In this document: positions 1 through 64,000 of the stretch, piece after piece
Layout: the number at the start of each line of letters is the position of its first letter
How positions within the stretch are numbered: the stretch's first letter is position 1
DNA from: Thermoplasmatales archaeon SW_10_69_26
GTDB lineage: Archaea; Thermoplasmatota; SW-10-69-26
Reading direction: 5' to 3'
Assembly: GCA_003009755.1 (NCBI GenBank)
Contig: PXUB01000032.1
Span: forward strand, 1-64,000
DNA length: 64,000 bases
Notes under the pieces: model-generated
Database searches by the model: none
What the model saw: the letters and a program-made list of their open reading frames with translations, nothing else
Told to the model about the DNA's origin: nothing
Program-made: the position numbers and the translations under genes

Positions 1-21
1 CGTCCGGGCGATCTCAGGTGC

Positions 22-44
22 GTCCGAACCCGGCGGGTTCGGAC
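22..44. repeat. Perfect 10-bp hairpin at window edge
   Basis: GTCCGAACCC and its exact complement are separated by three bases (GGC). The T-arm-like GGTTCG made me check for a tRNA, but there is no D-arm, anticodon arm or acceptor pairing in the surrounding bases. It sits just outside the structured repeat that follows the GNAT gene, so it may be a terminator on the reverse strand or part of a neighbour cut by the window edge. Confidence 0.5.
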
Positions 45-49
45 AGCAT

Positions 50-196
50 CCGTCGAAAACCCACAGGGGGTTTCCTTCCTCGGGCTCCGCGACCTTGCCA
101 CGCTCATTCGCACGGGCTTGGCGCCCGTACTCTCGGAAGACCGTGGCCGGTCTCCCGAGGGCGCGAGAGCTTAAGCAAAACAAGACCGGCAGTCTA
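50..196 (-). repeat. Structured stop-codon repeat, copy B1
   Basis: Read on the reverse strand, this copy begins with the TAG stop codon of the GNAT gene and continues ACTGCCGG. Three hairpins follow: a 12-bp stem (132-143 with 148-159), a 6-bp stem (112-117 with 123-128) and an AAACCC/GGGTTT stem (about 55-62 with 68-75). A second near-identical copy of the whole unit lies at 46335-46500 in the opposite orientation, and a partial one at 8126-8209. The shared hairpins and shared position at a stop codon suggest a structured 3' element or a small mobile element rather than random intergenic DNA. Confidence 0.75.
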
Positions 197-808
197 GGGC
201 TCCCACCGCAACCGCACACCGCAGTGGTGCGAGGCCGGATCCACGACGTAGTTCGGCACCAGGTCCGCCGGCTCGAGCCCGACCGCCAGCTGCTTGGTCA
301 ACACCGGGTCGGTGCGCTTGCCGGCGACCACGTCCTCGACGTAGGTCTCCAGCGTGATGCGATCCTGGGTGTGGGCCTCGTCGAAGCCGGGGACGCGGCC
401 GACGATGACCAAAGCCTCCAACCCCAGCTCGCGGACGAGCACCTTGCGCGCCTCGTACAGCAGCCGGCCCAGACCCTTGCCGCGGTGGTCGGGGTGGACC
501 ATGATCTCCAGCCCGTAGAGGACATCGCCCTCGGGGTCGTGGTTGGGCAACGTGGACCCGCCGGTCGCCTCCATCCAGGTGTGGTCGGCCATCGCCGCCT
601 GCTCGGTGACGCGCATCGTCGTCGACGAGCCGACGAGGTCGCCGTCGAGCCGGACGAGGGTCTGGCCGTCGGGGAACCGATCGAGGTGGGCGTGCACGTG
701 GTGGGCCCGCCAGGCCGTCATCGAGGCGTCGGCGAACACCGTCTCGCTGAGCGCCACGATGCCCTCCACGTCCTCGCGGGCGGCGGTCCCAGCCCGCAGG
801 TGGACCAT
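194..808 (-). CDS. GNAT family N-acetyltransferase
   Basis: A 204-residue single-domain protein of the GCN5-related acetyltransferase fold, expected to move an acetyl group from acetyl-CoA to an unknown amine. The acetyl-CoA pyrophosphate loop is visible as VHPDHRGKGLG near residue 115 (Q/RxxGxG/A type), preceded by the usual beta4 strand LYGLEIM. The region after residue 140 is longer than in minimal GNATs. An AAAG/CTTT patch about 29 nt before the ATG fits the leaderless promoters seen elsewhere here. The gene is divergent from the secreted serine protease and its TAG stop lies at the edge of the structured repeat. Substrate cannot be told. Confidence 0.85.
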   Translation of the reverse strand: MVHLRAGTAAREDVEGIVALSETVFADASMTAWRAHHVHAHLDRFPDGQTLVRLDGDLVGSSTTMRVTEQAAMADHTWMEATGGSTLPNHDPEGDVLYGLEIMVHPDHRGKGLGRLLYEARKVLVRELGLEALVIVGRVPGFDEAHTQDRITLETYVEDVVAGKRTDPVLTKQLAVGLEPADLVPNYVVDPASHHCGVRLRWEP

Positions 809-904
809 CCTGGCAACCCATCACCGTCCGCGCGGGAAAGCCTTCCCCTCGGCGGCCAGCCCCCGCACGCCGTCCTCGATGCTTCGAAGGACGCACCACA
901 AGCG

Positions 905-908
905 TTAA
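905..908 (+). promoter_or_regulatory. TATA-like TTAA before the serine protease gene
   Basis: TTAA centred about 29 nt before the GTG at 935. The spacing matches that of many other gene-proximal TTAA/TTTA patches in this window and predicts a leaderless or nearly leaderless mRNA. Confidence 0.5.
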
Positions 909-934
909 CAGCGCGCGAGTGCCGAAGGGGGACC

Positions 935-1906
935 GTGCCGCGTCGGGCCTACACCATCTTGGCCGTCGTCGTCCTCCTCACGGCGGGCTGTTTGGGAGCC
1001 GGTCCCGACCCCGTCTCCGAGAACGCCGACGACAGCGAGGAGGCTCCCGAGGGGGACGGCTCGTCGGATCGAGGCTCCTCGGACGAGGGATCCTCCGACG
1101 ATCGCTCCAGCGAGGAGGACGCCAGCGACGACAACGAGACCTCGGCCGGCAGCGACGACAGCTCCTCGGGGGAGACCCGCAGCTGGCCCGATCCCGACGA
1201 GGCCTCGATCCGGCCCGGTGTGCAGGTGACCGGCACCGGCCAGTGCACGTCCAACTTCCTCTACCGCACGCCGGACAACGCGACGCTGATGCTCGGCGTG
1301 GCGGCTCACTGCGTCGCCGATGCTCCCCAGCTCGGATCCAACGGTTGCAGCGACCAGGTCGACCCCCTCGAGCCGGGCGCCCAGGTCGACATCGAGGGTG
1401 CCAGCCAACCGGGGGTCCTCGTGTACTCCTCCTGGTTCGCGATGCAGGCCGCCAACGTCACGGACACCACGATCTGCAACGAGAACGACTTCGCCCTCGT
1501 CGCGATCGATCCCGCCGACCGCTCCAAGGTCCACCCCGCCGTCAGGGGGGTCGGCGGACCGACGGGGCTGGCCAGCGACGTCGCGATCGGCGACGAGGTG
1601 CGCTGGTACGGCTCCACCTCGGCGAGCCCACGGACGACGGCCACCAGCCAGCACCGCGGCACGGTCGTCTCCTCCACCAACTGGACCTTCGAGGCCTACA
1701 GCGCCTCGCCCGGCATCCCGGGCGACAGCGGCTCGGGTGTCATGCTCGGCGATGGAGGCGCCGCCGGCGTGCTCGTCACCGTCGAGAGCGTCTACCCGGC
1801 CGCCAACGGGGTCACCAAGCTCCCGCCGGCGCTGGCGTTCGCGGCCGACCACGGGGTCTCCGTCGAGCTCGTCACCTGGGACCAGCTGTCAGGGCCGCTC
1901 GCGTGA
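935..1906 (+). CDS. Secreted trypsin-like serine protease lipoprotein
   Basis: A 323-residue extracytoplasmic protein. A short hydrophobic signal ends in the lipobox LTAGC, followed by a low-complexity Ser/Asp/Glu linker of about 70 residues and a chymotrypsin-fold (S1, PA clan) domain. The catalytic triad is readable: His in AAHC, Asp in NDFALV, Ser in PGDSGSG. Two further Cys pairs may form disulfides. The GTG start is chosen because the signal begins there and a TATA-like TTAA lies about 29 nt upstream; an in-frame extension to 95 is only the shadow of the GNAT gene. The 3' end overlaps the convergent kinase gene by 18 nt. Likely cell-surface protein processing; substrate unknown. Confidence 0.85.
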   Translation: MPRRAYTILAVVVLLTAGCLGAGPDPVSENADDSEEAPEGDGSSDRGSSDEGSSDDRSSEEDASDDNETSAGSDDSSSGETRSWPDPDEASIRPGVQVTGTGQCTSNFLYRTPDNATLMLGVAAHCVADAPQLGSNGCSDQVDPLEPGAQVDIEGASQPGVLVYSSWFAMQAANVTDTTICNENDFALVAIDPADRSKVHPAVRGVGGPTGLASDVAIGDEVRWYGSTSASPRTTATSQHRGTVVSSTNWTFEAYSASPGIPGDSGSGVMLGDGGAAGVLVTVESVYPAANGVTKLPPALAFAADHGVSVELVTWDQLSGPLA

Positions 1907-2744
1907 GGGCGCCTTCTCGGCTGCATCCTGTCGCGTCGGGAACCGGGCGATCTCGATCCCACCCGGCCGATCCAGGAAGGCCGCCGCGGCCCCGCTGGCG
2001 AAGGCCAACGCCTCGCCCGCGTCCGACAGCTCGAGCAACCCGTGCACGAGCGCTGCGTCGAAGACGTCGCCGGCACCGGTGGGGTCCTCGACGACGATGG
2101 GCGTGGGCCGTGCCCGGTGCTCGGTGCCGTCCCGGGCGAGCGCGCCCTCCGAGCCCATCGTGACGACCGCCATCGCCGAGCACCGCGAGCGCAGCGCCCG
2201 CGCAGCCTCTCGCGGCTCGTCCGTGCCCAGCCAGGCCGACAGCTCGTCGATCGAGCCACGGATCACGTCCACGGCCGGCAGGCCCTGGCTCGGCTCGCCG
2301 TTGGCCACCTCCCGCCAGCCCCACATGTCCCGCGATCCCAGGCTACGCACGAAGCCCTGCACGTCCAGCAGCGTCAACGCCTCGTCCGGCAGCGGCAGAT
2401 CGGCTGGGATCTCACCCAACACCGGTCCCAGCAGGATGCCCTCGTAGCCGTCGAGCACGTCGGTGCCGTCGAGGGCTCGGGAGGGGCCGGGCCGGGCGTG
2501 CTGGGTCCGCTCGAGCCCGTCGTAGGTGTTCTTGAACTTCGTCGGGCGCAGCGCCAGGCGCACGTCCGCCATCGGCAGGCCGGCCCGCCGCATCGTGAGG
2601 TAGGCCGTCAGCGGGGCGTAGCCGATCGGATGGACCTAGCGCCAGCGAGGCGTACAACAGCGTGCCACCGGGACGGCGCTCGGCGAGCAACCCGGTCTCG
2701 TTGACGTCCTTGGTGGCGTTCCCGACGACGCAGACCCGAGCCAC
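1889..2744 (-). pseudogene. PfkB-family carbohydrate kinase, one-base frameshift
   Basis: Two overlapping reading frames add up to one ribokinase-like kinase of about 283 residues. The first (from the ATG at 2744) gives the N-terminal VCVVGNATKDVN strand and the GGT motif. The second carries the rest, including the catalytic DPTGAGD motif near the C-terminus. The frames must be joined near 2633, where the N-terminal frame runs on into nonsense and the downstream frame meets a TAG. No homopolymer marks the spot. Either the gene is newly broken or one base is missing from the assembly. Substrate (a sugar or nucleoside) cannot be assigned. Confidence 0.8.
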
Positions 2745-2789
2745 GGGCTCCTAGCGAGGCGGCCCGGGTTCAATGCGTCGATGGGCACC

Positions 2790-3209
2790 CTAGGCGCCGA
2801 AGTCGATCGTGATCGCGTTCTGGGCGTCCACGACGCCGGCCTCGCAGTGGAACCACAGGCCCGTCCCCTCCTTGACGGGGTGGTCCTCGGCCAGCGGTTG
2901 CTCGCCGCCGGGCGTGGGCGCGATGTCGGCGTAGGCCGTGCAGCCCTCGGCGGCGTCGATCCCCGTCACGATGCCGCTGTCGGCGAGGCTCGACGTCGCC
3001 TGGCAGCCGCCCAGCGCCGCCCGCTCGGGCAGCGGGACCAGCGACTGCGTCGTGTCGAGACCGATGTTCGGCGCCGGGGCAGGCGTCTGGCCGGCGCCGA
3101 CGGCGACCGTGCATCGGTAGGTGTCCTCGCCGACCTTCCCGATCTCGGCGTCGGCGGGGACGACGATCGTGAGCAGGCTCAACGCGACAAGGATCCTAGC
3201 TACTCGCAT
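2790..3209 (-). CDS. Small secreted protein of unknown function
   Basis: About 139 residues with an N-terminal signal peptide (MRVARILVALSLLTIVV..ADA) and four Cys in the mature part, probably two disulfides. No family recognised. The ATG at 3209 is preferred over the GTG at 3218 because a GAGGTGA ribosome binding site lies five to six bases before it. The gene overlaps the end of the upstream secreted-protein gene by 14 nt, so the two are translationally coupled and probably act together at the cell surface. Confidence 0.7.
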   Translation of the reverse strand: MRVARILVALSLLTIVVPADAEIGKVGEDTYRCTVAVGAGQTPAPAPNIGLDTTQSLVPLPERAALGGCQATSSLADSGIVTGIDAAEGCTAYADIAPTPGGEQPLAEDHPVKEGTGLWFHCEAGVVDAQNAITIDFGA

Positions 3210-4299
3210 CGTGGTCACCTCGATCCAACAGCGGGGGATCCGGGAGGTCGGCGCCGCCCACGTAGGGGTGGTGCTCGCCGGGGTCGGCGTAGGCGTAGTC
3301 GGCCACGACCGGCGTCGAGGAGCCGTAGGCGTCGACCATGCGCTCGACGCCGAACGTGTACGTGCCCGGGTCGGTCCCGCCGAAGACGTGGTGGTCGCCG
3401 GCGCCGGAGCTCGCGGGTCCCTGCCACGTCATCTGGGCCATCCGGCAGTCCGCCGGGAGCCTGGCCCCGCACACGCCACGGGCGGTGTCGGTGCTGGCGC
3501 AGGTCCCGACGCAGGCCGTCTTGAACTCGGCCAGGCCCGCGACGCCGTACAGTCGATCCTCGACCGCCGTCTCGAGCTCGGCGCCGTGCATCGCCTTCGC
3601 CCCGGCGAACACCTCGTCGTCGCCCACCTGCGTGCTCGGCTGGTGTTGCACGTTGGCGTGCCCGTCGCCGAAGTCCTCGCTGCCGACGGCCAGCGGCGTG
3701 CCAACCCGCAAGCCGACGTCGGTCACGTTCTCGTCGGCGATGACCTGCAGGCGGGTCTCGTCGACTCCGCCCATCCAGAGGCCGTGGTGGTCGACGCCGG
3801 CCTCGGTCCGTTCCGGCAGCTCCAAACGGCTGGCGCAGGCCAGCGGGCAGGCCCGCTCGTCCCCGTCCTCGCTGGGCAAAACGGCCGACAGCGCCTGTCC
3901 GTCGTCGGGCACCGTGTAGGTAGGGGTCGGCATCGATTCGCCGGCCACGACGGTGCGTTGGCGGTCCTGCGAGTCGAAGGTGGCGATGGCGAAGAGGCCA
4001 TCGTAGCTGCGCTGCTCGTCGAAGGCGACGAACCCCATCGAGATCACGGTCCCGTCGCGGGGCCCGTCGCCGACGAGGTCGATCCGGTACAGGGCCGGCC
4101 CGGAGAGCTCGACGGTCAAGCTCACAGTCGTGCCGCCTTCGACGGTCTCGTCGACGACGACGGGCAGATCCGATCCGGGCCCGTCGAGGACGCTGGCGCC
4201 GGCGGTGGCCGCCGAGCCGACCAGCGCGACGACCGTCGCGAGCGCGATCGCTCGCCTGTAGCCGGCGCGGGGCTCGGGCGGTTTGCTGGAGCCTCCCAT
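3196..4299 (-). CDS. Secreted or membrane-anchored protein, unknown family
   Basis: A 367-residue protein with one N-terminal hydrophobic segment (about residues 18-36) after a basic start, then a long polar, acidic mature part. Cys are concentrated in two places: ACPLAC near residue 135 and a cluster of four between about residues 250 and 285, which suggests disulfide-stabilised extracellular domains. No catalytic motif is apparent. It is the first gene of a likely operon with the small secreted protein that overlaps its 3' end. Confidence 0.7.
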   Translation of the reverse strand: MGGSSKPPEPRAGYRRAIALATVVALVGSAATAGASVLDGPGSDLPVVVDETVEGGTTVSLTVELSGPALYRIDLVGDGPRDGTVISMGFVAFDEQRSYDGLFAIATFDSQDRQRTVVAGESMPTPTYTVPDDGQALSAVLPSEDGDERACPLACASRLELPERTEAGVDHHGLWMGGVDETRLQVIADENVTDVGLRVGTPLAVGSEDFGDGHANVQHQPSTQVGDDEVFAGAKAMHGAELETAVEDRLYGVAGLAEFKTACVGTCASTDTARGVCGARLPADCRMAQMTWQGPASSGAGDHHVFGGTDPGTYTFGVERMVDAYGSSTPVVADYAYADPGEHHPYVGGADLPDPPLLDRGDHDASS

Positions 4300-4380
4300 G
4301 GTCTCCCGTCGCGGGCCACCCCATCACCGGCTGATGAACCTAGCCTTTCCGTTCCCGGCAGGCGAACGGCGAGGCCGCGC

Positions 4381-5643
4381 TCAGGCCTGGTCGAGGGCGT
4401 CCAGGATGCGCTTGTAGGTGCGCTGGATCGTCTCGTCCTCGGGGGCCGTGTTCAGCAGCACGCAGGCGCTGGTCTCGACCTCGCGCCGGAAGAACTCGGC
4501 CTGGGCCTCGTGGTCGGGCTTGAGCAGGTAGGGGTTGTACCAGGGTTCCTGGTCGTAGGTGCCCCAGTCCTCCTCGGGTCCGGCGCCGGGCCGGATCTGG
4601 TAGCGGCCCTCGCGCAGCACGTCGACGGCCTCGTCGGGGTCCAGCCAGACCTCGGCCGGGGCTTCCTCGTCCCGGCGGAGGAGCACGATCAGGTTCAGCG
4701 AGGCCTGGTCGGCGACCTTGTCGGGGCCCAGCATCGCCTCGCGGGGCAGCAGGCCGCGCGAGTTGCCGAACCCCCACAGGCAGAAGTCCTCGCCGTGGTC
4801 CTCGATCTGGCAGGCCTCGCCGTCCTCGTGCCGGCAGTTCCCGGGGTCGGTGCGCACGTTCTCGAGCTTGTGGTTCTCGAAGATCGGGCGCAGCCACTCC
4901 TCCTCCTCGGCGTTCTCCGTGCGGACGTAGAGGCTCTTCTCCGGCTGCGTGACGGTCAGCGGTGCCTGGCTGGAGCCATCCTCGGGGTGCTGGATGTACA
5001 GCCAGTCGTCGCCGACGATGCGGCCTTCGGGGTGCTGGAACAGCTTGTTGACCTGGGTCGTCTTGCCGGTGCCGGTCGGGGCCACGAGCACGATGCCTTT
5101 GCCGTTCACCTCGGCGCAGGCGCCGTGGATGCTGTGCGTGTTGAAGTCGCGTTCGAGGACCTGGGCCGCGATGCCCAGCGCCCACGATTTGCACTGGCCG
5201 TAGTACTCGGTGTTGACGAAGACGGCGGTCTGGCGCTCGGGACAGTAGTAAGCGTGCGGGTCGGCGAGGCCATCGCCTTGCCCAGAGGACGTGCTGAGCA
5301 CGTCCGAATCGCTGCCCTCGATCCCGTTCACGCTGTAGAGGAACCCGTGGGGCAGCACGGATCCGTCGTTGGGGCCGGGCCACCAGTTCTCCTGCCAGAA
5401 CTCCATCTGGTGGGCGCTGTTCGTCACCAGGCGGACGAGGACGCCGTTGATGTTCGCGTCCCAGCTCCGCCGCGTCTGCGGGTCGAGATGCGGCTCGACC
5501 TCGGCCAGGAGCTCGTCGAGCTCCTCGGGGGACAGGTCACGCGTCGCCTCGACGCGACCCGTCTGCTCGGTGTCGTAATTGTTCAGCTCTTGTTCGTCGC
5601 TGTCGGGGGGGACGAGCGTTGACGCCAGGGGGAACGCCTCCGT
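4381..5643 (-). CDS. P-loop protein resembling HPr kinase / PEP carboxykinase
   Basis: About 420 residues. The middle carries a Walker A motif, LVAPTGTGKTT, followed some 25 residues later by GDDW, the order and spacing seen in the HPr-kinase/PEP-carboxykinase superfamily (P-loop, then kinase-2 GDD). The N-terminal 170 residues and the acidic C-terminal half match nothing I know. The likely role is phosphorylation of a protein or small molecule. The start is unresolved: coding-like sequence extends well upstream of the first in-frame GTG (5427), and a TATA box (CTATAT, centre 5667) predicts initiation near 5640, yet no ATG, GTG or TTG occurs there. The left boundary is certain, the right one is my estimate. 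Confidence 0.65.
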   Translation of the reverse strand, partial: TEAFPLASTLVPPDSDEQELNNYDTEQTGRVEATRDLSPEELDELLAEVEPHLDPQTRRSWDANINGVLVRLVTNSAHQMEFWQENWWPGPNDGSVLPHGFLYSVNGIEGSDSDVLSTSSGQGDGLADPHAYYCPERQTAVFVNTEYYGQCKSWALGIAAQVLERDFNTHSIHGACAEVNGKGIVLVAPTGTGKTTQVNKLFQHPEGRIVGDDWLYIQHPEDGSSQAPLTVTQPEKSLYVRTENAEEEEWLRPIFENHKLENVRTDPGNCRHEDGEACQIEDHGEDFCLWGFGNSRGLLPREAMLGPDKVADQASLNLIVLLRRDEEAPAEVWLDPDEAVDVLREGRYQIRPGAGPEEDWGTYDQEPWYNPYLLKPDHEAQAEFFRREVETSACVLLNTAPEDETIQRTYKRILDALDQA

Positions 5644-5696
5644 GACAGGGAGCCACAGACGTCGATATAGCCTTTGGCCCGGAGATGCCGAGGCGA

Positions 5697-7160
5697 TCAG
5701 CGGAAGTCGACGGTCTCGGTCTCGTACCAGTTGGCGTACAAGCGAGCCAGCACGGACACCCCCTCTCCGATGTCCACCTGCAGCCGCCAGTCGCCGGGCG
5801 AGGCCTCGACGTTGCTCGAGAGGCTCAGCCGCTGATCCTGGAACTGCGAGGCGTTGTGCTCCAGCACGACGGTCCCGTTGGCGTCCGTCAAGGTCAGGCG
5901 GAACTCGGGATCGACGTCGGGCTCGTGCACCGCGAAGGACCGGGGCGCGATCTGCACCGTGCGGGCCTGTTCGGGCACGTCGAACGTCCGATCGATCTCG
6001 GCGGGGCCGCTCAAGAACGATCCGCCGCGGGCCGGGATCTGGTCGACCTGGACCCGGCGGGGGATCTCCATCTCGCCGTGGTAGGCCTCCCCCCAATCCT
6101 CGAGCGTGAAGTTCAGGGTCGGATCCTCCTCGCTGGCCGGGGTGATCCGCCAGGATACGAGGTGCTCGGCCCGAGGCGAGTACTCCCACGTCGCGAAGGG
6201 TTCGTCTCGACCGCTCAGGTAGGCCTCGACCGCGAACGTCGTCGTCACGGACCCGTCCGGCAACGGCGCGCGCAGCGAGAGGTGGCTGAGGGCCTGGTAC
6301 TCGTCCCCGCGTTCACCCACCGAGCTCGAGCCGGACCACGTCTTGCCCTCGCCCAGCGGCCACGACCAGAACGAGGAGAGCACGTTGGAGATGTAGCCGC
6401 TTTGCGGGGCGATGTCGCCGTCACGCCAGCCCTGGAAGGGCAGCATCAGGACGCGATCCTCGACGCGGACCGGGCTCAGCTCGCGCTGGGTGTTCGGTTG
6501 CGAGGTGTCGTCCGTGGTGTAGACCACCTTGGAGGAGCCCTGCTCGGAGCGGAAGCTGCCCTCGTATGTCCACCAATCGCCCTTCGTCCACGACGGCGGC
6601 TGGTTCCAGCCCTCGTGGAGGCGAGCATCGACCAGCTCCCACGTCTCGGCGGCTCCGTCCGGCGGATCGATCTCGGCGTAGGTGAGCAGCGCCGGGGATC
6701 CCGCGGACAAGCCGAACACGGCCAGCTGCTCGCCGTCCTGTGTGCGAGCGACGCCTTCCAGCTCCCGGTCGGCGTCGAGGGGCCCCTCGTGGGGGGTCTG
6801 GCTCCAGGTCACGGTGACGTCGGCGCCCGCGATGCGGGCCTCGTGCTCGTCGCCATCCTCGATCGGGAACGGGAACGCGTTCGAGAAGCCCTCGGCGCGG
6901 GGTTGGTGCTCCTCGTCGAACTGCGTCAAGGGGCTGGTGAGGTTCGGCCGGGAGAGGTTCCACGCCAGCAGATCCGTACCCTTGGGGGTGTGGTTGTAGA
7001 CGAGGAACGTCTCCCGGGCCGTCTCGCCCTCCTGGGTGAGCTCGTAGGTGAGCAGCTGGCCGGTGGGCCAGTCGGGGTCCTCGACGGTGGCCCGATCCGG
7101 GCTCGTGCAGCCCGCCAGCGGACCTGTCAAGAGGAGGATCGCGAGAAGGACCCGACGCAT
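5697..7160 (-). CDS. Large secreted lipoprotein, unknown function
   Basis: A 487-residue protein with a signal peptide ending in lipobox PLAGC, so the mature protein should be lipid-anchored outside the membrane. The rest is beta-rich, acidic and contains several N-x-S/T sequons, consistent with an N-glycosylated archaeal surface protein. A C-terminal part near residues 395-487 (VPEQARTV onward) looks like a small carbohydrate- or protein-binding beta sandwich, but I name no family. A TTTAA box lies 27 nt before the ATG, so the mRNA is probably leaderless. It is divergent from endonuclease IV. Confidence 0.75.
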   Translation of the reverse strand: MRRVLLAILLLTGPLAGCTSPDRATVEDPDWPTGQLLTYELTQEGETARETFLVYNHTPKGTDLLAWNLSRPNLTSPLTQFDEEHQPRAEGFSNAFPFPIEDGDEHEARIAGADVTVTWSQTPHEGPLDADRELEGVARTQDGEQLAVFGLSAGSPALLTYAEIDPPDGAAETWELVDARLHEGWNQPPSWTKGDWWTYEGSFRSEQGSSKVVYTTDDTSQPNTQRELSPVRVEDRVLMLPFQGWRDGDIAPQSGYISNVLSSFWSWPLGEGKTWSGSSSVGERGDEYQALSHLSLRAPLPDGSVTTTFAVEAYLSGRDEPFATWEYSPRAEHLVSWRITPASEEDPTLNFTLEDWGEAYHGEMEIPRRVQVDQIPARGGSFLSGPAEIDRTFDVPEQARTVQIAPRSFAVHEPDVDPEFRLTLTDANGTVVLEHNASQFQDQRLSLSSNVEASPGDWRLQVDIGEGVSVLARLYANWYETETVDFR

Positions 7161-7186
7161 CGTTGGCCGCGAGCCCCTGGCCGAGG

Positions 7187-7191
7187 TTAAA
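7187..7191 (-). promoter_or_regulatory. TATA-like TTTAA before the lipoprotein gene
   Basis: TTTAA on the reverse strand, about 27-31 nt upstream of the ATG at 7160. It forms a divergent promoter pair with the TTAA that serves endonuclease IV. Confidence 0.55.
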
Positions 7192-7253
7192 GCTTCCGTG
7201 TCCGGCCCGCGTCCAGGCTCCCGTCCACGGCGCCTCCTGCCCCGGGGGGAAGG

Positions 7254-7257
7254 TTAA
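7254..7257 (+). promoter_or_regulatory. TATA-like TTAA before endonuclease IV
   Basis: TTAA 26-29 nt upstream of the ATG at 7283, with no ribosome binding site between, as expected for a leaderless transcript. Confidence 0.55.
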
Positions 7258-7282
7258 GGGACCCGTCCAGGGTGGTGAACGC

Positions 7283-8125
7283 ATGAAGCTGGGTGTCCAC
7301 GCGTCGATCCGCGGCGGGGTCCAAAGCGCCCCCGAGCGCGCTCGCGACTTCGGGGCCGAGTGCCTGCAGATCTTCACCAAGAACCAGCGCCGCTGGGAGC
7401 CCTCGGGCCCGATCACCGACGAGGAGGCCGAGGCCTTCCGCGAGCAGATCGACGAGCACGGGTACGAGCTCGCCGACACCTTCGCCCACGGGTCCTACCT
7501 GATCAACGTCGCCAGCGACGACGACGAGCAGTTCGACAAGAGCGTGGACGCGCTCGTCACCGAGCTCGAGCGCGCCAGCAAGCTCGACCTGCTCGGCGTG
7601 TGCTTCCACCCCGGCTCGCACAAGGGCGCCGGCGAGGAGTTCGCGCTCGACCGCGTCGTCGACGGCATCGAGGCGGCTCTCGAGCGCAGCCCCGACGACA
7701 CGCTGCTGCTCGTCGAGGGCATGCCCGGCGCCGGGACCCAGGTCGGCGACGACCTCGAGCACCTGGCCCACTGGATGGACGCCTTGCCCGCCGACCGCGT
7801 GGGCCTCACGCTGGACACCTGCCACCTCTTCGTCGCCGGCTACGATCTGCGCCCGGACGCCTACGAGGCGACGATGCAGGATCTGGCGTCCACGATCGAC
7901 CTCGACCGCGTCGAAAGCTGGCATCTCAACGACGCGCGTCACCCCTACGCGTCCGCCAAGGACGGTCACGCCGCGATCGGCGACGGCGAACTCGGCTTGG
8001 CCGCCTTCGAGGCGCTGCTCTCCGACGAGCGCTGGGCCGGCCTGCCGGCGAGCCTGGAGACCTCGCCCGACACGTACGAGACCGACCTCAAGCGGCTGCG
8101 CGACGTGCGCAGCGTCGACGCGTGA
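7283..8125 (+). CDS. nfo: Endonuclease IV (AP endonuclease)
   Basis: A 280-residue TIM-barrel enzyme that nicks DNA 5' of abasic sites in base excision repair. The family signatures can be followed: LGVHASIRGG at the start, HGSYLINVAS, FHPGSHKGAG, the EGMPGAGTQVG segment (usually ENTAGQGxxLG), LTLDTCHLFVAGYD, HLNDA, DGHAAIGDGELG and LETSP. The nine metal-binding His/Asp/Glu positions all appear present, so it should be active. Length matches the family. The start follows a leaderless promoter. The convergent neighbour is a CARF-type regulator, with a repeat-derived hairpin between their ends. Confidence 0.95.
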   Translation: MKLGVHASIRGGVQSAPERARDFGAECLQIFTKNQRRWEPSGPITDEEAEAFREQIDEHGYELADTFAHGSYLINVASDDDEQFDKSVDALVTELERASKLDLLGVCFHPGSHKGAGEEFALDRVVDGIEAALERSPDDTLLLVEGMPGAGTQVGDDLEHLAHWMDALPADRVGLTLDTCHLFVAGYDLRPDAYEATMQDLASTIDLDRVESWHLNDARHPYASAKDGHAAIGDGELGLAAFEALLSDERWAGLPASLETSPDTYETDLKRLRDVRSVDA

Positions 8126-8209
8126 ATATACTGCCGGACGTCGTTGGGAGATCCTCTCGTTGCCCTCAGACCGGCGCGAGCGCTTCGGCGAAACCAGTCC
8201 GGCAGTCTA
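8126..8209 (-). repeat. Partial stop-codon repeat B3 with 10-bp inverted repeat
   Basis: On the reverse strand this begins with the TAG stop of the CARF gene and continues ACTGCCGGACTGG, like the two full copies of this repeat. The downstream hairpins differ. ACTGCCGGAC (130-139 of the 8-kb block) and GTCCGGCAGT (197-206) form a perfect 10-bp inverted repeat enclosing the whole unit, which could terminate both convergent transcripts. Confidence 0.6.
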
Positions 8210-8791
8210 GCGTCGACGCAGGTGCTCTCGGTAGGAGCGCCCGAGCTCGGTCAACACCAGCCGACCGTCGTCGGGCTCGATCAGGCCGCGATTTTTGAGC
8301 CCGTTCAGGGCGGCCTTGTCGTGATCGTCGACGGCGTCGAGTTCGATGTCCTCCTCGCTGAAGGCGACGAGCTGGTCGCGTTCGTCCTCGGCCAACAACC
8401 GCTCGAGGGGGGCCTCGCTCAAGATCGGCAAGGGCGTGTGGCCCTCCTCGTAGAGGAAGTGCATCGGGACGCCCTCGTTCATGCAGGCCAGCATGCCGGC
8501 CGCCGACAGCAGGTTGGCGTCGGGGCCGGCGTTGATCTGGGCGAGCACCTCCTCGCCGTCGACGTCCGCGATCGCTTCCTGGATCGTCTCGACGGCACCC
8601 ATGAGGTCGTCGGCCGGGACGCCCGTGACCTCGACGGGGGCGCCCAACCCCTCGGCCAGCTCGCAGACGTGCTGGGCCGCCTCGCCGTCGGGGTCGGTGG
8701 CCAGCACGTGCAAAGCATCGAAGCCGAGGTGCGCGAACGCGGCCCTCGTCCCGCCCTCGCGGGAGCCCTCGAGGGACACGAGCACGCGCAC
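8207..8791 (-). CDS. CARF-like domain plus winged helix regulator (second of pair)
   Basis: A 194-residue protein with an N-terminal Rossmann-like domain and a C-terminal winged helix (about residues 145-194, DKAALNGLKNRGLIE..). The segment QINAGPDANLLSAAGMLA corresponds to the glycine-rich strand-turn-helix where CARF proteins bind cyclic oligonucleotides, though the usual GGT is here GPD. It follows the other CARF-wHTH gene by 18 nt in the same direction, so the two form an operon and perhaps a heterodimer. CARF-wHTH proteins of the Csa3 type regulate CRISPR-cas genes, but none are visible here. Ligand binding is inferred from the fold only. Confidence 0.7.
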   Translation of the reverse strand: MRVLVSLEGSREGGTRAAFAHLGFDALHVLATDPDGEAAQHVCELAEGLGAPVEVTGVPADDLMGAVETIQEAIADVDGEEVLAQINAGPDANLLSAAGMLACMNEGVPMHFLYEEGHTPLPILSEAPLERLLAEDERDQLVAFSEEDIELDAVDDHDKAALNGLKNRGLIEPDDGRLVLTELGRSYREHLRRR

Positions 8792-8809
8792 GGGGCTTCC
8801 CTCGCGATC

Positions 8810-9454
8810 TCACTCGTCGCGGGCTGCCGGTTCGAGCAGGAGATCGGCCGAGGGCGGGACCTCGAGGTACTCCATGCGCGCGTCCTCTGCGCGCTGGCCG
8901 GTCACGAGACCGCGCTCCTTCAGGGATTTGACGTGGTGGCTCACGGTCGCCTTCCGAAGATCCAGGACGTCCGTGAGGTCACGCTGGGAGACCTTGCCGT
9001 TCCGTTCGGCGATGGCGCTGAGGACGTTGCGCTGGGCATCCGTCAACAGCTCCTTGTAGCTCATCGTCATCAACGGAAGGGCCTCCGGCGGTTGGCTCGC
9101 GTCGCGGAGGTCGGTCGTCTCGGCCCGCAAGCCCTCGAGGACGGAGGTCAGCAGCGCCGCGCACGTGAGCACGGCGGTTCCGCCCGTGATGTTGAAGACG
9201 ACGTCGCTAGGGTCGACCTCGGTGACCTCGTCGCGGATCGTCTTCGTCGCCTCGAGCATGTCGAAGGCGTCGACCTCGATCGTCTCGCAGGGCAGTCCGA
9301 TGTTGCTGCAATGCTCGGCGACCTCCTCGGCCGCCTCGTGCGATCGCTCGTCCGCGTCGTGGAAGACGCAGACCCGCTCGATCGGCGCATGGTGGCGTAG
9401 GCTCGGCAGGAACTTCTCGGGCGTGAAGCCTAGTGTTCCGAAGACGGTAACCAC
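8810..9454 (-). CDS. CARF domain plus winged helix transcription factor (Csa3-like)
   Basis: A 214-residue protein. The N-terminal half has the CARF layout: a first strand MVTVFGTLGFTPE followed by the nucleotide-facing loop, and VVFNITGGTAVLTCAALL, the typical GGT ligand loop and following helix. The C-terminal part from about residue 135 is a textbook winged helix (LTDAQRNVLSAIAE..., SQRDLTDVLDLRKATVSHHVKSL). It is expected to bind DNA under control of a cyclic oligoadenylate or similar ligand. It starts with GTG and heads the two-gene operon. No CRISPR array or cas gene was found in the window. Confidence 0.8.
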   Translation of the reverse strand: MVTVFGTLGFTPEKFLPSLRHHAPIERVCVFHDADERSHEAAEEVAEHCSNIGLPCETIEVDAFDMLEATKTIRDEVTEVDPSDVVFNITGGTAVLTCAALLTSVLEGLRAETTDLRDASQPPEALPLMTMSYKELLTDAQRNVLSAIAERNGKVSQRDLTDVLDLRKATVSHHVKSLKERGLVTGQRAEDARMEYLEVPPSADLLLEPAARDE

Positions 9455-9661
9455 GGTGTTTCCTCGAACCCCTCTCCCCCAGGCCCGCCGCGTGGGTCTG
9501 GGGTAACCACCGATAGCACACTCCCTTGTTTATGCGTTTCCCTCCTGTCCGACGGGTTCCCGGGAGGGGCGGCCGCTGGACCCTAGGATGTTCTATGAAG
9601 GTGCGAACGGTCAGGCGACAGCGGCTTGGTCGTCGAGGTCCTCGGTCCTGTCGTGGATGGG

Positions 9662-10390
9662 ATGCCCGCGAGAAACGACATCGACGTAGCCCTCTTCGAC
9701 CTCGACAACACGCTGATCCCTTTCCTGGGCCCGCTTCGCCGCTGGGCGCAAGCCTGGGCCGACGAGGCCCACCCCGAGGGACCGGACCCGGTCCGGGAGG
9801 CGCTGTTGGACGTGACCCTCGACGACGCCGAGGATCCCAAGCGAGCGATCCGCGTCGTCACCGACCGCTTCGACCTGCACGACGAGGCCCCCGAAGCCAC
9901 CGAGCGTGCCCAGCAAGTGTACTGGCGAGCGCTCACCCCCTACCCGGGCATCCGCGGGACGCTGGCCCGGCTGGCCAGCGCCGAGGTCCCGATGGGGGTC
10001 GTCACCGACGCCCCCCGCGAACCGGCCGCCGTCCGCCTCAGCGCCACCCAGCTCACGCGGTTCTTCGACGTCGTCGTCACCCGCGACGACACCGACGGTG
10101 GCAAGACGAGCCCGCGGCCGTTCCACCTCGCGCTCGACGTTCTCGACGCCGACCCCGAGCAGGCGATGATGGTCGGCGACTGGCCCGCCTTCGACGTCCG
10201 CTGGCCCAGCCGGCTGGGCATGGTCAGCGTGCTCGCCGCCTGGGGCACTGGGGCCCTACCCGAGCACGCCCGATGCAAAGCCCAGCCCACGCACGAGGCC
10301 GAGAACCCGCGCGAGCTGCGATCGATCGCGCTCGACGAGATGCCCACCGCGGCCGAGCGCCGAGAGACCGTGCAAGCCGGCCTCTGTTGA
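9662..10390 (+). CDS. HAD-superfamily hydrolase
   Basis: A 242-residue class-I HAD phosphatase. Motif I is ALFDLDNTL with both aspartates, motif II is the threonine in GVVTDA, motif III is probably the Lys in GGKTSPRP, and motif IV is MMVGDWPAFD. A helical cap lies between motifs I and II. Substrate is probably a small phosphomonoester but cannot be assigned. The ATG at 9662 gives a compact N-terminus directly before motif I. Confidence 0.85.
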   Translation: MPARNDIDVALFDLDNTLIPFLGPLRRWAQAWADEAHPEGPDPVREALLDVTLDDAEDPKRAIRVVTDRFDLHDEAPEATERAQQVYWRALTPYPGIRGTLARLASAEVPMGVVTDAPREPAAVRLSATQLTRFFDVVVTRDDTDGGKTSPRPFHLALDVLDADPEQAMMVGDWPAFDVRWPSRLGMVSVLAAWGTGALPEHARCKAQPTHEAENPRELRSIALDEMPTAAERRETVQAGLC

Positions 10391-10539
10391 CGATCACCGT
10401 CGCCGAGCCGAGCGGGGCGGCCGCCGCCCACGCCCACGTGCATCCCCCCTCCTGCGGGCACGGGATGCGGCGAGCCCCGCTCCTCGGCCTTCCCCCCGCC
10501 GACCGCACCGTTGAAAGCCACGCATCGGTTTCCCCGGCC

Positions 10540-10938
10540 GTGGCGTTCGAGACGACGGTCAAGCTCCGCTTCTACGACATGGACCGCGCCGGCATGGTGT
10601 TCCACGGCGCCTACACCCGGATCTTCCAGGATGCCTTCGAGGATCTCATGGAAGAGGTCGGCCACGTCGAGAAACAGCTCGAGGACGAGCTGGGCGTCCG
10701 CGTGCCCGTCGTCGACCACCGCATGCGGTTCCCGGCTCCGCCCGAGGGCGACGAGCTGACCGTCGAGGTCACCGTGCCCGAGATCGGCGAGGCCTCCGCC
10801 ACGTTCCACCTACAGGCGCGCGAGGGCGAGCGGACGGTCGCCGAGGCCGACATCACCCGCGTCTGCATCGGCGAGGACGGCGAGGCCACGCCGATCCCGG
10901 AGCCCGTGCGGCAAGGCTGGGCCAAGCACCGGGGATGA
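10540..10938 (+). CDS. Hotdog-fold acyl-CoA thioesterase (4HBT family)
   Basis: A 132-residue single hotdog domain. The catalytic region reads RFYDMDRAGMVFHGAY, matching the 4-hydroxybenzoyl-CoA/YbgC thioesterase pattern (xxxDxxxxGxVxxxxY). It should hydrolyse an acyl-CoA thioester in the cytoplasm. The GTG start is preferred because TTGAAAG lies about 26 nt upstream and the hotdog strand begins directly after it. The gene is convergent with the cyclase, 6 nt away. Confidence 0.85.
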   Translation: MAFETTVKLRFYDMDRAGMVFHGAYTRIFQDAFEDLMEEVGHVEKQLEDELGVRVPVVDHRMRFPAPPEGDELTVEVTVPEIGEASATFHLQAREGERTVAEADITRVCIGEDGEATPIPEPVRQGWAKHRG

Positions 10939-10944
10939 GGCGGG

Positions 10945-11625
10945 TCACTCGGGCTTGACGAGCGCCCGCGCCGGCGCTCCATCGCAGTCCTCGACCTTCA
11001 GGGGCAGGCAGGCCAGCTCGACCGGGCCGCCGGTCACGCCGCCGAGGTTCAAGCCCTCGAGGATCCACGTGCCGGCCTCGAGCAGCGCCCGGTGGACCGG
11101 CGTCTCGTTGCGCTGGTAGCCGGCCACGGAGAGGTAGTCGATGCCGACGAGGTCGAGGTCGGCCTCGGCCAGGTGCTCGGCCGCCTCGGTGGACAGGTGG
11201 GCGAAGGTGTCGACGAAGTCCTCCTCGTGCCACAGCGCCGGGCTGTTCCGCGTGCGGATCAGCAGCCGGTCCACGCTCTCGAGGTCGACGTCGTCGAAGT
11301 GCTCGGGATCGACGATCGCCGCATCCTCGACGTGGACGACGTGGGCCGATCCCAGGCCGACGTCCGGGTCGATCTCGTCGATCGTCGCGCCGTCACGCAG
11401 GTAGTGGGCCGGCGCATCGACGTGCGTGCCCGCGTGGCTGCCCATCGAAAGCACGCTCACGCGGGCAGGGTCGCCCTCCTCGAAGGGCTTGATCGTGGCC
11501 TCGAGGGCGTTCATGAACTCCTCACGGGAGCCGAACTCCTCGAGGATGACCTGCTCGCCGCGCTCGCGCTCCGCGTCGGGGGCCGTGTCGAGGGTGGGCG
11601 TCGAACTGTCGGTCTGCTGCTCCAT
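10945..11625 (-). CDS. Cyclase family metal hydrolase (kynurenine-formamidase-like)
   Basis: A 226-residue protein. GSHAGTHVDAPAH is the HxGTHxDxPxH metal-binding signature of the cyclase family (PF04199), which contains kynurenine formamidase and similar amide or lactone hydrolases. Later segments VGIDYLSV and EGLNLGGV also fit. The first 45 residues are unusually polar and lack the common start (DLTHPI..GMP), so the N-terminus may be divergent or partly mis-framed. A secreted-protein reading frame runs into its 5' end. Confidence 0.8.
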   Translation of the reverse strand: MEQQTDSSTPTLDTAPDAERERGEQVILEEFGSREEFMNALEATIKPFEEGDPARVSVLSMGSHAGTHVDAPAHYLRDGATIDEIDPDVGLGSAHVVHVEDAAIVDPEHFDDVDLESVDRLLIRTRNSPALWHEEDFVDTFAHLSTEAAEHLAEADLDLVGIDYLSVAGYQRNETPVHRALLEAGTWILEGLNLGGVTGGPVELACLPLKVEDCDGAPARALVKPE

Positions 11626-12206
11626 GCCGGTACCGGTTCTCGCTTGTGGGTGGCGGGCTGCGGAAAATGGGCGACCGCAACGGCCTGTTGGGCCCGTGGA
11701 TGCGGACGCCCAACAGGGCAGGCGGCCTCCGGGAACTCGCTGGGCACGCAGTTGTCGTAGGTGCCGCCCGGGAACACGCTCTCGACGGACAGCGTCGCCG
11801 AGTAGTTCTCCGTCACGCCGCTCCCCGTCTCGACGGGGATCTCGTAGGAGGCCGACTGGTTGTACGGCTCGGTCTGGTAGTTCCCTGCCTGGATCGGGAA
11901 CGCCTTGGAGGCGTTGCCCGGCTCCACGGAGGCGTTGTCCGGTGCGTCGCTGGGCAGCTCGGCCGAGACCGTGGCGTTCACCGGCGCCTCGACGTCGGTC
12001 GCGCAACTGAAACCCTCACCCTCGAGGGTGGCATTGAACGCGAACGTGAGGCTTTCCCCGGCCTCGATCTCCTCGCCGGCCGGCACCTTCTCCTGGCTGA
12101 CCGTGAACGAGGCTTCCTGGGCTCCCGCTGGGAGAGCTAGCGCGAGCACGAGCATCAACGCCCAGATGCGGCCTTGCATCGCCGGGTGAAATCGAGCCTG
12201 GTTCAT
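11511..12206 (-). CDS. Secreted protein, unknown, with suspicious 3' end
   Basis: About 231 residues as read, with a clear signal peptide (MLVLALALPAGA) and a mature beta-rich domain containing at least seven N-x-S/T sequons and two Cys, typical of a glycosylated surface protein. Believable sequence ends near PEAACPV (about 11720). Beyond this the frame reads through a terminator-like hairpin and more than 110 nt into the cyclase gene with Arg/Pro/Ser-rich shadow sequence. The natural stop has probably been lost by a small indel, real or technical. The ATG at 12206 has a GGTTACGG box 30 nt upstream. Confidence 0.6.
   Translation of the reverse strand: MNQARFHPAMQGRIWALMLVLALALPAGAQEASFTVSQEKVPAGEEIEAGESLTFAFNATLEGEGFSCATDVEAPVNATVSAELPSDAPDNASVEPGNASKAFPIQAGNYQTEPYNQSASYEIPVETGSGVTENYSATLSVESVFPGGTYDNCVPSEFPEAACPVGRPHPRAQQAVAVAHFPQPATHKREPVPAWSSRPTVRRPPSTRPPTRSASAASRSSSRSSAPVRSS
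11684..11717 (-). terminator. Strong hairpin, likely intrinsic terminator
   Basis: CCTGTTGGGC pairs perfectly with GCCCAACAGG across a 14-nt loop. On the reverse strand ATTTTCC follows about 15 nt later. The position suits a terminator for the secreted-protein gene ahead of the cyclase gene. Confidence 0.5.
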
Positions 12207-12272
12207 CAGCCTGTTGGAGCTCGTCGGCATCGCCGTAACCTTCATCGCGGGCGACGAGCTGGCCAGGTCACC

Positions 12273-13007
12273 GTGCACCGGGCTCGCTTCGTGGATCCGA
12301 CCGGCGCCGTGCGTCGAGGACGATGGGAAGGCGATCAAGTCACCTTCGCCGACCGCCGCTACGCCGTCGACGAGGTCGACCTGCTGGCGCCCGCCGAGCC
12401 GACGAAGGTCGTCTGCGTCGGGCTGAACTACAGGGACCACATCGAGGAGGGCGACCGCGAGACGCCCGACCGGCCCTCGCTGTTCCTGAAACCGCCGAAC
12501 GCCGTCGCCGGCCCGGGCGACGTGATCGAGCTGCCGCGCGGCAAGGACCGCGTCGAGCACGAGTGCGAGCTCGGCGTCGTCGTCGGCGAGCAGTGCCGCA
12601 ACGTCGCCGCCGAGGACGCGATGAGCGTCGTCGCCGGCTACACCTGCGTCAACGACGTCTCGAACCGCGACGACCAGCGCTCGGAGCGCAACTGGGTCCG
12701 CGGCAAGGCCTTCGACGGGGCGGCACCGATCGGGCCCGTCGTCGCCAGCCTGGATCGGGTGCCCGACGACGCCACGATCGAGACTCGCGTCAACGGCGAG
12801 ACCCGCCAGCGGTCCTCGATCGACGAGCTGTTGTTCGACGTGCCCACGCTCGTCGAGGAGATCACCCGCTACATGACGCTCGAGCCGGGCGACGTGATCA
12901 GCACGGGGACGACCAGCGGTGTCGCCCCGCTCGAGGACGGCGACGAGGTCGAGATCGAGATCGAGGGCGTCGGCACGCTGGCCAACCCCGTGCGCCGGGA
13001 ACCCTGA
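12273..13007 (+). CDS. Fumarylacetoacetate hydrolase family protein
   Basis: A 244-residue FAH-fold enzyme. The diagnostic region VVCVGLNYRDHIEE, the metal ligands in EHECELGVVVG (E-x-E) and the later D in GYTCVNDVSNRD, and the substrate loop RGKAFDGAAPIGPV are all present. Members hydrolyse or decarboxylate beta-diketo acids, for example fumarylpyruvate, 2-oxo-hept-3-ene-dioate or oxaloacetate. The exact substrate cannot be told and no pathway neighbour helps. The GTG start is the only candidate near the first strand. Divergent from the secreted-protein gene. Confidence 0.9.
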   Translation: MHRARFVDPTGAVRRGRWEGDQVTFADRRYAVDEVDLLAPAEPTKVVCVGLNYRDHIEEGDRETPDRPSLFLKPPNAVAGPGDVIELPRGKDRVEHECELGVVVGEQCRNVAAEDAMSVVAGYTCVNDVSNRDDQRSERNWVRGKAFDGAAPIGPVVASLDRVPDDATIETRVNGETRQRSSIDELLFDVPTLVEEITRYMTLEPGDVISTGTTSGVAPLEDGDEVEIEIEGVGTLANPVRREP

Positions 13008-13155
13008 CGCGAGACGGGCCCGCGCTCGTCCACGTCCGGCTTGGGGTTGACCACCCACCGAACGGGTGCCCACCCGATGGCGCCCGCGGGCAAAATCCGA
13101 GACCAAGAGGAGGCCGCCGACCTGCGTAAGGTGCCCTGAACGGTTCCCCCGCCAG

Positions 13156-13159
13156 TTAA
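13156..13159 (+). promoter_or_regulatory. TATA-like TTAA for the two-gene membrane operon
   Basis: TTAA lies 25-28 nt upstream of the ATG at 13184. The second gene of the operon instead has a GAGGAGGTG ribosome binding site, a good local example of leaderless first gene and Shine-Dalgarno-led second gene. Confidence 0.55.
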
Positions 13160-13183
13160 CAGCTGTCGGTCCCTGGCCCGAAC

Positions 13184-13675
13184 ATGGCCAGCGAGCGCGG
13201 TGGGTTCTCGGCTCTCCAAGTCGCCATCCTCGCGGGCGCGCTCCTCGTGGTGGTCGTGGGCGCCGACGTGGCCCTGAACCGCACGATCAGCCTCCAGGTG
13301 GAGCAAGCCGACGACTGGCAGACGATCGGCCAGATCCCGCGCGAGCGGTCCGACGTTCGCCACCATGACACCCTGATCGAGGTCAACCGCTCCGACGAGG
13401 TCGACGTCCGCATCGTCGTGGACAACCAGCATCTCGCCACCTTCGAGGCCAGCTACGACATCCGCCACCACACCGAGCGCATCGCTTCGGGGCCCCTCGC
13501 CGCCGACCGTCTCGGCGTCAGCGAGGAGCGGTTCACGGTCACCGGCGACACGCTGTTGCCCGACTCACCGGAGGAGGGTTGGGATCGATCCCGCCCGGTC
13601 CGCGTCGATCTCCGCCTGACCGTCGACGGCAACAGCGCTGACGCTTGGCTCGACGTCGAGGAGGTGCCCCGATGA
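13184..13675 (+). CDS. Membrane-anchored protein of unknown function
   Basis: A 163-residue protein with one transmembrane segment near the N-terminus (about residues 8-28, SALQVAILAGALLVVVVGA) and a soluble, probably extracytoplasmic, beta-rich domain. No Cys in the mature part and no recognised family. Leaderless promoter upstream. Its stop overlaps the next gene's ATG (ATGA), so the two are co-expressed. Confidence 0.7.
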   Translation: MASERGGFSALQVAILAGALLVVVVGADVALNRTISLQVEQADDWQTIGQIPRERSDVRHHDTLIEVNRSDEVDVRIVVDNQHLATFEASYDIRHHTERIASGPLAADRLGVSEERFTVTGDTLLPDSPEEGWDRSRPVRVDLRLTVDGNSADAWLDVEEVPR

Positions 13676-14076
13676 CGCGCACCGTGTTCCACATGCGCAA
13701 CGTGCTCGTCACGATCGGCATCCTGACCGCCGGGATCGGGATCGTCTACTTCGCCGCCGAGTTCATCGACCAGATCAGCCCGTGGAGCCGCATGGCCAGC
13801 CTCGCGCTGCTGGCCGTCATGTGCACCGCGCTCGGCCGCCACTTCGAGGCCGAGGAGGCCGACAGCGAGCTCGTCGACCGCGAGGGCTGGCGATGGCTGC
13901 GCGTCCCGACCGCCCTCTACGTGCTCGGGCTCGTGGCCGCGCTCGGCGCCATCATCGTGTTCCTCGGGCTCGAGGACCTCAGCCGCCTGGTCAAGGCCGC
14001 GATCGCCATCGCGCTCGGGCTCGGCATCGTCGTGGTCGGCGCCCGCCGGTTCGACGAGCCCTCCGCCGACGGCTGA
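13672..14076 (+). CDS. Four-helix membrane protein, unknown
   Basis: A 134-residue integral membrane protein with about four transmembrane segments (roughly 10-30, 40-55, 80-100, 105-125) and a charged loop EAEEADSELVDREGW between the second and third. Starts inside the stop of the previous gene and has a strong GAGGAGGTG ribosome binding site, so it is translated as the second gene of the operon. Function not recognisable; a partnership with the single-span neighbour is likely. Confidence 0.7.
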   Translation: MTRTVFHMRNVLVTIGILTAGIGIVYFAAEFIDQISPWSRMASLALLAVMCTALGRHFEAEEADSELVDREGWRWLRVPTALYVLGLVAALGAIIVFLGLEDLSRLVKAAIAIALGLGIVVVGARRFDEPSADG

Positions 14077-14139
14077 GAGCCACCGATCCTGGGACCGTCC
14101 CAGCCCTCGCCAGGGCCGCCCGTTCCCCTCTCTGGCCCC

Positions 14140-15537
14140 TCAGCCGGGCAGCGAGCCGTCCGGCTGCAGCACGCGACCCTCCAGCTTCTCGGGCACGTCC
14201 AAGCCCAGCAGGTCCAACAGCGTGGCGGCGCCGTCCGTCGCCTGCATGTCGTCGACCGTCCCCGAGAACCGATCCCCGGGGTCCGAAACCACGATCAGAC
14301 CCTCGCTGCTGGCGGTCGCCTCGTGTCGACCGCGTGCGGGGTCGGTGAGCACGGTCTCGTGGCCCAGCGAGGCCTCGCAGCGGTAGGCCAGCTCCTCGAC
14401 GTAGACGAACAGGTCCGGGCCCTCGTCGACGCGGGCGCCCTCGTGGACCTCGCCCGGCGCGATCGCCTGCGCCGCCAGGTGGCCATCGCCGGCGTCGATC
14501 GCGGCCAGCTCGGCCTGCAACTCGTCGCGCAGCGCCTCGTAGTCGAGCGGGGGCACCGTGCCCTGAGGCTCGCGCCCGGCCACGTTCAGGTGGATGTGGC
14601 CGGCGGCTCCCCCGGCGGCCCAGGCTTGCGTGTTCGCCCAGTCGACCCGCTCGGCGTCGAAGGCCGTCGGCGCCTCGGGCTCGTCGGCGAGGGACAGATA
14701 GCCCTCGCGGCGCAGCCAGGCGTTGAGCTGCACCGTGCCCTGGCAGGCCTGGGCTCCCTGGACGCTTGCGACCACGATCGCGGTGTCGTCCGGCAGTGTC
14801 TCCACGAGGTCGCCGATCCGCTCGTCCAGGCGCCGGTGGTGGGCGCGGACGGCGTCTCCGGTGTCGTCCTCGTGCAGCGCGTGCTCGGTGTCGTGGGTGC
14901 TCCAGGCGGTCTCCTGCACGAGCCGCGGCGAGCGGGCGACCATCGCGAACAGATCCCACGAGCGCTCGGCCAGGTGCTCGGCGACGTCGAAACGCTGCGC
15001 GAGCGCCGCGCGAGCGCGATCGAGCTTGCTCTGGCGGTCGGCCTCGGCCGGCGGCTCGGTGAAGAACGCCTCGCCCAGGGCGAGCTCCTCGCCAAGCTCG
15101 GGCGGATGCGTGACGGCGGCGTCCGGGCCGGGCGCTGGCGAGCCCGCCACGACGGTACCGTCGACCGGTTCGACGGGGAACGTGTGCGGCAGGCCGACCA
15201 ACGCGAGATCGCACCCGGCCTCGCCGGCCCGCTCCCACACGGTGGCCTCGTCCAGCGCGAGCGATCCGACGCGGGCGCCCTCGCCGTAGGGCGCCTGGCG
15301 ACCCTGTCGGGTGATCGTCCAGTCGCGGTTCGTCTCGCCGGTCAAGCCCAGTTCGCCGGGGTTCTGTCCGGTGAGGAACGACGTCCACGCGGGGATCGGC
15401 TCCGGCGGGTGCGTCGAGGCAAGGGGCCCGCTGACGCCGTCCTCGGCCAGCTCGGCCAGGTTGGGCATCGCGTCGGCGAGTTCGTCGAACACCAGCGACG
15501 GGTCCGCGCCTTCGAGACCGATGACGGCGACCTTCAC
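14140..15537 (-). CDS. Alkaline-phosphatase-superfamily protein lacking metal ligands
   Basis: A 465-residue protein with the layout of type-I phosphodiesterase / nucleotide pyrophosphatases. VAVIGLEGADPSLV is the first strand, MPNLAELAEDGVSG follows, and PAWTSFLTGQNPGE holds the usual nucleophile Thr. However, the first metal ligand Asp (normally GLDG) is Glu. The SDHG motif that supplies Asp and His is replaced by ASVQG just before LNAWLRREGYL. The last His (GRH) survives. Catalysis is therefore doubtful, and the protein may be a binding or regulatory relative. A CTTTTCTA box lies upstream of the GTG start. Confidence 0.8.
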   Translation of the reverse strand: MKVAVIGLEGADPSLVFDELADAMPNLAELAEDGVSGPLASTHPPEPIPAWTSFLTGQNPGELGLTGETNRDWTITRQGRQAPYGEGARVGSLALDEATVWERAGEAGCDLALVGLPHTFPVEPVDGTVVAGSPAPGPDAAVTHPPELGEELALGEAFFTEPPAEADRQSKLDRARAALAQRFDVAEHLAERSWDLFAMVARSPRLVQETAWSTHDTEHALHEDDTGDAVRAHHRRLDERIGDLVETLPDDTAIVVASVQGAQACQGTVQLNAWLRREGYLSLADEPEAPTAFDAERVDWANTQAWAAGGAAGHIHLNVAGREPQGTVPPLDYEALRDELQAELAAIDAGDGHLAAQAIAPGEVHEGARVDEGPDLFVYVEELAYRCEASLGHETVLTDPARGRHEATASSEGLIVVSDPGDRFSGTVDDMQATDGAATLLDLLGLDVPEKLEGRVLQPDGSLPG

Positions 15538-15608
15538 GGGGATCGGCGGACCAGGAGGGGGACGCGTAGAAAAGGGTGCGGGTGGAGGGCACGGAGGGTG
15601 GCCGAGGG

Positions 15609-15667
15609 CACAGAGCAGGGGCCAACCACAGAGGCACAGAGGACACGGAGGATACACAGAAGAAGGA
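15609..15667. repeat. Degenerate CACAGAGG / ACACGGAGG repeat
   Basis: A run of imperfect 9-12 nt units (CACAGAG, CACAGAGG, CACAGAGG, ACACGGAGG, ACACAGAAG) with lower GC than the surroundings. Similar CACAGAGG-rich intergenic repeats are known from many unrelated prokaryotic genomes. No coding potential. Confidence 0.6.
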
Positions 15668-15807
15668 CCGATGGAAGAGAGCGTCTCCGGGTTCAGCGAG
15701 CGCGGCACCTGGAGCGACATCGTGGAGCACGGCGAGCGGATCACCCGGAAGGACGGGATCGCCGTCACCTCAGCCCTCCCAACGCTTCCGAGAGTGTAAG
15801 CAAACCG

Positions 15808-15812
15808 TTAAT
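15808..15812 (+). promoter_or_regulatory. TATA-like TTAAT before the Cys-rich protein operon
   Basis: TTAAT 26-30 nt before the GTG at 15838, the probable promoter for the four-gene run that ends with the GDPD gene. Confidence 0.5.
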
Positions 15813-15837
15813 GCGTAGGCGCGGCTCACGTCCCCCC

Positions 15838-16071
15838 GTGGCCGAGGGACGCGTCCTCGTCGACGTCCACCGCGAAGAGCCCCCCGAGGGCCAGCGGCAC
15901 CGGATGTGCAAGCACTGCCCCTACTGGTACGGGGCCGAATCCGACGAGTACGGACCCTGCTCCATCAAGACGGCCCGCGGCGAGGAGCGCTACCTGACGT
16001 TCGGGACCTGGGACTGCGACGAGGGCATGACCGACCCGATCGAGGACGGGGACGGAGGGGACGAGGGATAG
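15838..16071 (+). CDS. Small Cys-rich, probably zinc-binding protein
   Basis: 77 residues, with MCKHCPYWYG, YGPCSI and TWDCDEG: a CxxC pair plus two more Cys and several His/Asp, the look of a small zinc-ribbon-like protein. Such short Cys proteins are common in haloarchaea but the function is unknown. GTG start 26-30 nt after a TTAAT box. Its TAG stop overlaps the presumed start of the GNAT gene (ATAG), so the two are coupled. Confidence 0.7.
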   Translation: MAEGRVLVDVHREEPPEGQRHRMCKHCPYWYGAESDEYGPCSIKTARGEERYLTFGTWDCDEGMTDPIEDGDGGDEG

Positions 16072-16904
16072 CCGAGATCTCCCCGCTGGACGGCTCCACG
16101 ATCGACGACGCCGAGCCCCTGCGCGAGTTCTGGGGCTACGGCGAGGCGTCCTTCGCCGAGCTCGTCGACCTGTGCGAGGGCTGTGCCCGCGTCGCCTACG
16201 TCGACGACGAGGCCGTCGGCATGACGTTCGCCTTCCCCTGGCATCCCGTCGGCTGGATCGGCAGCGTGCTCACGCTGCCGGACCACCGCGGGCACGGCAT
16301 CGGGCAAGCCGTCACCGAGGCCGGCATCGAGGCGCTGGGCACGGCCGGTTGCGAGACGGTGAAGCTGTACGCCACGCCGAAGGCTCAACCCCTGTACGAG
16401 CGCATCGGGTTCACCGGCGAGGCGGCCTTCACGGTCGCCCGCGGCGGCGCCCGCCGGGGCCGCGATCCCGACGTCGACCCGCTGGCCGACCACCTCGACG
16501 CGGCCCAGGAGCTCGACCGCGGGGTCTTCGCCGCCGACCGATCGGCGTTCCTCGCATCCAAGCTCGAGCGCTTCCCCGACGCGAGCGTGGCCGTCACCAC
16601 CGACGACGGCGAGCTGGCCGGCTACGGCATCGCCCGCCCCGGGCCGACGGTGACCGAGATCGGGCCCGTCGTGGCGCGCGGCGGCGACGCCAACGTCGCC
16701 CAGCGCCTCGTCGACGGCCTGCTCACCCGGGTCCCCGACCAGGACGTCGAGGTCACCTACCCCCGCGAGGGCTGGGCCGCCTCCTCGAGCTGGTCCTGTC
16801 GGGGCTTCGTCTCGATCGACGAGCCGTTGCAGATGCGGCTGGGCCCGGCCACCGAGGAGCACCGCGATGCGATCGTCGCCGCAGGAGGGCAAGACGTTGG
16901 CTGA
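16068..16904 (+). CDS. GNAT family N-acetyltransferase, apparent AUA start
   Basis: 278 residues. The N-terminal half is a clear GNAT domain: IGSVLTLPDHRGHGIGQAV is the strand-4/loop signature for acetyl-CoA, and PLYERIGFT the usual C-terminal strand. The C-terminal half looks like a second, degenerate GNAT-like lobe without the loop. There is no ATG, GTG or TTG in frame before the domain. The best candidate is ATA at 16068, overlapping the previous stop and preceded by GGAGGGG with 7-nt spacing. The next in-frame ATG would remove the first strands of the domain. The cysS gene starts within its last codons. Confidence 0.75.
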   Translation: MAEISPLDGSTIDDAEPLREFWGYGEASFAELVDLCEGCARVAYVDDEAVGMTFAFPWHPVGWIGSVLTLPDHRGHGIGQAVTEAGIEALGTAGCETVKLYATPKAQPLYERIGFTGEAAFTVARGGARRGRDPDVDPLADHLDAAQELDRGVFAADRSAFLASKLERFPDASVAVTTDDGELAGYGIARPGPTVTEIGPVVARGGDANVAQRLVDGLLTRVPDQDVEVTYPREGWAASSSWSCRGFVSIDEPLQMRLGPATEEHRDAIVAAGGQDVG

Positions 16905-18108
16905 CCCCATCGAGCTGTACGACACCGGCGAGCATCGCGTGCGCGAGCTCGAGACGATCGAGCCCGACCGCGTCCGCCTGTACGTGTGCGGCATCAGCGT
17001 CTCCGGCCCCCCGCACGTCGGCCACGGCCGCAGCTACGTCATCTTCGACGTGCTGCGCCGCGTGCTCGAGCACGCCGGCTACGAGGTCGACCACGTCCAG
17101 AACTTCACCGACGTCGAGCACGCGATAATGAAGCGCGCCGAGAAGCGCGGCCTCGAACCGCTCGCGTACGCCGAGCAGATGATCGAGGCCTACTTCGACG
17201 CGATGGACCGCATCGCGATCAAGCGCGCCGACCGGTTCCCCCGCGTCACCGACTACATCGACGACATCATCGACGCCACGCGCACCCTCGAGGACCACGA
17301 GTGCGCCTACGAGATCGACGACGGCGTCGCCTTCCGCATCTGCGACGTCGAAGGCTTCGGCACCCTGCTCGGCAAAGTCCCAGCCGACGCCGTCGTCCAC
17401 GAGGTCCCCGAGGAGCAGTGGAACGGCCGCGAGACGCCCTTCGACTTCATCGTGTGGCGCAACACCGACGACCTGGGCGTCACCTGGAAGACCAGCTTCG
17501 GCGAAGGCCGCCCCGGCTGGCACACCGAGTGCGCGGTCATGGCCAACGATCTGCTCGGCGAAACGATCGACATCCACGGCGGCGGCGCCGACCTCGTGTT
17601 CCCGCACCACGAATGCGAGCGGGCGATCGCCCGCTGCCTCTCCGACGGCGAGTTCGCCAACTACTGGGTCCACAACGGCCTCGTCACGCTCGACGAGGAG
17701 AAGATGAGCAAGAGCCTGCGCAACTCGGTGCCGCTGTCCGGCGCCATCGACGACCACGGTCCCGCCCAGGTGCGCCTGGCCTACCTCAGCGAGGACTACC
17801 GCGAGACGATGGAGTGGAACGACGCCCGCCTCGCCGACGCCGACGAGCGCGTCCAAGCCCTCCACGACGCCCTGCAAGAGGCCGCCGAGGGCACGCCGGC
17901 GGGCGCCGCCGCCGAGCTACGCGACGAGGCGATCGGTGCCTTGCGCTCGAACCTGGACTTCCCCGCCGCCCTCGAGGCGCTGGACACCGTCGGCCAGCAG
18001 CACACCGACGCCCCCGGAGCCCGGCAAGCCCTGATCGAGGTCCTCGACGTGCTGGGCTTGGCCGAGCTGGAACCGTTCGCGAGCGAGGTCGGGTCCGATG
18101 ACCCGTGA
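16897..18108 (+). CDS. cysS: Cysteinyl-tRNA synthetase
   Basis: 403 residues, class Ia. YVCGISVSGPPHVGHGRS contains the zinc/substrate Cys and the HIGH motif (HVGH); HTECAVM and FPHHECE supply the other zinc ligands; EKMSKS is the KMSKS loop. It is shorter than the usual 460-480 residues, with a trimmed connective peptide, and the highly conserved NITDIDDK is here NFTDVEHA. The related enzyme MshC is of similar length, but mycothiol genes are not visible. The TTG at 16897 is preferred because GGAGGG lies 7 nt before it; ATG at 16867 has no such site. Overlaps genes on both sides. Confidence 0.85.
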   Translation: MADPIELYDTGEHRVRELETIEPDRVRLYVCGISVSGPPHVGHGRSYVIFDVLRRVLEHAGYEVDHVQNFTDVEHAIMKRAEKRGLEPLAYAEQMIEAYFDAMDRIAIKRADRFPRVTDYIDDIIDATRTLEDHECAYEIDDGVAFRICDVEGFGTLLGKVPADAVVHEVPEEQWNGRETPFDFIVWRNTDDLGVTWKTSFGEGRPGWHTECAVMANDLLGETIDIHGGGADLVFPHHECERAIARCLSDGEFANYWVHNGLVTLDEEKMSKSLRNSVPLSGAIDDHGPAQVRLAYLSEDYRETMEWNDARLADADERVQALHDALQEAAEGTPAGAAAELRDEAIGALRSNLDFPAALEALDTVGQQHTDAPGARQALIEVLDVLGLAELEPFASEVGSDDP

Positions 18109-18895
18109 CCTCGACTCCTGGCACCAGGAGATCCCCGCCGTCGCCGCCCACCGCGGCGGCCGCAACATCGGTCCCGAGAACACGATCTACGGCATCCTCG
18201 AGGGCCTGGGCGCCGGCGCCACGCACCTGGAGATCGACGTGCGCGGCACCGCCGACGACCACGCTGTCTGCTTTCACGACGACAACGCCCAGCGCACCTG
18301 CCGTGAGGACGTCGAGATCGCCGACCTCACGCTCGAGGAGGTGCGCGAACTCGATCCCTGCACCAAGTGGAGCGAGCTGGCCGGCATCGCCACCGGCGAG
18401 CAGGACCCACCCCAAGGGATGCGGGCCCGGCACTTCCAGGTGCCCGAGCTGCACGAGATCCTGGAGCTGTTCAGCGGCGTGCCGACCATCCTCGACCTGA
18501 AGGACACGGCGCCCGTCGGCGTGGTCGTCGACGCGATCGAGGAGGGCTGGCAACGCGAGAAAGACCTGCTCTTGGGCGGCTTCGACGACGACAAGATCGA
18601 CGAAGTGGCCAGCCAGCTCGACGGCGTGCCCCGCACGACCGGTCGCGACGAGGCCGAGGCGTTCTTCTCGGGGGAGACGATCGAGGCGGAGGCCCTCATC
18701 ATCCCGCCCACGCACGAAGGCATCGACCTCGTCGACCAAACCACCGTCGACCGCGCCCACGACCAGGGGGCCGCCGTCTGGGTCTGGACGATCAACGACG
18801 CTGCCCACGCTCGCCAGCTGTTCGAGCTGGGCGTCGACGGGATCATCACCGACGAGCCCGACAAGCTGGCCCGGGCCCGCGCCCGGTCGATCTGA
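18098..18895 (+). CDS. Glycerophosphodiester phosphodiesterase
   Basis: 265-residue TIM-barrel GDPD. AHRGGRNIGPENT and the E-x-D in LEIDVRGTADD give the catalytic His, Glu and Asp, and FHDD holds the second catalytic His. LDLKD and the final DGIITDEPD match the family. It should cleave glycerophosphodiesters to glycerol phosphate and an alcohol. Last gene of the tightly overlapping run, 11 nt inside cysS. A second GDPD of only about 240 residues occurs at 51.2 kb. Confidence 0.92.
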   Translation: MTRDLDSWHQEIPAVAAHRGGRNIGPENTIYGILEGLGAGATHLEIDVRGTADDHAVCFHDDNAQRTCREDVEIADLTLEEVRELDPCTKWSELAGIATGEQDPPQGMRARHFQVPELHEILELFSGVPTILDLKDTAPVGVVVDAIEEGWQREKDLLLGGFDDDKIDEVASQLDGVPRTTGRDEAEAFFSGETIEAEALIIPPTHEGIDLVDQTTVDRAHDQGAAVWVWTINDAAHARQLFELGVDGIITDEPDKLARARARSI

Positions 18896-18947
18896 GACCC
18901 CCAGCGCCACCGCTCGAAGGGGACCTCGAGCGGGAGCCGCGGCGACC

Positions 18948-19304
18948 TCAGCCCGGCAGGCGCGTCGTCGTCACCGATTCCGAGGCCAAGGTTCCATCCT
19001 CGAAGAGGCGAGCCCGACGGGTGAGGAAACCCGCGGCTGTGTCGAAACGGACGTGGCTAGTGCATCCCATCCAGCGGCGGGGAGCCCCCCCGCCGTTGAA
19101 AAGGGTTCCGAAGCCGACGCGCCCTGAGGCCCCGTCCCGTGGCGTCATCCGGCGGGCCCGGGAGGGGCCTTCGCCGAGGGAGCCGCCCCGCTCGGCCTCG
19201 TACACCCTCGCCCGGCGGACCACCGTTCCCTCGTCCACCTCGACGCGGATCCGATGCTCGGGGTCCTCGCGATCGGGCTCGGTCCGACGGGCGAGTTCGG
19301 GCAT
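18948..19304 (-). CDS. Hypothetical small protein
   Basis: 118 residues, no recognised family. The main support is a TTAT box exactly 27 nt before the ATG at 19304, the spacing seen for other genes here. The composition is reasonable (RVEVDEGTVVRRARVYEAE, then a Gly/Arg-rich middle). An opposite frame is also open, so this could be a chance reading frame. No signal peptide or membrane segment. Confidence 0.45.
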   Translation of the reverse strand: MPELARRTEPDREDPEHRIRVEVDEGTVVRRARVYEAERGGSLGEGPSRARRMTPRDGASGRVGFGTLFNGGGAPRRWMGCTSHVRFDTAAGFLTRRARLFEDGTLASESVTTTRLPG

Positions 19305-19448
19305 GGGTCGGGCACGCACCTCGACGGAGATAAGCCATCACACGGCCGCTACCTGCGCGTTACGCAAGCGAGCCTGCGAACGCTCTCGCGACCACGAGGT
19401 GGCGAAAACGAGACCCGAGTCGGGCCAGGCTCGGCTTGCATCGCGCGG

Positions 19449-20636
19449 TCAGGCATCGGGTGGGGTCCAGCGTCGGCCGATCCAGAACCCCACGGCGAGC
19501 GCCGTCAGGTGGAAGGCCGGCGTGTAGCTCTGCAGGTAGAACCACCCGACGTTGGCCTCCCAGAACACGAAGAAGCCGAGCAGCGGCCAGGACGCGCGGG
19601 CCCGGCTCGCGAGCGCGCCCATGAGGCCGAAAGCGCCCGCCGAGCCGCCCGACCACGTCCGCCGCCAGGCCTCCTCGAAGAACGCGACGTCCGGCAACGC
19701 GGCCACCAGCGCGTGCAGGAGGACACCGGCCGCGATCGCGCCCGCCAGACCGCTGGCGAGGAACACCGCCGCGGCCCGCCCGGTGCCCTCGCGCACCTCG
19801 ACAGCCAGCCCGAACAAGGCCAACAGCGCCGTGACGTACACGAACTGGACCAAATCGTGGTTCAGGAACGGCGCGGTCGCCAGCGAGAGGGCGGCCTCGA
19901 GCGGCGCCCGCGTCAGATCGGGGATCTCGTAGAGGAACGGCTCGACGGCGCGCTGGTCGAGGCCGAACCCGTCCCGGGTCTGCTCGCCCCAGGCGAGGAA
20001 GACCGACCACCCGACGGCGAGGTACCCGAGCGTCGCCGGAGCCCGAAGCAACGCCTCCGGCAGACCGGGCCACGCGCGGCGAGCCGGCACGCTGGCCCAC
20101 GGGAAGTAGGAGTCCAGCGGGTCGTCCCCGGGCCGAACGGGATCGGGAACCTCGCGGATCGCCCACCAGGCCGACAGCAGGATGGTCGCGGGCGCCAGCA
20201 GAACCACGGATCCGAAGCCCGCCCACGCGGCCAGCCCGCCAGCCACCAGGCCGGCCAGAGCCCCGGCCGCCCACGCCCCTCGCGTAACTCCCGGCAGGTG
20301 GTGCAAGCCCCAGACGGCCACCGCGCCGGCGGCGCCCGCCAGGGGGTGCGTGACCCATCGGACGCGATCCGGCAACGCGAGCGGGTCGAAGCAGGCCAGC
20401 ACCAGGAACGCGAGACCGGCCAGCGGCAGGGCCGCGTCGAGCACGTGGCGGGGGCCCAGCGCGTTCCCGCGAGCGCGGAGGGCGACGAGGGTCGCCAGGC
20501 CGCCGAGGAGCCCCACAGCCAGGGCCCACGGTTCCCCCGGCGCCAGGTCCGCCAGGCCCATCGGGGCCGCGGCCGCGAGAGCCGCCAGCGTGAGGCCGGC
20601 GGCCCGGCGGGTGCGCGATCGGTGGCCCTCCCGCAT
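19449..20636 (-). CDS. Rhomboid-like integral membrane protein
   Basis: 395 residues with about ten hydrophobic segments. The C-terminal half resembles a rhomboid intramembrane serine protease: NHDLVQFVYV, a GGSAGAFGLMGA segment in the position of the GxSG catalytic serine helix, and AFHLTALAVGF where the catalytic His helix lies. The first half (five hydrophobic segments) is extra. The exact GASG is altered to GGSA, with the Ser still present, so activity is plausible but not certain. Confidence 0.7.
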   Translation of the reverse strand: MREGHRSRTRRAAGLTLAALAAAAPMGLADLAPGEPWALAVGLLGGLATLVALRARGNALGPRHVLDAALPLAGLAFLVLACFDPLALPDRVRWVTHPLAGAAGAVAVWGLHHLPGVTRGAWAAGALAGLVAGGLAAWAGFGSVVLLAPATILLSAWWAIREVPDPVRPGDDPLDSYFPWASVPARRAWPGLPEALLRAPATLGYLAVGWSVFLAWGEQTRDGFGLDQRAVEPFLYEIPDLTRAPLEAALSLATAPFLNHDLVQFVYVTALLALFGLAVEVREGTGRAAAVFLASGLAGAIAAGVLLHALVAALPDVAFFEEAWRRTWSGGSAGAFGLMGALASRARASWPLLGFFVFWEANVGWFYLQSYTPAFHLTALAVGFWIGRRWTPPDA

Positions 20637-20796
20637 CGGCGAGAGGGAGGACCCGAGCCGTCAAGAGGCCTGCGACGTCGAGCGGAGAGCGACACCGGGA
20701 TCGGCGAGCTCGTACTCGTCGGGGACGCCCTGCCTGACACGGGAGCGGAACGCGGCCCGGGGTGGAAACCCCCCGCCTCCCGAGCCGTCCCTCGGA

Positions 20797-21222
20797 TCAG
20801 ATCGGTCGCAGCCCACCGATCTGCTCGAGGATGCCCTTCTCGTCGGTCTGGATCCAGGAGGCGACCAGCTTGCCGTCCTCGAAGCGGTCGATCTCGATGC
20901 CGGAGGCCTCGACCCCCTCGTCGCTGGGCGCGACCCCGAACAGCGGGCCCGCGTGCGTGCCCCGCATCGTCCAGCGGACGGCTACCCGGTCGCCGTCGAC
21001 GAGCACGTCCTCGATCTCGAAGGACAGGTCCTCGAAGGCCTCCCTGGTGCTCTCCGCCAGCCCCCGGTAGAGGTTGGGGCCTGTGAAGTCCCCGGGGAGC
21101 TCGTCCTCCTCCGGCAGCGTGTAGTCCTCGGCCACGAGATCGTCCGCGACGGAGGGGTCTTCGCCGTTCCAGACGCCGTCGATGAGCCGCCGGATCCGCT
21201 GCTCGAGGTCGGAACCAGGCAT
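20797..21222 (-). CDS. SnoaL-like NTF2-fold protein
   Basis: 141 residues, one NTF2/SnoaL-type alpha+beta barrel: helix LEQRIRRLIDGVWN, the strand DDLVAEDYTL, the GPNLYRGLAE region, and VAVRWTMRGTHAGPLFGVAPSDEGV followed by IEIDRFEDGKLVASW. Family members act as polyketide cyclases, epoxide hydrolases or simple ligand binders; no specific function can be given. A 165-bp repeat lies just upstream of its start. Confidence 0.8.
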   Translation of the reverse strand: MPGSDLEQRIRRLIDGVWNGEDPSVADDLVAEDYTLPEEDELPGDFTGPNLYRGLAESTREAFEDLSFEIEDVLVDGDRVAVRWTMRGTHAGPLFGVAPSDEGVEASGIEIDRFEDGKLVASWIQTDEKGILEQIGGLRPI

Positions 21223-21270
21223 CGCTGCGCGGTAGGTGAGCCTCTTGCTTGAAGCCTGTGCGGGAGGGCC

Positions 21271-21441
21271 AGCGCGCTGTAAGGATAAGAAACGGGGGGG
21301 CCACCAAGTACGCGAAGGGACGCCAGGGCACAAAGGAGAGCAGCTGCCGTTACGAAGCTCCCGGCCGGCGAGTCACAGGTCCTTCGTGGCCTTGGCGATC
21401 CTTCGTGTCCTTCGCGGCCCCTGCTTAACGAGACAGCCGGG
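21271..21441 (+). repeat. Dispersed 165-bp repeat, copy A1
   Basis: Nearly identical to the copy at 47694-47855 in the opposite orientation, from GCGCTGTAAGG to ACGAGACAGCCGGG. Contains short internal units CCTTCGTGGCC, CCTTCGTGTCC, CCTTCGCGGCC. No protein-coding potential. It fills the gap between polB and the SnoaL-like gene. Confidence 0.8.
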
Positions 21442-21454
21442 AGGACCAGGCCCG

Positions 21455-23650
21455 TCACAGGTACTCGGCGAGGCTGCGCTGGTCGGCAGGCCGGGCCTCG
21501 ATCCCGAGCCGGTCGAGCAGCTTGGTCAACAGTTCGAGGTAGTAGTCCTCGTCGAGCTCGTCGAAGGCGCCCGGCCAGGCGACGTCGTAGCCCCCTTCGG
21601 TCTTCACGTAGGGGATCTGGTCGCCTTGGGAGACCTCGCGGCCTCGGCGCTGGGCGGCGCGGGCGACCTGGGCGGCGACGTGGTTCGTGGCCTCGTAGGC
21701 GTCCGGGTCCTTGCCGAGTCGCACCCGCATCACGAAGTCCTCGCGATCGTAGCGGGACAGATCCAGCGCCTGGCTGGCGATCTCGTCCACGTCCTCGCGG
21801 TCCTCCAGCCGGGCGCGGGCCACCTCGTCGAGCGCCGCGTCGAACAACGGCGCCCGCGAGCTGCCCTTGAAGGCGACGCCGTGACGCTCGATCCGGCCGT
21901 CCTCGTGCAGCAGGAGGTAGTTCTTGCCCTCGTGGAACCAGCCGGCCTCGAAGGGGTCGGCGTCCACGCTGAGCACGGGCTCGGCGCCGATCTCCTCGGC
22001 CAGCACGCGGTTGACGTGGGCCTCGATCGGGTCCGGATCGATCCGGCCCTCGGCGTAGACGCCGTCGGTGTCGGTCTCGATCTTGGCCTCGCCGAGCAGG
22101 TCCTCGACTTCTTGGATCAGGTGCCGGGCGGTGCCGACGATCGCCATCGCGACCGGGAGCGAGGCGTACCGGGCGTGCCGGCTGGCCATGACGCCGTACA
22201 CGCTGTTGAGGATGACCTTGATCATGCCCTGTCGGCTGGTGTCTTGGCTGCCGCCCTCGTCGGCGCGGGCCTTCTGCTTGAGTTCCAGCCGGTAGGCGAG
22301 CAGCTCGCCCAGCTCCTCGGCCAGCGGCGAGCGGCCCTCGATGGAGACCTCGTGCCGGGTGCCGCGGTTCGGGTCGGGCACGCGCAGCGTGAGCGTGTCG
22401 GCCTTGCGGTGGGCCTCGAAGCCGCCCTCCCTCACGGTGCCCTCGTAGCGGGTGTTGTCGGCCCCAGCGCCGAGGGCGACGAGGATCGAGGGGTACATCG
22501 AGGCGAAGTCCACCAGGGTCACAGGGCGGAACAGGCCCCGCCGGTAGATCTCGACGATGCCGCCCACGAAGCCCTCGCCGCCGGTCTGCTCGTAAAGATC
22601 GGGGAACCGCTGTTCGTTCGTGCCGTCCGAGATGACGCTCTCCTCGACGAAGATCCGTCCCTGGAGGGTGCGGGCGTGGAAGCTGGCCGTCGCCTCGGCG
22701 ATCGTCTGCAACGGGGCGCCGTAGAAGTCGGCCAGCTCGACGTCGTTGGCCAGGTAGGGCTGGCCGATCTGGCGCGACAGCTCGACGTCGTTCTCGTTGT
22801 ACCGGGCCAAGCGGCCCTCCTCGGCCAGCTTCACCGTGTTCGTGACGTCGGCCTCGAGCACGTCGAGGCCGTGCCACTCGGCCACGGTCTCCAGCGAGCG
22901 GTCCTTGATCCCGATCAGGGTCTGGTCGGCTCGCACCTTGTCGTACACGTCGTACAGCAGCCGCCCGACGACGCGCTGGCCTTTGCCCCACCGAGCCTCC
23001 TCGATGCGGCCCCCCTCGCGGTGCAGGGGCGTCTCGTCGAGGTCGTGGGCCTGCAACCGGGCGCGCAGCCGCGGCAGATCGTAGCGGGCGACGTTGTAGC
23101 CGGCGAGCACGTCCGGATCGTGCACCTCCAGCGCCCCCAGGAACGCCTCCAACACGGCCCGCTCGTCGGCCGGATCGACGACGCTGGTCGGCGCCTCGTC
23201 GTCCCCGGCCCAGGCGATCGAGACGATCGGGGCGTCCTCGTCGGGGAACCCGGACCCGGTGGTGCGCTGCTCGATGTCGACGTGCAGGCTCGACAGCTCG
23301 CCGTTGGGGAACCGGCGGTAGTAGTCGGGCCGGTCGAGCAGGACGCGGTGGACGAACGGGATGTGGGCCTCGGCGACCTCGTCCTCGGACCGAGCGTGCG
23401 CTGCGTCGGCCAGCTCGCGCACGTTGGCGAACTCGGCCCTCACCCACGTCTCCTCGTCCAACGTCGACAACGGCCGGCGCGTGACCTCGCGCTGGCGCAG
23501 CGGCTCGTGCCCGAAGGGCTCGCGAGCATAGCAGTAGGGATCGATCGGGGCCTCGACCCGCGTCGGGCCGCCCTGGGCCCACACCCGCAGGTACTGCTCG
23601 TTCCCCTCGATCGTGCGCTCGGCCGCCAGCGGGACGTCCACGCTGGGCAA
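21455..23650 (-). CDS. polB: Family B DNA polymerase
   Basis: 731 residues with both domains intact. Exonuclease motifs: SSLHVDIEQR (DxE), GYNVARYDLP, and YNENDV (YxxxD). Polymerase motifs: DFASMYPSIL (motif A), VILNSVYGVM (motif B), and DTDGVYAE (motif C, both Asp). It should synthesise DNA with 3'-5' proofreading. The length is close to the compact archaeal PolB enzymes and no intein is present. Whether it is the main replicase cannot be decided here. Start is TTG (23650) or GTG (23641); a TTCTTA box lies about 25 nt upstream. No replication partner gene is adjacent. Confidence 0.92.
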   Translation of the reverse strand: MPSVDVPLAAERTIEGNEQYLRVWAQGGPTRVEAPIDPYCYAREPFGHEPLRQREVTRRPLSTLDEETWVRAEFANVRELADAAHARSEDEVAEAHIPFVHRVLLDRPDYYRRFPNGELSSLHVDIEQRTTGSGFPDEDAPIVSIAWAGDDEAPTSVVDPADERAVLEAFLGALEVHDPDVLAGYNVARYDLPRLRARLQAHDLDETPLHREGGRIEEARWGKGQRVVGRLLYDVYDKVRADQTLIGIKDRSLETVAEWHGLDVLEADVTNTVKLAEEGRLARYNENDVELSRQIGQPYLANDVELADFYGAPLQTIAEATASFHARTLQGRIFVEESVISDGTNEQRFPDLYEQTGGEGFVGGIVEIYRRGLFRPVTLVDFASMYPSILVALGAGADNTRYEGTVREGGFEAHRKADTLTLRVPDPNRGTRHEVSIEGRSPLAEELGELLAYRLELKQKARADEGGSQDTSRQGMIKVILNSVYGVMASRHARYASLPVAMAIVGTARHLIQEVEDLLGEAKIETDTDGVYAEGRIDPDPIEAHVNRVLAEEIGAEPVLSVDADPFEAGWFHEGKNYLLLHEDGRIERHGVAFKGSSRAPLFDAALDEVARARLEDREDVDEIASQALDLSRYDREDFVMRVRLGKDPDAYEATNHVAAQVARAAQRRGREVSQGDQIPYVKTEGGYDVAWPGAFDELDEDYYLELLTKLLDRLGIEARPADQRSLAEYL

Positions 23651-24090
23651 CGCAGGGGGGCGAGGGGTAAGAATGGATGGGTCGAGATGCTCCCAAACGC
23701 CGCACAGAGTAACGCGACAACGTAGGCTCGGATGGCAGGAGCGTTGTCGGTATCGGTGGACACAAGGTCGGTCGGTGCCGGATCTTCGGCGTCGTCTTAC
23801 TCGAGGATCCCTGTCGGGTCAGGTCGTGAACGGCCGAGAGGGCCTTCGCCTCGTCACGTGGTTCCCCGCACGTCCGTCCGTAGAAATGGAGTAGCCCTCG
23901 CATACCGATTCCCAAGCGGCGATCGGCTTGGTGAGATGCCCGATGATAGCTGAGTGATTCTCAGCCTATGTCAGTAGTACCACTCACCACGAACCAACCC
24001 CTAGCCAGGGACCCTCCCTTGCGATTGACCCGAGGTGTCGCGTCCGTGACATCCCCAACCCAAAGTAAGGCTCGCTGGGTCAGGCCATGC
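23651..24090. other. 440-nt gap upstream of the beta-helix gene
   Basis: No convincing reading frame. It contains the polB promoter region at its left end, an imperfect hairpin ATAG-CTGAG/CTCAGCCTAT near 23946-23969, and a CAAAGTAAGG box about 27 nt before the beta-helix start. GC is lower than in the flanking genes. Confidence 0.4.
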
Positions 24091-25944
24091 ATGGCTCGCG
24101 GGGCATGGCTCGTGGGTGGCTTGGCTCTCCTCGTGCTCGCGGCGTCCTCGGTCGTGGCCCAGACCGCTGAGGATCCAGCGGGCCAAGCCTGCGTAGCCGT
24201 GGACGAGGCGGCCGAATGTCGCACGCTGGCGGTCAGCGGTACGGGTGATGCCTCCTGTCGACCGTTCCTTGCCGCGTGCGCGTCGGCCAGTGGGACGGGC
24301 AACGCCTCCGCCTGCGAGTTCCTGTGCACCGCCGTGGCCCCGTTGGGGGACGCCACCGGTGATCACCCGGTATCAGTTACCGGCGAGTGTCGCGACGATG
24401 CCGGCCAACCGTACCGTGATTGCGCGGCGGTCGGCGTCACGGACGATGCGGAGGGCCATTACGCGGCCGTCAGCGTGACCGGGGAGGCCGACTGTCGGCG
24501 ATCCAAGGCCTGCACGGCCGCTTCCGGCACGGGGAACGCGACCGCCTCCCGGCTTGCCCTCACGGGCACGGGCGATGCCACCGGCCGAACCCCCATCTCT
24601 GCGAGCGGCGAGTGCCGCGAGCATGCCACCGAGGCCTACCGGGACTGCCTTGCCCTCGAGACCGGCGAGGATGCCCACGGTCACCACGCGGGCGCCAGCG
24701 TGACCGGTGATGCGTCCGGCTGCATCGCGGCGAGCGCTACGGGCGAGGCGGAAAGCGGCTGTCACGAGCTGTTCGAGGTCGGGGATGCCGAGTGCACGCC
24801 GCATCCGCCGATCCGGATCACTGAACGGGTCGGCGAGCGCGGGTTCGAGTGGGTGAACCCCGCGACCGGCGAGCGGGAGATCCGCCCGGGGAGCGGTGTC
24901 GTTCGAGGCTCCGGGACCGCTGGGGATCCCTACGTGATCGAGGGCTGGTGCATCCAAGCGCCCCCCGCGGTCTCGACGCCCGAGGGTCCCACGGCTGGCA
25001 TCGTCATTCAGGGTACCGAGGCTCACGTCCAGATCCGGGAGTCCTTCGTCTACGGTGTCCCGCACACCGAGCACCAGGTGTACGGGGTCCCGGTCGACCA
25101 ATTCACTCGCGGGATCGTGCTTGATGGCGTCGGCAACGCCACCGTTCAGAACACGACGATAGCCTACCACGGTCAGGGTCTCGTGGTCGACAGTGCAAGC
25201 CAGACACACCTCCAGGCCAACACCGCCCACAGCAACACGGGGAACGGTTTCTTCATCACTCACTCGACGGAGACCCTGATCAAGAACAACACCGCTACGA
25301 ACAATGGCGCCTCAGGGATCTATGCCAACGAAGGAGATGGCGGAGAGATCCTATCGAACACTGTGACACTGAACCGCCGAGAGGGGATCCGGATCGAAGC
25401 CGATGCGGCCATCCGGAACAATCTCGCGCACGACAACTTCGTCGGTATCGTCTCAACCTCCGAGCAGGAGACACCGATCGCCTCCAACACGGCGATCGAC
25501 AACGATGTCGCTGGGATCGTAATCGGCTCGAGGAACCACGCCTTCGAAAACACGATGCGCGATAACGGCATCGCTGGCATCGCCGCCGTCTTCGGCTCCA
25601 GCGATAACACGATCGAGGACAACCTCGTCGCGGGAGAGCACGAGGTGGGGTTCCTGCTCGGAACGGACACAGCGGGGAACCTGCTATCGCAGAACAACAT
25701 CACCGGCAACGAGAACGGGGTTTGGGCCGAGGAAGCCGAGAGCTTGGCGATGCACGAGAACAACGTGTGGAATAACAGCGCCACAGGCCTGAACGTCGTC
25801 TCGATCGACGAGCCCGTCAACGCGACGCACAATTGGTGGGGCTGTCCCGACGGGCCCTCGGCGCAGGCCTGCGACGGGGTTGCGGGTGAGGCGATCGTCG
25901 ATCCGTGGTTGAGGGAGCCCGTTGCGGCCGCCGGGCTCAGGTAG
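24091..25944 (+). CDS. Secreted right-handed beta-helix surface protein
   Basis: 617 residues. A signal peptide (GGLALLVLAASSVVAQ) is followed by about 210 residues of degenerate Gly/Ala/Cys repeats of the type SGTGNAS, VTGEADC, ASGEC, and then from about residue 280 a parallel beta-helix of the NosD/PbH1 kind, with ladders of NNTATNNGASGIY, SNTVTLN, NNITGNENGV. The end AXNWWGCPDGPS-like segment (THNWWGCPDG) is typical of archaeal surface beta-helix proteins. Many N-x-T sequons. Base composition in the helix part is clearly lower in GC than in neighbours, which may reflect Asn-rich coding or transfer. Likely carbohydrate or surface binding. Start chosen at the signal peptide Met. Confidence 0.85.
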   Translation: MARGAWLVGGLALLVLAASSVVAQTAEDPAGQACVAVDEAAECRTLAVSGTGDASCRPFLAACASASGTGNASACEFLCTAVAPLGDATGDHPVSVTGECRDDAGQPYRDCAAVGVTDDAEGHYAAVSVTGEADCRRSKACTAASGTGNATASRLALTGTGDATGRTPISASGECREHATEAYRDCLALETGEDAHGHHAGASVTGDASGCIAASATGEAESGCHELFEVGDAECTPHPPIRITERVGERGFEWVNPATGEREIRPGSGVVRGSGTAGDPYVIEGWCIQAPPAVSTPEGPTAGIVIQGTEAHVQIRESFVYGVPHTEHQVYGVPVDQFTRGIVLDGVGNATVQNTTIAYHGQGLVVDSASQTHLQANTAHSNTGNGFFITHSTETLIKNNTATNNGASGIYANEGDGGEILSNTVTLNRREGIRIEADAAIRNNLAHDNFVGIVSTSEQETPIASNTAIDNDVAGIVIGSRNHAFENTMRDNGIAGIAAVFGSSDNTIEDNLVAGEHEVGFLLGTDTAGNLLSQNNITGNENGVWAEEAESLAMHENNVWNNSATGLNVVSIDEPVNATHNWWGCPDGPSAQACDGVAGEAIVDPWLREPVAAAGLR

Positions 25945-26729
25945 TGGCCGGCCCGTCGGTAAGGGGACAACGAGGGCTGAGGCTCCCCGGGGAAGGTGGG
26001 GGCCGGCGAGCGCCAAGCCGGTCGAGCTGTCAGCGCCTGCGATCCCCCTCGCCCGGGGACGTCGCCGGCTCCGATCGGGATCCAGTCAGCCCTTAGACCA
26101 TGGCCACTGAGACACGCCGAGAAGAGCTTAGCAGCTGTTCGCCACTCGGATCCGGGGGTCTGGCTGCTTTCGGGATCTCTCCTCTCTGAGATGGGAGAAG
26201 AGAACGATCATCCCCACTTGGCCGACTCCCGGGGTGATCCTCTGCGGCCGGCACTTCCGCGCGCCTTCACCCACGGCCTTCACTTTCCCGAGTGGTTTCG
26301 CCGCTCGTGGCCGACGACGCGGACATGCAAGCGCCCGACGACCGCCCCGTCGGCACAGCAACGTCGGGGTACCGGGGTTCCCGCCCGAGGCGAGGGGAGC
26401 GGTTCCGGGACGGTGCGCCCTGGAGGACGAGGTCGGGGACGCGCGGGCGGTGCCGGTCGGCGAGCGCGTGCTGTGTCGGGGGGCCGGCGACGACGCTCGT
26501 CGAGGTCGAGGGGTTCGTGGACGAGGTCCTCCCCGTCGAGGTCGAGGCGGAAGCAGTGGCGACCGGTTAGCTTCTGCCTCGAGAGCACGGCCGATCACCA
26601 GGGAAGCTGATTGATCGCGGGGATCGCTGCCGACGGCGGATCCCCGCGTCTGTGGAGGACGTAGCCTCGCCCAGCTCGTTGCCGCGGAGCCGGCGCGCTG
26701 AGGAACATTTATGCGTTTCCGAGAGGGTG
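25945..26729. other. Nearly 800-nt region without a supported gene
   Basis: Short frames exist on both strands (for example 26280-26588 minus and 26292-26570 plus) but none has a start, promoter and composition I trust. The piece ending TTLVEVEGFVDEVLPVEVEAE looks protein-like and may be the tail of a frameshifted small gene. A TCTCTCCTC...GGGAGAAGAGA imperfect hairpin lies near 26170-26200, and the TTTATG box of the ceramidase gene is at the right end. Confidence 0.4.
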
Positions 26730-28667
26730 ATGGCTTTGGGAGGCATTCGCTTGGATCCCCGCAAGCTCGCCTGCGTCCTCCTCGCCTCGTCGATGATCGT
26801 GCCCGCAACCGCCGCGTTGGAACCCGCGCTGGCGGAGGACCCCGACGACGGGGGGGAGCCCGCCCTCTTCCAGGTCGGGGCCAGCAGCCGCGACATCACG
26901 CCCGAGACCGCTCAGTTCCTCGGGGGTTCCTGGGTCGGCCGGGAGACGGCGGAGGTCGATGCTCCCCTCAAGGTGCGGGCGATGGCGGTCGGGAACGGCG
27001 ACACGGGCGTGCTGTTCGCCGAGGTCGACAGCCAGGGGATCTTCGCGGGCTACCAGCAGGGCCCCTACGGAACGGTCGCGATGCGGGAGGCCGTCGCGGA
27101 GCGCACCGGCGTACCCGCCGAGAACGTCGTCGTCGCGTCCAGCCACACGCACGCGGCCCCGACCCTGATGGGCATCTGGGGCCCCACGGACACCGACTAC
27201 CTCCGGCACGTTTTCGACCAGACCGTCGACGCGCTCGTGGACGCCTGGCAGACCCGCGAGGCCGCGCACCTCCACGTGAGCGAGACGGACAGCAGCGACC
27301 TGATCGGCACCCACCTGCAGTCGAGCAACCGCATGCCCGGCTGGCCGGCCGACGGCGACTTGTCGGTGATCCGGGCGGTGTCCCCGCAGGGCCACGACGT
27401 GGCCACGTTCCTGAACTTCGGCGTCCACCCCGACATCGTCACTGGCATGAAGATGTCCCCCGACTGGCTGGGCGAGGCTCGGGCCTTCCTGGACGAGCGC
27501 CTGGACACGACGACCGTGGCCGCCGTGGGCACGCTGGGTCGCCAGGAGACCGCGCTGGACAGCTACTACGACGACTCCTACCAGCAGATCGACCGCTACG
27601 GCCGCCTGATCGCCTCTCGCGCGCTACGGACGATGGACGAGGCCCAGCCGGTGACGACGGACACCCTGGACGGGGCCATGCAGTACGTCTCGTTCCCGCT
27701 GACGAACGGGGCCCTGGCCGCCCTTTTAGCCGAGGAGGCCACGGGTGTCGAGGAGCCCACTCGGTCCACGATCGGCTACCACGGCATCGACCGCGCGGTC
27801 ACGCCGCCCTACATGATCGGGGACAACCTCGGGACGTGGACCGGCGTGCTCCGCATCGGGGACCAGCTCGTCTTCAGCCAGCCCGGGGAGGCCTTCCCCG
27901 AGGTGACGCACGCGTTCCGCGACAACCTGCAGGACTGCAGCTCCGATTTCGTGCTCGGCATGGCCCAGGACCAGCTCGGCTACTACTGGCCCGCCTGGGA
28001 GACCCCGTTCGCGGCCCCGATCGGTGACTTCGCGATCTTCAACGTCAACCCGGCGCTGGGGGACATCGTGGCCCGGCACGCCCTGCTGGCGGCCGAGGAG
28101 GTCGGCTGCTCGACGACGCCCTACGCGGTCTCGTCGACGCCGTCGAACACGTACACGCTCACCGACGACTACCCGTTCGCGGTCAAGGACTTGGCCTTCC
28201 CCGAGGTCACCACGCCCGGCGAGCCGGTCCTCTTCGAGGCGCTGTACTCGGACCGCAACGGCGAGTACGAGAACTTCACCTGGAGCCTGGGCGACGGTAC
28301 GGCAGCATACGAGGACCGGTTCTCGCACATCTACGACGATCCAGGCACCTACGGAGCCCAGGTGGCCGCCCGCTCGGCCGAGAACGAGACCGCGACCTGG
28401 ACCGTCGACGTGCAGGTTCTCCCCGCGCCCGCGGTCGCGATCGACGCCACCTCGGTGGACGAGCGGACGGTGCAGCTCGAGGCCAGCCTGACCGGCGGCT
28501 CGGGCACGATCCTGCAGGCGACCTGGGCACTGGGCGACGGGTCCGCGGCGGCCGGATCGACCGTCACGCACACCTACGACCAGCAGGGCACCTACACCGT
28601 GACGGTGGACGTGACGGACACCAGCGGCCTGACGGCGAGCGCCGAGCGGACCGTGACCGTCGGCTGA
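26730..28667 (+). CDS. Secreted neutral-ceramidase-like hydrolase with two PKD domains
   Basis: 645 residues: signal peptide, then a domain of about 440 residues matching the N-terminal catalytic domain of neutral/alkaline ceramidase (VGASSRDITPE; ASSHTHAAPTLMG with the zinc His pair; FLNFGVHPDIV with a further His), then two PKD beta-sandwich domains (FTWSLGDGTA.., ATWALGDGSA.. each ending in a THTYDQQGTYTV-type strand). Archaea are not known to make ceramides, so it probably acts on environmental lipids or another N-acyl amide. The ATG at 26730 lies about 20 nt after TTTATG; a TTG six bases later would fit leaderless spacing better. Confidence 0.85.
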   Translation: MALGGIRLDPRKLACVLLASSMIVPATAALEPALAEDPDDGGEPALFQVGASSRDITPETAQFLGGSWVGRETAEVDAPLKVRAMAVGNGDTGVLFAEVDSQGIFAGYQQGPYGTVAMREAVAERTGVPAENVVVASSHTHAAPTLMGIWGPTDTDYLRHVFDQTVDALVDAWQTREAAHLHVSETDSSDLIGTHLQSSNRMPGWPADGDLSVIRAVSPQGHDVATFLNFGVHPDIVTGMKMSPDWLGEARAFLDERLDTTTVAAVGTLGRQETALDSYYDDSYQQIDRYGRLIASRALRTMDEAQPVTTDTLDGAMQYVSFPLTNGALAALLAEEATGVEEPTRSTIGYHGIDRAVTPPYMIGDNLGTWTGVLRIGDQLVFSQPGEAFPEVTHAFRDNLQDCSSDFVLGMAQDQLGYYWPAWETPFAAPIGDFAIFNVNPALGDIVARHALLAAEEVGCSTTPYAVSSTPSNTYTLTDDYPFAVKDLAFPEVTTPGEPVLFEALYSDRNGEYENFTWSLGDGTAAYEDRFSHIYDDPGTYGAQVAARSAENETATWTVDVQVLPAPAVAIDATSVDERTVQLEASLTGGSGTILQATWALGDGSAAAGSTVTHTYDQQGTYTVTVDVTDTSGLTASAERTVTVG

Positions 28668-28734
28668 CAGGCTCCGCGGGCAGGTTCGGGTGGGGGACCC
28701 CGTGCCTTTTTCCTCCCGAACGGGTTCCCGGCCC

Positions 28735-30120
28735 GTGGACGGCGAGCCCGAGACCCCCGACGACCGCCCCGTCGTCACGGTGAGCGAGCTCAACACGAAG
28801 GTCTCGCAGATCCTCGAGGGGCAGCCCGAGCTGGGCAACATCTGGCTGCGCGGCGAGGTGTCGAACTGGACCGGCCCGCACGGCGCCAGCGGCCACGCCT
28901 ACTTCCGCGTCAAGGACGACGACGCCGAGATCGACTGCGTGATGTGGCGCCGCAACGTGCAAGGCCTCTCGATCGAGCCCCAGGAGGGCATGGAGGTGCT
29001 GGCCCGCGGCTCGGTCGGCCTGTACGAGAAGCGCGGCAGCTACCAGTTCTACATCGAGGAGATGGCCGAGGCCGGGCGCGGGGACCTGTACCTGCGTTAC
29101 CAGCGGCTCAAGGACCGCCTCGAGGAGGAGGGCCTCTTCGATCCCGAGCGCAAGCAGCCGCTGGGGGCCTTCCCACGCACGATCGGCGTCGTCACGAGCC
29201 GCGAGGCCGCCGGCCTGCAGGACGTGCTCAACGTCATGCGGCGCCGCAGCCCGCACGTCGACGTGCTCGTCTCCGACGCCCGCGTGCAAGGCGAGGGCGC
29301 CTCGTCCACGATCGTGGAGGCGATCCAGCGCCTCGACGACCACGCCCGCCGCGGCCACGACGTCGACCTGATCGTCGTCACGCGCGGCGGCGGCTCTCTG
29401 GAGGACCTGTGGGCGTTCAACGAGGAGGAGACCGTGCGCGCCGTGGCCAACAGCCGGCTGCCGATCGTCTCCGGCGTCGGCCACGAGACCGACACGACCC
29501 TCACCGACCTGGCCGCCGACGAGCGCGCGCCCACGCCGAGCGCGGCCGCCGAGGTCGCCGCGCCCAGCCGCGAGGAGAGCCTCGAACGCGTCGACGAGCT
29601 CCGTCGGCGGCTGGCTCGCCGTGTCCAGCACGTCGTCGATCTGAAACGCTCGCGCGTCGACGGCCTCGCCGACCGGCCCGTGCTCTCCCGCCCGGGCGCG
29701 CTGTTCGCCGAGGCCAACCAGCTCACCGACGAGCTCGCCAGCCGGCTGCCACGCGCCGTGCAGATCCGGCTCGACGAGGCCCGCGCCCGGATCGACGCCC
29801 TGGCCAGCCGCAGCGTGCTCTGCAGCACGCAGGGCGTCCTCGGCGACCGGGCCCGCCGGCTGGAGAACCTCTCCGCTCGGGTGCCCCGCGCCGGTGAGCG
29901 CACGCTCGAGCAGTCGAAGAACCGCGTGGGTCAGCTCGCCGGCCGGCTCGACGCCTTGTCCCCGCTCGAGGTCCTCGAGCGCGGCTACGCGTCCGCCAGC
30001 ACCGACGGCGAGCCCGTGCGCTCGATCGCGGACGTCGACCGGGGCGACGAGCTCGACGTCCGCGTCACCGACGGCACGATCGTCAGCGAAGTCACCGACC
30101 ACGAGGAGGCCAAGCGATGA
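28735..30120 (+). CDS. xseA: Exodeoxyribonuclease VII large subunit
   Basis: 461 residues. N-terminal OB fold (VSELNTKVSQILEGQPELGNIWLRGEVSNW), central catalytic region with GVVTSREAAGLQDVL and TRGGGSLEDLWAFNEE, and VSGVGHETDTTL-x-D, followed by the long coiled-coil C-terminus and the LEVLERGYA motif. With XseB it degrades single-stranded DNA from either end. The GTG at 28735 is chosen because TTTTT lies 24-28 nt before it; a GTG at 28690 would overlap this promoter. Coupled to xseB by an ATGA overlap. Confidence 0.95.
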   Translation: MDGEPETPDDRPVVTVSELNTKVSQILEGQPELGNIWLRGEVSNWTGPHGASGHAYFRVKDDDAEIDCVMWRRNVQGLSIEPQEGMEVLARGSVGLYEKRGSYQFYIEEMAEAGRGDLYLRYQRLKDRLEEEGLFDPERKQPLGAFPRTIGVVTSREAAGLQDVLNVMRRRSPHVDVLVSDARVQGEGASSTIVEAIQRLDDHARRGHDVDLIVVTRGGGSLEDLWAFNEEETVRAVANSRLPIVSGVGHETDTTLTDLAADERAPTPSAAAEVAAPSREESLERVDELRRRLARRVQHVVDLKRSRVDGLADRPVLSRPGALFAEANQLTDELASRLPRAVQIRLDEARARIDALASRSVLCSTQGVLGDRARRLENLSARVPRAGERTLEQSKNRVGQLAGRLDALSPLEVLERGYASASTDGEPVRSIADVDRGDELDVRVTDGTIVSEVTDHEEAKR

Positions 30121-30431
30121 GCGAGGAACCCGAACAGCAGCCGCTCACCGGCGACGACGCCGGCGGAGCCGACGAGGAGCCCACCGAGCCCGAGGCGCCC
30201 GAGCGGGCGCCCGACGCCGCCGAGATGCCCTTCGAGGAGGCCGTCGAGGAGCTGGAGACGATCGTCGAGGAGCTCGAGGACGGCGAGCTGTCCCTCGAGG
30301 ACGCCATGGACCGCTTCGAGCGCGGCCTGGGCCTCGTCGAGGCCTGCCGGGGCAAGCTCGAACGCGCCGAGCTCAAGGTCGAGGAGCTGCTCGACGACGG
30401 CACCACCGAGGACCGGGACGGCGGCGGGTGA
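30117..30431 (+). CDS. xseB: Exodeoxyribonuclease VII small subunit
   Basis: 104 residues. The core PFEEAVEELETIVEELEDGELSLEDAM-type two-helix hairpin and ERGLGLVEACRGKLERAE are diagnostic of XseB. An extra acidic, Pro/Glu-rich N-terminal tail of about 35 residues precedes the core. GAGGAGG ribosome binding site about 7-13 nt before the ATG, which overlaps the xseA stop. Confidence 0.93.
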   Translation: MSEEPEQQPLTGDDAGGADEEPTEPEAPERAPDAAEMPFEEAVEELETIVEELEDGELSLEDAMDRFERGLGLVEACRGKLERAELKVEELLDDGTTEDRDGGG

Positions 30432-30524
30432 GGACCTCGGGTTCGCTGGTGAGGGGGACGAGCACCGCCGCTCCGACACCTTGATACAGGGCTCGCGGCC
30501 TGAGGGACCCCACGTGGCCTCCCC

Positions 30525-31421
30525 GTGACCCCTGCGGAGCCCGACCCCGAAGCCGACGAGGACCTCGACGATGCGGATGCGTCGCCAGCGGGCGAACCCG
30601 GCGAGGGTGAGGCGTCCCCGCAGGCCCCGGACGTCGAGGGCGACGACGAGCCCGAGGAGGACCGCGAGCCCGAGGTCCTCATCCTCGGCACCGCCCACGT
30701 CGTCCCCCTCCACCGGGCGATCCAGCACCACGTCTTCGAGTTCGAGCCGGACGCGGTCGCGCTCGAGCTCGACAGCGAACGCCTGCGCGGCCTGCTGAGG
30801 GATCCCGAGGACCGACCCGATCCCGGGTTCGGCTACGGGTTCATCCAGCGCTTCCAGGAGCGCGTGGCCGACGACCTCGGCGGCGAGGTCGGCGAGGAGA
30901 TGCTGGCCGCCCGCGAGGCCGGCATGCTGTTGCAGGTGCCGGTCGCGCTCGTGGACAAGCCCGCCCGCGACACCGTCAGCCGCCTGCTGGACGAGATGGG
31001 CTGGGGGGAGCGGTTGAAGATCGCTTGGTCGCTGTTCCGCAGCTGGCTGCCCGGCTCGGGCATCGAGGACGAGCTCCAACGCGCCCTGGAGGGCGATCCC
31101 GAGCTCGTCGAGGAGGTCGCCAAGGACTTCCCCACGGTGAAACGCGTGCTGATCGACGAGCGGGACGAGCACATGGCTCGCCGCGTGCTCGAGCTCGTCG
31201 ACAGCTATCCTCGGGTCGTGCTGGTCGTCGGCGACGCCCACGTGCCCGGCATCGTGAAACGCCTGGAGCGAGGCGTCGACCGGATCGAGACGGTGCGCGT
31301 CAAGGAACTGCGCGAGCACACCGACACCGGCGCCGGGTTCAGCGTCGAAGCCAACACGACGATGGGTCCGCCGCCGAGCAACACGGGCCTGATGGGCCCG
31401 GGCTCCGCTCGCGAGGACTGA
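30525..31421 (+). CDS. TraB family protein
   Basis: 298 residues. After an acidic N-terminal extension of about 48 residues the TraB/PrgY core begins: VLILGTAHVVPLH, ELDSERLRGLL, IDERDEHMARRV and VVVGDAHVPGIVKRL, which together carry the conserved GxxH, Glu and GxxH residues. TraB proteins in bacteria quench peptide pheromones and relate to the TIKI/EreA metal hydrolases. Many archaeal members carry C-terminal membrane spans; this one does not, so it should be cytoplasmic. GTG start. Confidence 0.8.
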   Translation: MTPAEPDPEADEDLDDADASPAGEPGEGEASPQAPDVEGDDEPEEDREPEVLILGTAHVVPLHRAIQHHVFEFEPDAVALELDSERLRGLLRDPEDRPDPGFGYGFIQRFQERVADDLGGEVGEEMLAAREAGMLLQVPVALVDKPARDTVSRLLDEMGWGERLKIAWSLFRSWLPGSGIEDELQRALEGDPELVEEVAKDFPTVKRVLIDERDEHMARRVLELVDSYPRVVLVVGDAHVPGIVKRLERGVDRIETVRVKELREHTDTGAGFSVEANTTMGPPPSNTGLMGPGSARED

Positions 31422-31441
31422 GTCGGGTCCCCGGTTCGGGG

Positions 31442-31645
31442 CTAGTCGTCGGCGATCGTCTCGAGGTTGGCCTCCATCTCCTCGAGAAGCTCCTTCGACC
31501 GGCGGATGTGCTTGAGCGCCTGGTCGGGGTCCTCGGCCTCCGTGACCCAGCGAAGCAGCGTCTTGAGATCCTCCATCGACTTCTTCAGCGCCAGGTCGAT
31601 GGCATCCTCCTCGAGCCCTTGGCCGCCGCGGTCGGAGACCTTCAT
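31442..31645 (-). CDS. Small helical protein, unknown
   Basis: 67 residues, entirely helical by appearance (DLALKKSMEDLKTLLRWV, then a heptad-like ALKHIRRSKELLEEMEANLE), with no Cys and no membrane segment. Its ATG overlaps the stop of the metalloprotease gene (ATGA) and a CGGAG ribosome binding site precedes it, so it is translated with the protease and may be a partner or regulator. Confidence 0.65.
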   Translation of the reverse strand: MKVSDRGGQGLEEDAIDLALKKSMEDLKTLLRWVTEAEDPDQALKHIRRSKELLEEMEANLETIADD

Positions 31646-32418
31646 GATGAACCACTCCGTTGCTCGCGCGCGTCCGCCATGTCGTCGCTGTCGAACGTGT
31701 AAGGGATGGTGTCTCGGCTGAACAGGTCCGAGATCGCCTTGCCGGACTCGACCTTCCAGAACATGACCGAGTCCTCGTTCGACGAGTGCGCCTCGTGGTC
31801 GGGGTCCTCGTGGGGGTTCACCATCGGGAGCGGCGAGTTCACGAGCCCGAAGAGGTGGCCGGCTTCGTGGATCGAGATCGAGCGCACGACCTCGTACCGC
31901 TCGGCGCGGTCGCACACGATCGCCCCGTTGCTGCACGTCAGTTCCTCGATGCGGTCCATGAACAGGGCGAAGGCTTCGGCCTGGTAGGCGAGGCCGCCGG
32001 TCGACTCCTGCTGGTACTTGCCCTGGAGGAACAGCGCGTGCATCGCGACCTGACGATCGTTCGTCTCCACGTCCCGGTGCTGGCTGTGCAGCTCCCGCAG
32101 CTCGCTGTTGCTCCAGGCGTACTCGGACCCCTTGGCGGGCAGGTCGGCGCTGGTGCGGACCTCGACGTTCTTGTTCGTGATCCGCTGCAGCTGCTGGCGG
32201 ACGTCCTCGTCGACGCTCGTGCTCGTGTCCCAGTTCGAACCGGGCGAGTGGTCGAGCTCGACGACGAGCTTGCGCTGGCCGGTCAGGTAGGTCTCGTAGT
32301 TGCTGCCGGGATCGCCGGCGGGTCCGCCGTTCTGGATGTCCTGGAACGCCTGGGTGCAGCCGCTCAACCCGGCGACGAGGACGAGGATCACGATGGCCTT
32401 CGGCAGGAGGCCCTTCAC
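31642..32418 (-). CDS. Zinc metalloprotease-like lipoprotein (metzincin type)
   Basis: 258 residues. Signal peptide ending in lipobox LSGC, so the protein is lipid-anchored outside. The motif SIHEAGHLFGLVNS fits the metzincin signature HExxHxxGxxN, and SVMFWKVE about 40 residues later could be the Met-turn. The GTG start at 32418 has TTTTT 26-30 nt upstream (leaderless). A long upstream in-frame extension is only shadow of other genes. Likely degrades extracellular or envelope proteins. Confidence 0.8.
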   Translation of the reverse strand: MKGLLPKAIVILVLVAGLSGCTQAFQDIQNGGPAGDPGSNYETYLTGQRKLVVELDHSPGSNWDTSTSVDEDVRQQLQRITNKNVEVRTSADLPAKGSEYAWSNSELRELHSQHRDVETNDRQVAMHALFLQGKYQQESTGGLAYQAEAFALFMDRIEELTCSNGAIVCDRAERYEVVRSISIHEAGHLFGLVNSPLPMVNPHEDPDHEAHSSNEDSVMFWKVESGKAISDLFSRDTIPYTFDSDDMADAREQRSGSS

Positions 32419-32504
32419 AACCGCTATCAGGCCCGAGCGCCCGAAAAAGCTTGCCGTTTTCGCCCCACGGTCTCCGGGCGCGGAATGCCGAGACCGGCGC
32501 GAGG

Positions 32505-33647
32505 TCAAAAGCGCCAGTAGCCCTCCCGTTCCCACGGGGGGTCGTCCAGTCGGTCGGCGGCGACGTCGCTGGGCCAGTGATCGAGCCGAGCCTGGCGGGC
32601 CTCCTCGTCGACGAGCGAGGCCACCCGCACGCCCAGCAACCGCACCGGTCGGTCGACGTCGGCCTCGTCGAACAGCTCGAGCACGACGCGCTCGATCACG
32701 TCGCCGTCGTCGGTGGCCGCCGGCAGCGTGCGTTGGCGCGTGAACGTCTCGAAGGAGTGCAGGCGGACCTTGAGCGCGATCGTGCGCCCCTGGTTGTCGG
32801 TGTCGGCCAGCCGGCGCGCGGTCTCGGCCGCGATGGCCCCCAACGCGTCCCGCGCCTTCCCCGGCGTGACGTCCTCGGCGAACGTCCGCTCGGCGCCGAC
32901 GCTTTTCCGCTCGCGCTCGGCCGTGACTGGCCGCTCGTCGTGGCCGCGCGCCAGCTCGACCATGCGCGGCCCCCAGGCCCCGAACCGGTCCTCCATCGCT
33001 TGGGGATCCTGCTCGGCGAGGTCGGCGACCGTCTGGATGCCCATCGGGTCCAGCGCTTCCCGGGTCTTGGGTCCGACGCCGGGGATCTCGTCGGCGTCCC
33101 GCGGCGCCAGGAAGGCTTCCACCTCCGAGGGCTGGACCACGGTGAGGCCGTCGGGCTTGTCCTCGTCGGCCGCGATCTTGGCCGCGAGCTTGTTGGGCCC
33201 GACCCCGATCGAGCAGGTGAGATCGCGCTCGTCCCGGATGCGGCGCCGCAGGGCCTCGGCCAAGCGCTGGGCGGCCGGCCAGTCCCCGTCGACGCGCTCG
33301 GTGACGTCGGCGTAGGCTTCGTCGATCGACACCGGCTCGAGCACGTCGACCGCGTCCCCGACGATGGCGAACACCTCGCGGCTCTCGGCCTCGTAGGCGT
33401 CGAACCGTGGCCGAAGGTAGACGCCGTGGGGGCAGTTGCGCCACGCCTGCGAGATCGGTTGCGCGCTGTGGACGCCGTAGCGGCGCGCCTCGTAGCTGGC
33501 CGCCGCCACGACGCCCCGCCCGCTGCCCTCCTCGGGGTCGGCGCCCACGATCACCGGCTTGCCTTCCAGGGACGGGTCCTCGCGCTGCTCGATCGAGGCG
33601 TAGAAGGCATCCATGTCCAGGTGGAGCACGATGCGGTCCCGGGTCAC
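32505..33647 (-). CDS. dinB: DNA polymerase IV (Y family)
   Basis: 380 residues of the normal DinB length. HLDMDAFYASIEQREDP at the start, the active-site SIDEAYADV, the helix-hairpin-helix IPGVGPKTREALDPMGI, and the little-finger domain are present. C-terminus ends WEREGYWRF without an obvious PCNA-binding QxxL/IxxFF box, although YWRF may partly serve. Performs translesion synthesis. GTG start. Confidence 0.95.
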   Translation of the reverse strand: MTRDRIVLHLDMDAFYASIEQREDPSLEGKPVIVGADPEEGSGRGVVAAASYEARRYGVHSAQPISQAWRNCPHGVYLRPRFDAYEAESREVFAIVGDAVDVLEPVSIDEAYADVTERVDGDWPAAQRLAEALRRRIRDERDLTCSIGVGPNKLAAKIAADEDKPDGLTVVQPSEVEAFLAPRDADEIPGVGPKTREALDPMGIQTVADLAEQDPQAMEDRFGAWGPRMVELARGHDERPVTAERERKSVGAERTFAEDVTPGKARDALGAIAAETARRLADTDNQGRTIALKVRLHSFETFTRQRTLPAATDDGDVIERVVLELFDEADVDRPVRLLGVRVASLVDEEARQARLDHWPSDVAADRLDDPPWEREGYWRF

Positions 33648-33686
33648 CGGCGGCCCTCCCGTCGGCCCGTCGCCGAGCGTGCCATT

Positions 33687-35027
33687 CTAGGCCTGCCCGG
33701 CGCGCTCCAGCGCGGCCTCGATGGCGTCCTCGATGCCCGCGGATCGCTCGACCGCGTAGGGGGCCGGATCCTCCAACGTGGCTACCTCGGCCGGCAGCGC
33801 CTCGAGCTGGTCGGCGAACCGCTGGCGGGCCACCTGCGTCGCCTTGGCCGGGTCCCGGTAGGTGAGCGGTTCCAAAAGCGGCTGGCCGTTGCCCTCCTCG
33901 TCGACGCGAGCGATCACGTCGCCGATCATGCGGCCGTCCTCGAAGCGTCGGTACACCTGCTTGGCGGCCGGCAGCGTGCGCTTGCCCTCGCTGGTCTTCA
34001 TGACGGGCTCGCCCTCGTAGGCGGCCAGCTTGTAGGAGAGGTTCAGCGAGGGCGCATCGTCGGAGACGACCATCGAGGTGCCGACGCCGAACCCGTCCAC
34101 CGGCGCCCCCTCGGCGAGGATGCGCGCGATCTCGTGCTCGTCGAGCCCGCCGGACACGAACACGTCCACGTCCGCCAGCCCGGCCTCGTCCAGCCGGGCG
34201 CGAGCGCGCTCGGCCTCGGCGACGAGATCCCCGGAGTCGATGCGGACGCCGCCGATCTCCACGCCCTCGTCGGCGAGGTCCTCGGCCAGCTCGATCACCA
34301 TCTCGGTCGCCTGCTGGATGTCGAAGGTATCGATCAACAGCGTCGTGCCGTCCGGGAACGACCGCGCGAAGGAGGCCAGGGCCTCCCGCTCGTCGCCGAA
34401 GGCCTGCACGTAAGCGTGCGCCATCGTCCCGAAGCAGGGGATCTGCATCTCGCGGGCGGCGGACACGAGCGAGGTGCCGGCGAACCCGGCCACGTAGGCG
34501 GCGCGAGCCGCCGCTCGGCCCGCATCGAGGCCGTGGGCGCGCCGCGCCCCGAAGTCGACCATCGCGGCGGAGGCCTCGGCCTGGTCGAGGGCCAGCTGGC
34601 AGCGAGCCGCCTTCGAGGCGATCACCGTCTGCAGGTGGATCGTGTTCAACACGAGCGTCTCGACGAGCTGGGCCATCACCAGCGGGGCCTCGATCTGGAC
34701 GATCGGCTCGTAGGGGAACACCGCCGTGCCCTCCGGCATCGCCCGCACCCGGCCCTCGAAGGAGAACCCGTCGAGGTAACCGATCAGATCCCCCGACAGG
34801 CCCTGCTCCTCGAGGAAGGCCAGGTCCTCGTCGGTGAACGTGAACCGGTCGAGCCGCCGAGCCAGCGCCTGGGTCCCGCACACCGTCAGGAACCCGCGAT
34901 CGGTGGGGAGACCGCGGACGTGCAGGTCGAACACGGCCTCGCCCGTCTGCCCGTGGTCGAGGTAGGACTGAGCCATCGTGAACTCGTACAGGTCGGTGAA
35001 CGTGCCCAGCGGCTCAGCAGGAGGCAT
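33687..35027 (-). CDS. pncB: Nicotinate phosphoribosyltransferase
   Basis: 446 residues. TDLYEFTMAQSYLDHG, IQIEAPL-type strand (VQIEAPLVMAQLVETLVLN), MVDFGARRAHG, GTMAHAYV, GVRIDSGDL, VFVSGGLDEHEI and GFGVGTSMV trace the complete type-II phosphoribosyltransferase barrel, including the phosphate-binding loops. Converts nicotinate and PRPP to nicotinate mononucleotide for NAD salvage. An AAAATCAA patch lies about 30 nt upstream of the ATG. 39 nt separate its stop from dinB. Confidence 0.95.
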   Translation of the reverse strand: MPPAEPLGTFTDLYEFTMAQSYLDHGQTGEAVFDLHVRGLPTDRGFLTVCGTQALARRLDRFTFTDEDLAFLEEQGLSGDLIGYLDGFSFEGRVRAMPEGTAVFPYEPIVQIEAPLVMAQLVETLVLNTIHLQTVIASKAARCQLALDQAEASAAMVDFGARRAHGLDAGRAAARAAYVAGFAGTSLVSAAREMQIPCFGTMAHAYVQAFGDEREALASFARSFPDGTTLLIDTFDIQQATEMVIELAEDLADEGVEIGGVRIDSGDLVAEAERARARLDEAGLADVDVFVSGGLDEHEIARILAEGAPVDGFGVGTSMVVSDDAPSLNLSYKLAAYEGEPVMKTSEGKRTLPAAKQVYRRFEDGRMIGDVIARVDEEGNGQPLLEPLTYRDPAKATQVARQRFADQLEALPAEVATLEDPAPYAVERSAGIEDAIEAALERAGQA

Positions 35028-35226
35028 CGTGGCCCGGATGCGGTCTCCCTGCCTTGATTTTCGCTGTCCCCCGCCGGGTCCCGCCCGTGGGACTCGGTGA
35101 AAACCACAACCCCGGACCGCGCCTCGTCCGTGGGCCCCGACGTGATCGCATGCCCGGCCCCCGCTCGCCCACGGCCCCCCGCGAACCACGCCTCTCGACC
35201 GACCCGCCTACCGCGCTCGGTGCACC

Positions 35227-36621
35227 ATGAGCCCGCCCGACCCCTGGTCGAGGTTCCCGGAGGGGGCGCTCGACGCCGTCGAGGTCACCGACGGCCAGGC
35301 CCGCGTCCTCGACGACAAGCGCGTCCGCGAGGACCTGGTCGGTCCGCTGGTCACCGTCGCCACCTTCGCCGCCGGGGAACGCAAGGCCACCGCCCAGGCC
35401 CTGATCCGGTCGTTGGCGCACGAGGTCGGCATCGAGGAGGCCTCGATCCACGAGCTGTACCGCGCCCGGGGACGAGGCGAGGTCGAGGGGTTCACCGTGC
35501 CGGCGATGAACCTCCGCACGATGACCTACGACATGGCCCGAGCTGCCTTCCGCGCCGCCGAGCGCGAGGACGTGGGCGCGCTCGTCTTCGAGATCGCCCG
35601 CAGCGAGATCGGGTACACCGGTCAATCGCCGGCCGAGTACGCCAGCGCCGTCCTCGGCGCCGCGATCCGCGAGGGCCACCGCGGCCCCGTGTTCCTGCAG
35701 GGCGACCACTTCCAGTTCGATCCCGAGGCCGTGGCGGAGGACGCCGACGCCGAGCAGGCTCGCATCGACGACCTCGCCGAGGAGGCGATCGAGGCCGGGT
35801 TCTACAACATCGACGTCGACGCCTCCACGCTCGTCGACCTCGACGAGGCGGACGTGGCCGACCAGCAACGCCCCAACGTCGACCGCACGCTGACCACGCT
35901 GGCCCGGATCCGGTCGCTGGAGCCGGTGACGGTGAGCGTCGGCGGCGAGGTCGGCGAGGTCGGCCTCGAGACGACGACCGAGCCCGAGCTGCGGGTCTTC
36001 CTCGAACAGCTGGACGACGGCTGCCAGCAGCGGGGCCTGGAGGGCATCAGCAAGGCCAGCGTGCAGACGGGCACCCAGCACGGCGGCGTCGTGCTCCCCG
36101 ACGGATCGTTGGCCGAGGCCGACGTCGACGTCGAGGCCGTGCGGCGCCTGTCGCGCCTGGCCCGCGAGCACGGTTTGGCCGGGTGCGTCCAGCACGGCGC
36201 CTCCACGCTGCGGGACGAGCTGTTCGCACGGTTCCCGGAGGCCGGCGCCGCCGAGATCCACCTGGCGACCGCCTTCCTCAACCTCGTCCTCGACCACGAG
36301 GCCTTCCCCGGCGAGCTGACTCGCCGCATCGAGGAGCACCTGGACGAGCATCTCGCCCACCGGCGCACGCCGGAGGCCACCGACGAGCAGTTCGTCTACC
36401 GCCACCGCAAGCGCGCGATGGGAGCCCTCAAGGAGCCGATGTGGCGCGTGGCCGAGGACCGCAAGCAGGCGATCTTCGCCGACCTCGAGGAGCGGTTCTC
36501 GTTCCTCTTCGACGAGCTGGGCGTCACGGGCACCACCGACACGGTCGACACCTACGTCACGCCGGACCCGGTCGAGCCCACCGTCCCCGAAGCGTGGCGA
36601 GCCGACCTCGCGGGCCGGTGA
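35227..36621 (+). CDS. Class II ketose-bisphosphate aldolase
   Basis: 464 residues. The class II aldolase zinc and substrate motifs are recognisable in an expanded form: LQGDHFQFD (zinc His), GFYNIDVDASTL, GGEVGEVG (zinc Glu), and CVQHGASTL (last zinc His). It is longer than Escherichia coli FbaA or GatY and resembles the long aldolases of Chloroflexi and actinobacteria. Placed four bases before the Pfk-2 gene, it most probably cleaves fructose-1,6-bisphosphate to triose phosphates. A tagatose-bisphosphate preference cannot be excluded. Confidence 0.8.
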   Translation: MSPPDPWSRFPEGALDAVEVTDGQARVLDDKRVREDLVGPLVTVATFAAGERKATAQALIRSLAHEVGIEEASIHELYRARGRGEVEGFTVPAMNLRTMTYDMARAAFRAAEREDVGALVFEIARSEIGYTGQSPAEYASAVLGAAIREGHRGPVFLQGDHFQFDPEAVAEDADAEQARIDDLAEEAIEAGFYNIDVDASTLVDLDEADVADQQRPNVDRTLTTLARIRSLEPVTVSVGGEVGEVGLETTTEPELRVFLEQLDDGCQQRGLEGISKASVQTGTQHGGVVLPDGSLAEADVDVEAVRRLSRLAREHGLAGCVQHGASTLRDELFARFPEAGAAEIHLATAFLNLVLDHEAFPGELTRRIEEHLDEHLAHRRTPEATDEQFVYRHRKRAMGALKEPMWRVAEDRKQAIFADLEERFSFLFDELGVTGTTDTVDTYVTPDPVEPTVPEAWRADLAGR

Positions 36622-36625
36622 TCGC

Positions 36626-37570
36626 GTGCCCGACCGAGAAGAGATCGTCACCCTGACGCTCAACCCGGCCCTCGACCAGGTCTGCTGGGTCGACGAGATC
36701 GAGGAGGAGGTCAAGATCCGCGCCCACGGGTCCTCCTTCGAGCCCGGCGGCGGCGGGATCAACGTCGCTCGCGCGCTGCACCAGCTCGACGTCGAAACCA
36801 CCGCCTACTGGTCCCAGGGCGCCGAGACCGGCCACATGATGGGTCGCCTGCTGGACCAGGAGGGCGTCGACCACCACCCCGTGGACATCGAAGCCACGAC
36901 CCGCGTGAACCTCGCCGTGTTCGCCGACCACAACGGCGACCGCGAGCTGATGTTCAACATGCCCGGCGCCCCCCTCACCGCGGACGAGGTGGACCGTTGG
37001 CTGCACGTCGTCGACGGCATCGACGCCCGGTTCGCCGTCCTCAGCGGCAGCCGCCCGCCCGACAGCGGCCACATCTACGGTCAGATCACGCGCCAGCTCA
37101 CCCGGCGATCGAAGGTCATCCTGGACACCAGTGGCCCGGGCCTCGAGCAAGCCCTCGAGGAGGGGGTGTTCCTCGCCAAGCCCAACCGCGAGGAGCTGAT
37201 CGCCCTCGCCGGCCGGGACGCGGCGACCCCCAGCGGTCTCGAGGCAGCCGCTCGGGACCTGATCGAGACCGGCATGGCCGAGATCGTGGTCGTCTCCCTG
37301 GCCGGCGAGGGGGCCCTGGCGGTGACCGATGGCGGCAGCGTGCGCGTGGATGCCCCGGTCGTCGAAGCCAAGAGCAACGTCGGCGCCGGCGACAGCATGG
37401 TGGCCGGCCTGACGCGCAAGCTCTCGGGCGGGTTCCAAGTCGAGGAGGCGGTCCGCTACGGGGTGGCGGCCGGCGCCGACGCCGCCCGCCGCCCCGGGAC
37501 CGAGCTGTGCACGCGTGACGGCGTGCGAGAGCTACTCGCCGGCACCACGCTGCACCGGTCCCTCCCGTGA
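36626..37570 (+). CDS. pfkB: 6-phosphofructokinase, Pfk-2 type (PfkB family)
   Basis: 314 residues, strikingly close to Escherichia coli Pfk-2: TLTLNPALD, FEPGGGGINVARAL, the MPGAPLT segment, AKPNREEL, and the catalytic NVGAGDSMVAGLT, ending GVAAGADAARRPGTELC. It phosphorylates fructose-6-phosphate with ATP. 1-Phosphofructokinase is the main alternative, but the Pfk-2-like pattern is closer. GTG start with GGTGATC ahead of it; 4 nt after the aldolase gene. Its 3' end overlaps the convergent pgk gene by 39 nt. Confidence 0.9.
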   Translation: MPDREEIVTLTLNPALDQVCWVDEIEEEVKIRAHGSSFEPGGGGINVARALHQLDVETTAYWSQGAETGHMMGRLLDQEGVDHHPVDIEATTRVNLAVFADHNGDRELMFNMPGAPLTADEVDRWLHVVDGIDARFAVLSGSRPPDSGHIYGQITRQLTRRSKVILDTSGPGLEQALEEGVFLAKPNREELIALAGRDAATPSGLEAAARDLIETGMAEIVVVSLAGEGALAVTDGGSVRVDAPVVEAKSNVGAGDSMVAGLTRKLSGGFQVEEAVRYGVAAGADAARRPGTELCTRDGVRELLAGTTLHRSLP

Positions 37571-39379
37571 GCGCAACGCCTCGACGGCCGGCAGATCCTC
37601 GCCCGCCAACGCCGACAACAGGGCACCGCCCGCCAAGGAGACGTGATCGAAGCGATCCCGGGGCACGCCCAGCTGGGTTATCGCCTGCACCGTGTGACCG
37701 CCGCCGATGACGCTGTAGGCGTCGGCCTTGCCGGCGGCCGAGAACACCCGGTGGGTGCCCCGGTCGTAGGGCGTCTCCTCGTAGACGCCCATCGGGCCGT
37801 GCACGAGCAGCGTGCCGGCGTCGTTGGCGTGGTCGGCGAAGCTGTCGGCCGTGTCCTTCCCGATGTCGCGGATCCGGCCCCGGGCCGGCAGCTCGTCGAC
37901 GGGGACCTCGAAACGGTCGCCGTTGCGGTGGACCGCCACGTCGGTCGGCAACCGGATCCGGTCGCCGTAGGTGTCGAAAAGCGAGCGGGCCTGGCGGCCG
38001 TGCTCGCGGTAGCCGTGCTCCTCCAGCAGGGCTCGGGTGCCTTGCCCGGTGTTGACGCCGTCGGCTTCGAGGAACGAGGCCGCCAACAGGCCCCCGACGA
38101 GCACCTCGTCGACCCGGTCGCGCGCCAGCTGGTAGGCCATCGCATCCAGGCTCGCGCCCGGCTTGGCGCCGCCGAGCACGGCCACCCGCGGCTCGTCCTG
38201 GCGGCCGACGCGTTCGAGCGCCTCCAGCTCGGCCAACAGCCCCGGCCCGGCGAGGGCAGGCAGCAGTTCGGGGAACCCGACCAGCGAGGCGTGCGAGCGG
38301 TGGCACGCCGGGAACGCCTCGTTCACGAACACGTCCACCCGCGAGGCCACCGCCTGCACCCAATCGCGCCGGGCGTGCCCGCCGGGGCTGATGTCGGACA
38401 TCTCGCCCTCGGCCCGGCGCACGTTGCCCAAAAGCAAGACCTCGCCCGGCGCCACCGATCCGGCGGCCTCGAGCGCCCGATCGTCGTCGATCGCCTCGAC
38501 GTGGTCGACGGGGACCGCCAGCCTCTCGTCCAGGATCGCGGCGTGCTGGCCCAAGTCGAGGAAGTCCTCGCGCCCGGGGCGGCCTTGGTGGGCGAGGACG
38601 ACGACGCCGGCGCCGCGGTCGAGCAGCGTCTGGATCGTGTCCGCGGCCGCTTGCAACCGATCGCGGCCGACGATCCGGCCGTCCTCGACCGGCTCGTTGA
38701 CGTCCACCCGCAACAGGACGCGTCGATCCGTCAGCTCGGCGTCGTCGATCGTCGCCAGCAACCCGCTGGCGGCCTCGACCTCGGTCGGGGTCGGCGTCGG
38801 CACGCGCGCGCTCCGGCCGTCCTCGGCGTCGGTTCGGATCACGTCCAGCACGCGGCGAGCCAACAGCCCCAGCACCGGCTTGACGAAGCCGGTCCACCGG
38901 CTCAGGCGCTGGCGCCCGGTCTCGTCCAGGCCGCGGGCGCGGGCCTCCAGCACGAGCAGGCAGTTGTCCCCGTGGCGTTCGTGGATCGACAAGGACACCA
39001 CGCCCTTGGCGCCCGAGCCGGTGTGGGCCAGGAACCGTTCGGGGGTGAGGCTCTCGACGAGCTCGAGCGGGTTCCAGAACCGGCCCACGAGCCCGACCAC
39101 GATCTCGCGCCCGGGGGCCTCGGCCAGCGGGACGCAGGCGGGGTGGTCGAGCAGGTCGCCGACCGTCGTGTCGGGGGCGATCGGTTCGCGGTCGCCGGAC
39201 TGGAGGAAGGACAGCGCCATCTGCGGGAGCTCGCGCAGCCACGTGGCCGCGGCCAGCAGCTGGTCGTCGCCGATCTGCGCCGGCCGGATCGCCTCGTAGA
39301 CCTCGTCGGCGGGCGCGTCGACGGCGACCGAGCGCACCAGGCGCACGTCGTCGTCGGGGAGGAAACGATCGTTGAGCAT
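37532..39379 (-). CDS. pgk: SRPBCC domain fused to phosphoglycerate kinase
   Basis: 615 residues, about 200 more than a normal PGK. Residues 1 to about 190 look like an SRPBCC (START/polyketide-cyclase) helix-grip domain: VRSVAVDAPADEVYEAI at the start, FWNP.. in the middle, and the final long helix LSRWTGFVKPVLGLLARRVL. From about residue 215 the PGK begins: RRVLLRVDVNEPV, LAHQGRP, EVLLLGNVRRAEGE, VNEAFPACHRSHAS, AVLGGAKPGASLD, and SVIGGGHTVQAIT. The reading frame is continuous and both halves have good codon use. Makes ATP from 1,3-bisphosphoglycerate. Same operon as GAPDH, 24 nt downstream of it. Confidence 0.88.
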   Translation of the reverse strand: MLNDRFLPDDDVRLVRSVAVDAPADEVYEAIRPAQIGDDQLLAAATWLRELPQMALSFLQSGDREPIAPDTTVGDLLDHPACVPLAEAPGREIVVGLVGRFWNPLELVESLTPERFLAHTGSGAKGVVSLSIHERHGDNCLLVLEARARGLDETGRQRLSRWTGFVKPVLGLLARRVLDVIRTDAEDGRSARVPTPTPTEVEAASGLLATIDDAELTDRRVLLRVDVNEPVEDGRIVGRDRLQAAADTIQTLLDRGAGVVVLAHQGRPGREDFLDLGQHAAILDERLAVPVDHVEAIDDDRALEAAGSVAPGEVLLLGNVRRAEGEMSDISPGGHARRDWVQAVASRVDVFVNEAFPACHRSHASLVGFPELLPALAGPGLLAELEALERVGRQDEPRVAVLGGAKPGASLDAMAYQLARDRVDEVLVGGLLAASFLEADGVNTGQGTRALLEEHGYREHGRQARSLFDTYGDRIRLPTDVAVHRNGDRFEVPVDELPARGRIRDIGKDTADSFADHANDAGTLLVHGPMGVYEETPYDRGTHRVFSAAGKADAYSVIGGGHTVQAITQLGVPRDRFDHVSLAGGALLSALAGEDLPAVEALRSREGPVQRGAGE

Positions 39380-39403
39380 GGGAGGCGGAAGGCTTGACGG
39401 TCC

Positions 39404-40426
39404 TCAAGCGGTCTCCTGATCCCACATGTCCATGACGAGATCCGCGGTGCGCACGCTGTAGCCCCACTCGTTGTCGTACCACGAGAGGACCTTGACCATG
39501 CGCTCCTCGCAGACCTTCAGGCTCGGCGCGTCGACGACCGCGCTGTAAGGGGTCGTCTGGTAGTCGACGCTCACCAGCGGCTCGTCCTCGACGCGCAGGA
39601 TCCCCGCCAGCTCCTCGTCGGCGGCCTCGCGGTAGGCGGCGGTGACCTCGTCGGCGCTGGCGGTGTCGTTCATCCGCACGGTGAGGTCCACGACGGAGAC
39701 GTTGGGCACCGGTACCCGGATCGCCATCGCGTCGAGGCGGCCCTCCAGCTCCGGCATGACGGACCCGATCGCCTTGGCCGCCCCCGTCGAGGTGGGGATC
39801 ATCGAGACGGCGGCGGCGCGGGCGCGCCGCAGGTCGTCGTGCTCCCGGTCGAGGAGGACCTGGGAGTTCGTGTAGGCGTGCGCGGTCGTCACGAGGCCGT
39901 GCTGGATCCCGAACCGGTCGTGCAGGACCTTGGCGGTGGGGCCCAGGCAGTTCGTCGTGCACGAGCTGTTCGAGACGAGGCGATCCTCGCCGGGGTCGTA
40001 GGTGTCGCCGTTGACGCCGAGGACGAGCGTGGCGTCGACCTCGTCCTTCGGCGGTGCCGACAGCACGACGCGGTCGGCCCCGTTGTCGAGGTGGGTCTGC
40101 AGATCCGCGCGGTGCCGGAACTGGCCGGTGCACTCGATCACGTAGTCGACGTCGAACTTGTCCCAAGCCAGGTTGCTGGGATCGGGTTCGGAGAGCACGT
40201 GGAAGTGATCCCCGTCGATGACGAGGTCGCCGTCGACGAGCTCGACCTCGCCCTCGTAGGTCCCGTGCAGGCTGTCGTGCTTGAACAGGTGAGCCAGCGT
40301 CTCGTTGTCGGTCAGGTCGTTGATCGCGGCGATGTCGATCGGGTCCTCGTGGTCCAGCAGCGCCCGCAGCGCCAGGCGACCGATGCGTCCGAACCCGTTG
40401 ATCGCGATCCGAGGAGCCCGCGGCAT
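39404..40426 (-). CDS. gap: Glyceraldehyde-3-phosphate dehydrogenase, bacterial type
   Basis: 340 residues of the phosphorylating NAD(P)-type enzyme of bacteria, not the archaeal GAPDH. INGFGRIGRLALRAL is the nucleotide-binding start, SNSSCTTNC carries the catalytic Cys, AHAYTNSQ the catalytic His region, and SWYDNEWGYS the C-terminal signature. Leaderless start 27-31 nt after TTAAT. First gene of the gap-pgk operon, supplying the 1,3-bisphosphoglycerate that PGK uses. Confidence 0.95.
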   Translation of the reverse strand: MPRAPRIAINGFGRIGRLALRALLDHEDPIDIAAINDLTDNETLAHLFKHDSLHGTYEGEVELVDGDLVIDGDHFHVLSEPDPSNLAWDKFDVDYVIECTGQFRHRADLQTHLDNGADRVVLSAPPKDEVDATLVLGVNGDTYDPGEDRLVSNSSCTTNCLGPTAKVLHDRFGIQHGLVTTAHAYTNSQVLLDREHDDLRRARAAAVSMIPTSTGAAKAIGSVMPELEGRLDAMAIRVPVPNVSVVDLTVRMNDTASADEVTAAYREAADEELAGILRVEDEPLVSVDYQTTPYSAVVDAPSLKVCEERMVKVLSWYDNEWGYSVRTADLVMDMWDQETA

Positions 40427-40452
40427 GGCCCGCCGTTGGCCCTGGCTGGAGA

Positions 40453-40457
40453 TTAAG
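40453..40457 (-). promoter_or_regulatory. TATA-like TTAAT before gap-pgk
   Basis: Lies 27-31 nt upstream of the GAPDH ATG and immediately after the end of the GH65 gene, so gap-pgk has its own promoter even though the trehalose operon ends just before it. Confidence 0.5.
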
Positions 40458-40484
40458 GCTGGTTGCCAGTCCCACGCCTGGGAG

Positions 40485-42893
40485 CTAGCGGGCCAAGCGG
40501 ACGCTGTCGCCCTCGCCGATCCGGCGCACATCCTGCTCGAGCCCGATCTCCACCGGATCGCGGCCGGCGGCGTGCGAGGTGACGGCCACCTCGTCCTCCC
40601 GGACGCGTGCCTCCAACAGGTGGCCGCGGTACCGCAGCTCGACGGACACCGACTCCAGCGGGTCGGGGAAGGCGGGGTCGAAGGCGAGCACGTCCTCGGC
40701 GACCGACAGACCGGTGTAGCCGCGCTGCACGAGATCGATCGCGCCCGTCATCGAGCCCAAATGGATGCCCTCGTGCGTGGTGCCACCCTGGATATCCTCC
40801 ACGTCGGCGTCCAGGGCCCGCTGGAACAGCTGCCAGGAGCGGTCCGGGTCCAGCTCGGCCAACGCCCAGGCGTGCAGGAAGTAGCTCAGCGTGGATCCAT
40901 GCGAGGTCCGGTCGATGTAGTACTCCACGTTGCGAGGGATGTGGGCCTCCGGATCGAAGCTGTAGCCCAACCGGTCGAAGATGCCGGCCAACCGGTCGGG
41001 GGAGAACAGGTAGAACAGCATCACCACGTCGGGCTGCTTGGACGCCTTGTAGCGGTTCGCGTCGTCGTCCTCGGCCTCGAGGATGCGGTCCAACCGCTGG
41101 ATATCGTCGTAGCGCTCTTCGTAGCCCTCCCAGTCGAACTCCTCCAACCGGTGGTAGCCCTCGAACTGGCTGACGAGCCCGTCGTCGGCGATCGGGACGA
41201 ACAGGTTGCGGCTCACCTCGTCCCAACGATCGAGCTCGTCGTGCGTGAGCCGCAGCTTCTCCACCAGCTCGGCGCTGCGGTCCTTGGGCAGGATGTCGAG
41301 CACGTCCAGCCCCCGCTCGAGGCACCAGGCGGCCATCACGTTCGTGTACGCGTTGTTGTCCAGGCCCGGCTCGTCGCGCCACGGGTAGCGAGTGTGGTAC
41401 TCGTCGGGGCCGACGACACCGGTGATCTCGTAGGCGCCGCGCTCGTGGTCGTACCCGGCGAAGCTCGCCCAGAACCGAGCGATCGACAACAGCATCTCGG
41501 CGCCGTACAGCGCCAGGAACTCCATGTCGCCGGTCACGTGGTAGTGATGCCAGACGCTGTAGGCGATGGAGGCGTTGATGTGCCGTTGCAAGTGCGTCTC
41601 GTCGGGGATCCAGCGCCCCGAGCGCGGGTTGAGGTGCAGCTGTTGGCTCTCCTCCTCGCCGTTGGAGCCGCTTTGCCAGGGGAACATCGCGCCCTCGTAG
41701 CCCTGCCGGCGGGCGCGGCGCCGAGCCTCGTCGAGGCGGCGGAACCGGTAGCGCAGAAGCGAGCGAGCGATCTGCGGCACGTGGAAGTTCAGCGTCGGGA
41801 ACACGAACATCTCGTCCCAGAAGATGTGGCCGCGGTAGGCCTCGCCGTGCCAGCCGCGCGCCGGCACGCCGACATCGAAGTCGGTCGTGTGGAAGCTGGC
41901 GGTCTGCAGCAGGTGCAAGATGTGCAACCGCAAGGTGCGGGCCACACGGGCCTGCTCCACCGAGCCCGAGACGCCGACCTGCAGCCCGAAGCGACCCCAC
42001 AGGTGCCGCCAGTGCGTCGTGTGCCGGGTGTAGAGGTCCAGGAACCGCGGGGCGCGCGCGAGCTCGCGCTCCACCTCGTAGCCCGGCTCGGACGTCGCAG
42101 GGTCCCGCCCGGTGTACATCGAGCAGATCTTCTCGACGCGCACCGGTCGGCCCTCCCCGACGTGGACCGGGAACCGCTGGCGGACGCGGTCCTCCTCGGT
42201 GTCCGTCTGGCGAGCCGGTTGGATCGGGGATCCGTCGCGGTAGGCCTTCGTGCGAGCGGCTTGGGCCACCCGCACCCGGGAGCGATCGGTGTGGGTGAGA
42301 AGCCGCATCGTTTCGGCGTCCGCCATGTCGGTCCCGATCGGGTCCAGGTGCTGGCTCTCGAGATCCTGGTAGCGTTCGACGTTGGCGTTCTCGACCGTGC
42401 CGTCGATGGCGGTCTCGACCTGGATCTGGCCCGACCAGTCGAGCGGTTCGACGACCATCTGCTGCGCGGCGCGGTGGGGGTTGGCCATGCTGACGATGCG
42501 CCGGTTGACGAGCTTCGTCGTCCGGTCCTGGTCGTCGCGGAAGCGCACGCGGCGCGTCAGCATCGCGGTCTCGAGGTCGAGCACCTTCTCGTAGTCGAGG
42601 ACGTCGACCTCCTCGAGCCGGAACCAGGGGCCCCCGGCGGCGCGGAACGTGATCGGCAGCCAGTTCGGCATGTTGACGAGATCCTCGTTCTGGATCTCCT
42701 GGTCGAGCTTGACCGACGTCTGCCGGTCGTAGCCGCCGGCGAGGTACGTGCCCGGGTAGTGGACGTCGTCGGCGCTGGCCTCCGGCTCGGCACCGCGCGT
42801 GCACACGTAGCCGTTGCCGAGCGTCGTGAGCGCCTCGCGCAGCGGTTGCTCGTCGGGCGAGAACCCGCGGTAGCCGAACGTCCACCCGTTCAC
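40485..42893 (-). CDS. GH65 disaccharide phosphorylase
   Basis: 802 residues of glycoside hydrolase family 65 (trehalose, maltose, kojibiose or trehalose-6-phosphate phosphorylase). The domain begins FGYRGFSPDEQPLREALTTLGNGYVCTRG; the (alpha/alpha)6 barrel carries GWHGEAYRGHIFWDEMF, MFPWQSGSNGEE, the general acid in GVVGPDEYH, and the phosphate-site DRTSHGSTLS. These enzymes invert, giving or using beta-glucose-1-phosphate. GTG start with GGAGGG before it, overlapping the upstream HAD-OtsB gene by 4 nt. Which disaccharide it uses cannot be read from sequence; the OtsB fusion upstream points to trehalose or its 6-phosphate. Confidence 0.9.
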   Translation of the reverse strand: MNGWTFGYRGFSPDEQPLREALTTLGNGYVCTRGAEPEASADDVHYPGTYLAGGYDRQTSVKLDQEIQNEDLVNMPNWLPITFRAAGGPWFRLEEVDVLDYEKVLDLETAMLTRRVRFRDDQDRTTKLVNRRIVSMANPHRAAQQMVVEPLDWSGQIQVETAIDGTVENANVERYQDLESQHLDPIGTDMADAETMRLLTHTDRSRVRVAQAARTKAYRDGSPIQPARQTDTEEDRVRQRFPVHVGEGRPVRVEKICSMYTGRDPATSEPGYEVERELARAPRFLDLYTRHTTHWRHLWGRFGLQVGVSGSVEQARVARTLRLHILHLLQTASFHTTDFDVGVPARGWHGEAYRGHIFWDEMFVFPTLNFHVPQIARSLLRYRFRRLDEARRRARRQGYEGAMFPWQSGSNGEEESQQLHLNPRSGRWIPDETHLQRHINASIAYSVWHHYHVTGDMEFLALYGAEMLLSIARFWASFAGYDHERGAYEITGVVGPDEYHTRYPWRDEPGLDNNAYTNVMAAWCLERGLDVLDILPKDRSAELVEKLRLTHDELDRWDEVSRNLFVPIADDGLVSQFEGYHRLEEFDWEGYEERYDDIQRLDRILEAEDDDANRYKASKQPDVVMLFYLFSPDRLAGIFDRLGYSFDPEAHIPRNVEYYIDRTSHGSTLSYFLHAWALAELDPDRSWQLFQRALDADVEDIQGGTTHEGIHLGSMTGAIDLVQRGYTGLSVAEDVLAFDPAFPDPLESVSVELRYRGHLLEARVREDEVAVTSHAAGRDPVEIGLEQDVRRIGEGDSVRLAR

Positions 42894-44440
42894 GAGGGGC
42901 CCTCCAGCGTCCCCGCGATCGCGTCGAGGAAGGCCCGCACCGCCTCGGGGCCGGCCAAGCCGTAGTCCGCGAACGTCGGGCGGCCCTCGCCGCTCACGAG
43001 CACGCCGATCCCCTGCGGGAGCGCGTGGAAGGCGTCCTCGTCGGTGACGTCGTCGCCGACGTACACGACCGGCGTGTGGCGAGGATCGACGTCGAGCTGG
43101 TCGAGCAGGTGCTCGACGGCGCGGCCCTTGTCCCAGTCGACGTCCGGGCGCAGCTCGCGGACCCGCTTGCCGGGCGCGATCCGCAGCTCGGGGCTCTCGC
43201 CGGCCACGGCTTCCACGGTGCCACGCACGCGCTCGACCTGCCCGTCGGGGACCTGGCGATCGTGCACCGCCAGGGAGAACGGCTTGGGTTCGAGCACGAG
43301 CCCGTCCACGTCGCCCAGCTCGTCCTCGATCCGTTCCCGGGCGGCCTCGAGCGCGGGGACGAGGTCCTCGGCGACCCCGTGACGGGTGCGCTCGCCGCCG
43401 GGTTCGCGGATCTCCAGCCCGTGGCTGCCGGCGTAGATCAGCTCGTCGAGCCCGACGCGCTCGCGGACGTCGTCCAGCCCGCGCCCGCTGACGACCGCCA
43501 CCGGGCACCGCTCGGCCAGGCGAGCCACCGCCGCCCGCATCTCGTCGGAGATCGCGGCCCGATCCGGGTGCTCCACGATCGGCGACAGCGTTCCGTCGAA
43601 GTCGAGGAACACGACCGGGCGGTGCCGATCGACGCGCTCGAGGATCTCGTCCGCCGCGAGCGCGTCCGGCCGATCGGCGGGATCGCGGACGGGCACGTCG
43701 ATCTCGTCGAGGCTCGCGACGACGCGATCGGCCCCGCTGTCGGCCAGCGCCTGGGCGTGCCCGACCCGGTCGACACCGACGACGAGGCCGAACCCGCCGC
43801 GCCGGGCGGCCTCGACACCGGCCGCCGAGTCCTCCAGCACGAGGCAGCGCTCGGGCGCCGCCACCATGCGGCGGGCCGTCTCCAACAGCGTCTGGGGCGA
43901 GGGCTTGCCGGCCAGCCCCTCGTCGGCGGCCACGATCCCTCCGACGACGACGTCGAACCGCTCGCCCAGGCCCGCCGCGGCCAGGACCCGGCGAGCGTTG
44001 CGGCTGGCCGAGAACAGCCCCGCCGGGATCTCGGCCTCCGCCAGGTCGTCGAGCAGGGCCGTGGCGTCCTCGTGGACGGTGACGCCCTCCTCGTCGAGCA
44101 GCTCGTGGAAGCGCTCGTTCTTCGCCTCCGCGATCGCTTCCACCGAAGCCAGCCCCGGCTCGTCGGCCGTCTCCGGCAGCTGGATCCCCCGAGACGCCAG
44201 GAAGTGACGGATGCCACGTCGGCGGGGTTTGCCGTCGACGTGCTCGGGGTAGTCCTCCTCGGTGTCGAAGGGCGCCAGGTCCTCGCCCTCCCGCGCGGCC
44301 CGCTCCTCGAGCACCCGATCGAAGATCTCCTTCCAGGCGAACGCGTGCAGCCGGGCCGTCTGGGTGATCACGCCGTCGAGATCGAACAGGACAGCGTCCG
44401 TCGACGCCGGGTCGACCGCGATCCTCGTATCCCGCGACAC
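42890..44440 (-). CDS. Beta-phosphoglucomutase-like HAD fused to trehalose-6-phosphate phosphatase
   Basis: 516 residues with two HAD domains. Residues 1 to about 245: VLFDLDGVITQTARLHAFAW, EHVDGKPRRRGIRHFLASRGI and LEDSAAGVEAARRGGFG, the subgroup of beta-phosphoglucomutases found beside GH65 enzymes. Residues about 270-516: VFLDFDGTLSPIVEHP, VVSGRGLDDV, YAGSHGLE, LEPKPFSLAVHDR and YVGDDVTDEDAF, a full OtsB phosphatase. Together with GH65 the order and total size resemble the single-chain mycobacterial OtsB1 (HAD-OtsB-GH65), here split in two. GTG start 26 nt after CATAGTG. Confidence 0.9.
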   Translation of the reverse strand: MSRDTRIAVDPASTDAVLFDLDGVITQTARLHAFAWKEIFDRVLEERAAREGEDLAPFDTEEDYPEHVDGKPRRRGIRHFLASRGIQLPETADEPGLASVEAIAEAKNERFHELLDEEGVTVHEDATALLDDLAEAEIPAGLFSASRNARRVLAAAGLGERFDVVVGGIVAADEGLAGKPSPQTLLETARRMVAAPERCLVLEDSAAGVEAARRGGFGLVVGVDRVGHAQALADSGADRVVASLDEIDVPVRDPADRPDALAADEILERVDRHRPVVFLDFDGTLSPIVEHPDRAAISDEMRAAVARLAERCPVAVVSGRGLDDVRERVGLDELIYAGSHGLEIREPGGERTRHGVAEDLVPALEAARERIEDELGDVDGLVLEPKPFSLAVHDRQVPDGQVERVRGTVEAVAGESPELRIAPGKRVRELRPDVDWDKGRAVEHLLDQLDVDPRHTPVVYVGDDVTDEDAFHALPQGIGVLVSGEGRPTFADYGLAGPEAVRAFLDAIAGTLEGPS

Positions 44441-44596
44441 GATCCCCCGTTGCCCTCGGGGGCACTATGGGCTGACCCCCGTTCCCAGTCCTGGGACTCG
44501 CCGAGCCCGGCGTCCGTTTCCCCTCCGAAACCGTCGCTTGGCCCCACCAGGCGGGCCTTCGCGACCCCCAAGGGCCGGAGCCAGCCATCCGGGGAC

Positions 44597-44932
44597 GTGT
44601 TCCTCGAGCCGGAGGATCCCGGGGTCGACGAGGAGGCCGTTGGCTCGGCGGTGGCCAACCCCTGCGATCGCCAGATCCTGGCCCTCGCCCAGCGGGGCCC
44701 GGTCGCGGCGAAGACGATCCTCGAACGGACCAGCATCCCGAAGAGCACCCTGTACCGCCGCATCGACCGGCTGCAGGAGCAAGGCCTCCTGGAGGTCGTC
44801 TCCTCCACGATCGAGGACGGCCACCGGATCGACCGGTACCGGTGCCCACTGCAAGGGATCGGCATCCGCATCGAGGACGGGGAGATCCACCTCGAGTGGT
44901 CGGCCCGCCGACCCCAAGCCGAGGACGCTTGA
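44597..44932 (+). CDS. Winged-helix DNA-binding protein
   Basis: 111 residues. CDRQILALAQRGPVAAKTILERT...STLYRRIDRLQEQGLLEV is a standard winged helix, followed by a wing with IEDGHRIDRYRCPL and a short C-terminal strand pair ending SARRP. It resembles haloarchaeal single-domain ArsR-like regulators. Divergent from the trehalose operon across 156 nt, so it may control it. GTG start is provisional. Confidence 0.75.
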   Translation: MFLEPEDPGVDEEAVGSAVANPCDRQILALAQRGPVAAKTILERTSIPKSTLYRRIDRLQEQGLLEVVSSTIEDGHRIDRYRCPLQGIGIRIEDGEIHLEWSARRPQAEDA

Positions 44933-44986
44933 CCAGATGTTCGGCCGACGCAGCCGTTTTCGAGCCTCACCGTCAACGCGGGTACG

Positions 44987-45403
44987 ATGAGCGTCCAGGA
45001 CATCGCCCGAGATCGCGTGGTGACGGCCGACCCCCACACGGCCGCCGAGCAGGTCGCCCGACAGCTCAAGGAGGCCAACGTGGGCTGCGTCGTCGTGACC
45101 GAGGACGGCCAGCCGAGCGGGCTCGTCACCGACCGGGACCTGGTGACGCGGGTCGTGGCCAACCTCGGCGCCGCCAGCGGCCTCACCGCCGGCGACATCA
45201 TGACGCCCGAGGTCGCCACGATCGAGGCCGACCAGGGCATCTTCGAGCTGACCGAGCTGATGCGGCGGCAGGGGATCCGCCGCGTCCCCGTCGTCGACGG
45301 CGGCGACCTCGACGGGATCGTCACCTTGGACGACGTCCACCGGCTGTTGACGACCGAGCTCTCGAACCTCGCCCATGTCATCGAGAAGGAGTCGCCCGCG
45401 TAG
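44987..45403 (+). CDS. Tandem CBS-domain protein
   Basis: 138 residues containing two CBS motifs and nothing else: VGCVVVTEDGQPSGLVTDRDLV and RRVPVVDGGDLDGIVTLDDV, with the typical GIxT(D) turns. Such proteins bind AMP, ATP or other adenosyl ligands and act as energy sensors. TTTT lies 27-30 nt upstream. The next gene, a double universal stress protein, begins one base after its stop. Confidence 0.92.
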   Translation: MSVQDIARDRVVTADPHTAAEQVARQLKEANVGCVVVTEDGQPSGLVTDRDLVTRVVANLGAASGLTAGDIMTPEVATIEADQGIFELTELMRRQGIRRVPVVDGGDLDGIVTLDDVHRLLTTELSNLAHVIEKESPA

Positions 45404-45404
45404 G

Positions 45405-46337
45405 ATGATCGAGCGAATCCTCGTCGGGACGGAGGGAAGCCAAGCCGCCGACAACGCCGTCTCGACCGCGCTCCGGCTCGCCCGCGCCGCCGACGCCGAG
45501 ATCCGGGCCGTGCACGCCCGCGAGACCCCGGAGGGTGCTCGACGCCGGTCCGCCGCCGGCCGACAGGTCGCCCACCAGCGCGAACGCGCCGGCGAGCGGG
45601 TGCTCGAAGCGGTCACCGAGCGCGCCGGCAAGGTCGACGTGCCCGCCACGACCGTCATCGACGACCGACCGCCGGCCGAGCTGTTGCTCGCGCAGGCCCG
45701 CGAGTGGGGTGCCGACCTGCTCGCGATCGGGGCCCAAGGCGAAAGCGGGTTCGAGCGAGCGATCCGCGGCAGCGTGGCCGACCAGCTGATCCGCGGCTCG
45801 CCGGTGCCCGTCCTCACCGTGCACCAACCGCCCTCGACCGACCCGCTGGACCCGATCGAGCGCCTGGTGGTGCCCTCGGACGGCAGCTCGGCCGCCCTCA
45901 GCGCAGCGCCGGTCGCCCGCGCCCTCGCCCGAGCCACCGGGGCCCGCCTCGACCTGGTGTTCGCTGTCCCGCCCCGGATCGAAGGCGGCGAGCTGCTGGG
46001 CCCGACCGACGACATCGAGCAGGCCGCCGCCACGCTCGCCGACGACGCCCTGGCCCCCCTCGAACGACGCTACCGGGGGACCGAGATCGAACGCGAGCGC
46101 CGTGTCCGCCACGACGCCCCCCACCGGGCGATCGTCCACCACGCCGACGAGAGGGACGCCGACATGATCGTCATGTCCACCCGCGGCCACGGATCGCTGG
46201 AACGAGTCCTCTTGGGTAGCGTCGTGGACAAGGTGCTTCGAACCTCGAACGTCCCCGTCGTCACGGTCAACCCCCCCGGCGAGGACGACCGCGTCGCCAG
46301 CCCGGAGGGCCAAGGGCCACAGGGAGCGCGGACCTAG
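45405..46337 (+). CDS. Tandem universal stress protein
   Basis: 310 residues with two UspA domains. Each ends with the ATP-binding pattern GxxGx9GS: GAQGESGFERAIRGSVAD in the first and STRGHGSLERVLLGSVVD in the second, each preceded by an ADLLAIG or ADMIVMS strand. Probably ATP-binding and stress-induced. Located one base after the CBS gene with AAGGAG ahead. Its TAG stop is the first three bases of a structured repeat that separates it from a truncated paralogue. Confidence 0.92.
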   Translation: MIERILVGTEGSQAADNAVSTALRLARAADAEIRAVHARETPEGARRRSAAGRQVAHQRERAGERVLEAVTERAGKVDVPATTVIDDRPPAELLLAQAREWGADLLAIGAQGESGFERAIRGSVADQLIRGSPVPVLTVHQPPSTDPLDPIERLVVPSDGSSAALSAAPVARALARATGARLDLVFAVPPRIEGGELLGPTDDIEQAAATLADDALAPLERRYRGTEIERERRVRHDAPHRAIVHHADERDADMIVMSTRGHGSLERVLLGSVVDKVLRTSNVPVVTVNPPGEDDRVASPEGQGPQGART

Positions 46338-46500
46338 CCTGCCGGACTCGATGTGCCTAACATCTCGCGGCGGTCTCGGGAGACCGGCCACGGTCTTCCG
46401 AGAGTACGGGCGCAAGCCCGTGCGAATGAGCGAGTCAAGGTCACGGAGGCCGAAGCAGGAAACCCCCTGCGGGGTTTCGATGCAGGCCGACGATGAGATG
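46335..46500 (+). repeat. Structured stop-codon repeat, copy B2
   Basis: Begins with the usp TAG stop, then CCTGCCGGACTCGA. Three stems follow in the mRNA sense: a 12-bp stem 375-386/391-402 (one G-U pair), a 6-bp stem 406-411/416-421 closed by a GCAA tetraloop, and a perfect 8-bp stem 459-466/471-478 (last three digits of position). The other full copy (50-196, reverse) keeps all three. GNRA loop and G-U pair on the coding sense favour an RNA role. Confidence 0.75.
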
Positions 46501-46515
46501 GGGCGCTGAGGCCGC

Positions 46516-47217
46516 CGGGTCCTCTCCGACCTCGCCGCGGAAGCCGACGGGTACGGGGTCCCGATCGAGACGACGCTCGCGGAGGGCCAACCCGCCGACG
46601 TGCTGCTCGACGAGGCCGGGGACTGGCCAGCCGACCTGCTCGCTGTCGGGACCGAAGGCCAGGGGGCGCTAGCGCGGGCGATCGTGGGGAGCGTGGCCGA
46701 CCAGGTCGTCCGCTCGGCCCCTCGACCCGTGCTGACCGTGCGCGGGGACCCCGCCACGCCCTCCACGGCCCCGATCGAACGGGTGGTGGTCCCGACGGAC
46801 GGCAGCGCGGCCTCGCGAGCGGCCGCACCGTTCGCGATCGACCTGGCTGCCTCCACCGGCGCCCGGGTCGATCTCCTCCACGCGATCCCACCCCAGCTCG
46901 AGGACGCCGCTCGCGTGGATCGGCCGGCCGCCCAGACCCGACAGATCCGCGAAGAGGTGGTCGAGGCGGCCCTGACCCCGCTCGTCGAGGATTGCCGGCA
47001 GGCGGGCGTCGACCACGAGCGCGTCGTCCGCCGGGCGCGAGCGCGGGAAGCCATTGCGGACTACGCCGACGAGACGGATGTCGACGTGATCGTGATGGCG
47101 ACCCACGGGCGATCCGGCGTCGAGCGGTTCCTGCTCGGCAGCGTGACCGACAAGGTCATCCGATCGACCGACACGCCGGTCGTGACGATCCGCCCCGGCG
47201 ACGCCGCGTGGGCGTGA
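46516..47217 (+). pseudogene. Universal stress protein, 5'-truncated paralogue
   Basis: Readable from about 46516 (RVLSDLAAEADGYGVPIE) to a normal stop: the last part of one Usp domain (GTEGQGALARAIVGSVAD) and a whole second one (ATHGRSGVERFLLGSVTD). The first strand, helix and strand of domain 1 are missing, a TGA closes the frame at 46507, and the only nearby start is GTG 46600. The missing 5' part coincides with the structured repeat, so insertion or deletion there is likely to have destroyed it. A shortened product from 46600 remains possible. Confidence 0.75.
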
Positions 47218-47232
47218 GGGTCCCGCCGACCG

Positions 47233-47643
47233 TCACCCGCGCTCGAGGGCCTCGGCCGCCTTGTTCGGGTTCTCGACGGCGAACACGCAGCGAAGGGACT
47301 CCTCCTCGCCGTCCATGGCGACGAAGCTGGCTTCGATGTTGATGCCGGCCTGCCCCAGTTCGCTGGACAACCGGCCCAGCTGACCCGGCAGGTTCGGTAC
47401 CGTGACGACGATCGCTTCCCGCGTCTCCGGCGCGAACCCGTCCTCCTCGAGCACGACCGCGGCCTCGTCGGCGTCGTCGGTGACGAGGTGGACCGTTCCC
47501 GGCTCGGTGCCGCGCGCCACCGCGGCGAACCCGAGGATGTCGATGTCCTCCTTGCCGAGCAGCTGGGCCAGGTTCCCCAACGTGCCCGGGCGGTTGGGGA
47601 TCTCGACGACGAACTCCTTGGTCAACCCCACCTTCCTTGTCAT
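47233..47643 (-). CDS. Double ACT-domain protein
   Basis: 136 residues with two ACT domains: KEFVVEIPNRPGTLGNLAQLLGK... and IVVTVPNLPGQLGRLSSELGQAGINIEAS. ACT pairs bind amino acids and regulate enzymes or act as stand-alone sensors. No catalytic domain attached. TGATAC lies about 27 nt before the ATG, and a copy of the 165-bp repeat lies just beyond. Confidence 0.9.
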   Translation of the reverse strand: MTRKVGLTKEFVVEIPNRPGTLGNLAQLLGKEDIDILGFAAVARGTEPGTVHLVTDDADEAAVVLEEDGFAPETREAIVVTVPNLPGQLGRLSSELGQAGINIEASFVAMDGEEESLRCVFAVENPNKAAEALERG

Positions 47644-47693
47644 GTCATCCCACTGTGGAGGTCCACGCGTATCAAGCTTCGCCCCGGGCGAGG

Positions 47694-47855
47694 CCCGGCT
47701 GTCTCGTTAAGCAGGGGCCGCGAAGGACACGAAGGATCGCCACGGCCACGAACCTGTGACTCGCCGCCGGGCGGCTTTGGCACGGCAGCTGCTCGCCTTT
47801 GTGCCCTGGCGTCCCGTCGCGTACTTGGTGGCCCCCCGTTTCTCCCTTACAGCGC
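47694..47855 (-). repeat. Dispersed 165-bp repeat, copy A2
   Basis: Reverse-complement copy of the repeat at 21271-21441, with only scattered differences. As at the other site it lies upstream of a reverse-strand gene start. No reading frame is conserved between the copies beyond chance. Confidence 0.8.
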
Positions 47856-48031
47856 GGGGCGAGGCCCTGCTCGCGAGCTCTCCCGGCGGTGTCGGGCCGC
47901 ACATGTGAGCCCGAGGCTCCGGCGTGGCCCCCGGGCGAGGCACCGATGGGTGTATCCGGGAGGAGGTGGTGGCGAGGGTCGTGTCTGGCGACCGAACCGG
48001 TGCGCTGCGCGAGGAAGCCAGCTCCTGGGCC

Positions 48032-48877
48032 ATGGACTACGTCCAACGCTCGGAGGATCTGTTCGAGCCGGCCGACGCCGACGAGGTCCGCATCGACCTC
48101 GTCACCGACCCCTGGTCGGTGTGGTGTTGGGGCCTGGAACCCGTCGCCCTCGCGATCGAGCACCGGTTCCCCGCGATCACCCTCCGCCCGGTCGTGGGCG
48201 GCATGTTCGAACGCCTGCCCCACCACGACCACCCCGAGTTCAACCTCTCTCGCTTCCTCGCCCGCGTCCAACGCATCACCGGCATGCCCGTCGCCACCGC
48301 CGCCTTCGGCGACGGCGGCCCCGAGAGCACCTACCCGGCCTGCGTCCACGCCCACGCCATGCGGCTGCTGGACGCCGACCGGGCCCTGCTGGGCCTCCGC
48401 AAGCTCCGGGAGACGGCCTGGCTCGACGGCCGCGACATCTCGGACGTCGACGTCGCCACCGGGGCCGCCCGCTCGGCCGGCTACGACCCCGAGGAGTTCC
48501 GGTCGGCCGTCGCCTCCGGCGAACCCGAGCGCGAGTTCCGCCAGCGCCTGAGCGCGCTCGAGCGCCGCGAGCTCTCCGCCTACCCGACGATCGTCGTCCG
48601 CGCCGGCGACACGACCCGCCGCCTGGAAGGCTTCGTGCCGCTGCCGGGCCTGATCGAGGTCGTCGAACAGCTCACCGGCCAGACCCACGTCCAAGCGCCC
48701 GCCCCCGACCCCGCCGAGGTCCTCGAGCCGGGGCATCGGATCGCCACGCGCGAGATCGCCGAGGTCTGCGAGCTGTCGATCGAGGCCGCCGCCGACGAGC
48801 TGGCAGAGCTGGAAGCCGAGGACGGGGTCGAGCGCGAGCGCCACGCGACCGGGGACGTGTGGACGGTGCAGGGCTGA
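48032..48877 (+). CDS. DsbA-like thioredoxin-fold protein with altered active site
   Basis: About 281 residues. LVTDPWSVWCWGLEP aligns with the DsbA/FrnE active site DPxCPWCW, but the first Cys is Ser and only the second remains. The inserted helical domain and the later strand AYPTIVVRAGD with cis-Pro (YPT) fit the fold, as does the GFVPLPGLIEVVEQL end. The last 60 residues look like a small helix-turn-helix. A single-Cys site excludes ordinary dithiol oxidase activity; SpxH-like adaptor or glutathione-transferase-like roles are possible. GTG at 47969 is an alternative start. Confidence 0.75.
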   Translation: MDYVQRSEDLFEPADADEVRIDLVTDPWSVWCWGLEPVALAIEHRFPAITLRPVVGGMFERLPHHDHPEFNLSRFLARVQRITGMPVATAAFGDGGPESTYPACVHAHAMRLLDADRALLGLRKLRETAWLDGRDISDVDVATGAARSAGYDPEEFRSAVASGEPEREFRQRLSALERRELSAYPTIVVRAGDTTRRLEGFVPLPGLIEVVEQLTGQTHVQAPAPDPAEVLEPGHRIATREIAEVCELSIEAAADELAELEAEDGVERERHATGDVWTVQG

Positions 48878-49025
48878 GCTCGGGCCTGAGGCCTCGACCG
48901 CCGAGGGCCGAGCCCCGTCTTCGGCGGGCTCTCGCTCGCGGTTCGCTGTCCCCCGTGGGCGGCGAGCCGTCGTTCGTGTTCCGGCCGGGGTTGTCATCTA
49001 GGGGATCGACGTTCGCGACCAACGC

Positions 49026-49298
49026 GTGATCGCGGCCATCCTGCTCGTAGTCACCCTCTTCGGGCTCGTCGCCTGTGCGCTGGTCTGGCTGGTCTCCTCC
49101 GCCGGCCACTGCCAGGCCCCCCGGCGAGGATGGAGGGCCTGCCCGCTCCACCTCGTGACCTGTCTGCGGGGAGGGACGGACGGAGGCTTCGAGCCCGAGA
49201 TGAAGTGGCCGTCTCCCGTAGGTGCTGAACGGGACCTCTCAATCAAACTCGAACCATTCGCGGACACCACAGGCAAGCACCCCCATCGCCCGACATGA
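49026..49298 (+). CDS. Possible small membrane protein cut by the IS
   Basis: Starts with a convincing transmembrane helix (IAAILLVVTLFGLVACALVWLVSS), followed by a Cys-containing tail. From 49221 onward the frame reads the insertion sequence, so the original C-terminus, if any, is lost. No promoter or family evidence; could be a chance frame. Confidence 0.35.
   Translation: MIAAILLVVTLFGLVACALVWLVSSAGHCQAPRRGWRACPLHLVTCLRGGTDGGFEPEMKWPSPVGAERDLSIKLEPFADTTGKHPHRPT
49213..49220. repeat. Left 8-bp target site duplication
   Basis: CTCCCGTA directly before the left end of the insertion sequence, repeated exactly after its right end. Confidence 0.85.
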
Positions 49299-50246
49299 GC
49301 GACGAGGATCTCCCCGGCATCCTCTCCTTTCTGGAACGCTTTCCCGACGAGGACAGCTGCTGGGAACACCTGCGCGATGCCCGCTGGCCGGACGGGTTCA
49401 CCTGCCCGATGTGCGGCGAAGACGAGGACTGGATCTTCCTCGACGAGAGACAGCGCTGGCACTGCTACGCCTGCGGCCACCAACCCAGCATCACCAGCCA
49501 AACGATCCTCGAGAACACGAACCTCGACCTGCAAACCTGGTTCCTGGCCGCCTCCCTCGTGTTCACAACCAAGCAGGGATTTTCCAGCCACGAGCTGGCC
49601 CGCAAACTGGAGGTCCACCAGGAAACCGCCTGGTATGTCCAACAACGCCTAGGCCCTCATCGCCGGCCCCTACGCCCGGCGCTTGTTCGGGCTCGTCGAA
49701 CTCGATGAAACCTACCAGGGCGGGCAACGCGAGATGGGTGACCACGGCCGAAGCACCGCCAAAGCCACCATCATCGGCGCCGTCGAAGACCACGACGACA
49801 CCGCCGGCGAACTCATTCTCCACCACGCCGAGCAGGCCACCAGCCCGGCCGTCGACGCGCTCACCACGGAAGGAATCGACACCGACAACACGGTCGTGAA
49901 GACCGATGCCTGGAAGGCCGACTGGACCTTCGACGAGCGCAACGACGTGGACCAGATCATGATCAAAACCAGCCAGCGGGACGAGGCCGCGCACGCGCTG
50001 TTGCCGTGGATCCACGTGGTCTGGGGGAACCTGAAACGCGTGTTACGAGGCGTGCACACGACGGCCAGCCGGGCGCAACTGCAGGACTACCTGGACCTGT
50101 TCTCCTATCGGTTCAACCACCGAGGCCAGCTTTTGGAGGGCTTGGAGACAGCCTTAGAGGGTCTCGTCCAGGCCGGTCGGGTGACGCGGGAGCAGTTGAA
50201 GGGTGGGGCGGGGGCCTTGTTGTATTGAAAGCCCGCGTTCAGCACT
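49221..50246 (+). mobile_element. IS1595-family insertion sequence
   Basis: 1026 bp bounded by imperfect terminal inverted repeats: left GGTGCTGAACGGGACC, right end (reverse complement) AGTGCTGAACGCGGGC, continuing into a shared CTxTCAAT. Perfect 8-bp direct repeats flank it, the duplication length expected for IS1595. It carries one transposase with zinc ribbon and DDE domain, interrupted by a single-base frameshift. The intact ends and duplication point to recent insertion, 10 bp upstream of the amidotransferase duplication-start region. Confidence 0.9.
49295..50228 (+). pseudogene. IS1595-type transposase, frameshifted
   Basis: About 311 residues if joined. Part 1: helical N-terminus, zinc ribbon CPMCGED..CYACGHQ and the helix-turn-helix region ending ETAWYVQQRL. 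Part 2: ALIAGPYARRLFGLVELDETYQGG (first catalytic Asp in ELDET), VVKTDAWKADW (second Asp), and HVVWGNLKRVLRGVHT (final acidic/Asn position region). The frames meet near 49650 at CGCCTAGGCCCTC, where one extra base must be skipped. Programmed frameshifting is not usual for this family, so the element is probably inactive or the assembly has an error. Confidence 0.85.
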
Positions 50247-50254
50247 CTCCCGTA
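50247..50254. repeat. Right 8-bp target site duplication
   Basis: CTCCCGTA immediately after the right end of the insertion sequence, ten bases before the ATG of the amidotransferase gene. Confidence 0.85.
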
Positions 50255-50263
50255 TGGTGGGCC

Positions 50264-51142
50264 ATGTGTCGGTTCGTCGCCTACCAGGGCCCGCCGGTCC
50301 GGCTCCACGAGATGCTCTACGAGCCCGAGCACAGCCTGATCCACCAGAGCTATCACGCCCACGAGCGCGAGGAACCGCTCAACGGCGACGGCTGGGGGGT
50401 CGGCTGGTACGATCCCCGTCTCGAGGACTGGCCCGCGACGTACCGGACGCTGCAACCGGCCTGGTCGGACGAGAACATGCGCCACGTCAGCCCGCTCGTC
50501 GAGACGCCGACCTTCTTCGCCCACGTCCGCGCAGCCTCGCCCGGTCTGCCGGTGCACCGGCTGAACTGCCACCCGTTCCGCGGGGGCCGACACGAGCACG
50601 AGGAGGCCGAGGACCTGGCGGCCGTGGAGGCCGGACGCCGGCGGATGATGTTCATGCACAACGGCGGCATCGAGACCTTCCAAGCGATCAAGCGGGACCT
50701 GCAGGAGCAACTGGCCGACGACGCCTACTTCACGATCGACGGCTCCACCGACACCGAGCACCTCTTCGCCCTCGTCCAACAGGAGCTGGGCGGGGCCGCC
50801 GCCGACCCGACGGTGGCCGACATGGCTCGGGCGCTCGAGGGCGTCCAGGGGGAAACGTCGGCCAACTTCTGCCTGACCGACGGCGAGCGGATGGTCGCCA
50901 CCCGGTACAAGCGACCCACCGACAAGACCCCTGAGAGCCTCCACGTCGGGACCGCGGGCGCCTTCTACTGCGAGGGCGCCGGCTACGGCGTCCAAGACCG
51001 GGGGGCAGAGGATGCGGTGTTGATCACCAGCGAGCGCCTGTGGAACGACGACCGAGCCTGGCGCACGGTCCCCGAGAACCACCTCGTCACCGTCGGTCCC
51101 GATCACGAGGTCACCTTCGAACCGCTGGATCCCGCCGCCTGA
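50264..51142 (+). CDS. Class II glutamine amidotransferase
   Basis: 292 residues of the Ntn-hydrolase fold. Starts MCRFVAYQGP, so Cys2 becomes the N-terminal nucleophile. NGDGWGVGWYD, HVRAASPGLPVHRLNCHPF, MFMHNGGI and STDTEHLFAL are the signatures of the YafJ/EgtC-type stand-alone glutaminase domain. It probably releases ammonia from a gamma-glutamyl substrate; EgtC acts in ergothioneine synthesis, but no other such gene is near. The insertion sequence ends 17 bp before its ATG and must have displaced the original promoter. Confidence 0.9.
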   Translation: MCRFVAYQGPPVRLHEMLYEPEHSLIHQSYHAHEREEPLNGDGWGVGWYDPRLEDWPATYRTLQPAWSDENMRHVSPLVETPTFFAHVRAASPGLPVHRLNCHPFRGGRHEHEEAEDLAAVEAGRRRMMFMHNGGIETFQAIKRDLQEQLADDAYFTIDGSTDTEHLFALVQQELGGAAADPTVADMARALEGVQGETSANFCLTDGERMVATRYKRPTDKTPESLHVGTAGAFYCEGAGYGVQDRGAEDAVLITSERLWNDDRAWRTVPENHLVTVGPDHEVTFEPLDPAA

Positions 51143-51199
51143 GGCGGCCGATCGCGTGCGCTCGTGGGAAGCCAACCTCGACGCACCACCGCGGCCTCC

Positions 51200-51922
51200 C
51201 TACGGTCGGAAGCCTTCGAAGACCAGGTTGTCGATGTGGGGCTTGGCGGTCTCGTGCTCCGCCGACGAGCGGATCGTCCAACCGAGGACGGGCAAGCCCA
51301 GCCGTCGGGCCACCGCGACCGGCCAGTACGGGAGCCGGTCGTGGCGGTAGGCGACGAAGTCGGGCCGGCTGATCGCGTTGACGAGCAACCGCTCGAGCAC
51401 GAGGGCATTGTACCACTCGACCGGGATGTCGTCCATCGGGCCGGACACCTGGCCGCGCGGGATCGAGCTCGCGTGGCGGTGGAACCACGCCATCGACCGC
51501 GGGTTGAACGACTGCACCGCGACAGGGCCCTCGTAGCCCCTGACAGCCTCGTGAACCGCCTGCTCGAGGCGACCGGGCGCCTCCCAGTTCTTCAGCTCCA
51601 GCAACAGCGGCGCCCGCCCGGCCACCTCGTCCAGCACGGTCTCCAATCGCGGCACGCGCTGCGCCGTGCCGGCCAGCTGCAGGTCCGCCAGCTCCGCCCA
51701 GCGGCGCTCGTCGACCGGGCCCGCCTCCTCCGTCAACCGGTCGACGGTCTCGTCGTGGAACACGATCGGGACCCCGTCGCCGGACAAGCGGACGTCGATC
51801 TCGACGGCGTAGCCCGCTCGGATCGCCGCCTCGATGGCGCGCTCGGAGTTCTCCGGGACCCCGTCGCCGTGCAAGCCACGGTGGGCGATGGGCTGGTCGG
51901 TGATCCAGGCCGGCGCAGACAC
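51200..51922 (-). CDS. Glycerophosphodiester phosphodiesterase, second copy
   Basis: 240 residues. PIAHRGLHGDGVPENS, AVEIDVRLSGDGVPIVFHDET, LLLELKNWE and the late VLGWTIRS follow the short bacterial GDPD pattern with all catalytic His/Glu/Asp. The GTG at 51922 is preferred because CTTAAG lies about 31 nt before it; an ATG at 51937 would be only 16 nt from that box. Distinct in sequence from the copy at 18.1 kb. Confidence 0.9.
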   Translation of the reverse strand: MSAPAWITDQPIAHRGLHGDGVPENSERAIEAAIRAGYAVEIDVRLSGDGVPIVFHDETVDRLTEEAGPVDERRWAELADLQLAGTAQRVPRLETVLDEVAGRAPLLLELKNWEAPGRLEQAVHEAVRGYEGPVAVQSFNPRSMAWFHRHASSIPRGQVSGPMDDIPVEWYNALVLERLLVNAISRPDFVAYRHDRLPYWPVAVARRLGLPVLGWTIRSSAEHETAKPHIDNLVFEGFRP

Positions 51923-52005
51923 GGGTCGAGCTCCCATCAGGGGATCTCTGCTTAAGCCTGTCTGCGCTCCCCGTCCCCGATCGCCCGCAGCCCCGAGCCC
52001 GCCTT

Positions 52006-52319
52006 CGAGGACGAGACCGTCCCCGTCGTCACCGACGACGCCGACCTCGCCGACGAGCTGGATCCGCCCCGGTTCGTGTCCCTCGCCCTGCCGGCGGGCG
52101 AGGTCGTGGACGAGGCTCTCGACGAGCTCGTGCCCCACCTCGCGGAGGGCCACGTCGTGGCGGATGACGGCAACCCGCTGGCAGGACTCCCTCGAGCGCG
52201 ACCAGCGGCTGCGAGCGGACGGCATCGTGTTCCTCGACGCGGGGACCGTGGGCCCCCCGGGGCGTGCCGAAGAGCTCGGGATCCCGTTCGCGTGGGCCTT
52301 TTCACGTGAGGGAAGCTAG
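52006..52319 (+). pseudogene. Remnant of 6-phosphogluconate dehydrogenase
   Basis: Two short frames align in order with the N-terminal part of decarboxylating 6PGDH. First LALPAGEVVDEALDELVPHL..GHVVADDGN (family: MVPAGE..GDIVIDGGN), then, shifted by a base near 52172, WQDSLERDQRLRADGIVFLDAGTVG (family: WQDS..R...L...GI.FLD.GTSGG). Everything after the GTVG is gone, and the next gene starts 8 nt later. The Rossmann start is also missing. This is a decayed fragment, not a working gene. Confidence 0.75.
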
Positions 52320-52327
52320 CCTGCTCG

Positions 52328-53698
52328 ATGTCCGATCACGACGTCCTCGTCCTCGGCGGCGGCAGCGGGCTCACGGCCGCCTACCACGCGGAGGCCGACG
52401 GTCTCGACGTCGCCGTCGTCGAGCCGGGCCCGCTGGGCGGAACGTGCGTCAACCGCGGCTGCATCCCGACCAAGACGCTCATCGAGTCGGCCGACCTCGC
52501 TCGCGAGGTGCAACGCTCGGCCGCCTTCGACGTCGACGCCGGCGACCCCGATGTCGACGTGTCCGCGCTCTTGGCTCGCATGCGCGAGATGCGAGCGGCC
52601 AACGTCTCGCAAAGCGACGACTGGCTCGAGAACAGCGAACAGATCACCCTCTACCGCGAGAAGGCGCGCTTCGTCGACGACCAGACCGTCGAGCTGAGCG
52701 ACAGCGGCGAGAGGCTCGCCGCAAGCCACGTGTTCGTGGCGACCGGCGCCCGCCCGCTGATCCCGCCGATCGACGGCATCGATGACGTGGACGTCCTCAC
52801 CAACCGCACGATCCTCGACGACCTCGAGGACGCTCCCGACTCGCTGACGATCGTCGGCGGCGGCTACATCGGGCTCGAGTTCGGACACTTCTTCTCGGCC
52901 GTCGGCACCGACGTCACCATCGTCGAAGGCGGCGACCGGCTCGCCGAGCCCGAGGACAGCGAGATCGGTCACCGCCTCACCGACGCCGTCAGCGCCTACG
53001 CCGACGTGCACCTCACCACGTACGCTACGCGCCTCACCGAGAAGAGCGACCAGGTCGTCGTCGAAGGCGAAGACCGGGCGGACGGGTCCACGATCGAGGT
53101 GTCCGCCGACGAGGTGCTCGTCGCCGCCGGCCGGCGCCCGAACACCGGGGAACTGAACTTGGCCGCCACCGGCGTCGAGACGACCGATCGCGGCTGGATC
53201 GACGTCGACGAGACCTTCCAGACGACGAACCCGTTCGTGTACGCCTACGGCGACGTGATCGGGCGCGGCATGTTCAAGCACACGAGCAGCTTCGAGGGCG
53301 AGGCCGCCTACCGCAACAGCCAGGGCGGCCACGTCACCGTCGACTACGACGCCAACCCGCACGCGATCTTCACCGAGCCCAAGGTCGCCGGCGTCGGCAT
53401 GACCGAGGACGAGGCCCAGCAGGCCGCCCGCGACGTCGAGGTCGCCAAGGCCGGCTACCCGACCGTCGCCAAGGGCAACATCGTTCAGGCCGAGGACGGC
53501 TTCGCCAAGGCGGTGGTCGACCCCACCACGCGCGAGATCCTGGGCTTCCACGCGATCGGCCCCCAGGCCCCCACGCTCGTGCACGAGGTCGTGGTCGCGA
53601 TGACCGCCGGCGACGGGTCGATCGACAACATCACCGACGCCATCCACGTGCACCCGACGCTATCCGAGCTCGTGCACACCCTGTTCACGCGGTTCTGA
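52328..53698 (+). CDS. FAD-dependent pyridine nucleotide disulfide oxidoreductase
   Basis: 456 residues, class I. FAD site LVLGGGSGL, redox pair GGTCVNRGCIPTK, NAD site VGGGYIGLEF, second FAD contact VYAYGDV, and the C-terminal base HVHPTLSE. Family members include dihydrolipoamide dehydrogenase, mercuric reductase, glutathione and gamma-glutamylcysteine reductase. No 2-oxoacid dehydrogenase E1/E2 genes accompany it, so a low-molecular-weight thiol reductase is as likely as LpdA. No Cys pair at the extreme C-terminus, which argues against MerA. Confidence 0.88.
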   Translation: MSDHDVLVLGGGSGLTAAYHAEADGLDVAVVEPGPLGGTCVNRGCIPTKTLIESADLAREVQRSAAFDVDAGDPDVDVSALLARMREMRAANVSQSDDWLENSEQITLYREKARFVDDQTVELSDSGERLAASHVFVATGARPLIPPIDGIDDVDVLTNRTILDDLEDAPDSLTIVGGGYIGLEFGHFFSAVGTDVTIVEGGDRLAEPEDSEIGHRLTDAVSAYADVHLTTYATRLTEKSDQVVVEGEDRADGSTIEVSADEVLVAAGRRPNTGELNLAATGVETTDRGWIDVDETFQTTNPFVYAYGDVIGRGMFKHTSSFEGEAAYRNSQGGHVTVDYDANPHAIFTEPKVAGVGMTEDEAQQAARDVEVAKAGYPTVAKGNIVQAEDGFAKAVVDPTTREILGFHAIGPQAPTLVHEVVVAMTAGDGSIDNITDAIHVHPTLSELVHTLFTRF

Positions 53699-53802
53699 CG
53701 CCCTCGAGGTTTCGAGCCGACCCCAACGGGACCCTGCTCGTCTCAGCTCCCGCACGCCGAAGCCGCCGTCGTCGTGCCGGCCGGTCCCTCGAGACCTGAG
53801 GC

Positions 53803-53940
53803 GTGGACGGCAACGTCCCCATCGTCGACGTCGACCAGGCCGACCACCCGTTCTGCGCCGACAACGAAGCCTACGCCTGCCCGCCAGATCCGCTCGAGAA
53901 CCGGCTGGCGGCTCCATCCCACCCGGCGAACGGTTGCCCT
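53803..53940 (+). pseudogene. Remnant of a DUF1684 protein C-terminus
   Basis: The short frame contains VDQADHPFCADNEAYACPPDP followed by LENRLAAP, which fits the C-terminal signature of DUF1684 proteins (DFNxAxNPxCAYxxxYxCPLPPxENRL). Such proteins are normally about 200-290 residues; here only some 40 remain and the sequence runs into the next promoter. With the gnd fragment nearby this marks a patch of decaying genes. Confidence 0.6.
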
Positions 53941-53960
53941 GACCAGCGCCGACCCCGGCG

Positions 53961-53966
53961 TTTTAG
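53961..53966 (+). promoter_or_regulatory. TATA-like TTTTAG before the peptidase gene
   Basis: TTTTAG 25-30 nt before the ATG at 53991; no ribosome binding site follows, so the mRNA is probably leaderless. Confidence 0.55.
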
Positions 53967-53990
53967 ACCCACGAACCCTCTGCCCCGCCC

Positions 53991-55367
53991 ATGGCCGACT
54001 GGCGTCAGCGCCTCGAGGACACCACCGACGAGCGCGAGGACGAGCTCACCGAGTTCCTCTCGATCCCGAGCATCAGCACCGAGGCCGCCCACCGCAAGGA
54101 TTGCCGCAAGGCGGCCGAGTGGCTCGAGCAGCACCTGATCGAGATCGGGTTCGACACGGGCCTCCACGAGGTCGACGGCGGCCACCCCCTCCTCGACGCC
54201 GAGCTCGTCGTCGACGAGGGCGCCCCGACGGTCACGATCTACGGCCACTACGACGTCCAACCCCCCGGCGACGAGGCAGCCTGGGAGACCCCCGCCTTCC
54301 AGCCGACGATCCTCGACGATCCCGACAAGGGCCGCGTCGTGCGCGCCCGGGGCGCCACCGACAACAAAGGCCAGCTGATGGCCAACCTCAACGCGGTGAA
54401 GGCCCACGCCGACGCCGGCACCCTGCCCGTCAACGTGCGGTTCCTGATCGAGGGCGAGGAGGAGATCGGCGGCGACTCGCTGCCGACCTACATCCAGCGC
54501 CACGAGGACGATCTGGACTGCGAGGCCGTGCTCGTCTCCGACACCCACCTGTGGGACGCCGACCATCCGGCGATCGTGCACGGCCTGCGCGGCATCGTCA
54601 CGCTCGAAGCCACCGTCGAAGGCCCCGATCGCGACCTGCACAGCGGCCAGTTCGGCGGCGCCGTCCTCAACCCCGCCGAGGCGCTCGTGCGCGCCCTCGC
54701 CACGCTCAAGGACGAGAACCTGCGCGTCGCCGTCGACGGGTTCTACGACGACGTGCTCGAGGTCGACGACGCCCAACGCAAGTACATGGAACAGGTGCCC
54801 TTCGACGACGAGGGCTTCCGCCAGGAGACCGGCGCGCCCGCGCTCGACGGCGAACGCGACCGCGGCCCGCTGGAGCGCATGTGGGCCCGCCCCTCGCTCG
54901 AGATCAACGGGCTCTCGGCCGGGTACGCCGGCGACGGCTTCAAGACGATCTTGCCCGCCTCGGCCACGCTCAAGCTCTCCTGCCGCATCGTCGCCGACCA
55001 GGACCCCGACCGGATCGGCCAGCTGTTGGCCGACCACCTGCGCGAGCAGGTGCCCGACACGGTCGACGTCACGATCGACGTCCTCCAAGCCAGCGACCCC
55101 TGGTACCTCGATCCCCGCAACGACGTGCTCGAGGCCGCCGCCGACAGCCTGGCCTCAGCGTTCGGCGGCGAGACCGTGTTCATCCGCAACGGCGCCTCGA
55201 TCCCGGTCGTGCCCGACCTCGACCGGTTGGCGCCCGTCGCGCTGATGGGCTACGGCATGCGCGACGAACGCCTGCACGCGCCCAACGAGTTCTTCCGGCT
55301 GGAGAGCTTCCACGCCGGTAGCAAGGCGATGGGCCGCATGCTCGAACGCCTGGGCGAGGACGGCTGA
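53991..55367 (+). CDS. M20 family dipeptidase / metallopeptidase
   Basis: 458 residues. The two-zinc site is complete: VTIYGHYDVQPPG (HxD), ARGATDNKGQL (bridging Asp), LIEGEEEIGG (Glu pair), VSDTHLW (Asp) and a late His in RLHAPNEFF. The dimerisation lid begins at RDLHSGQFGGAV. Pattern and length match the ArgE/DapE/CNDP dipeptidase group. Cleaves dipeptides or acylated amino acids in the cytoplasm; exact substrate unknown. Leaderless start. Confidence 0.93.
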   Translation: MADWRQRLEDTTDEREDELTEFLSIPSISTEAAHRKDCRKAAEWLEQHLIEIGFDTGLHEVDGGHPLLDAELVVDEGAPTVTIYGHYDVQPPGDEAAWETPAFQPTILDDPDKGRVVRARGATDNKGQLMANLNAVKAHADAGTLPVNVRFLIEGEEEIGGDSLPTYIQRHEDDLDCEAVLVSDTHLWDADHPAIVHGLRGIVTLEATVEGPDRDLHSGQFGGAVLNPAEALVRALATLKDENLRVAVDGFYDDVLEVDDAQRKYMEQVPFDDEGFRQETGAPALDGERDRGPLERMWARPSLEINGLSAGYAGDGFKTILPASATLKLSCRIVADQDPDRIGQLLADHLREQVPDTVDVTIDVLQASDPWYLDPRNDVLEAAADSLASAFGGETVFIRNGASIPVVPDLDRLAPVALMGYGMRDERLHAPNEFFRLESFHAGSKAMGRMLERLGEDG

Positions 55368-55429
55368 GGGCCCCGCAGGGCGGCCACAGAGGCGAAGGTT
55401 CAAGCCGACGGCCGGCCTGGCAGGGATCG

Positions 55430-56110
55430 ATGATGCGCGCCCGGTGGGCCGCCTTGGCGGCCTTGATGCTCGTGTTCGCAGGCTGCGCCGGCAACGGCGG
55501 GACCGAGGAGAACCCCCACGCCGTGATCGAGACCAACCACGGCACGATCGAGATCCTGTTGTACGGGAACCTCACCCCGCAAACGGTGCAGAGCTTCGGC
55601 AACCTCACCCAGGAGGGCTACTACGACGACACGCGCTTCCACCGCGTGATCGAGGACTTCGTCATCCAGGGCGGGGACCCGCTCTCCAGCGACCCCAACA
55701 AGAGCGACCGGTGGGGCAGCGGCGGGCCCGGCTACACCATCGTCGACGAGTTCGCCTGCGAGGACGGGAGTGTCTCCAACGAGCTCACCGGCTACCGCTC
55801 CAACCAAGAGCCCTGCGACGACCACGGCGGGCTGGCGCTCAGCCACGACAAGCCCGGCATGGTGTCGATGGCGAACCGCGGCGAGCCCAAGACCGGCGGC
55901 TCGCAGTTCTTCATCACCGTCTCCGAGCAGCCGCGCCTCGACGGGACCCACCCGGTGTTCGGCGAGGTCGTTGACGGCATGGACGTGGTGATGAACATCT
56001 CGCAGGTCCCGACCGGCAACCGCGACCAGCCCCGCGAGGACGTCCTCGTCGAAGACGTCACGATCGAGGGCGAGCTCCCAGGCGTCGAGGTCGAGAAGTT
56101 CGACCGATAG
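55430..56110 (+). CDS. Secreted cyclophilin-type prolyl isomerase lipoprotein
   Basis: 226 residues. Signal peptide with lipobox VFAGC, then a cyclophilin domain: RFHRVIEDFVIQGGDPL, KTGGSQFFITVSEQPRLDGTHPVFG. The catalytic Arg and the QFFIT strand are conserved. An insertion of about 30 residues (DEFACEDGSVSNELTGYR..CDDHGGLALSHDKPG) carries two Cys, perhaps a disulfide. Helps fold exported proteins. TTCAAG lies 27-33 nt upstream. Paralogue of the cytoplasmic enzyme 700 nt downstream. Confidence 0.93.
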   Translation: MMRARWAALAALMLVFAGCAGNGGTEENPHAVIETNHGTIEILLYGNLTPQTVQSFGNLTQEGYYDDTRFHRVIEDFVIQGGDPLSSDPNKSDRWGSGGPGYTIVDEFACEDGSVSNELTGYRSNQEPCDDHGGLALSHDKPGMVSMANRGEPKTGGSQFFITVSEQPRLDGTHPVFGEVVDGMDVVMNISQVPTGNRDQPREDVLVEDVTIEGELPGVEVEKFDR

Positions 56111-56114
56111 AGCA

Positions 56115-56195
56115 TTTTTCTTTCAACGGGGCCTTGCCGTCTCCCGAGGGGGGACAAAGAAAAATCCTCGGCAACAAAGAAACCCCCCTCGGGAG
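56115..56195. terminator. Nested inverted repeats after the secreted cyclophilin gene
   Basis: Two interleaved perfect inverted repeats: TTTTTCTTT (56115) with AAAGAAAAA (56156), and CTCCCGAGGGGGG (56141) with CCCCCCTCGGGAG (56183). They overlap, so only one can form at a time, as in a terminator with alternative folds. A T-rich run lies at the start. Confidence 0.55.
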
Positions 56196-56690
56196 CGACG
56201 CAGGCCCCAGCGTCCCTGATCTTGGCGCTGTTGGGTCTTCGCGCAGGGCTATGGTCGCTTGACGGGCAACGGCGAAGCTCGCGGGCTCCGGGCGCCTGGG
56301 GGGCCTCAGGCCAGAGGGGAACGGGGGTTGGGAGCGATGCAGGGCCCATCGGCGTTGATGTTGGCGCTGTTGGATCTTCGCGCAGGGCTATGGTCGCCTG
56401 ACGGGCAACGTGGAAGGTTGCCAGATTATGCGGTACGACGACGGCGGGCCCGGACCCCACCGGCGTAGATCTTGGAGGCTCTGGGGCCCTTCGCGCAGGG
56501 TGATTCCTCCCTGGCAGGCAATCCGCCTCGGCCCCGAAAGAGGGATCGGCGGACCACAGGTAGCCTGACGAATCGACGGCAAGCAACGCCGACAGCCCAG
56601 CCGGCCCGGGACAGGCAGGACCACAGGTTGCCTGACGAGCAACGGTGGAGGGTCGCCCAGCGGTGGAGGCCGCACTTGGCGTCGTCGGCT
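56191..56690 (+). repeat. Degenerate tandem repeat array, period about 120-140 bp
   Basis: The unit begins GGGAGCGA(C/T)GCAGG and contains TTGGCGCTGTTGG(G/A)TCTTCGC-type sequence, GCGCAGGGCTATGGTCGC and TGACGGGCAACG. Copy 1 starts at 56191 and copy 2 at 56330. A weaker third copy lies near 56460, and two further fragments (GACCACAGGT(A/T)GCCTGACGA) near 56552 and 56619. No conserved reading frame. The array fills the gap between the two cyclophilin genes. Confidence 0.7.
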
Positions 56691-56831
56691 GAGGGGACTC
56701 CTAGCGCTTGGCTTCCTCTCCTCCGGGGGCCTTCCCTCTGCTTCCCTGCTTCTCTGCGCGTCTCATTTTCGACCGCGAGGGCGGCCCCGCTCGACCCCAC
56801 GGACCCAAGTTCCCCGAGCCGATGGGTCACC

Positions 56832-57425
56832 ATGGCCCTCGCCACGTTCACCACCGACCGCGGCACGATCGAGATCGAGCTCTTCGGCGATCAGGCGCCC
56901 CAGACGGTGCAGAACTTCGCCAACCTGGCCCAGGATGGCTACTACGACGGCATCCGCTTCCACCGCGTCATCGAGGGCTTCATGATCCAGGGCGGGGACC
57001 CGCTCACCAAGGACACCTCGGAGACGGACCGCTGGGGCACCGGCGGGCCCGGCTACGCGATCGTCGACGAGTTCGCCTGCGAGGACGGCACGATCTCCAA
57101 CGACTTCACCGGCTACAACGAGCCCGGCGGACCGTGCGATGACTGTGGCGGGCTGGCGCTCAGCCACGACAAGCCCGGCATGGTGTCGATGGCGAACACC
57201 GGCGAGCCGCGGACCGGTGGCTCGCAATTCTTCATCACGGTCGACGAGCAGCCGCGTCTGGACGGGACCCACCCCGTGTTCGGCGAGGTCGTCGACGGCA
57301 TGGAGGTCGTCCACGAGATCGCCAAACTGCCGACCGACCGCCGCGACCGGCCCAAGGAGGACGTCGTCGTCGAGGAGGTCACGATCGAGGGCCAGCTGCC
57401 CGGCGTCGACGTGGAGACGTTCTGA
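56832..57425 (+). CDS. Cytoplasmic cyclophilin-type prolyl isomerase
   Basis: 197 residues without signal peptide. TDRGTIEIELFGDQAPQTVQNF, RFHRVIEGFMIQGGDPL and TGGSQFFITVDEQPRLDGTHPVFGEV are the complete cyclophilin core. The same Cys-containing insertion as in the secreted paralogue is present (EFACEDGTISNDFTGYN..CDDCGG), with one more Cys. The two clearly arose by duplication, with one copy gaining a lipoprotein signal. ATG at 56832. Confidence 0.94.
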   Translation: MALATFTTDRGTIEIELFGDQAPQTVQNFANLAQDGYYDGIRFHRVIEGFMIQGGDPLTKDTSETDRWGTGGPGYAIVDEFACEDGTISNDFTGYNEPGGPCDDCGGLALSHDKPGMVSMANTGEPRTGGSQFFITVDEQPRLDGTHPVFGEVVDGMEVVHEIAKLPTDRRDRPKEDVVVEEVTIEGQLPGVDVETF

Positions 57426-57434
57426 GGGGCGGGC

Positions 57435-57716
57435 TCAAGCCCAATCGACGTCGGCCAGCCGGCGGACGACGGACAACGCCAGGGCGGCGACCACGAGGGC
57501 GAAGATCGCCCGCCAGATCGGCACCCAGCGGGGCTGCAGCCAAGTCGAGATCGCGTCGGTGACCGCCTGGAAGGCCACGAACACCGAGACGCCGGCCACC
57601 AGCAGGGCGACGACGATGCCGCCCTTCAGCACCAGCTCCCTGCTCCCGGTGGCCTCGTCGGCGTCCTCGATCGGGGGCTCTCGTTCGGCCGCAACCTCGT
57701 CCGCGCGCTCGTTCAT
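57435..57716 (-). CDS. Small two-span membrane protein
   Basis: 93 residues: a charged 25-residue N-terminus and two transmembrane helices (LVLKGGIVVALLVAGVSVFV; IWRAIFALVVAALALSVV). No recognised family. The ATG overlaps the stop of the lipoprotein gene upstream (ATGA) and GGAGGA precedes it, so it is co-translated with that surface protein. Confidence 0.7.
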   Translation of the reverse strand: MNERADEVAAEREPPIEDADEATGSRELVLKGGIVVALLVAGVSVFVAFQAVTDAISTWLQPRWVPIWRAIFALVVAALALSVVRRLADVDWA

Positions 57717-58681
57717 CGCTCGTTCCTCCATCGCCACGCCACGGCGGCCGCCGCCAGCACGGCCAGGACGGCGGCACCGAGGGCGGGTGTCTCCTGGGCC
57801 TGGGCGTCCGCGACGTCGCGATCGCCCTGGGCCCGCTCTCGGTCCCGATCGTGCTCCTCGCGGAGGAAGTCCTCGACGCTCGGGTCCTTGACCTCGATCG
57901 TCTCGGAAGCGTTGCGGATCGAGGTGGGCGCCAGCTCGACGGTGCCCTGACCCGTCTCGACGGTCAGGTTGTCGTCCCACAGCGCGGCCTCGACCGCGTA
58001 GTTGTGCTCGTCTGGGACGTCGAGCTCGACGCTCTCGATGCGCGTCTGCTGGGGAGGGATGGGACCCAGGTCGGTCCACAGCTCGTCGGCCAGCAGGCCC
58101 GTCTCGACGTCGCGGGCCTTCACCTGGAGCCGCAACGGGCTCGAGTCCCCGTCGCCCTCGTTCGTCAGGTACAACTGGGTCTCGATTCGCACCCGGTCGC
58201 GGCTGACGTTTCGCACCATGAACTCCATCTCGGAGATCGAGACGCTCGTCTCCTGGATCGTCGGTTCCAGGGAAGCCAGGTTCCGGACCGTGACGTGGCT
58301 GCTGTCCACGATGCGCCCGCCCTCGAAGACCTCGATCTCGATCCGGTAGCCGGCCCGCCGGGGGAGCTCGAGCAGGACGCCCACGGTCACGGTCGTGTCC
58401 TCGGTCAGTGTCCGGTTGGCCGTCTCCTCGGTCTCGTCGAGGAACCCCGTCTGGGTGTCGAACGCCTTGACGCGGAGTCGCGTCTCGTCGCTCTCGGAAC
58501 CCCGGTTGTCCAGCGTAGCGTTCACCGCCAGGTCCACGGTGCCGGTCGTCACGTTCGGCGCGGCAACGTCGATCGATCGGAGGTCGACGCGGTTGTGTCT
58601 CTCCCGGTCCTCGAAGTCCCGGATGCAGCCCGTCGCGGGCACGAGCAGCGAGACGACGAGGAGCAGGGCGAGCCAGCGCAT
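57713..58681 (-). CDS. Surface lipoprotein with C-terminal membrane anchor
   Basis: 322 residues. Lipobox VPATGC after a short signal. The mature part has two repeated beta-sandwich-like domains of about 110 residues (each ends with an L.VKA.D..TG..-type strand, LRVKAFDTQTGFL and LQVKARDVETGLL). A charged linker then leads to a hydrophobic helix TPALGAAVLAVLAAAAVAW and basic tail WRWRNER, like the PGF-CTERM/archaeosortase-processed ends of archaeal surface proteins. TTTAT 26-30 nt before the ATG. Anchored at both ends if neither is cleaved. Confidence 0.75.
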   Translation of the reverse strand: MRWLALLLVVSLLVPATGCIRDFEDRERHNRVDLRSIDVAAPNVTTGTVDLAVNATLDNRGSESDETRLRVKAFDTQTGFLDETEETANRTLTEDTTVTVGVLLELPRRAGYRIEIEVFEGGRIVDSSHVTVRNLASLEPTIQETSVSISEMEFMVRNVSRDRVRIETQLYLTNEGDGDSSPLRLQVKARDVETGLLADELWTDLGPIPPQQTRIESVELDVPDEHNYAVEAALWDDNLTVETGQGTVELAPTSIRNASETIEVKDPSVEDFLREEHDRDRERAQGDRDVADAQAQETPALGAAVLAVLAAAAVAWRWRNER

Positions 58682-58706
58682 CGACGACGGATACCCCAGG
58701 CTGAGG

Positions 58707-58711
58707 ATAAA
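58707..58711 (-). promoter_or_regulatory. TATA-like TTTAT before the surface lipoprotein gene
   Basis: TTTAT 26-30 nt upstream of the ATG at 58681, matching the leaderless pattern of the window. Confidence 0.5.
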
Positions 58712-58747
58712 GCCTTCAATGTGGTTCGGCGCGGACCGAACAGCGCG

Positions 58748-59233
58748 TCACTCGATCAGCAGGCGCTCGAGCTCGTCGGTCTCGGCATCCCAGACGCACA
58801 CGCTGGGCGGCGAGGCTCGGTGGACGGCGCCGGGGTTCACCACGCGCGTGTCCCCGATCCGCTCGTCGCGGAACTCGTGCGTGTGGCCGTGGACCACGAG
58901 GTCGAAGGCGCCGGCGTTCACCATGCCCTCGAGCCGGGACTCGTCGTCCCCGTGGATGAGGCCCACCCGCGCCGGGCCGACCTCGATCTGGTGGCGGACG
59001 CCGTAGTCGACGTCGACCGCGTTGTCCTCGATCGCCTGCTGGATGCGCGTGGGGTGGTCGACGTTGCCCTGCGCCAGCCAGACCCGCCAGCCCTCCAGCA
59101 TCGGGACCAGGCGGGCGGTGTTCAGGTCGCCGGCGTGCACGAGGGCCTCGACGTCGGCGTCCCCGAGGAGGCCCAGCGCCTTCCGCGTGCGGTCACGGTT
59201 GTCGTGCGTGTCCGAGATGAGCCCCAACCGCAT
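58748..59233 (-). CDS. YfcE/MJ0936-type metallophosphoesterase
   Basis: 161 residues. LISDTHDNRD, VHAGDLN, AQGNVDHP, LIHGDDES and VVHGHTHEF supply the Asp, His and Asn metal ligands of the calcineurin-like fold, in the compact form of MJ0936 and YfcE. Hydrolyses phosphodiesters; physiological substrate unknown. Leaderless start 26-31 nt after GTTAAA. Confidence 0.92.
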   Translation of the reverse strand: MRLGLISDTHDNRDRTRKALGLLGDADVEALVHAGDLNTARLVPMLEGWRVWLAQGNVDHPTRIQQAIEDNAVDVDYGVRHQIEVGPARVGLIHGDDESRLEGMVNAGAFDLVVHGHTHEFRDERIGDTRVVNPGAVHRASPPSVCVWDAETDELERLLIE

Positions 59234-59258
59234 CGCGTCGGTAACGCCAGACGCCTTC

Positions 59259-59264
59259 TTTAAC
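59259..59264 (-). promoter_or_regulatory. TATA-like GTTAAA before the phosphoesterase gene
   Basis: GTTAAA on the reverse strand 26-31 nt before the ATG at 59233. Confidence 0.5.
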
Positions 59265-59374
59265 GGGCGCCTTTCGGGACGGACGAGCACCGCGGCTGGG
59301 CGGCAGAACAGATCGGAGAAGAGGGGAGGCCGCGCGGGCGCGGCTGGGATAATAACGGAGGGCGGACGCGGTCC

Positions 59375-60376
59375 CTACTCGGGGACCTCGCCCTCTTCCT
59401 CTTCCGTGATCGCCGCGACCAGGGCGCCCTTGGCGTTGGCCGTGAGCGGGTTCTGGGCGCGACGCACGGAAGCGATGTCGAAGGGCAGGTCGGCCTCCTT
59501 GAGCCGCTGTTTGAAGTGCTGGCTGAAGCCCTTCGGCAGCGAGGTTCCGCCGGACACGACGACCGGGACGTCGAGGCCCTCCTCGACGTCGGCCTCGTTG
59601 ATCTCGTCGGCGATCTGCTCGATCACGTAGTCCATGTGCGCCTCGTGGTAGATGGCGAGGGCACCCTGGATGTCGCCGGTGGCGGTCTCGAAGTCCATCT
59701 CGAACTCTTCTTCCTTCTCGCGGGTGACGCGGTCGACCGGGACACCCGTGGAGTTAGCCGCCTGCTTGTCGATCCAGTCGCCACCGCGGGCCACACTGAA
59801 CTGGAGGACCGGGACGGCGTAGTACGACAGGCAGATGTTCGTCATCCCGGCACCGAACGAGACGCCGAGACCGGTGAAGTTGTTGTCCGAGAGCTCGCTG
59901 TAGACGGTGGCCATACCCTCGTTGATCGGGTGCGCGGTGTAGCCCGCGTCCTCGACCAGGGCCTGGACGGTCTTCTGGTGGTACAACGTGTCCAGGTCGG
60001 AGTCGACGGGGTTCGCGGGGCACACGAAGTAGGCGTGCTCCTCACCCTCTTCCTCGGGTTCGCCAAGGATCCGCTCCACCATCATGCGGATCATGGGGAT
60101 GGCCCATTTCTCCTTGCGGGAGAGGATCCCCTCGCTCATGGGGCGACGGGTCTCCTCGTTGAAGATGTTCGCGAAGTTCAGCGCGTCTTCGCCGACGACG
60201 AAGACCTGATCCTCCTTGCGGATGTACAGCACGTCGCTGCGAGAAAGCATCTTCTCGGCGATGTCGCTGTATTCGACCTCCACGAAGGAGTTACGCTGTC
60301 GTTTGAGGACCGTGCGGTCCCCGGAAGGCTTGGCCGACTGGATATTCATCGTGCCGACGTCGATTCCCTTTGCCAA
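59375..60376 (-). CDS. Actin-like cytoskeletal or segregation protein
   Basis: 333 residues of the actin/Hsp70/hexokinase ATPase fold. Phosphate-1 loop [12 protein letters not shown], phosphate-2 loop [12 protein letters not shown], adenosine motif [12 protein letters not shown], plus the connecting [11 protein letters not shown]. Length and motifs resemble ParM/Ta0583-like archaeal actins and haloarchaeal salactin/volactin. It may form filaments that guide cell shape or DNA partition. Unusually for a first gene here it has a leader: a TACAAT box centred at 60421 predicts transcription from about 60395, and GAGGTG..GGTGATC lies before a TTG start. This implies regulated translation. Confidence 0.88.
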
Positions 60377-60380
60377 TGTA

Positions 60381-60394
60381 GATCACCACACCTC
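60381..60394 (-). promoter_or_regulatory. Ribosome binding site before the TTG of the actin gene
   Basis: GAGGTG and GGTGATC overlap here, together covering most of the archaeal anti-Shine-Dalgarno complement (GGAGGTGATC). Spacing to the TTG at 60376 is about 5 nt. It decides the TTG start. Confidence 0.6.
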
Positions 60395-60523
60395 GCCGCT
60401 CAGTCCTCGCACGCGGCGATTGTACCCTCTGCTCGCCGCGAAGGGGTCCCTAAAGGCTGGGGTTCCCACTCGCGGCACTTCCCCCAACGAACATATAGGG
60501 GGTTACTGGGAGGAACCCCGCGG

Positions 60524-61399
60524 ATGTCATTGGGAGCCGAACGACTCCAGGCCTGGCGGGACCGACTGAACCCTGAAGCCTCGTCCTCGCGCGTGGGTGC
60601 CGGTTTCGGGGCGATCGCCGCCGGCACGCTACTGGCGATCCTGGGCGTGGCCCTCGTCGTGCTCAACGACATGGCCCTGCTCACACGGCCCTCGTGGCTG
60701 CGCGAGCTCGGCTTCGTGGCCGCCGCCTCGGGCCTCCCGCTGTTCTTCCTCGGGGTCACGATCACGCTCCCCTCCTCCATGTACGAGCGGGCGGCGGTCG
60801 GCATCGGCTCCCTAACCGCCGCCGCGGGGGTCATCGCCTTTTCGGTATGGTACCCCCACAACTGGCACCTCACCGTGCAGGCGCCCAACGGGTACGCGAT
60901 CGGGAGCTACCTCGTCGGCGTGACGACGCTCGCCGGCGGCACCTCCTCCTGCCTGGCCCGCCACCTGGTCAACTCCGTCCGACCGGTGCACAAGGAGCAG
61001 GCCGAGACGGAGGAGGATCGCGAATGGACCGACGAGGACGTGCGCGCGGACATCCGCTGGGCCGAGAAGCAAGGCTACACCTGGGGAGGGATCCCCGACT
61101 CCCAGCCCGAGACCGATATCACGCTGGAGAACCAGGTGGAGGCCGTCGAGTTCAAAGGTCGCGGCGACCAGGTGCTCGTCAGCGAGGAGTCCGCCCAGAC
61201 CAGCGAGGAGGGCTCCCAGCGGCTCAAGGCGATGCGCGGCCGCATGGACGAGGACCGCTCGCGCGTCGATCAGGGAACGATGGACGAGCAGGTCGGTCAC
61301 CTCAAGCAGCTCAAGGCGAAGAAGCGCCGAGAGGAGCAGCGCAAGCGCCAGTCGCTGAGCTGGAAGCTGCGCCACCCGCTCCAGTGGCTGCGCGAGTGA
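60524..61399 (+). CDS. Four-span membrane protein, DUF7139-like
   Basis: 291 residues. Four transmembrane segments between about residues 22 and 155 (FGAIAAGTLLAILGVALVVL; ELGFVAAASGLPLFFLGVTITLP; VGIGSLTAAAGVIAFSVWYP; IGSYLVGVTTLAGGTSSCLA), then a charged cytoplasmic tail of about 130 residues rich in Glu, Arg and Lys. The YPxxW and LP motifs recall the haloarchaeal DUF7139 family. CATATA lies about 29 nt before the ATG. Function unknown. Divergent from the actin gene. Confidence 0.7.
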   Translation: MSLGAERLQAWRDRLNPEASSSRVGAGFGAIAAGTLLAILGVALVVLNDMALLTRPSWLRELGFVAAASGLPLFFLGVTITLPSSMYERAAVGIGSLTAAAGVIAFSVWYPHNWHLTVQAPNGYAIGSYLVGVTTLAGGTSSCLARHLVNSVRPVHKEQAETEEDREWTDEDVRADIRWAEKQGYTWGGIPDSQPETDITLENQVEAVEFKGRGDQVLVSEESAQTSEEGSQRLKAMRGRMDEDRSRVDQGTMDEQVGHLKQLKAKKRREEQRKRQSLSWKLRHPLQWLRE

Positions 61400-62407
61400 T
61401 CAGGCCAGGTTCACGACGCCGCCGGTCTCCAGCACGAAGACCACGAAGGCTCCGTAGGCAACCAACAGCGCCACCGCCTCCCAGTTCTCCAGCTCGAGAT
61501 CGGTGCGCATGAACGTGAACAACAGCACCGTCGCGAACGTCAACGCGCCGAACATCGGGATGGCGGCGGCGAAGTCGACGACCGTGGCTCCCGCGACGAG
61601 CACGCCGGCCGGGATCGCCACGCACAGGTCGAAGATGTTGGATCCCAACACGTTCGCCAGCGCCTCGATCTCCCGGTCGCGCCGCGCCGCTCGCAGGCTC
61701 ACGAACGCGTCCGGGAGGCTCGTGGCGGCCGCGACCACCGTCAACCCCCACACGTAGCTCGGGGTGCCCGCCAGCTGCCCGAGGTCGATCGCGGCCCGCA
61801 CCAGGCCCTCGACGGAGACGACGATCAACGCCAGGCCCGCCACCAGCAACCCCCACTCCTTCCACGCGCTCTCGCCGGTTGCCCGCTCCCGGCTGCTCTC
61901 GGCGACATCCGACCACTGCACGAACACGTACAGCCCGTACAGCGCCACGGGTACCAGCGCCAAGCTCCGCGTGATGGAGCCGGCCAGACGCTCGCCGGCC
62001 ACCGGCTCGTAGATCACGGCCAGCGAGAACGTGATGACCAGGACGGCCACCGACAGCATGTAGAACAGGCTCTCCTTGAACACGAGATCGCGGTTGGCCT
62101 CCATCGAATCGGCGCTCAACCCGGCCAACGCTGGCACGATCAAGATGTTGAAGATCGCCGACCCGACGATCGCGCCCACGCCGAGATCGAACTCGCCGTG
62201 GAGCAGCGTCGAGATCACGGTCGTCGACAGCTCCGGGAAGCTGGACCCGACGGCGATCACGACCGCGCCCTCGACGACGGGCGGGAGGCCGTACAGCGCG
62301 CTCAGGCGCGCCGTCGACCGCTCGAGCAACCCGCTGCCGAGCCAGACGACGGCCGAGGATGCCACGGCGAGACCGAGCGCGCCGACGAGCGAGGCCACGT
62401 CGGCCAC
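61400..62407 (-). CDS. CaCA-family cation/calcium exchanger
   Basis: 335 residues, about ten transmembrane helices in two inverted halves. The ion-binding alpha repeats are GLPPVVEGAVVIAVGSSFPE..GSAIFNIL and VWGLTVVAAATSLPD..LGSNIFDL, each with the conserved GS/TS-x-PE/D and GS-x-x-FN patterns. Exchanges Na+ or H+ for Ca2+ or another cation, fitting a saline or alkaline habitat. Ends directly abut the convergent membrane-protein gene with no spacer. Confidence 0.93.
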   Translation of the reverse strand: MADVASLVGALGLAVASSAVVWLGSGLLERSTARLSALYGLPPVVEGAVVIAVGSSFPELSTTVISTLLHGEFDLGVGAIVGSAIFNILIVPALAGLSADSMEANRDLVFKESLFYMLSVAVLVITFSLAVIYEPVAGERLAGSITRSLALVPVALYGLYVFVQWSDVAESSRERATGESAWKEWGLLVAGLALIVVSVEGLVRAAIDLGQLAGTPSYVWGLTVVAAATSLPDAFVSLRAARRDREIEALANVLGSNIFDLCVAIPAGVLVAGATVVDFAAAIPMFGALTFATVLLFTFMRTDLELENWEAVALLVAYGAFVVFVLETGGVVNLA

Positions 62408-62484
62408 ATCGGCTCACGGTAGAAGAACGGTCGGTCCAGACATCGGCGTCGCTGGTGTCTGCCACCATCAGCTGAGCGGCGGTC

Positions 62485-63747
62485 TCAGCGGGGGAGCTCG
62501 TCGGGGCCGCTGTCGATCCGGTCCAACAGCCGCCGCGCCGGCTCGAACCCCGGCCGCAGCTCCAGCGCCTGCTCGAGCGCCGCCCGCGCCTCGTCGGTCT
62601 CCTCCATCATGAGGCGGGCACGAGCCATGTTCAGGTAGGGGAACTCGGGCGACGCGTAACGCTCGGCCTCGAGGGCCTTCTCGAACCACTCGATCGCCTC
62701 GGCGGGCCGACCCTGCTCCAGACGGTAAGCGCCGATGTCGTTGTAGGGGTTGCCCAGCGTCGGGTCCTCGTCGATCGCCTGCCGGCAGTCCTCGATCGCC
62801 TCCGAGAGGCGCTCCTGCTGGCTGCGGACCCACCCGCGGAAGGTGTAGGCCTCGGCGGTCGGGAGCACCTCGACGGAGGCCGTGTAGGCGAGGGCCGCCT
62901 GCTCGAGGTTGCCCAGCGTCTGCTGCACGTAGCCGAGGTGGAAAGCCACCCGGGCGCCGGCGGCGCGTTCGGGGGCCCGACGCACCAAGCCCTGGTCGGC
63001 GAGCGCGCTGGCGATCGTCTCGTCCACGCTGAGGCCGACCTCGCGCGCCAACCCCGAAGGTCGCTCGTCGGTCCACGCGGTGGCCAACAGCGCTTCCTGG
63101 CGGAGGACATCACCTGCTGTGGGGGCCGGACCGCCGGCTGCGGGCGCCAGCTCGGTGAGCGGCATCGTCGTCTGGGCGTCGCCGTGCTGGACCAACCGAG
63201 CCAGCTCGGGCTCGTCGGGGTCCGGACGCGCCACGAGCACGGTGCCGCCCTCGTCCAACCGGCGCGGCAAGCGGCGGGGAGCGCCCGGGCCGGGATCCCA
63301 CGCCACCACGCGGTCGAAACCGTTCTCGATGCCGTCGGCCTCGTCCAGGCGCACCTGCTCGCGCATCCGGAAGGGTCGCACCGAGCGCCAGCGAGCCCGC
63401 AGCGCCTCGTGCTCCTCCTCGATCCGCACGCGACCGCTGCCGTTCAACGCGTCCGCCGCCAGGCCCAGCCAACCGACGGCTCGGCCCTGCACGAGGACAC
63501 GGTCGCCCGGCGAGATGTCGGCGGCCTCCAGCATCAGCCCCGCGGCCGAGGGCGAGGGGCAGGGAGGGGCCGCCTCGACCGGCGGCAGGCACCCGATCGG
63601 GGCGTCCAGCTCGGCCAGCGGTTCGCACACGCCGGGAACGAGGAGCTTGCGAGGGGTCTGGGCCAGGGCCTGGCGAACCTCGTCGCTGGCGGGAGCCCGC
63701 CGACCGGGCTCGGACGCATCGTCGGGCCGCTGGCTGCCCTCGCTCAT
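62485..63747 (-). CDS. PCMT-like methyltransferase domain fused to TPR repeats
   Basis: 420 residues. The first 210 follow the order of protein-L-isoaspartate methyltransferase: VRQALAQTPRKLLVPG, a PPCPSPSAAGLMLEA segment in place of TISQPxxxAxM, a SAM-site strand VLVQGRAVGWLGLAAD (family: VLEIGTGSGYxAA), and FDRVVAWDPG. Key SAM residues (E, GxGxG) are lost, so this half is probably not catalytic. The second half has about four TPR hairpins (LGYVQQTLGNLEQAALAY, NPYNDIGAYRLEQGRPAEAIEWFEKAL, and others). Likely a protein-binding scaffold. ATG 63747 fits CTGAAG about 30 nt upstream; ATG 63789 is less likely. Confidence 0.75.
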   Translation of the reverse strand: MSEGSQRPDDASEPGRRAPASDEVRQALAQTPRKLLVPGVCEPLAELDAPIGCLPPVEAAPPCPSPSAAGLMLEAADISPGDRVLVQGRAVGWLGLAADALNGSGRVRIEEEHEALRARWRSVRPFRMREQVRLDEADGIENGFDRVVAWDPGPGAPRRLPRRLDEGGTVLVARPDPDEPELARLVQHGDAQTTMPLTELAPAAGGPAPTAGDVLRQEALLATAWTDERPSGLAREVGLSVDETIASALADQGLVRRAPERAAGARVAFHLGYVQQTLGNLEQAALAYTASVEVLPTAEAYTFRGWVRSQQERLSEAIEDCRQAIDEDPTLGNPYNDIGAYRLEQGRPAEAIEWFEKALEAERYASPEFPYLNMARARLMMEETDEARAALEQALELRPGFEPARRLLDRIDSGPDELPR

Positions 63748-64000
63748 CGCCTCTCCGTAGAGCCCTGGGGTCTTCAGCCTACCGCTCATGCCCAGCCTCA
63801 CCCAGGTGTCGATCCACGGCGGGAGTTGCCGCGGCCAACCGTCCACTGGACGGAACAGAAACGACTTCGAAACACCCTTCAAGGCGTGTGTTGTTCACCC
63901 GTGCGGGTGGGAACGGACGAACCGGGGCGGGGTCGGTCGGCAACGATCCTTGCTTCTCGCCTCCCAACTGCCTCCCATAGCCTTCCGTCGGTCGGCCTCG
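63748..64000. other. Window-end intergenic region
   Basis: Only the promoter of the PCMT-TPR gene is recognisable at the left. CTTCGAAACACCCTTCAAG near 63865-63885 is AT-richer than its surroundings and could hold a promoter for a gene beyond the window. A GTTCACCC/GGGTGGGAAC imperfect hairpin follows. No coding frame supported. Confidence 0.3.

Follow-up and report, generated by a model that had tools for sequence, protein, structure and literature searches.

We identified in an archaeal genome a gene that joins an N-terminal domain, probably of the SRPBCC type, to a complete phosphoglycerate kinase (PGK) in one open reading frame, a fusion that hints at a built-in sensor or tether on a glycolytic enzyme and that was seen in one genome only. 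The gene lies on contig PXUB01000032.1 of Thermoplasmatales archaeon SW_10_69_26, inside the 64-kb stretch of DNA that was analysed (the window), and its parts are as follows.

37532..39379, minus strand: fused gene, 615 aa, SRPBCC-like domain, linker and PGK (open frame, GC3)
38810..39379, minus strand: N-terminal SRPBCC-like (DUF2867-related) domain, residues 1-190 (full-length homologues, hhalign to DUF2867)
38753..38809, minus strand: linker, residues 191-209, ARVPTPTPTEVEAASGLLA, with possible internal starts at GTG193 and TTG207 (sequence, GC3)
37568..38752, minus strand: complete archaeal-type PGK domain, residues 210-604 (Pfam, conservation, tree)

The frame extends for 623 codons from stop to stop with no internal stop codon, and the two domains are separated by a low-complexity Pro-Thr linker. 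The G+C content of third codon positions (GC3) is 0.93-1.00 in each 40-codon block up to residue 560 and drops to 0.85 and 0.75 at the extreme 3′ end, where the convergent gene overlaps. Across residues 150-250, 30-codon windows gave GC3 values of 0.90-0.97 in the coding frame and of 0.70-0.87 and 0.37-0.67 in the other two frames. Because a frameshift or an intergenic stretch would break this pattern, the uniform GC3 indicates that a single coding frame, with no shift, runs through the junction near 38750. An initial annotation of this DNA had described a continuous frame of 615 codons at 37532-39379, and this was confirmed, with exact coordinates, minus-strand orientation and GC3 uniform over the junction. 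The gene fusion, which is represented by one draft genome, is almost certainly genuine and belongs to the archaeon.

The PGK half matches the full length of the Pfam profile PF00162 (residues 211-594, profile positions 1-379 of 379, E 1.6e-91), and its nearest solved structure is the archaeal enzyme 2cun from Pyrococcus (PMC7729029). Of the 53 alignment columns in which at least 85% of relatives agree, the fused PGK matches 51 and has conservative replacements in the other two (R for K and V for L). Residues of the substrate and nucleotide sites are present (R224, D226, N228, H264, R321, H360, R361, K406, G528, E534 and G559-G561), so that the earlier reading of the C-terminal part as a complete PGK holds, with the whole PF00162 profile covered and the key residues kept. 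On this residue conservation we reject a catalytically dead PGK, and the fused PGK is very probably an active enzyme; judging from the kept residues and the gene order, we infer that it would run in the glycolytic, ATP-making direction. His527 (window positions 37799-37801) takes the place of the usual Asn in the N-G-P-M-G motif. The orthologue in G001, the one other genome of the same family that was compared (from a different genus), has this His too. Only one or two of 74 relatives show it, and it may be a sign of altered kinetics in the fused paralogue. No triosephosphate isomerase (TIM) domain was found downstream of the PGK, which runs to the C terminus, and the match to NF010569 reached 242 bits against a cut-off of 883.

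The N-terminal domain has no match of its own in Pfam or NCBIfam, and no Pfam match to a PAS domain was detected in the fused protein even at E 10. Searching plasmid records by tblastn returned 16 records with full-length relatives, the best from Halomontanus (34% identity over 98% of the domain, E 3e-17) and others from Haloterrigena, Halopiger, Natronococcus, Halorussus, Rhodococcus, Sphingomonas, Bartonella, Acetobacter and Fibrella; a second query added relatives in Erwinia, Pantoea, Burkholderia, Streptomyces and Embleya. The domain thus belongs to an uncharacterised family of ~190 aa spread over Actinomycetota, Pseudomonadota, Bacteroidota and haloarchaea, and its annotated bacterial members are stand-alone hypothetical proteins of ~174-206 aa. 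The fused protein starts with MLNDRFLP, close to the MLIDxYLP found in most relatives, and since the relatives align end to end and begin alike, residues 1-190 constitute a complete domain with its native start. A Y-W that hardly varies in the family is W-T here, a change that could mean relaxed constraint on the domain; most other family-wide residues are kept. The haloarchaeal relatives carry, after the N-terminal domain, a second domain of ~190 aa with weak resemblance to Polyketide_cyc2, and the family therefore does accept fusion partners. These haloarchaeal plasmid proteins with two SRPBCC-like domains (L093:2950-4317, L094:3001-4326, L095:2950-4323 and L096:1950-3317) are uncharacterised; L093 and L095 have a gene neighbourhood in common, which is shared in part by L096.

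DUF2867 (PF11066) gave weak matches below its cut-off in 3 of 14 relatives (best E 0.04) and none for the fused domain. As the gathering cut-off was not reached, we regard the family as a remote relative of DUF2867 and not as a member. When a profile of the 14 relatives was compared with DUF2867 by hhalign, the alignment was collinear over 147 columns with a score of 46.7 and an E of 8e-7, whereas the controls reached at most 19.7 in 20 column shuffles, 13.8 with the reversed profile and 13.3 with PGK. DUF2867 also aligned (score 39, E 1.2e-5) with the haloarchaeal domain that resembles Polyketide_cyc2. We take DUF2867 to be a member of the Bet v 1-like clan of Pfam (SRPBCC superfamily). A single-sequence AlphaFold2 model of poor quality (pLDDT 45, pTM 0.43) starts with a strand, continues with helices and two long strands, and closes with a long helix at residues 153-186; top matches in a fold search with this model were mostly plant PYL receptors and norcoclaurine synthases, which have the Bet v 1 fold, and they were not significant (best E 0.16). 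A profile search of the domain against solved structures gave chance matches only. An SRPBCC-type fold is nonetheless predicted with good confidence, because the profile comparison ties the family to DUF2867 and the poor structure model points the same way. The initial annotation had placed an SRPBCC domain at the N terminus and had proposed structure prediction and a fold search as a check. A full-length domain with kinship to DUF2867 (E 8e-7) is borne out and Bet v 1-fold proteins dominate the fold search; at a pLDDT of 45 and a best E of 0.16, the fold itself is a prediction.

The genome is a 95% complete draft of 2.8 Mb in 49 contigs, the window being on contig 32, and its SSU rRNA is archaeal (1498 bits). 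It encodes a second, ordinary PGK on contig 2 that is 49% identical to the fused PGK. In the phylogenetic tree, the fused PGK and the partial PGK of G001 form a clade (support 100/99) that is sister to the ordinary PGKs of both genomes; the four PGKs of the two genomes group together (100/98) inside the class (100/99). This placement indicates that the PGK half is native and that the duplication is older than the separation of the two genera. Bin contamination as the source of the PGK is rejected on its position inside the class together with the archaeal rRNA. The end branches of the two PGKs in this genome are alike (0.35 and 0.36), so there is no sign of decay in the fused copy. The initial annotation spoke of a domain on a core glycolytic enzyme: the enzyme is indeed a PGK, but given the second, ordinary PGK it is a paralogue, probably serving sugar catabolism.

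The fused PGK half is 51% identical to its nearest orthologue, and the fusion could be much younger than this divergence. The G001 copy starts at a contig edge at about residue 329; its 5′ part lies beyond the contig, giving no view of the fusion there. A profile search found the N-terminal family in none of the 389 other genomes of the phylum, which makes acquisition from outside the probable origin of the domain. Some genomes of the phylum had given weak hits to it; these were short, with E values of 0.004 or worse, and vanished when the profile was used. The domain was likewise absent from the viral contigs and phages that were scanned.

We looked for the same architecture elsewhere. In a phylum sampled around an alphaproteobacterial centre, the N-terminal family occurs in 9 of 399 genomes, in frames of at most 300 codons, which are too short to hold a PGK. 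Among PGK relatives fetched from genome contigs, a scan that reaches close relatives only, none matched beyond the PGK half, and a literature search retrieved no SRPBCC-PGK. The statement that no PGK with such a partner is known therefore stands for the genomes searched (the archaeal phylum and the alphaproteobacterial-centred phylum) and for the literature. The comparison of related genomes that had been suggested earlier gave a partial answer: the architecture was seen in none of the other genomes searched, and the sister copy in G001 is the truncated one that begins at about residue 329.

The neighbours of the fused gene in the window are listed here.

35227..36621, plus strand: class II aldolase-like protein, 464 aa (PF01116 E 4.5e-11)
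36626..37570, plus strand: 1-phosphofructokinase-type hexose kinase, convergent with the fused gene (TIGR03168 261 bits, over cut-off)
39404..40426, minus strand: type I (bacterial-type) glyceraldehyde-3-phosphate dehydrogenase (GAPDH), with the fused gene following after 24 bp (TIGR01534 416 bits, over cut-off; Pfam)
40485..42893, minus strand: glycoside hydrolase family 65 (GH65) protein, disaccharide phosphorylase-like (PF03632 E 1.3e-127)
42890..44440, minus strand: fusion of a beta-phosphoglucomutase-like HAD domain and a trehalose-phosphatase domain, 516 aa (TIGR02009, TIGR00685, Pfam)

On the minus strand the order is thus the HAD/trehalose-phosphatase fusion, GH65 (with a 4-base overlap), type I GAPDH and the fused PGK. 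By its gene content this appears to be one sugar-catabolism cluster, probably covering the route from the phosphorolysis of disaccharides to the PGK step that forms ATP. The HAD/trehalose-6-phosphate phosphatase protein and the adjoining GH65 may together make up an archaeal module for trehalose or disaccharide phosphorolysis. On the opposite strand, the 464-aa aldolase-like protein is divergent, with remote similarity to F_bP_aldolase and GatZ/KbaZ, and is paired with the 1-phosphofructokinase-type gene, whose 3′ end overlaps that of the fused gene by 39 bases (37532-37570). The type I GAPDH is the sole Gp_dh_C match in the genome; a GAPDH-II-like candidate is encoded elsewhere in it, below the cut-off of that family. 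No type I GAPDH was found in the other six of the seven genomes of the class (two of them only ~75% complete), suggesting that the gene was probably acquired horizontally.

The frame, the domains, their homologies, the duplication and the gene order are observed. To account for them we prefer, by a modest degree of belief, a PGK of catabolic function whose acquired N-terminal domain binds a ligand and thereby modulates or places the enzyme. The PGK gene was duplicated in this family, as the tree shows, and one copy lies directly behind a bacterial-type GAPDH in a sugar-catabolism cluster; that copy carries, through the Pro-Thr linker, a complete domain, probably SRPBCC-like, of a widespread stand-alone family. 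Its PGK half would make ATP from the 1,3-bisphosphoglycerate of the adjacent GAPDH, and the N-terminal domain would bind a partner protein, a membrane lipid or a small ligand that is probably hydrophobic. That binding would modulate or place the catabolic isoenzyme, as the PAS domain does in the kinetoplastid PAS-PGK, leaving the ordinary PGK to a constitutive or gluconeogenic role. By analogy, some modulating or placing effect of the domain on the PGK is somewhat favoured. The narrower proposal, that it is an allosteric sensor in which a hydrophobic metabolite or lipid in the SRPBCC pocket switches the ATP-forming step or places it at the membrane, is tentative, and so is its corollary that a counterpart of PAS-PGK evolved independently in a prokaryote once the gene had been duplicated.

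The fusion could also be real and its N-terminal domain a passenger that lends stability, solubility or an oligomerisation surface, or nothing at all, and responds to no ligand. The occurrence of the fusion in a single genome, the change of the conserved Y-W to W-T, and the fact that other archaea run GAPDH and PGK with no such domain would all fit a passenger, but the domain is complete, its coding signal is uniform and most other family residues have been kept while the PGK halves diverged to 51% identity; we consider this explanation doubtful, though it deserves serious attention. SRPBCC proteins include enzymes such as cyclases and hydratases, and the haloarchaeal relatives fuse the domain to a second SRPBCC-like domain, so that the N-terminal half might instead be a second catalytic module in a bifunctional protein with no regulation between its halves. 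However, no catalytic activity is known to us for the N-terminal family, and the sugar-catabolism neighbourhood offers no obvious substrate. Even with the PGK-TIM of Thermotoga as a bifunctional precedent (PMC7729029), a second catalytic module seems improbable.

Two further explanations, both very unlikely, would dissolve the fusion in practice or altogether. The halves could work apart if a stand-alone PGK were made from an internal start (GTG193 or TTG207) or by processing of the linker. A GGAG lies seven bases upstream of the in-frame GTG193, and the 3′ end of the 16S rRNA contains the CCTCC anti-Shine-Dalgarno sequence; at such high G+C, however, GGAG is frequent by chance, most other starts in the window lack the motif and, with no stop between the halves, translation from ATG1 must yield the fusion. 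A chimeric contig or a lost stop codon joining two neighbouring genes would be compatible with a draft genome in 49 contigs and with the absence of the architecture from the other genomes searched. Against such an artefact, a low-complexity linker joins the two complete domains in frame, GC3 does not change from one side of the join to the other, the sugar-catabolism gene order is coherent on both sides, and the tree puts the fused PGK in the same lineage.

PGK is among the most conserved enzymes and is usually a single-domain protein. If the N-terminal domain of the fused protein binds a ligand, it would show how an archaeon can build control into lower glycolysis after gaining a bacterial-type GAPDH, and a single recombinant protein would be enough to test this directly. 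Since the function of a domain can often be read from its fusion partners, the fusion would also offer a first functional lead on a widespread domain family of hypothetical proteins.

Elsewhere the N-terminal family occurs as stand-alone proteins or, in haloarchaea, in tandem with a second SRPBCC-like domain, and no member was seen attached to PGK. Among prokaryotes, Thermotoga also encodes a PGK covalently linked to a second domain in a single frame, the PGK-TIM (NF010569), but its triosephosphate isomerase partner is C-terminal, whereas here the partner is N-terminal and the NF010569 match covers the PGK half only. In saccharolytic haloarchaea, a bacterial-type gapI and an archaeal pgk share an operon that serves glycolysis (PMC10817205). 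The archaeal cluster described here resembles that operon in setting a bacterial-type GAPDH beside an archaeal-type PGK for sugar catabolism; it differs in that the haloarchaeal operon has one amphibolic pgk, with no extra domain mentioned (PMC10817205), whereas here the PGK is duplicated, bears an N-terminal domain and belongs to another archaeal lineage. The closest parallel in architecture is the PAS-PGK of the kinetoplastids Trypanosoma cruzi, Leishmania major and Bodo saltans, in which ordinary PGKs coexist with the fusion and the PAS domain affects the activity of LmPAS-PGK, including its pH response, with haem raising activity by 20% (PMC7729029). Both are PGK paralogues with a small N-terminal domain of ligand-binding or sensor type, a type that is probable in the archaeal protein, a kept active site and ordinary PGKs alongside. 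Unlike the fused archaeal PGK, PAS-PGK is eukaryotic, has a domain of the PAS fold and family, is glycosomal or lysosomal in the parasites and has had its regulation measured. Because PAS-PGK is known, the idea of a sensor-domain PGK is not new, and an extra N-terminal ligand-binding domain on a PGK paralogue is of a kind already described in eukaryotes; what appears to be new is the type of domain on the PGK, the archaeal setting and the operon with a type I GAPDH.
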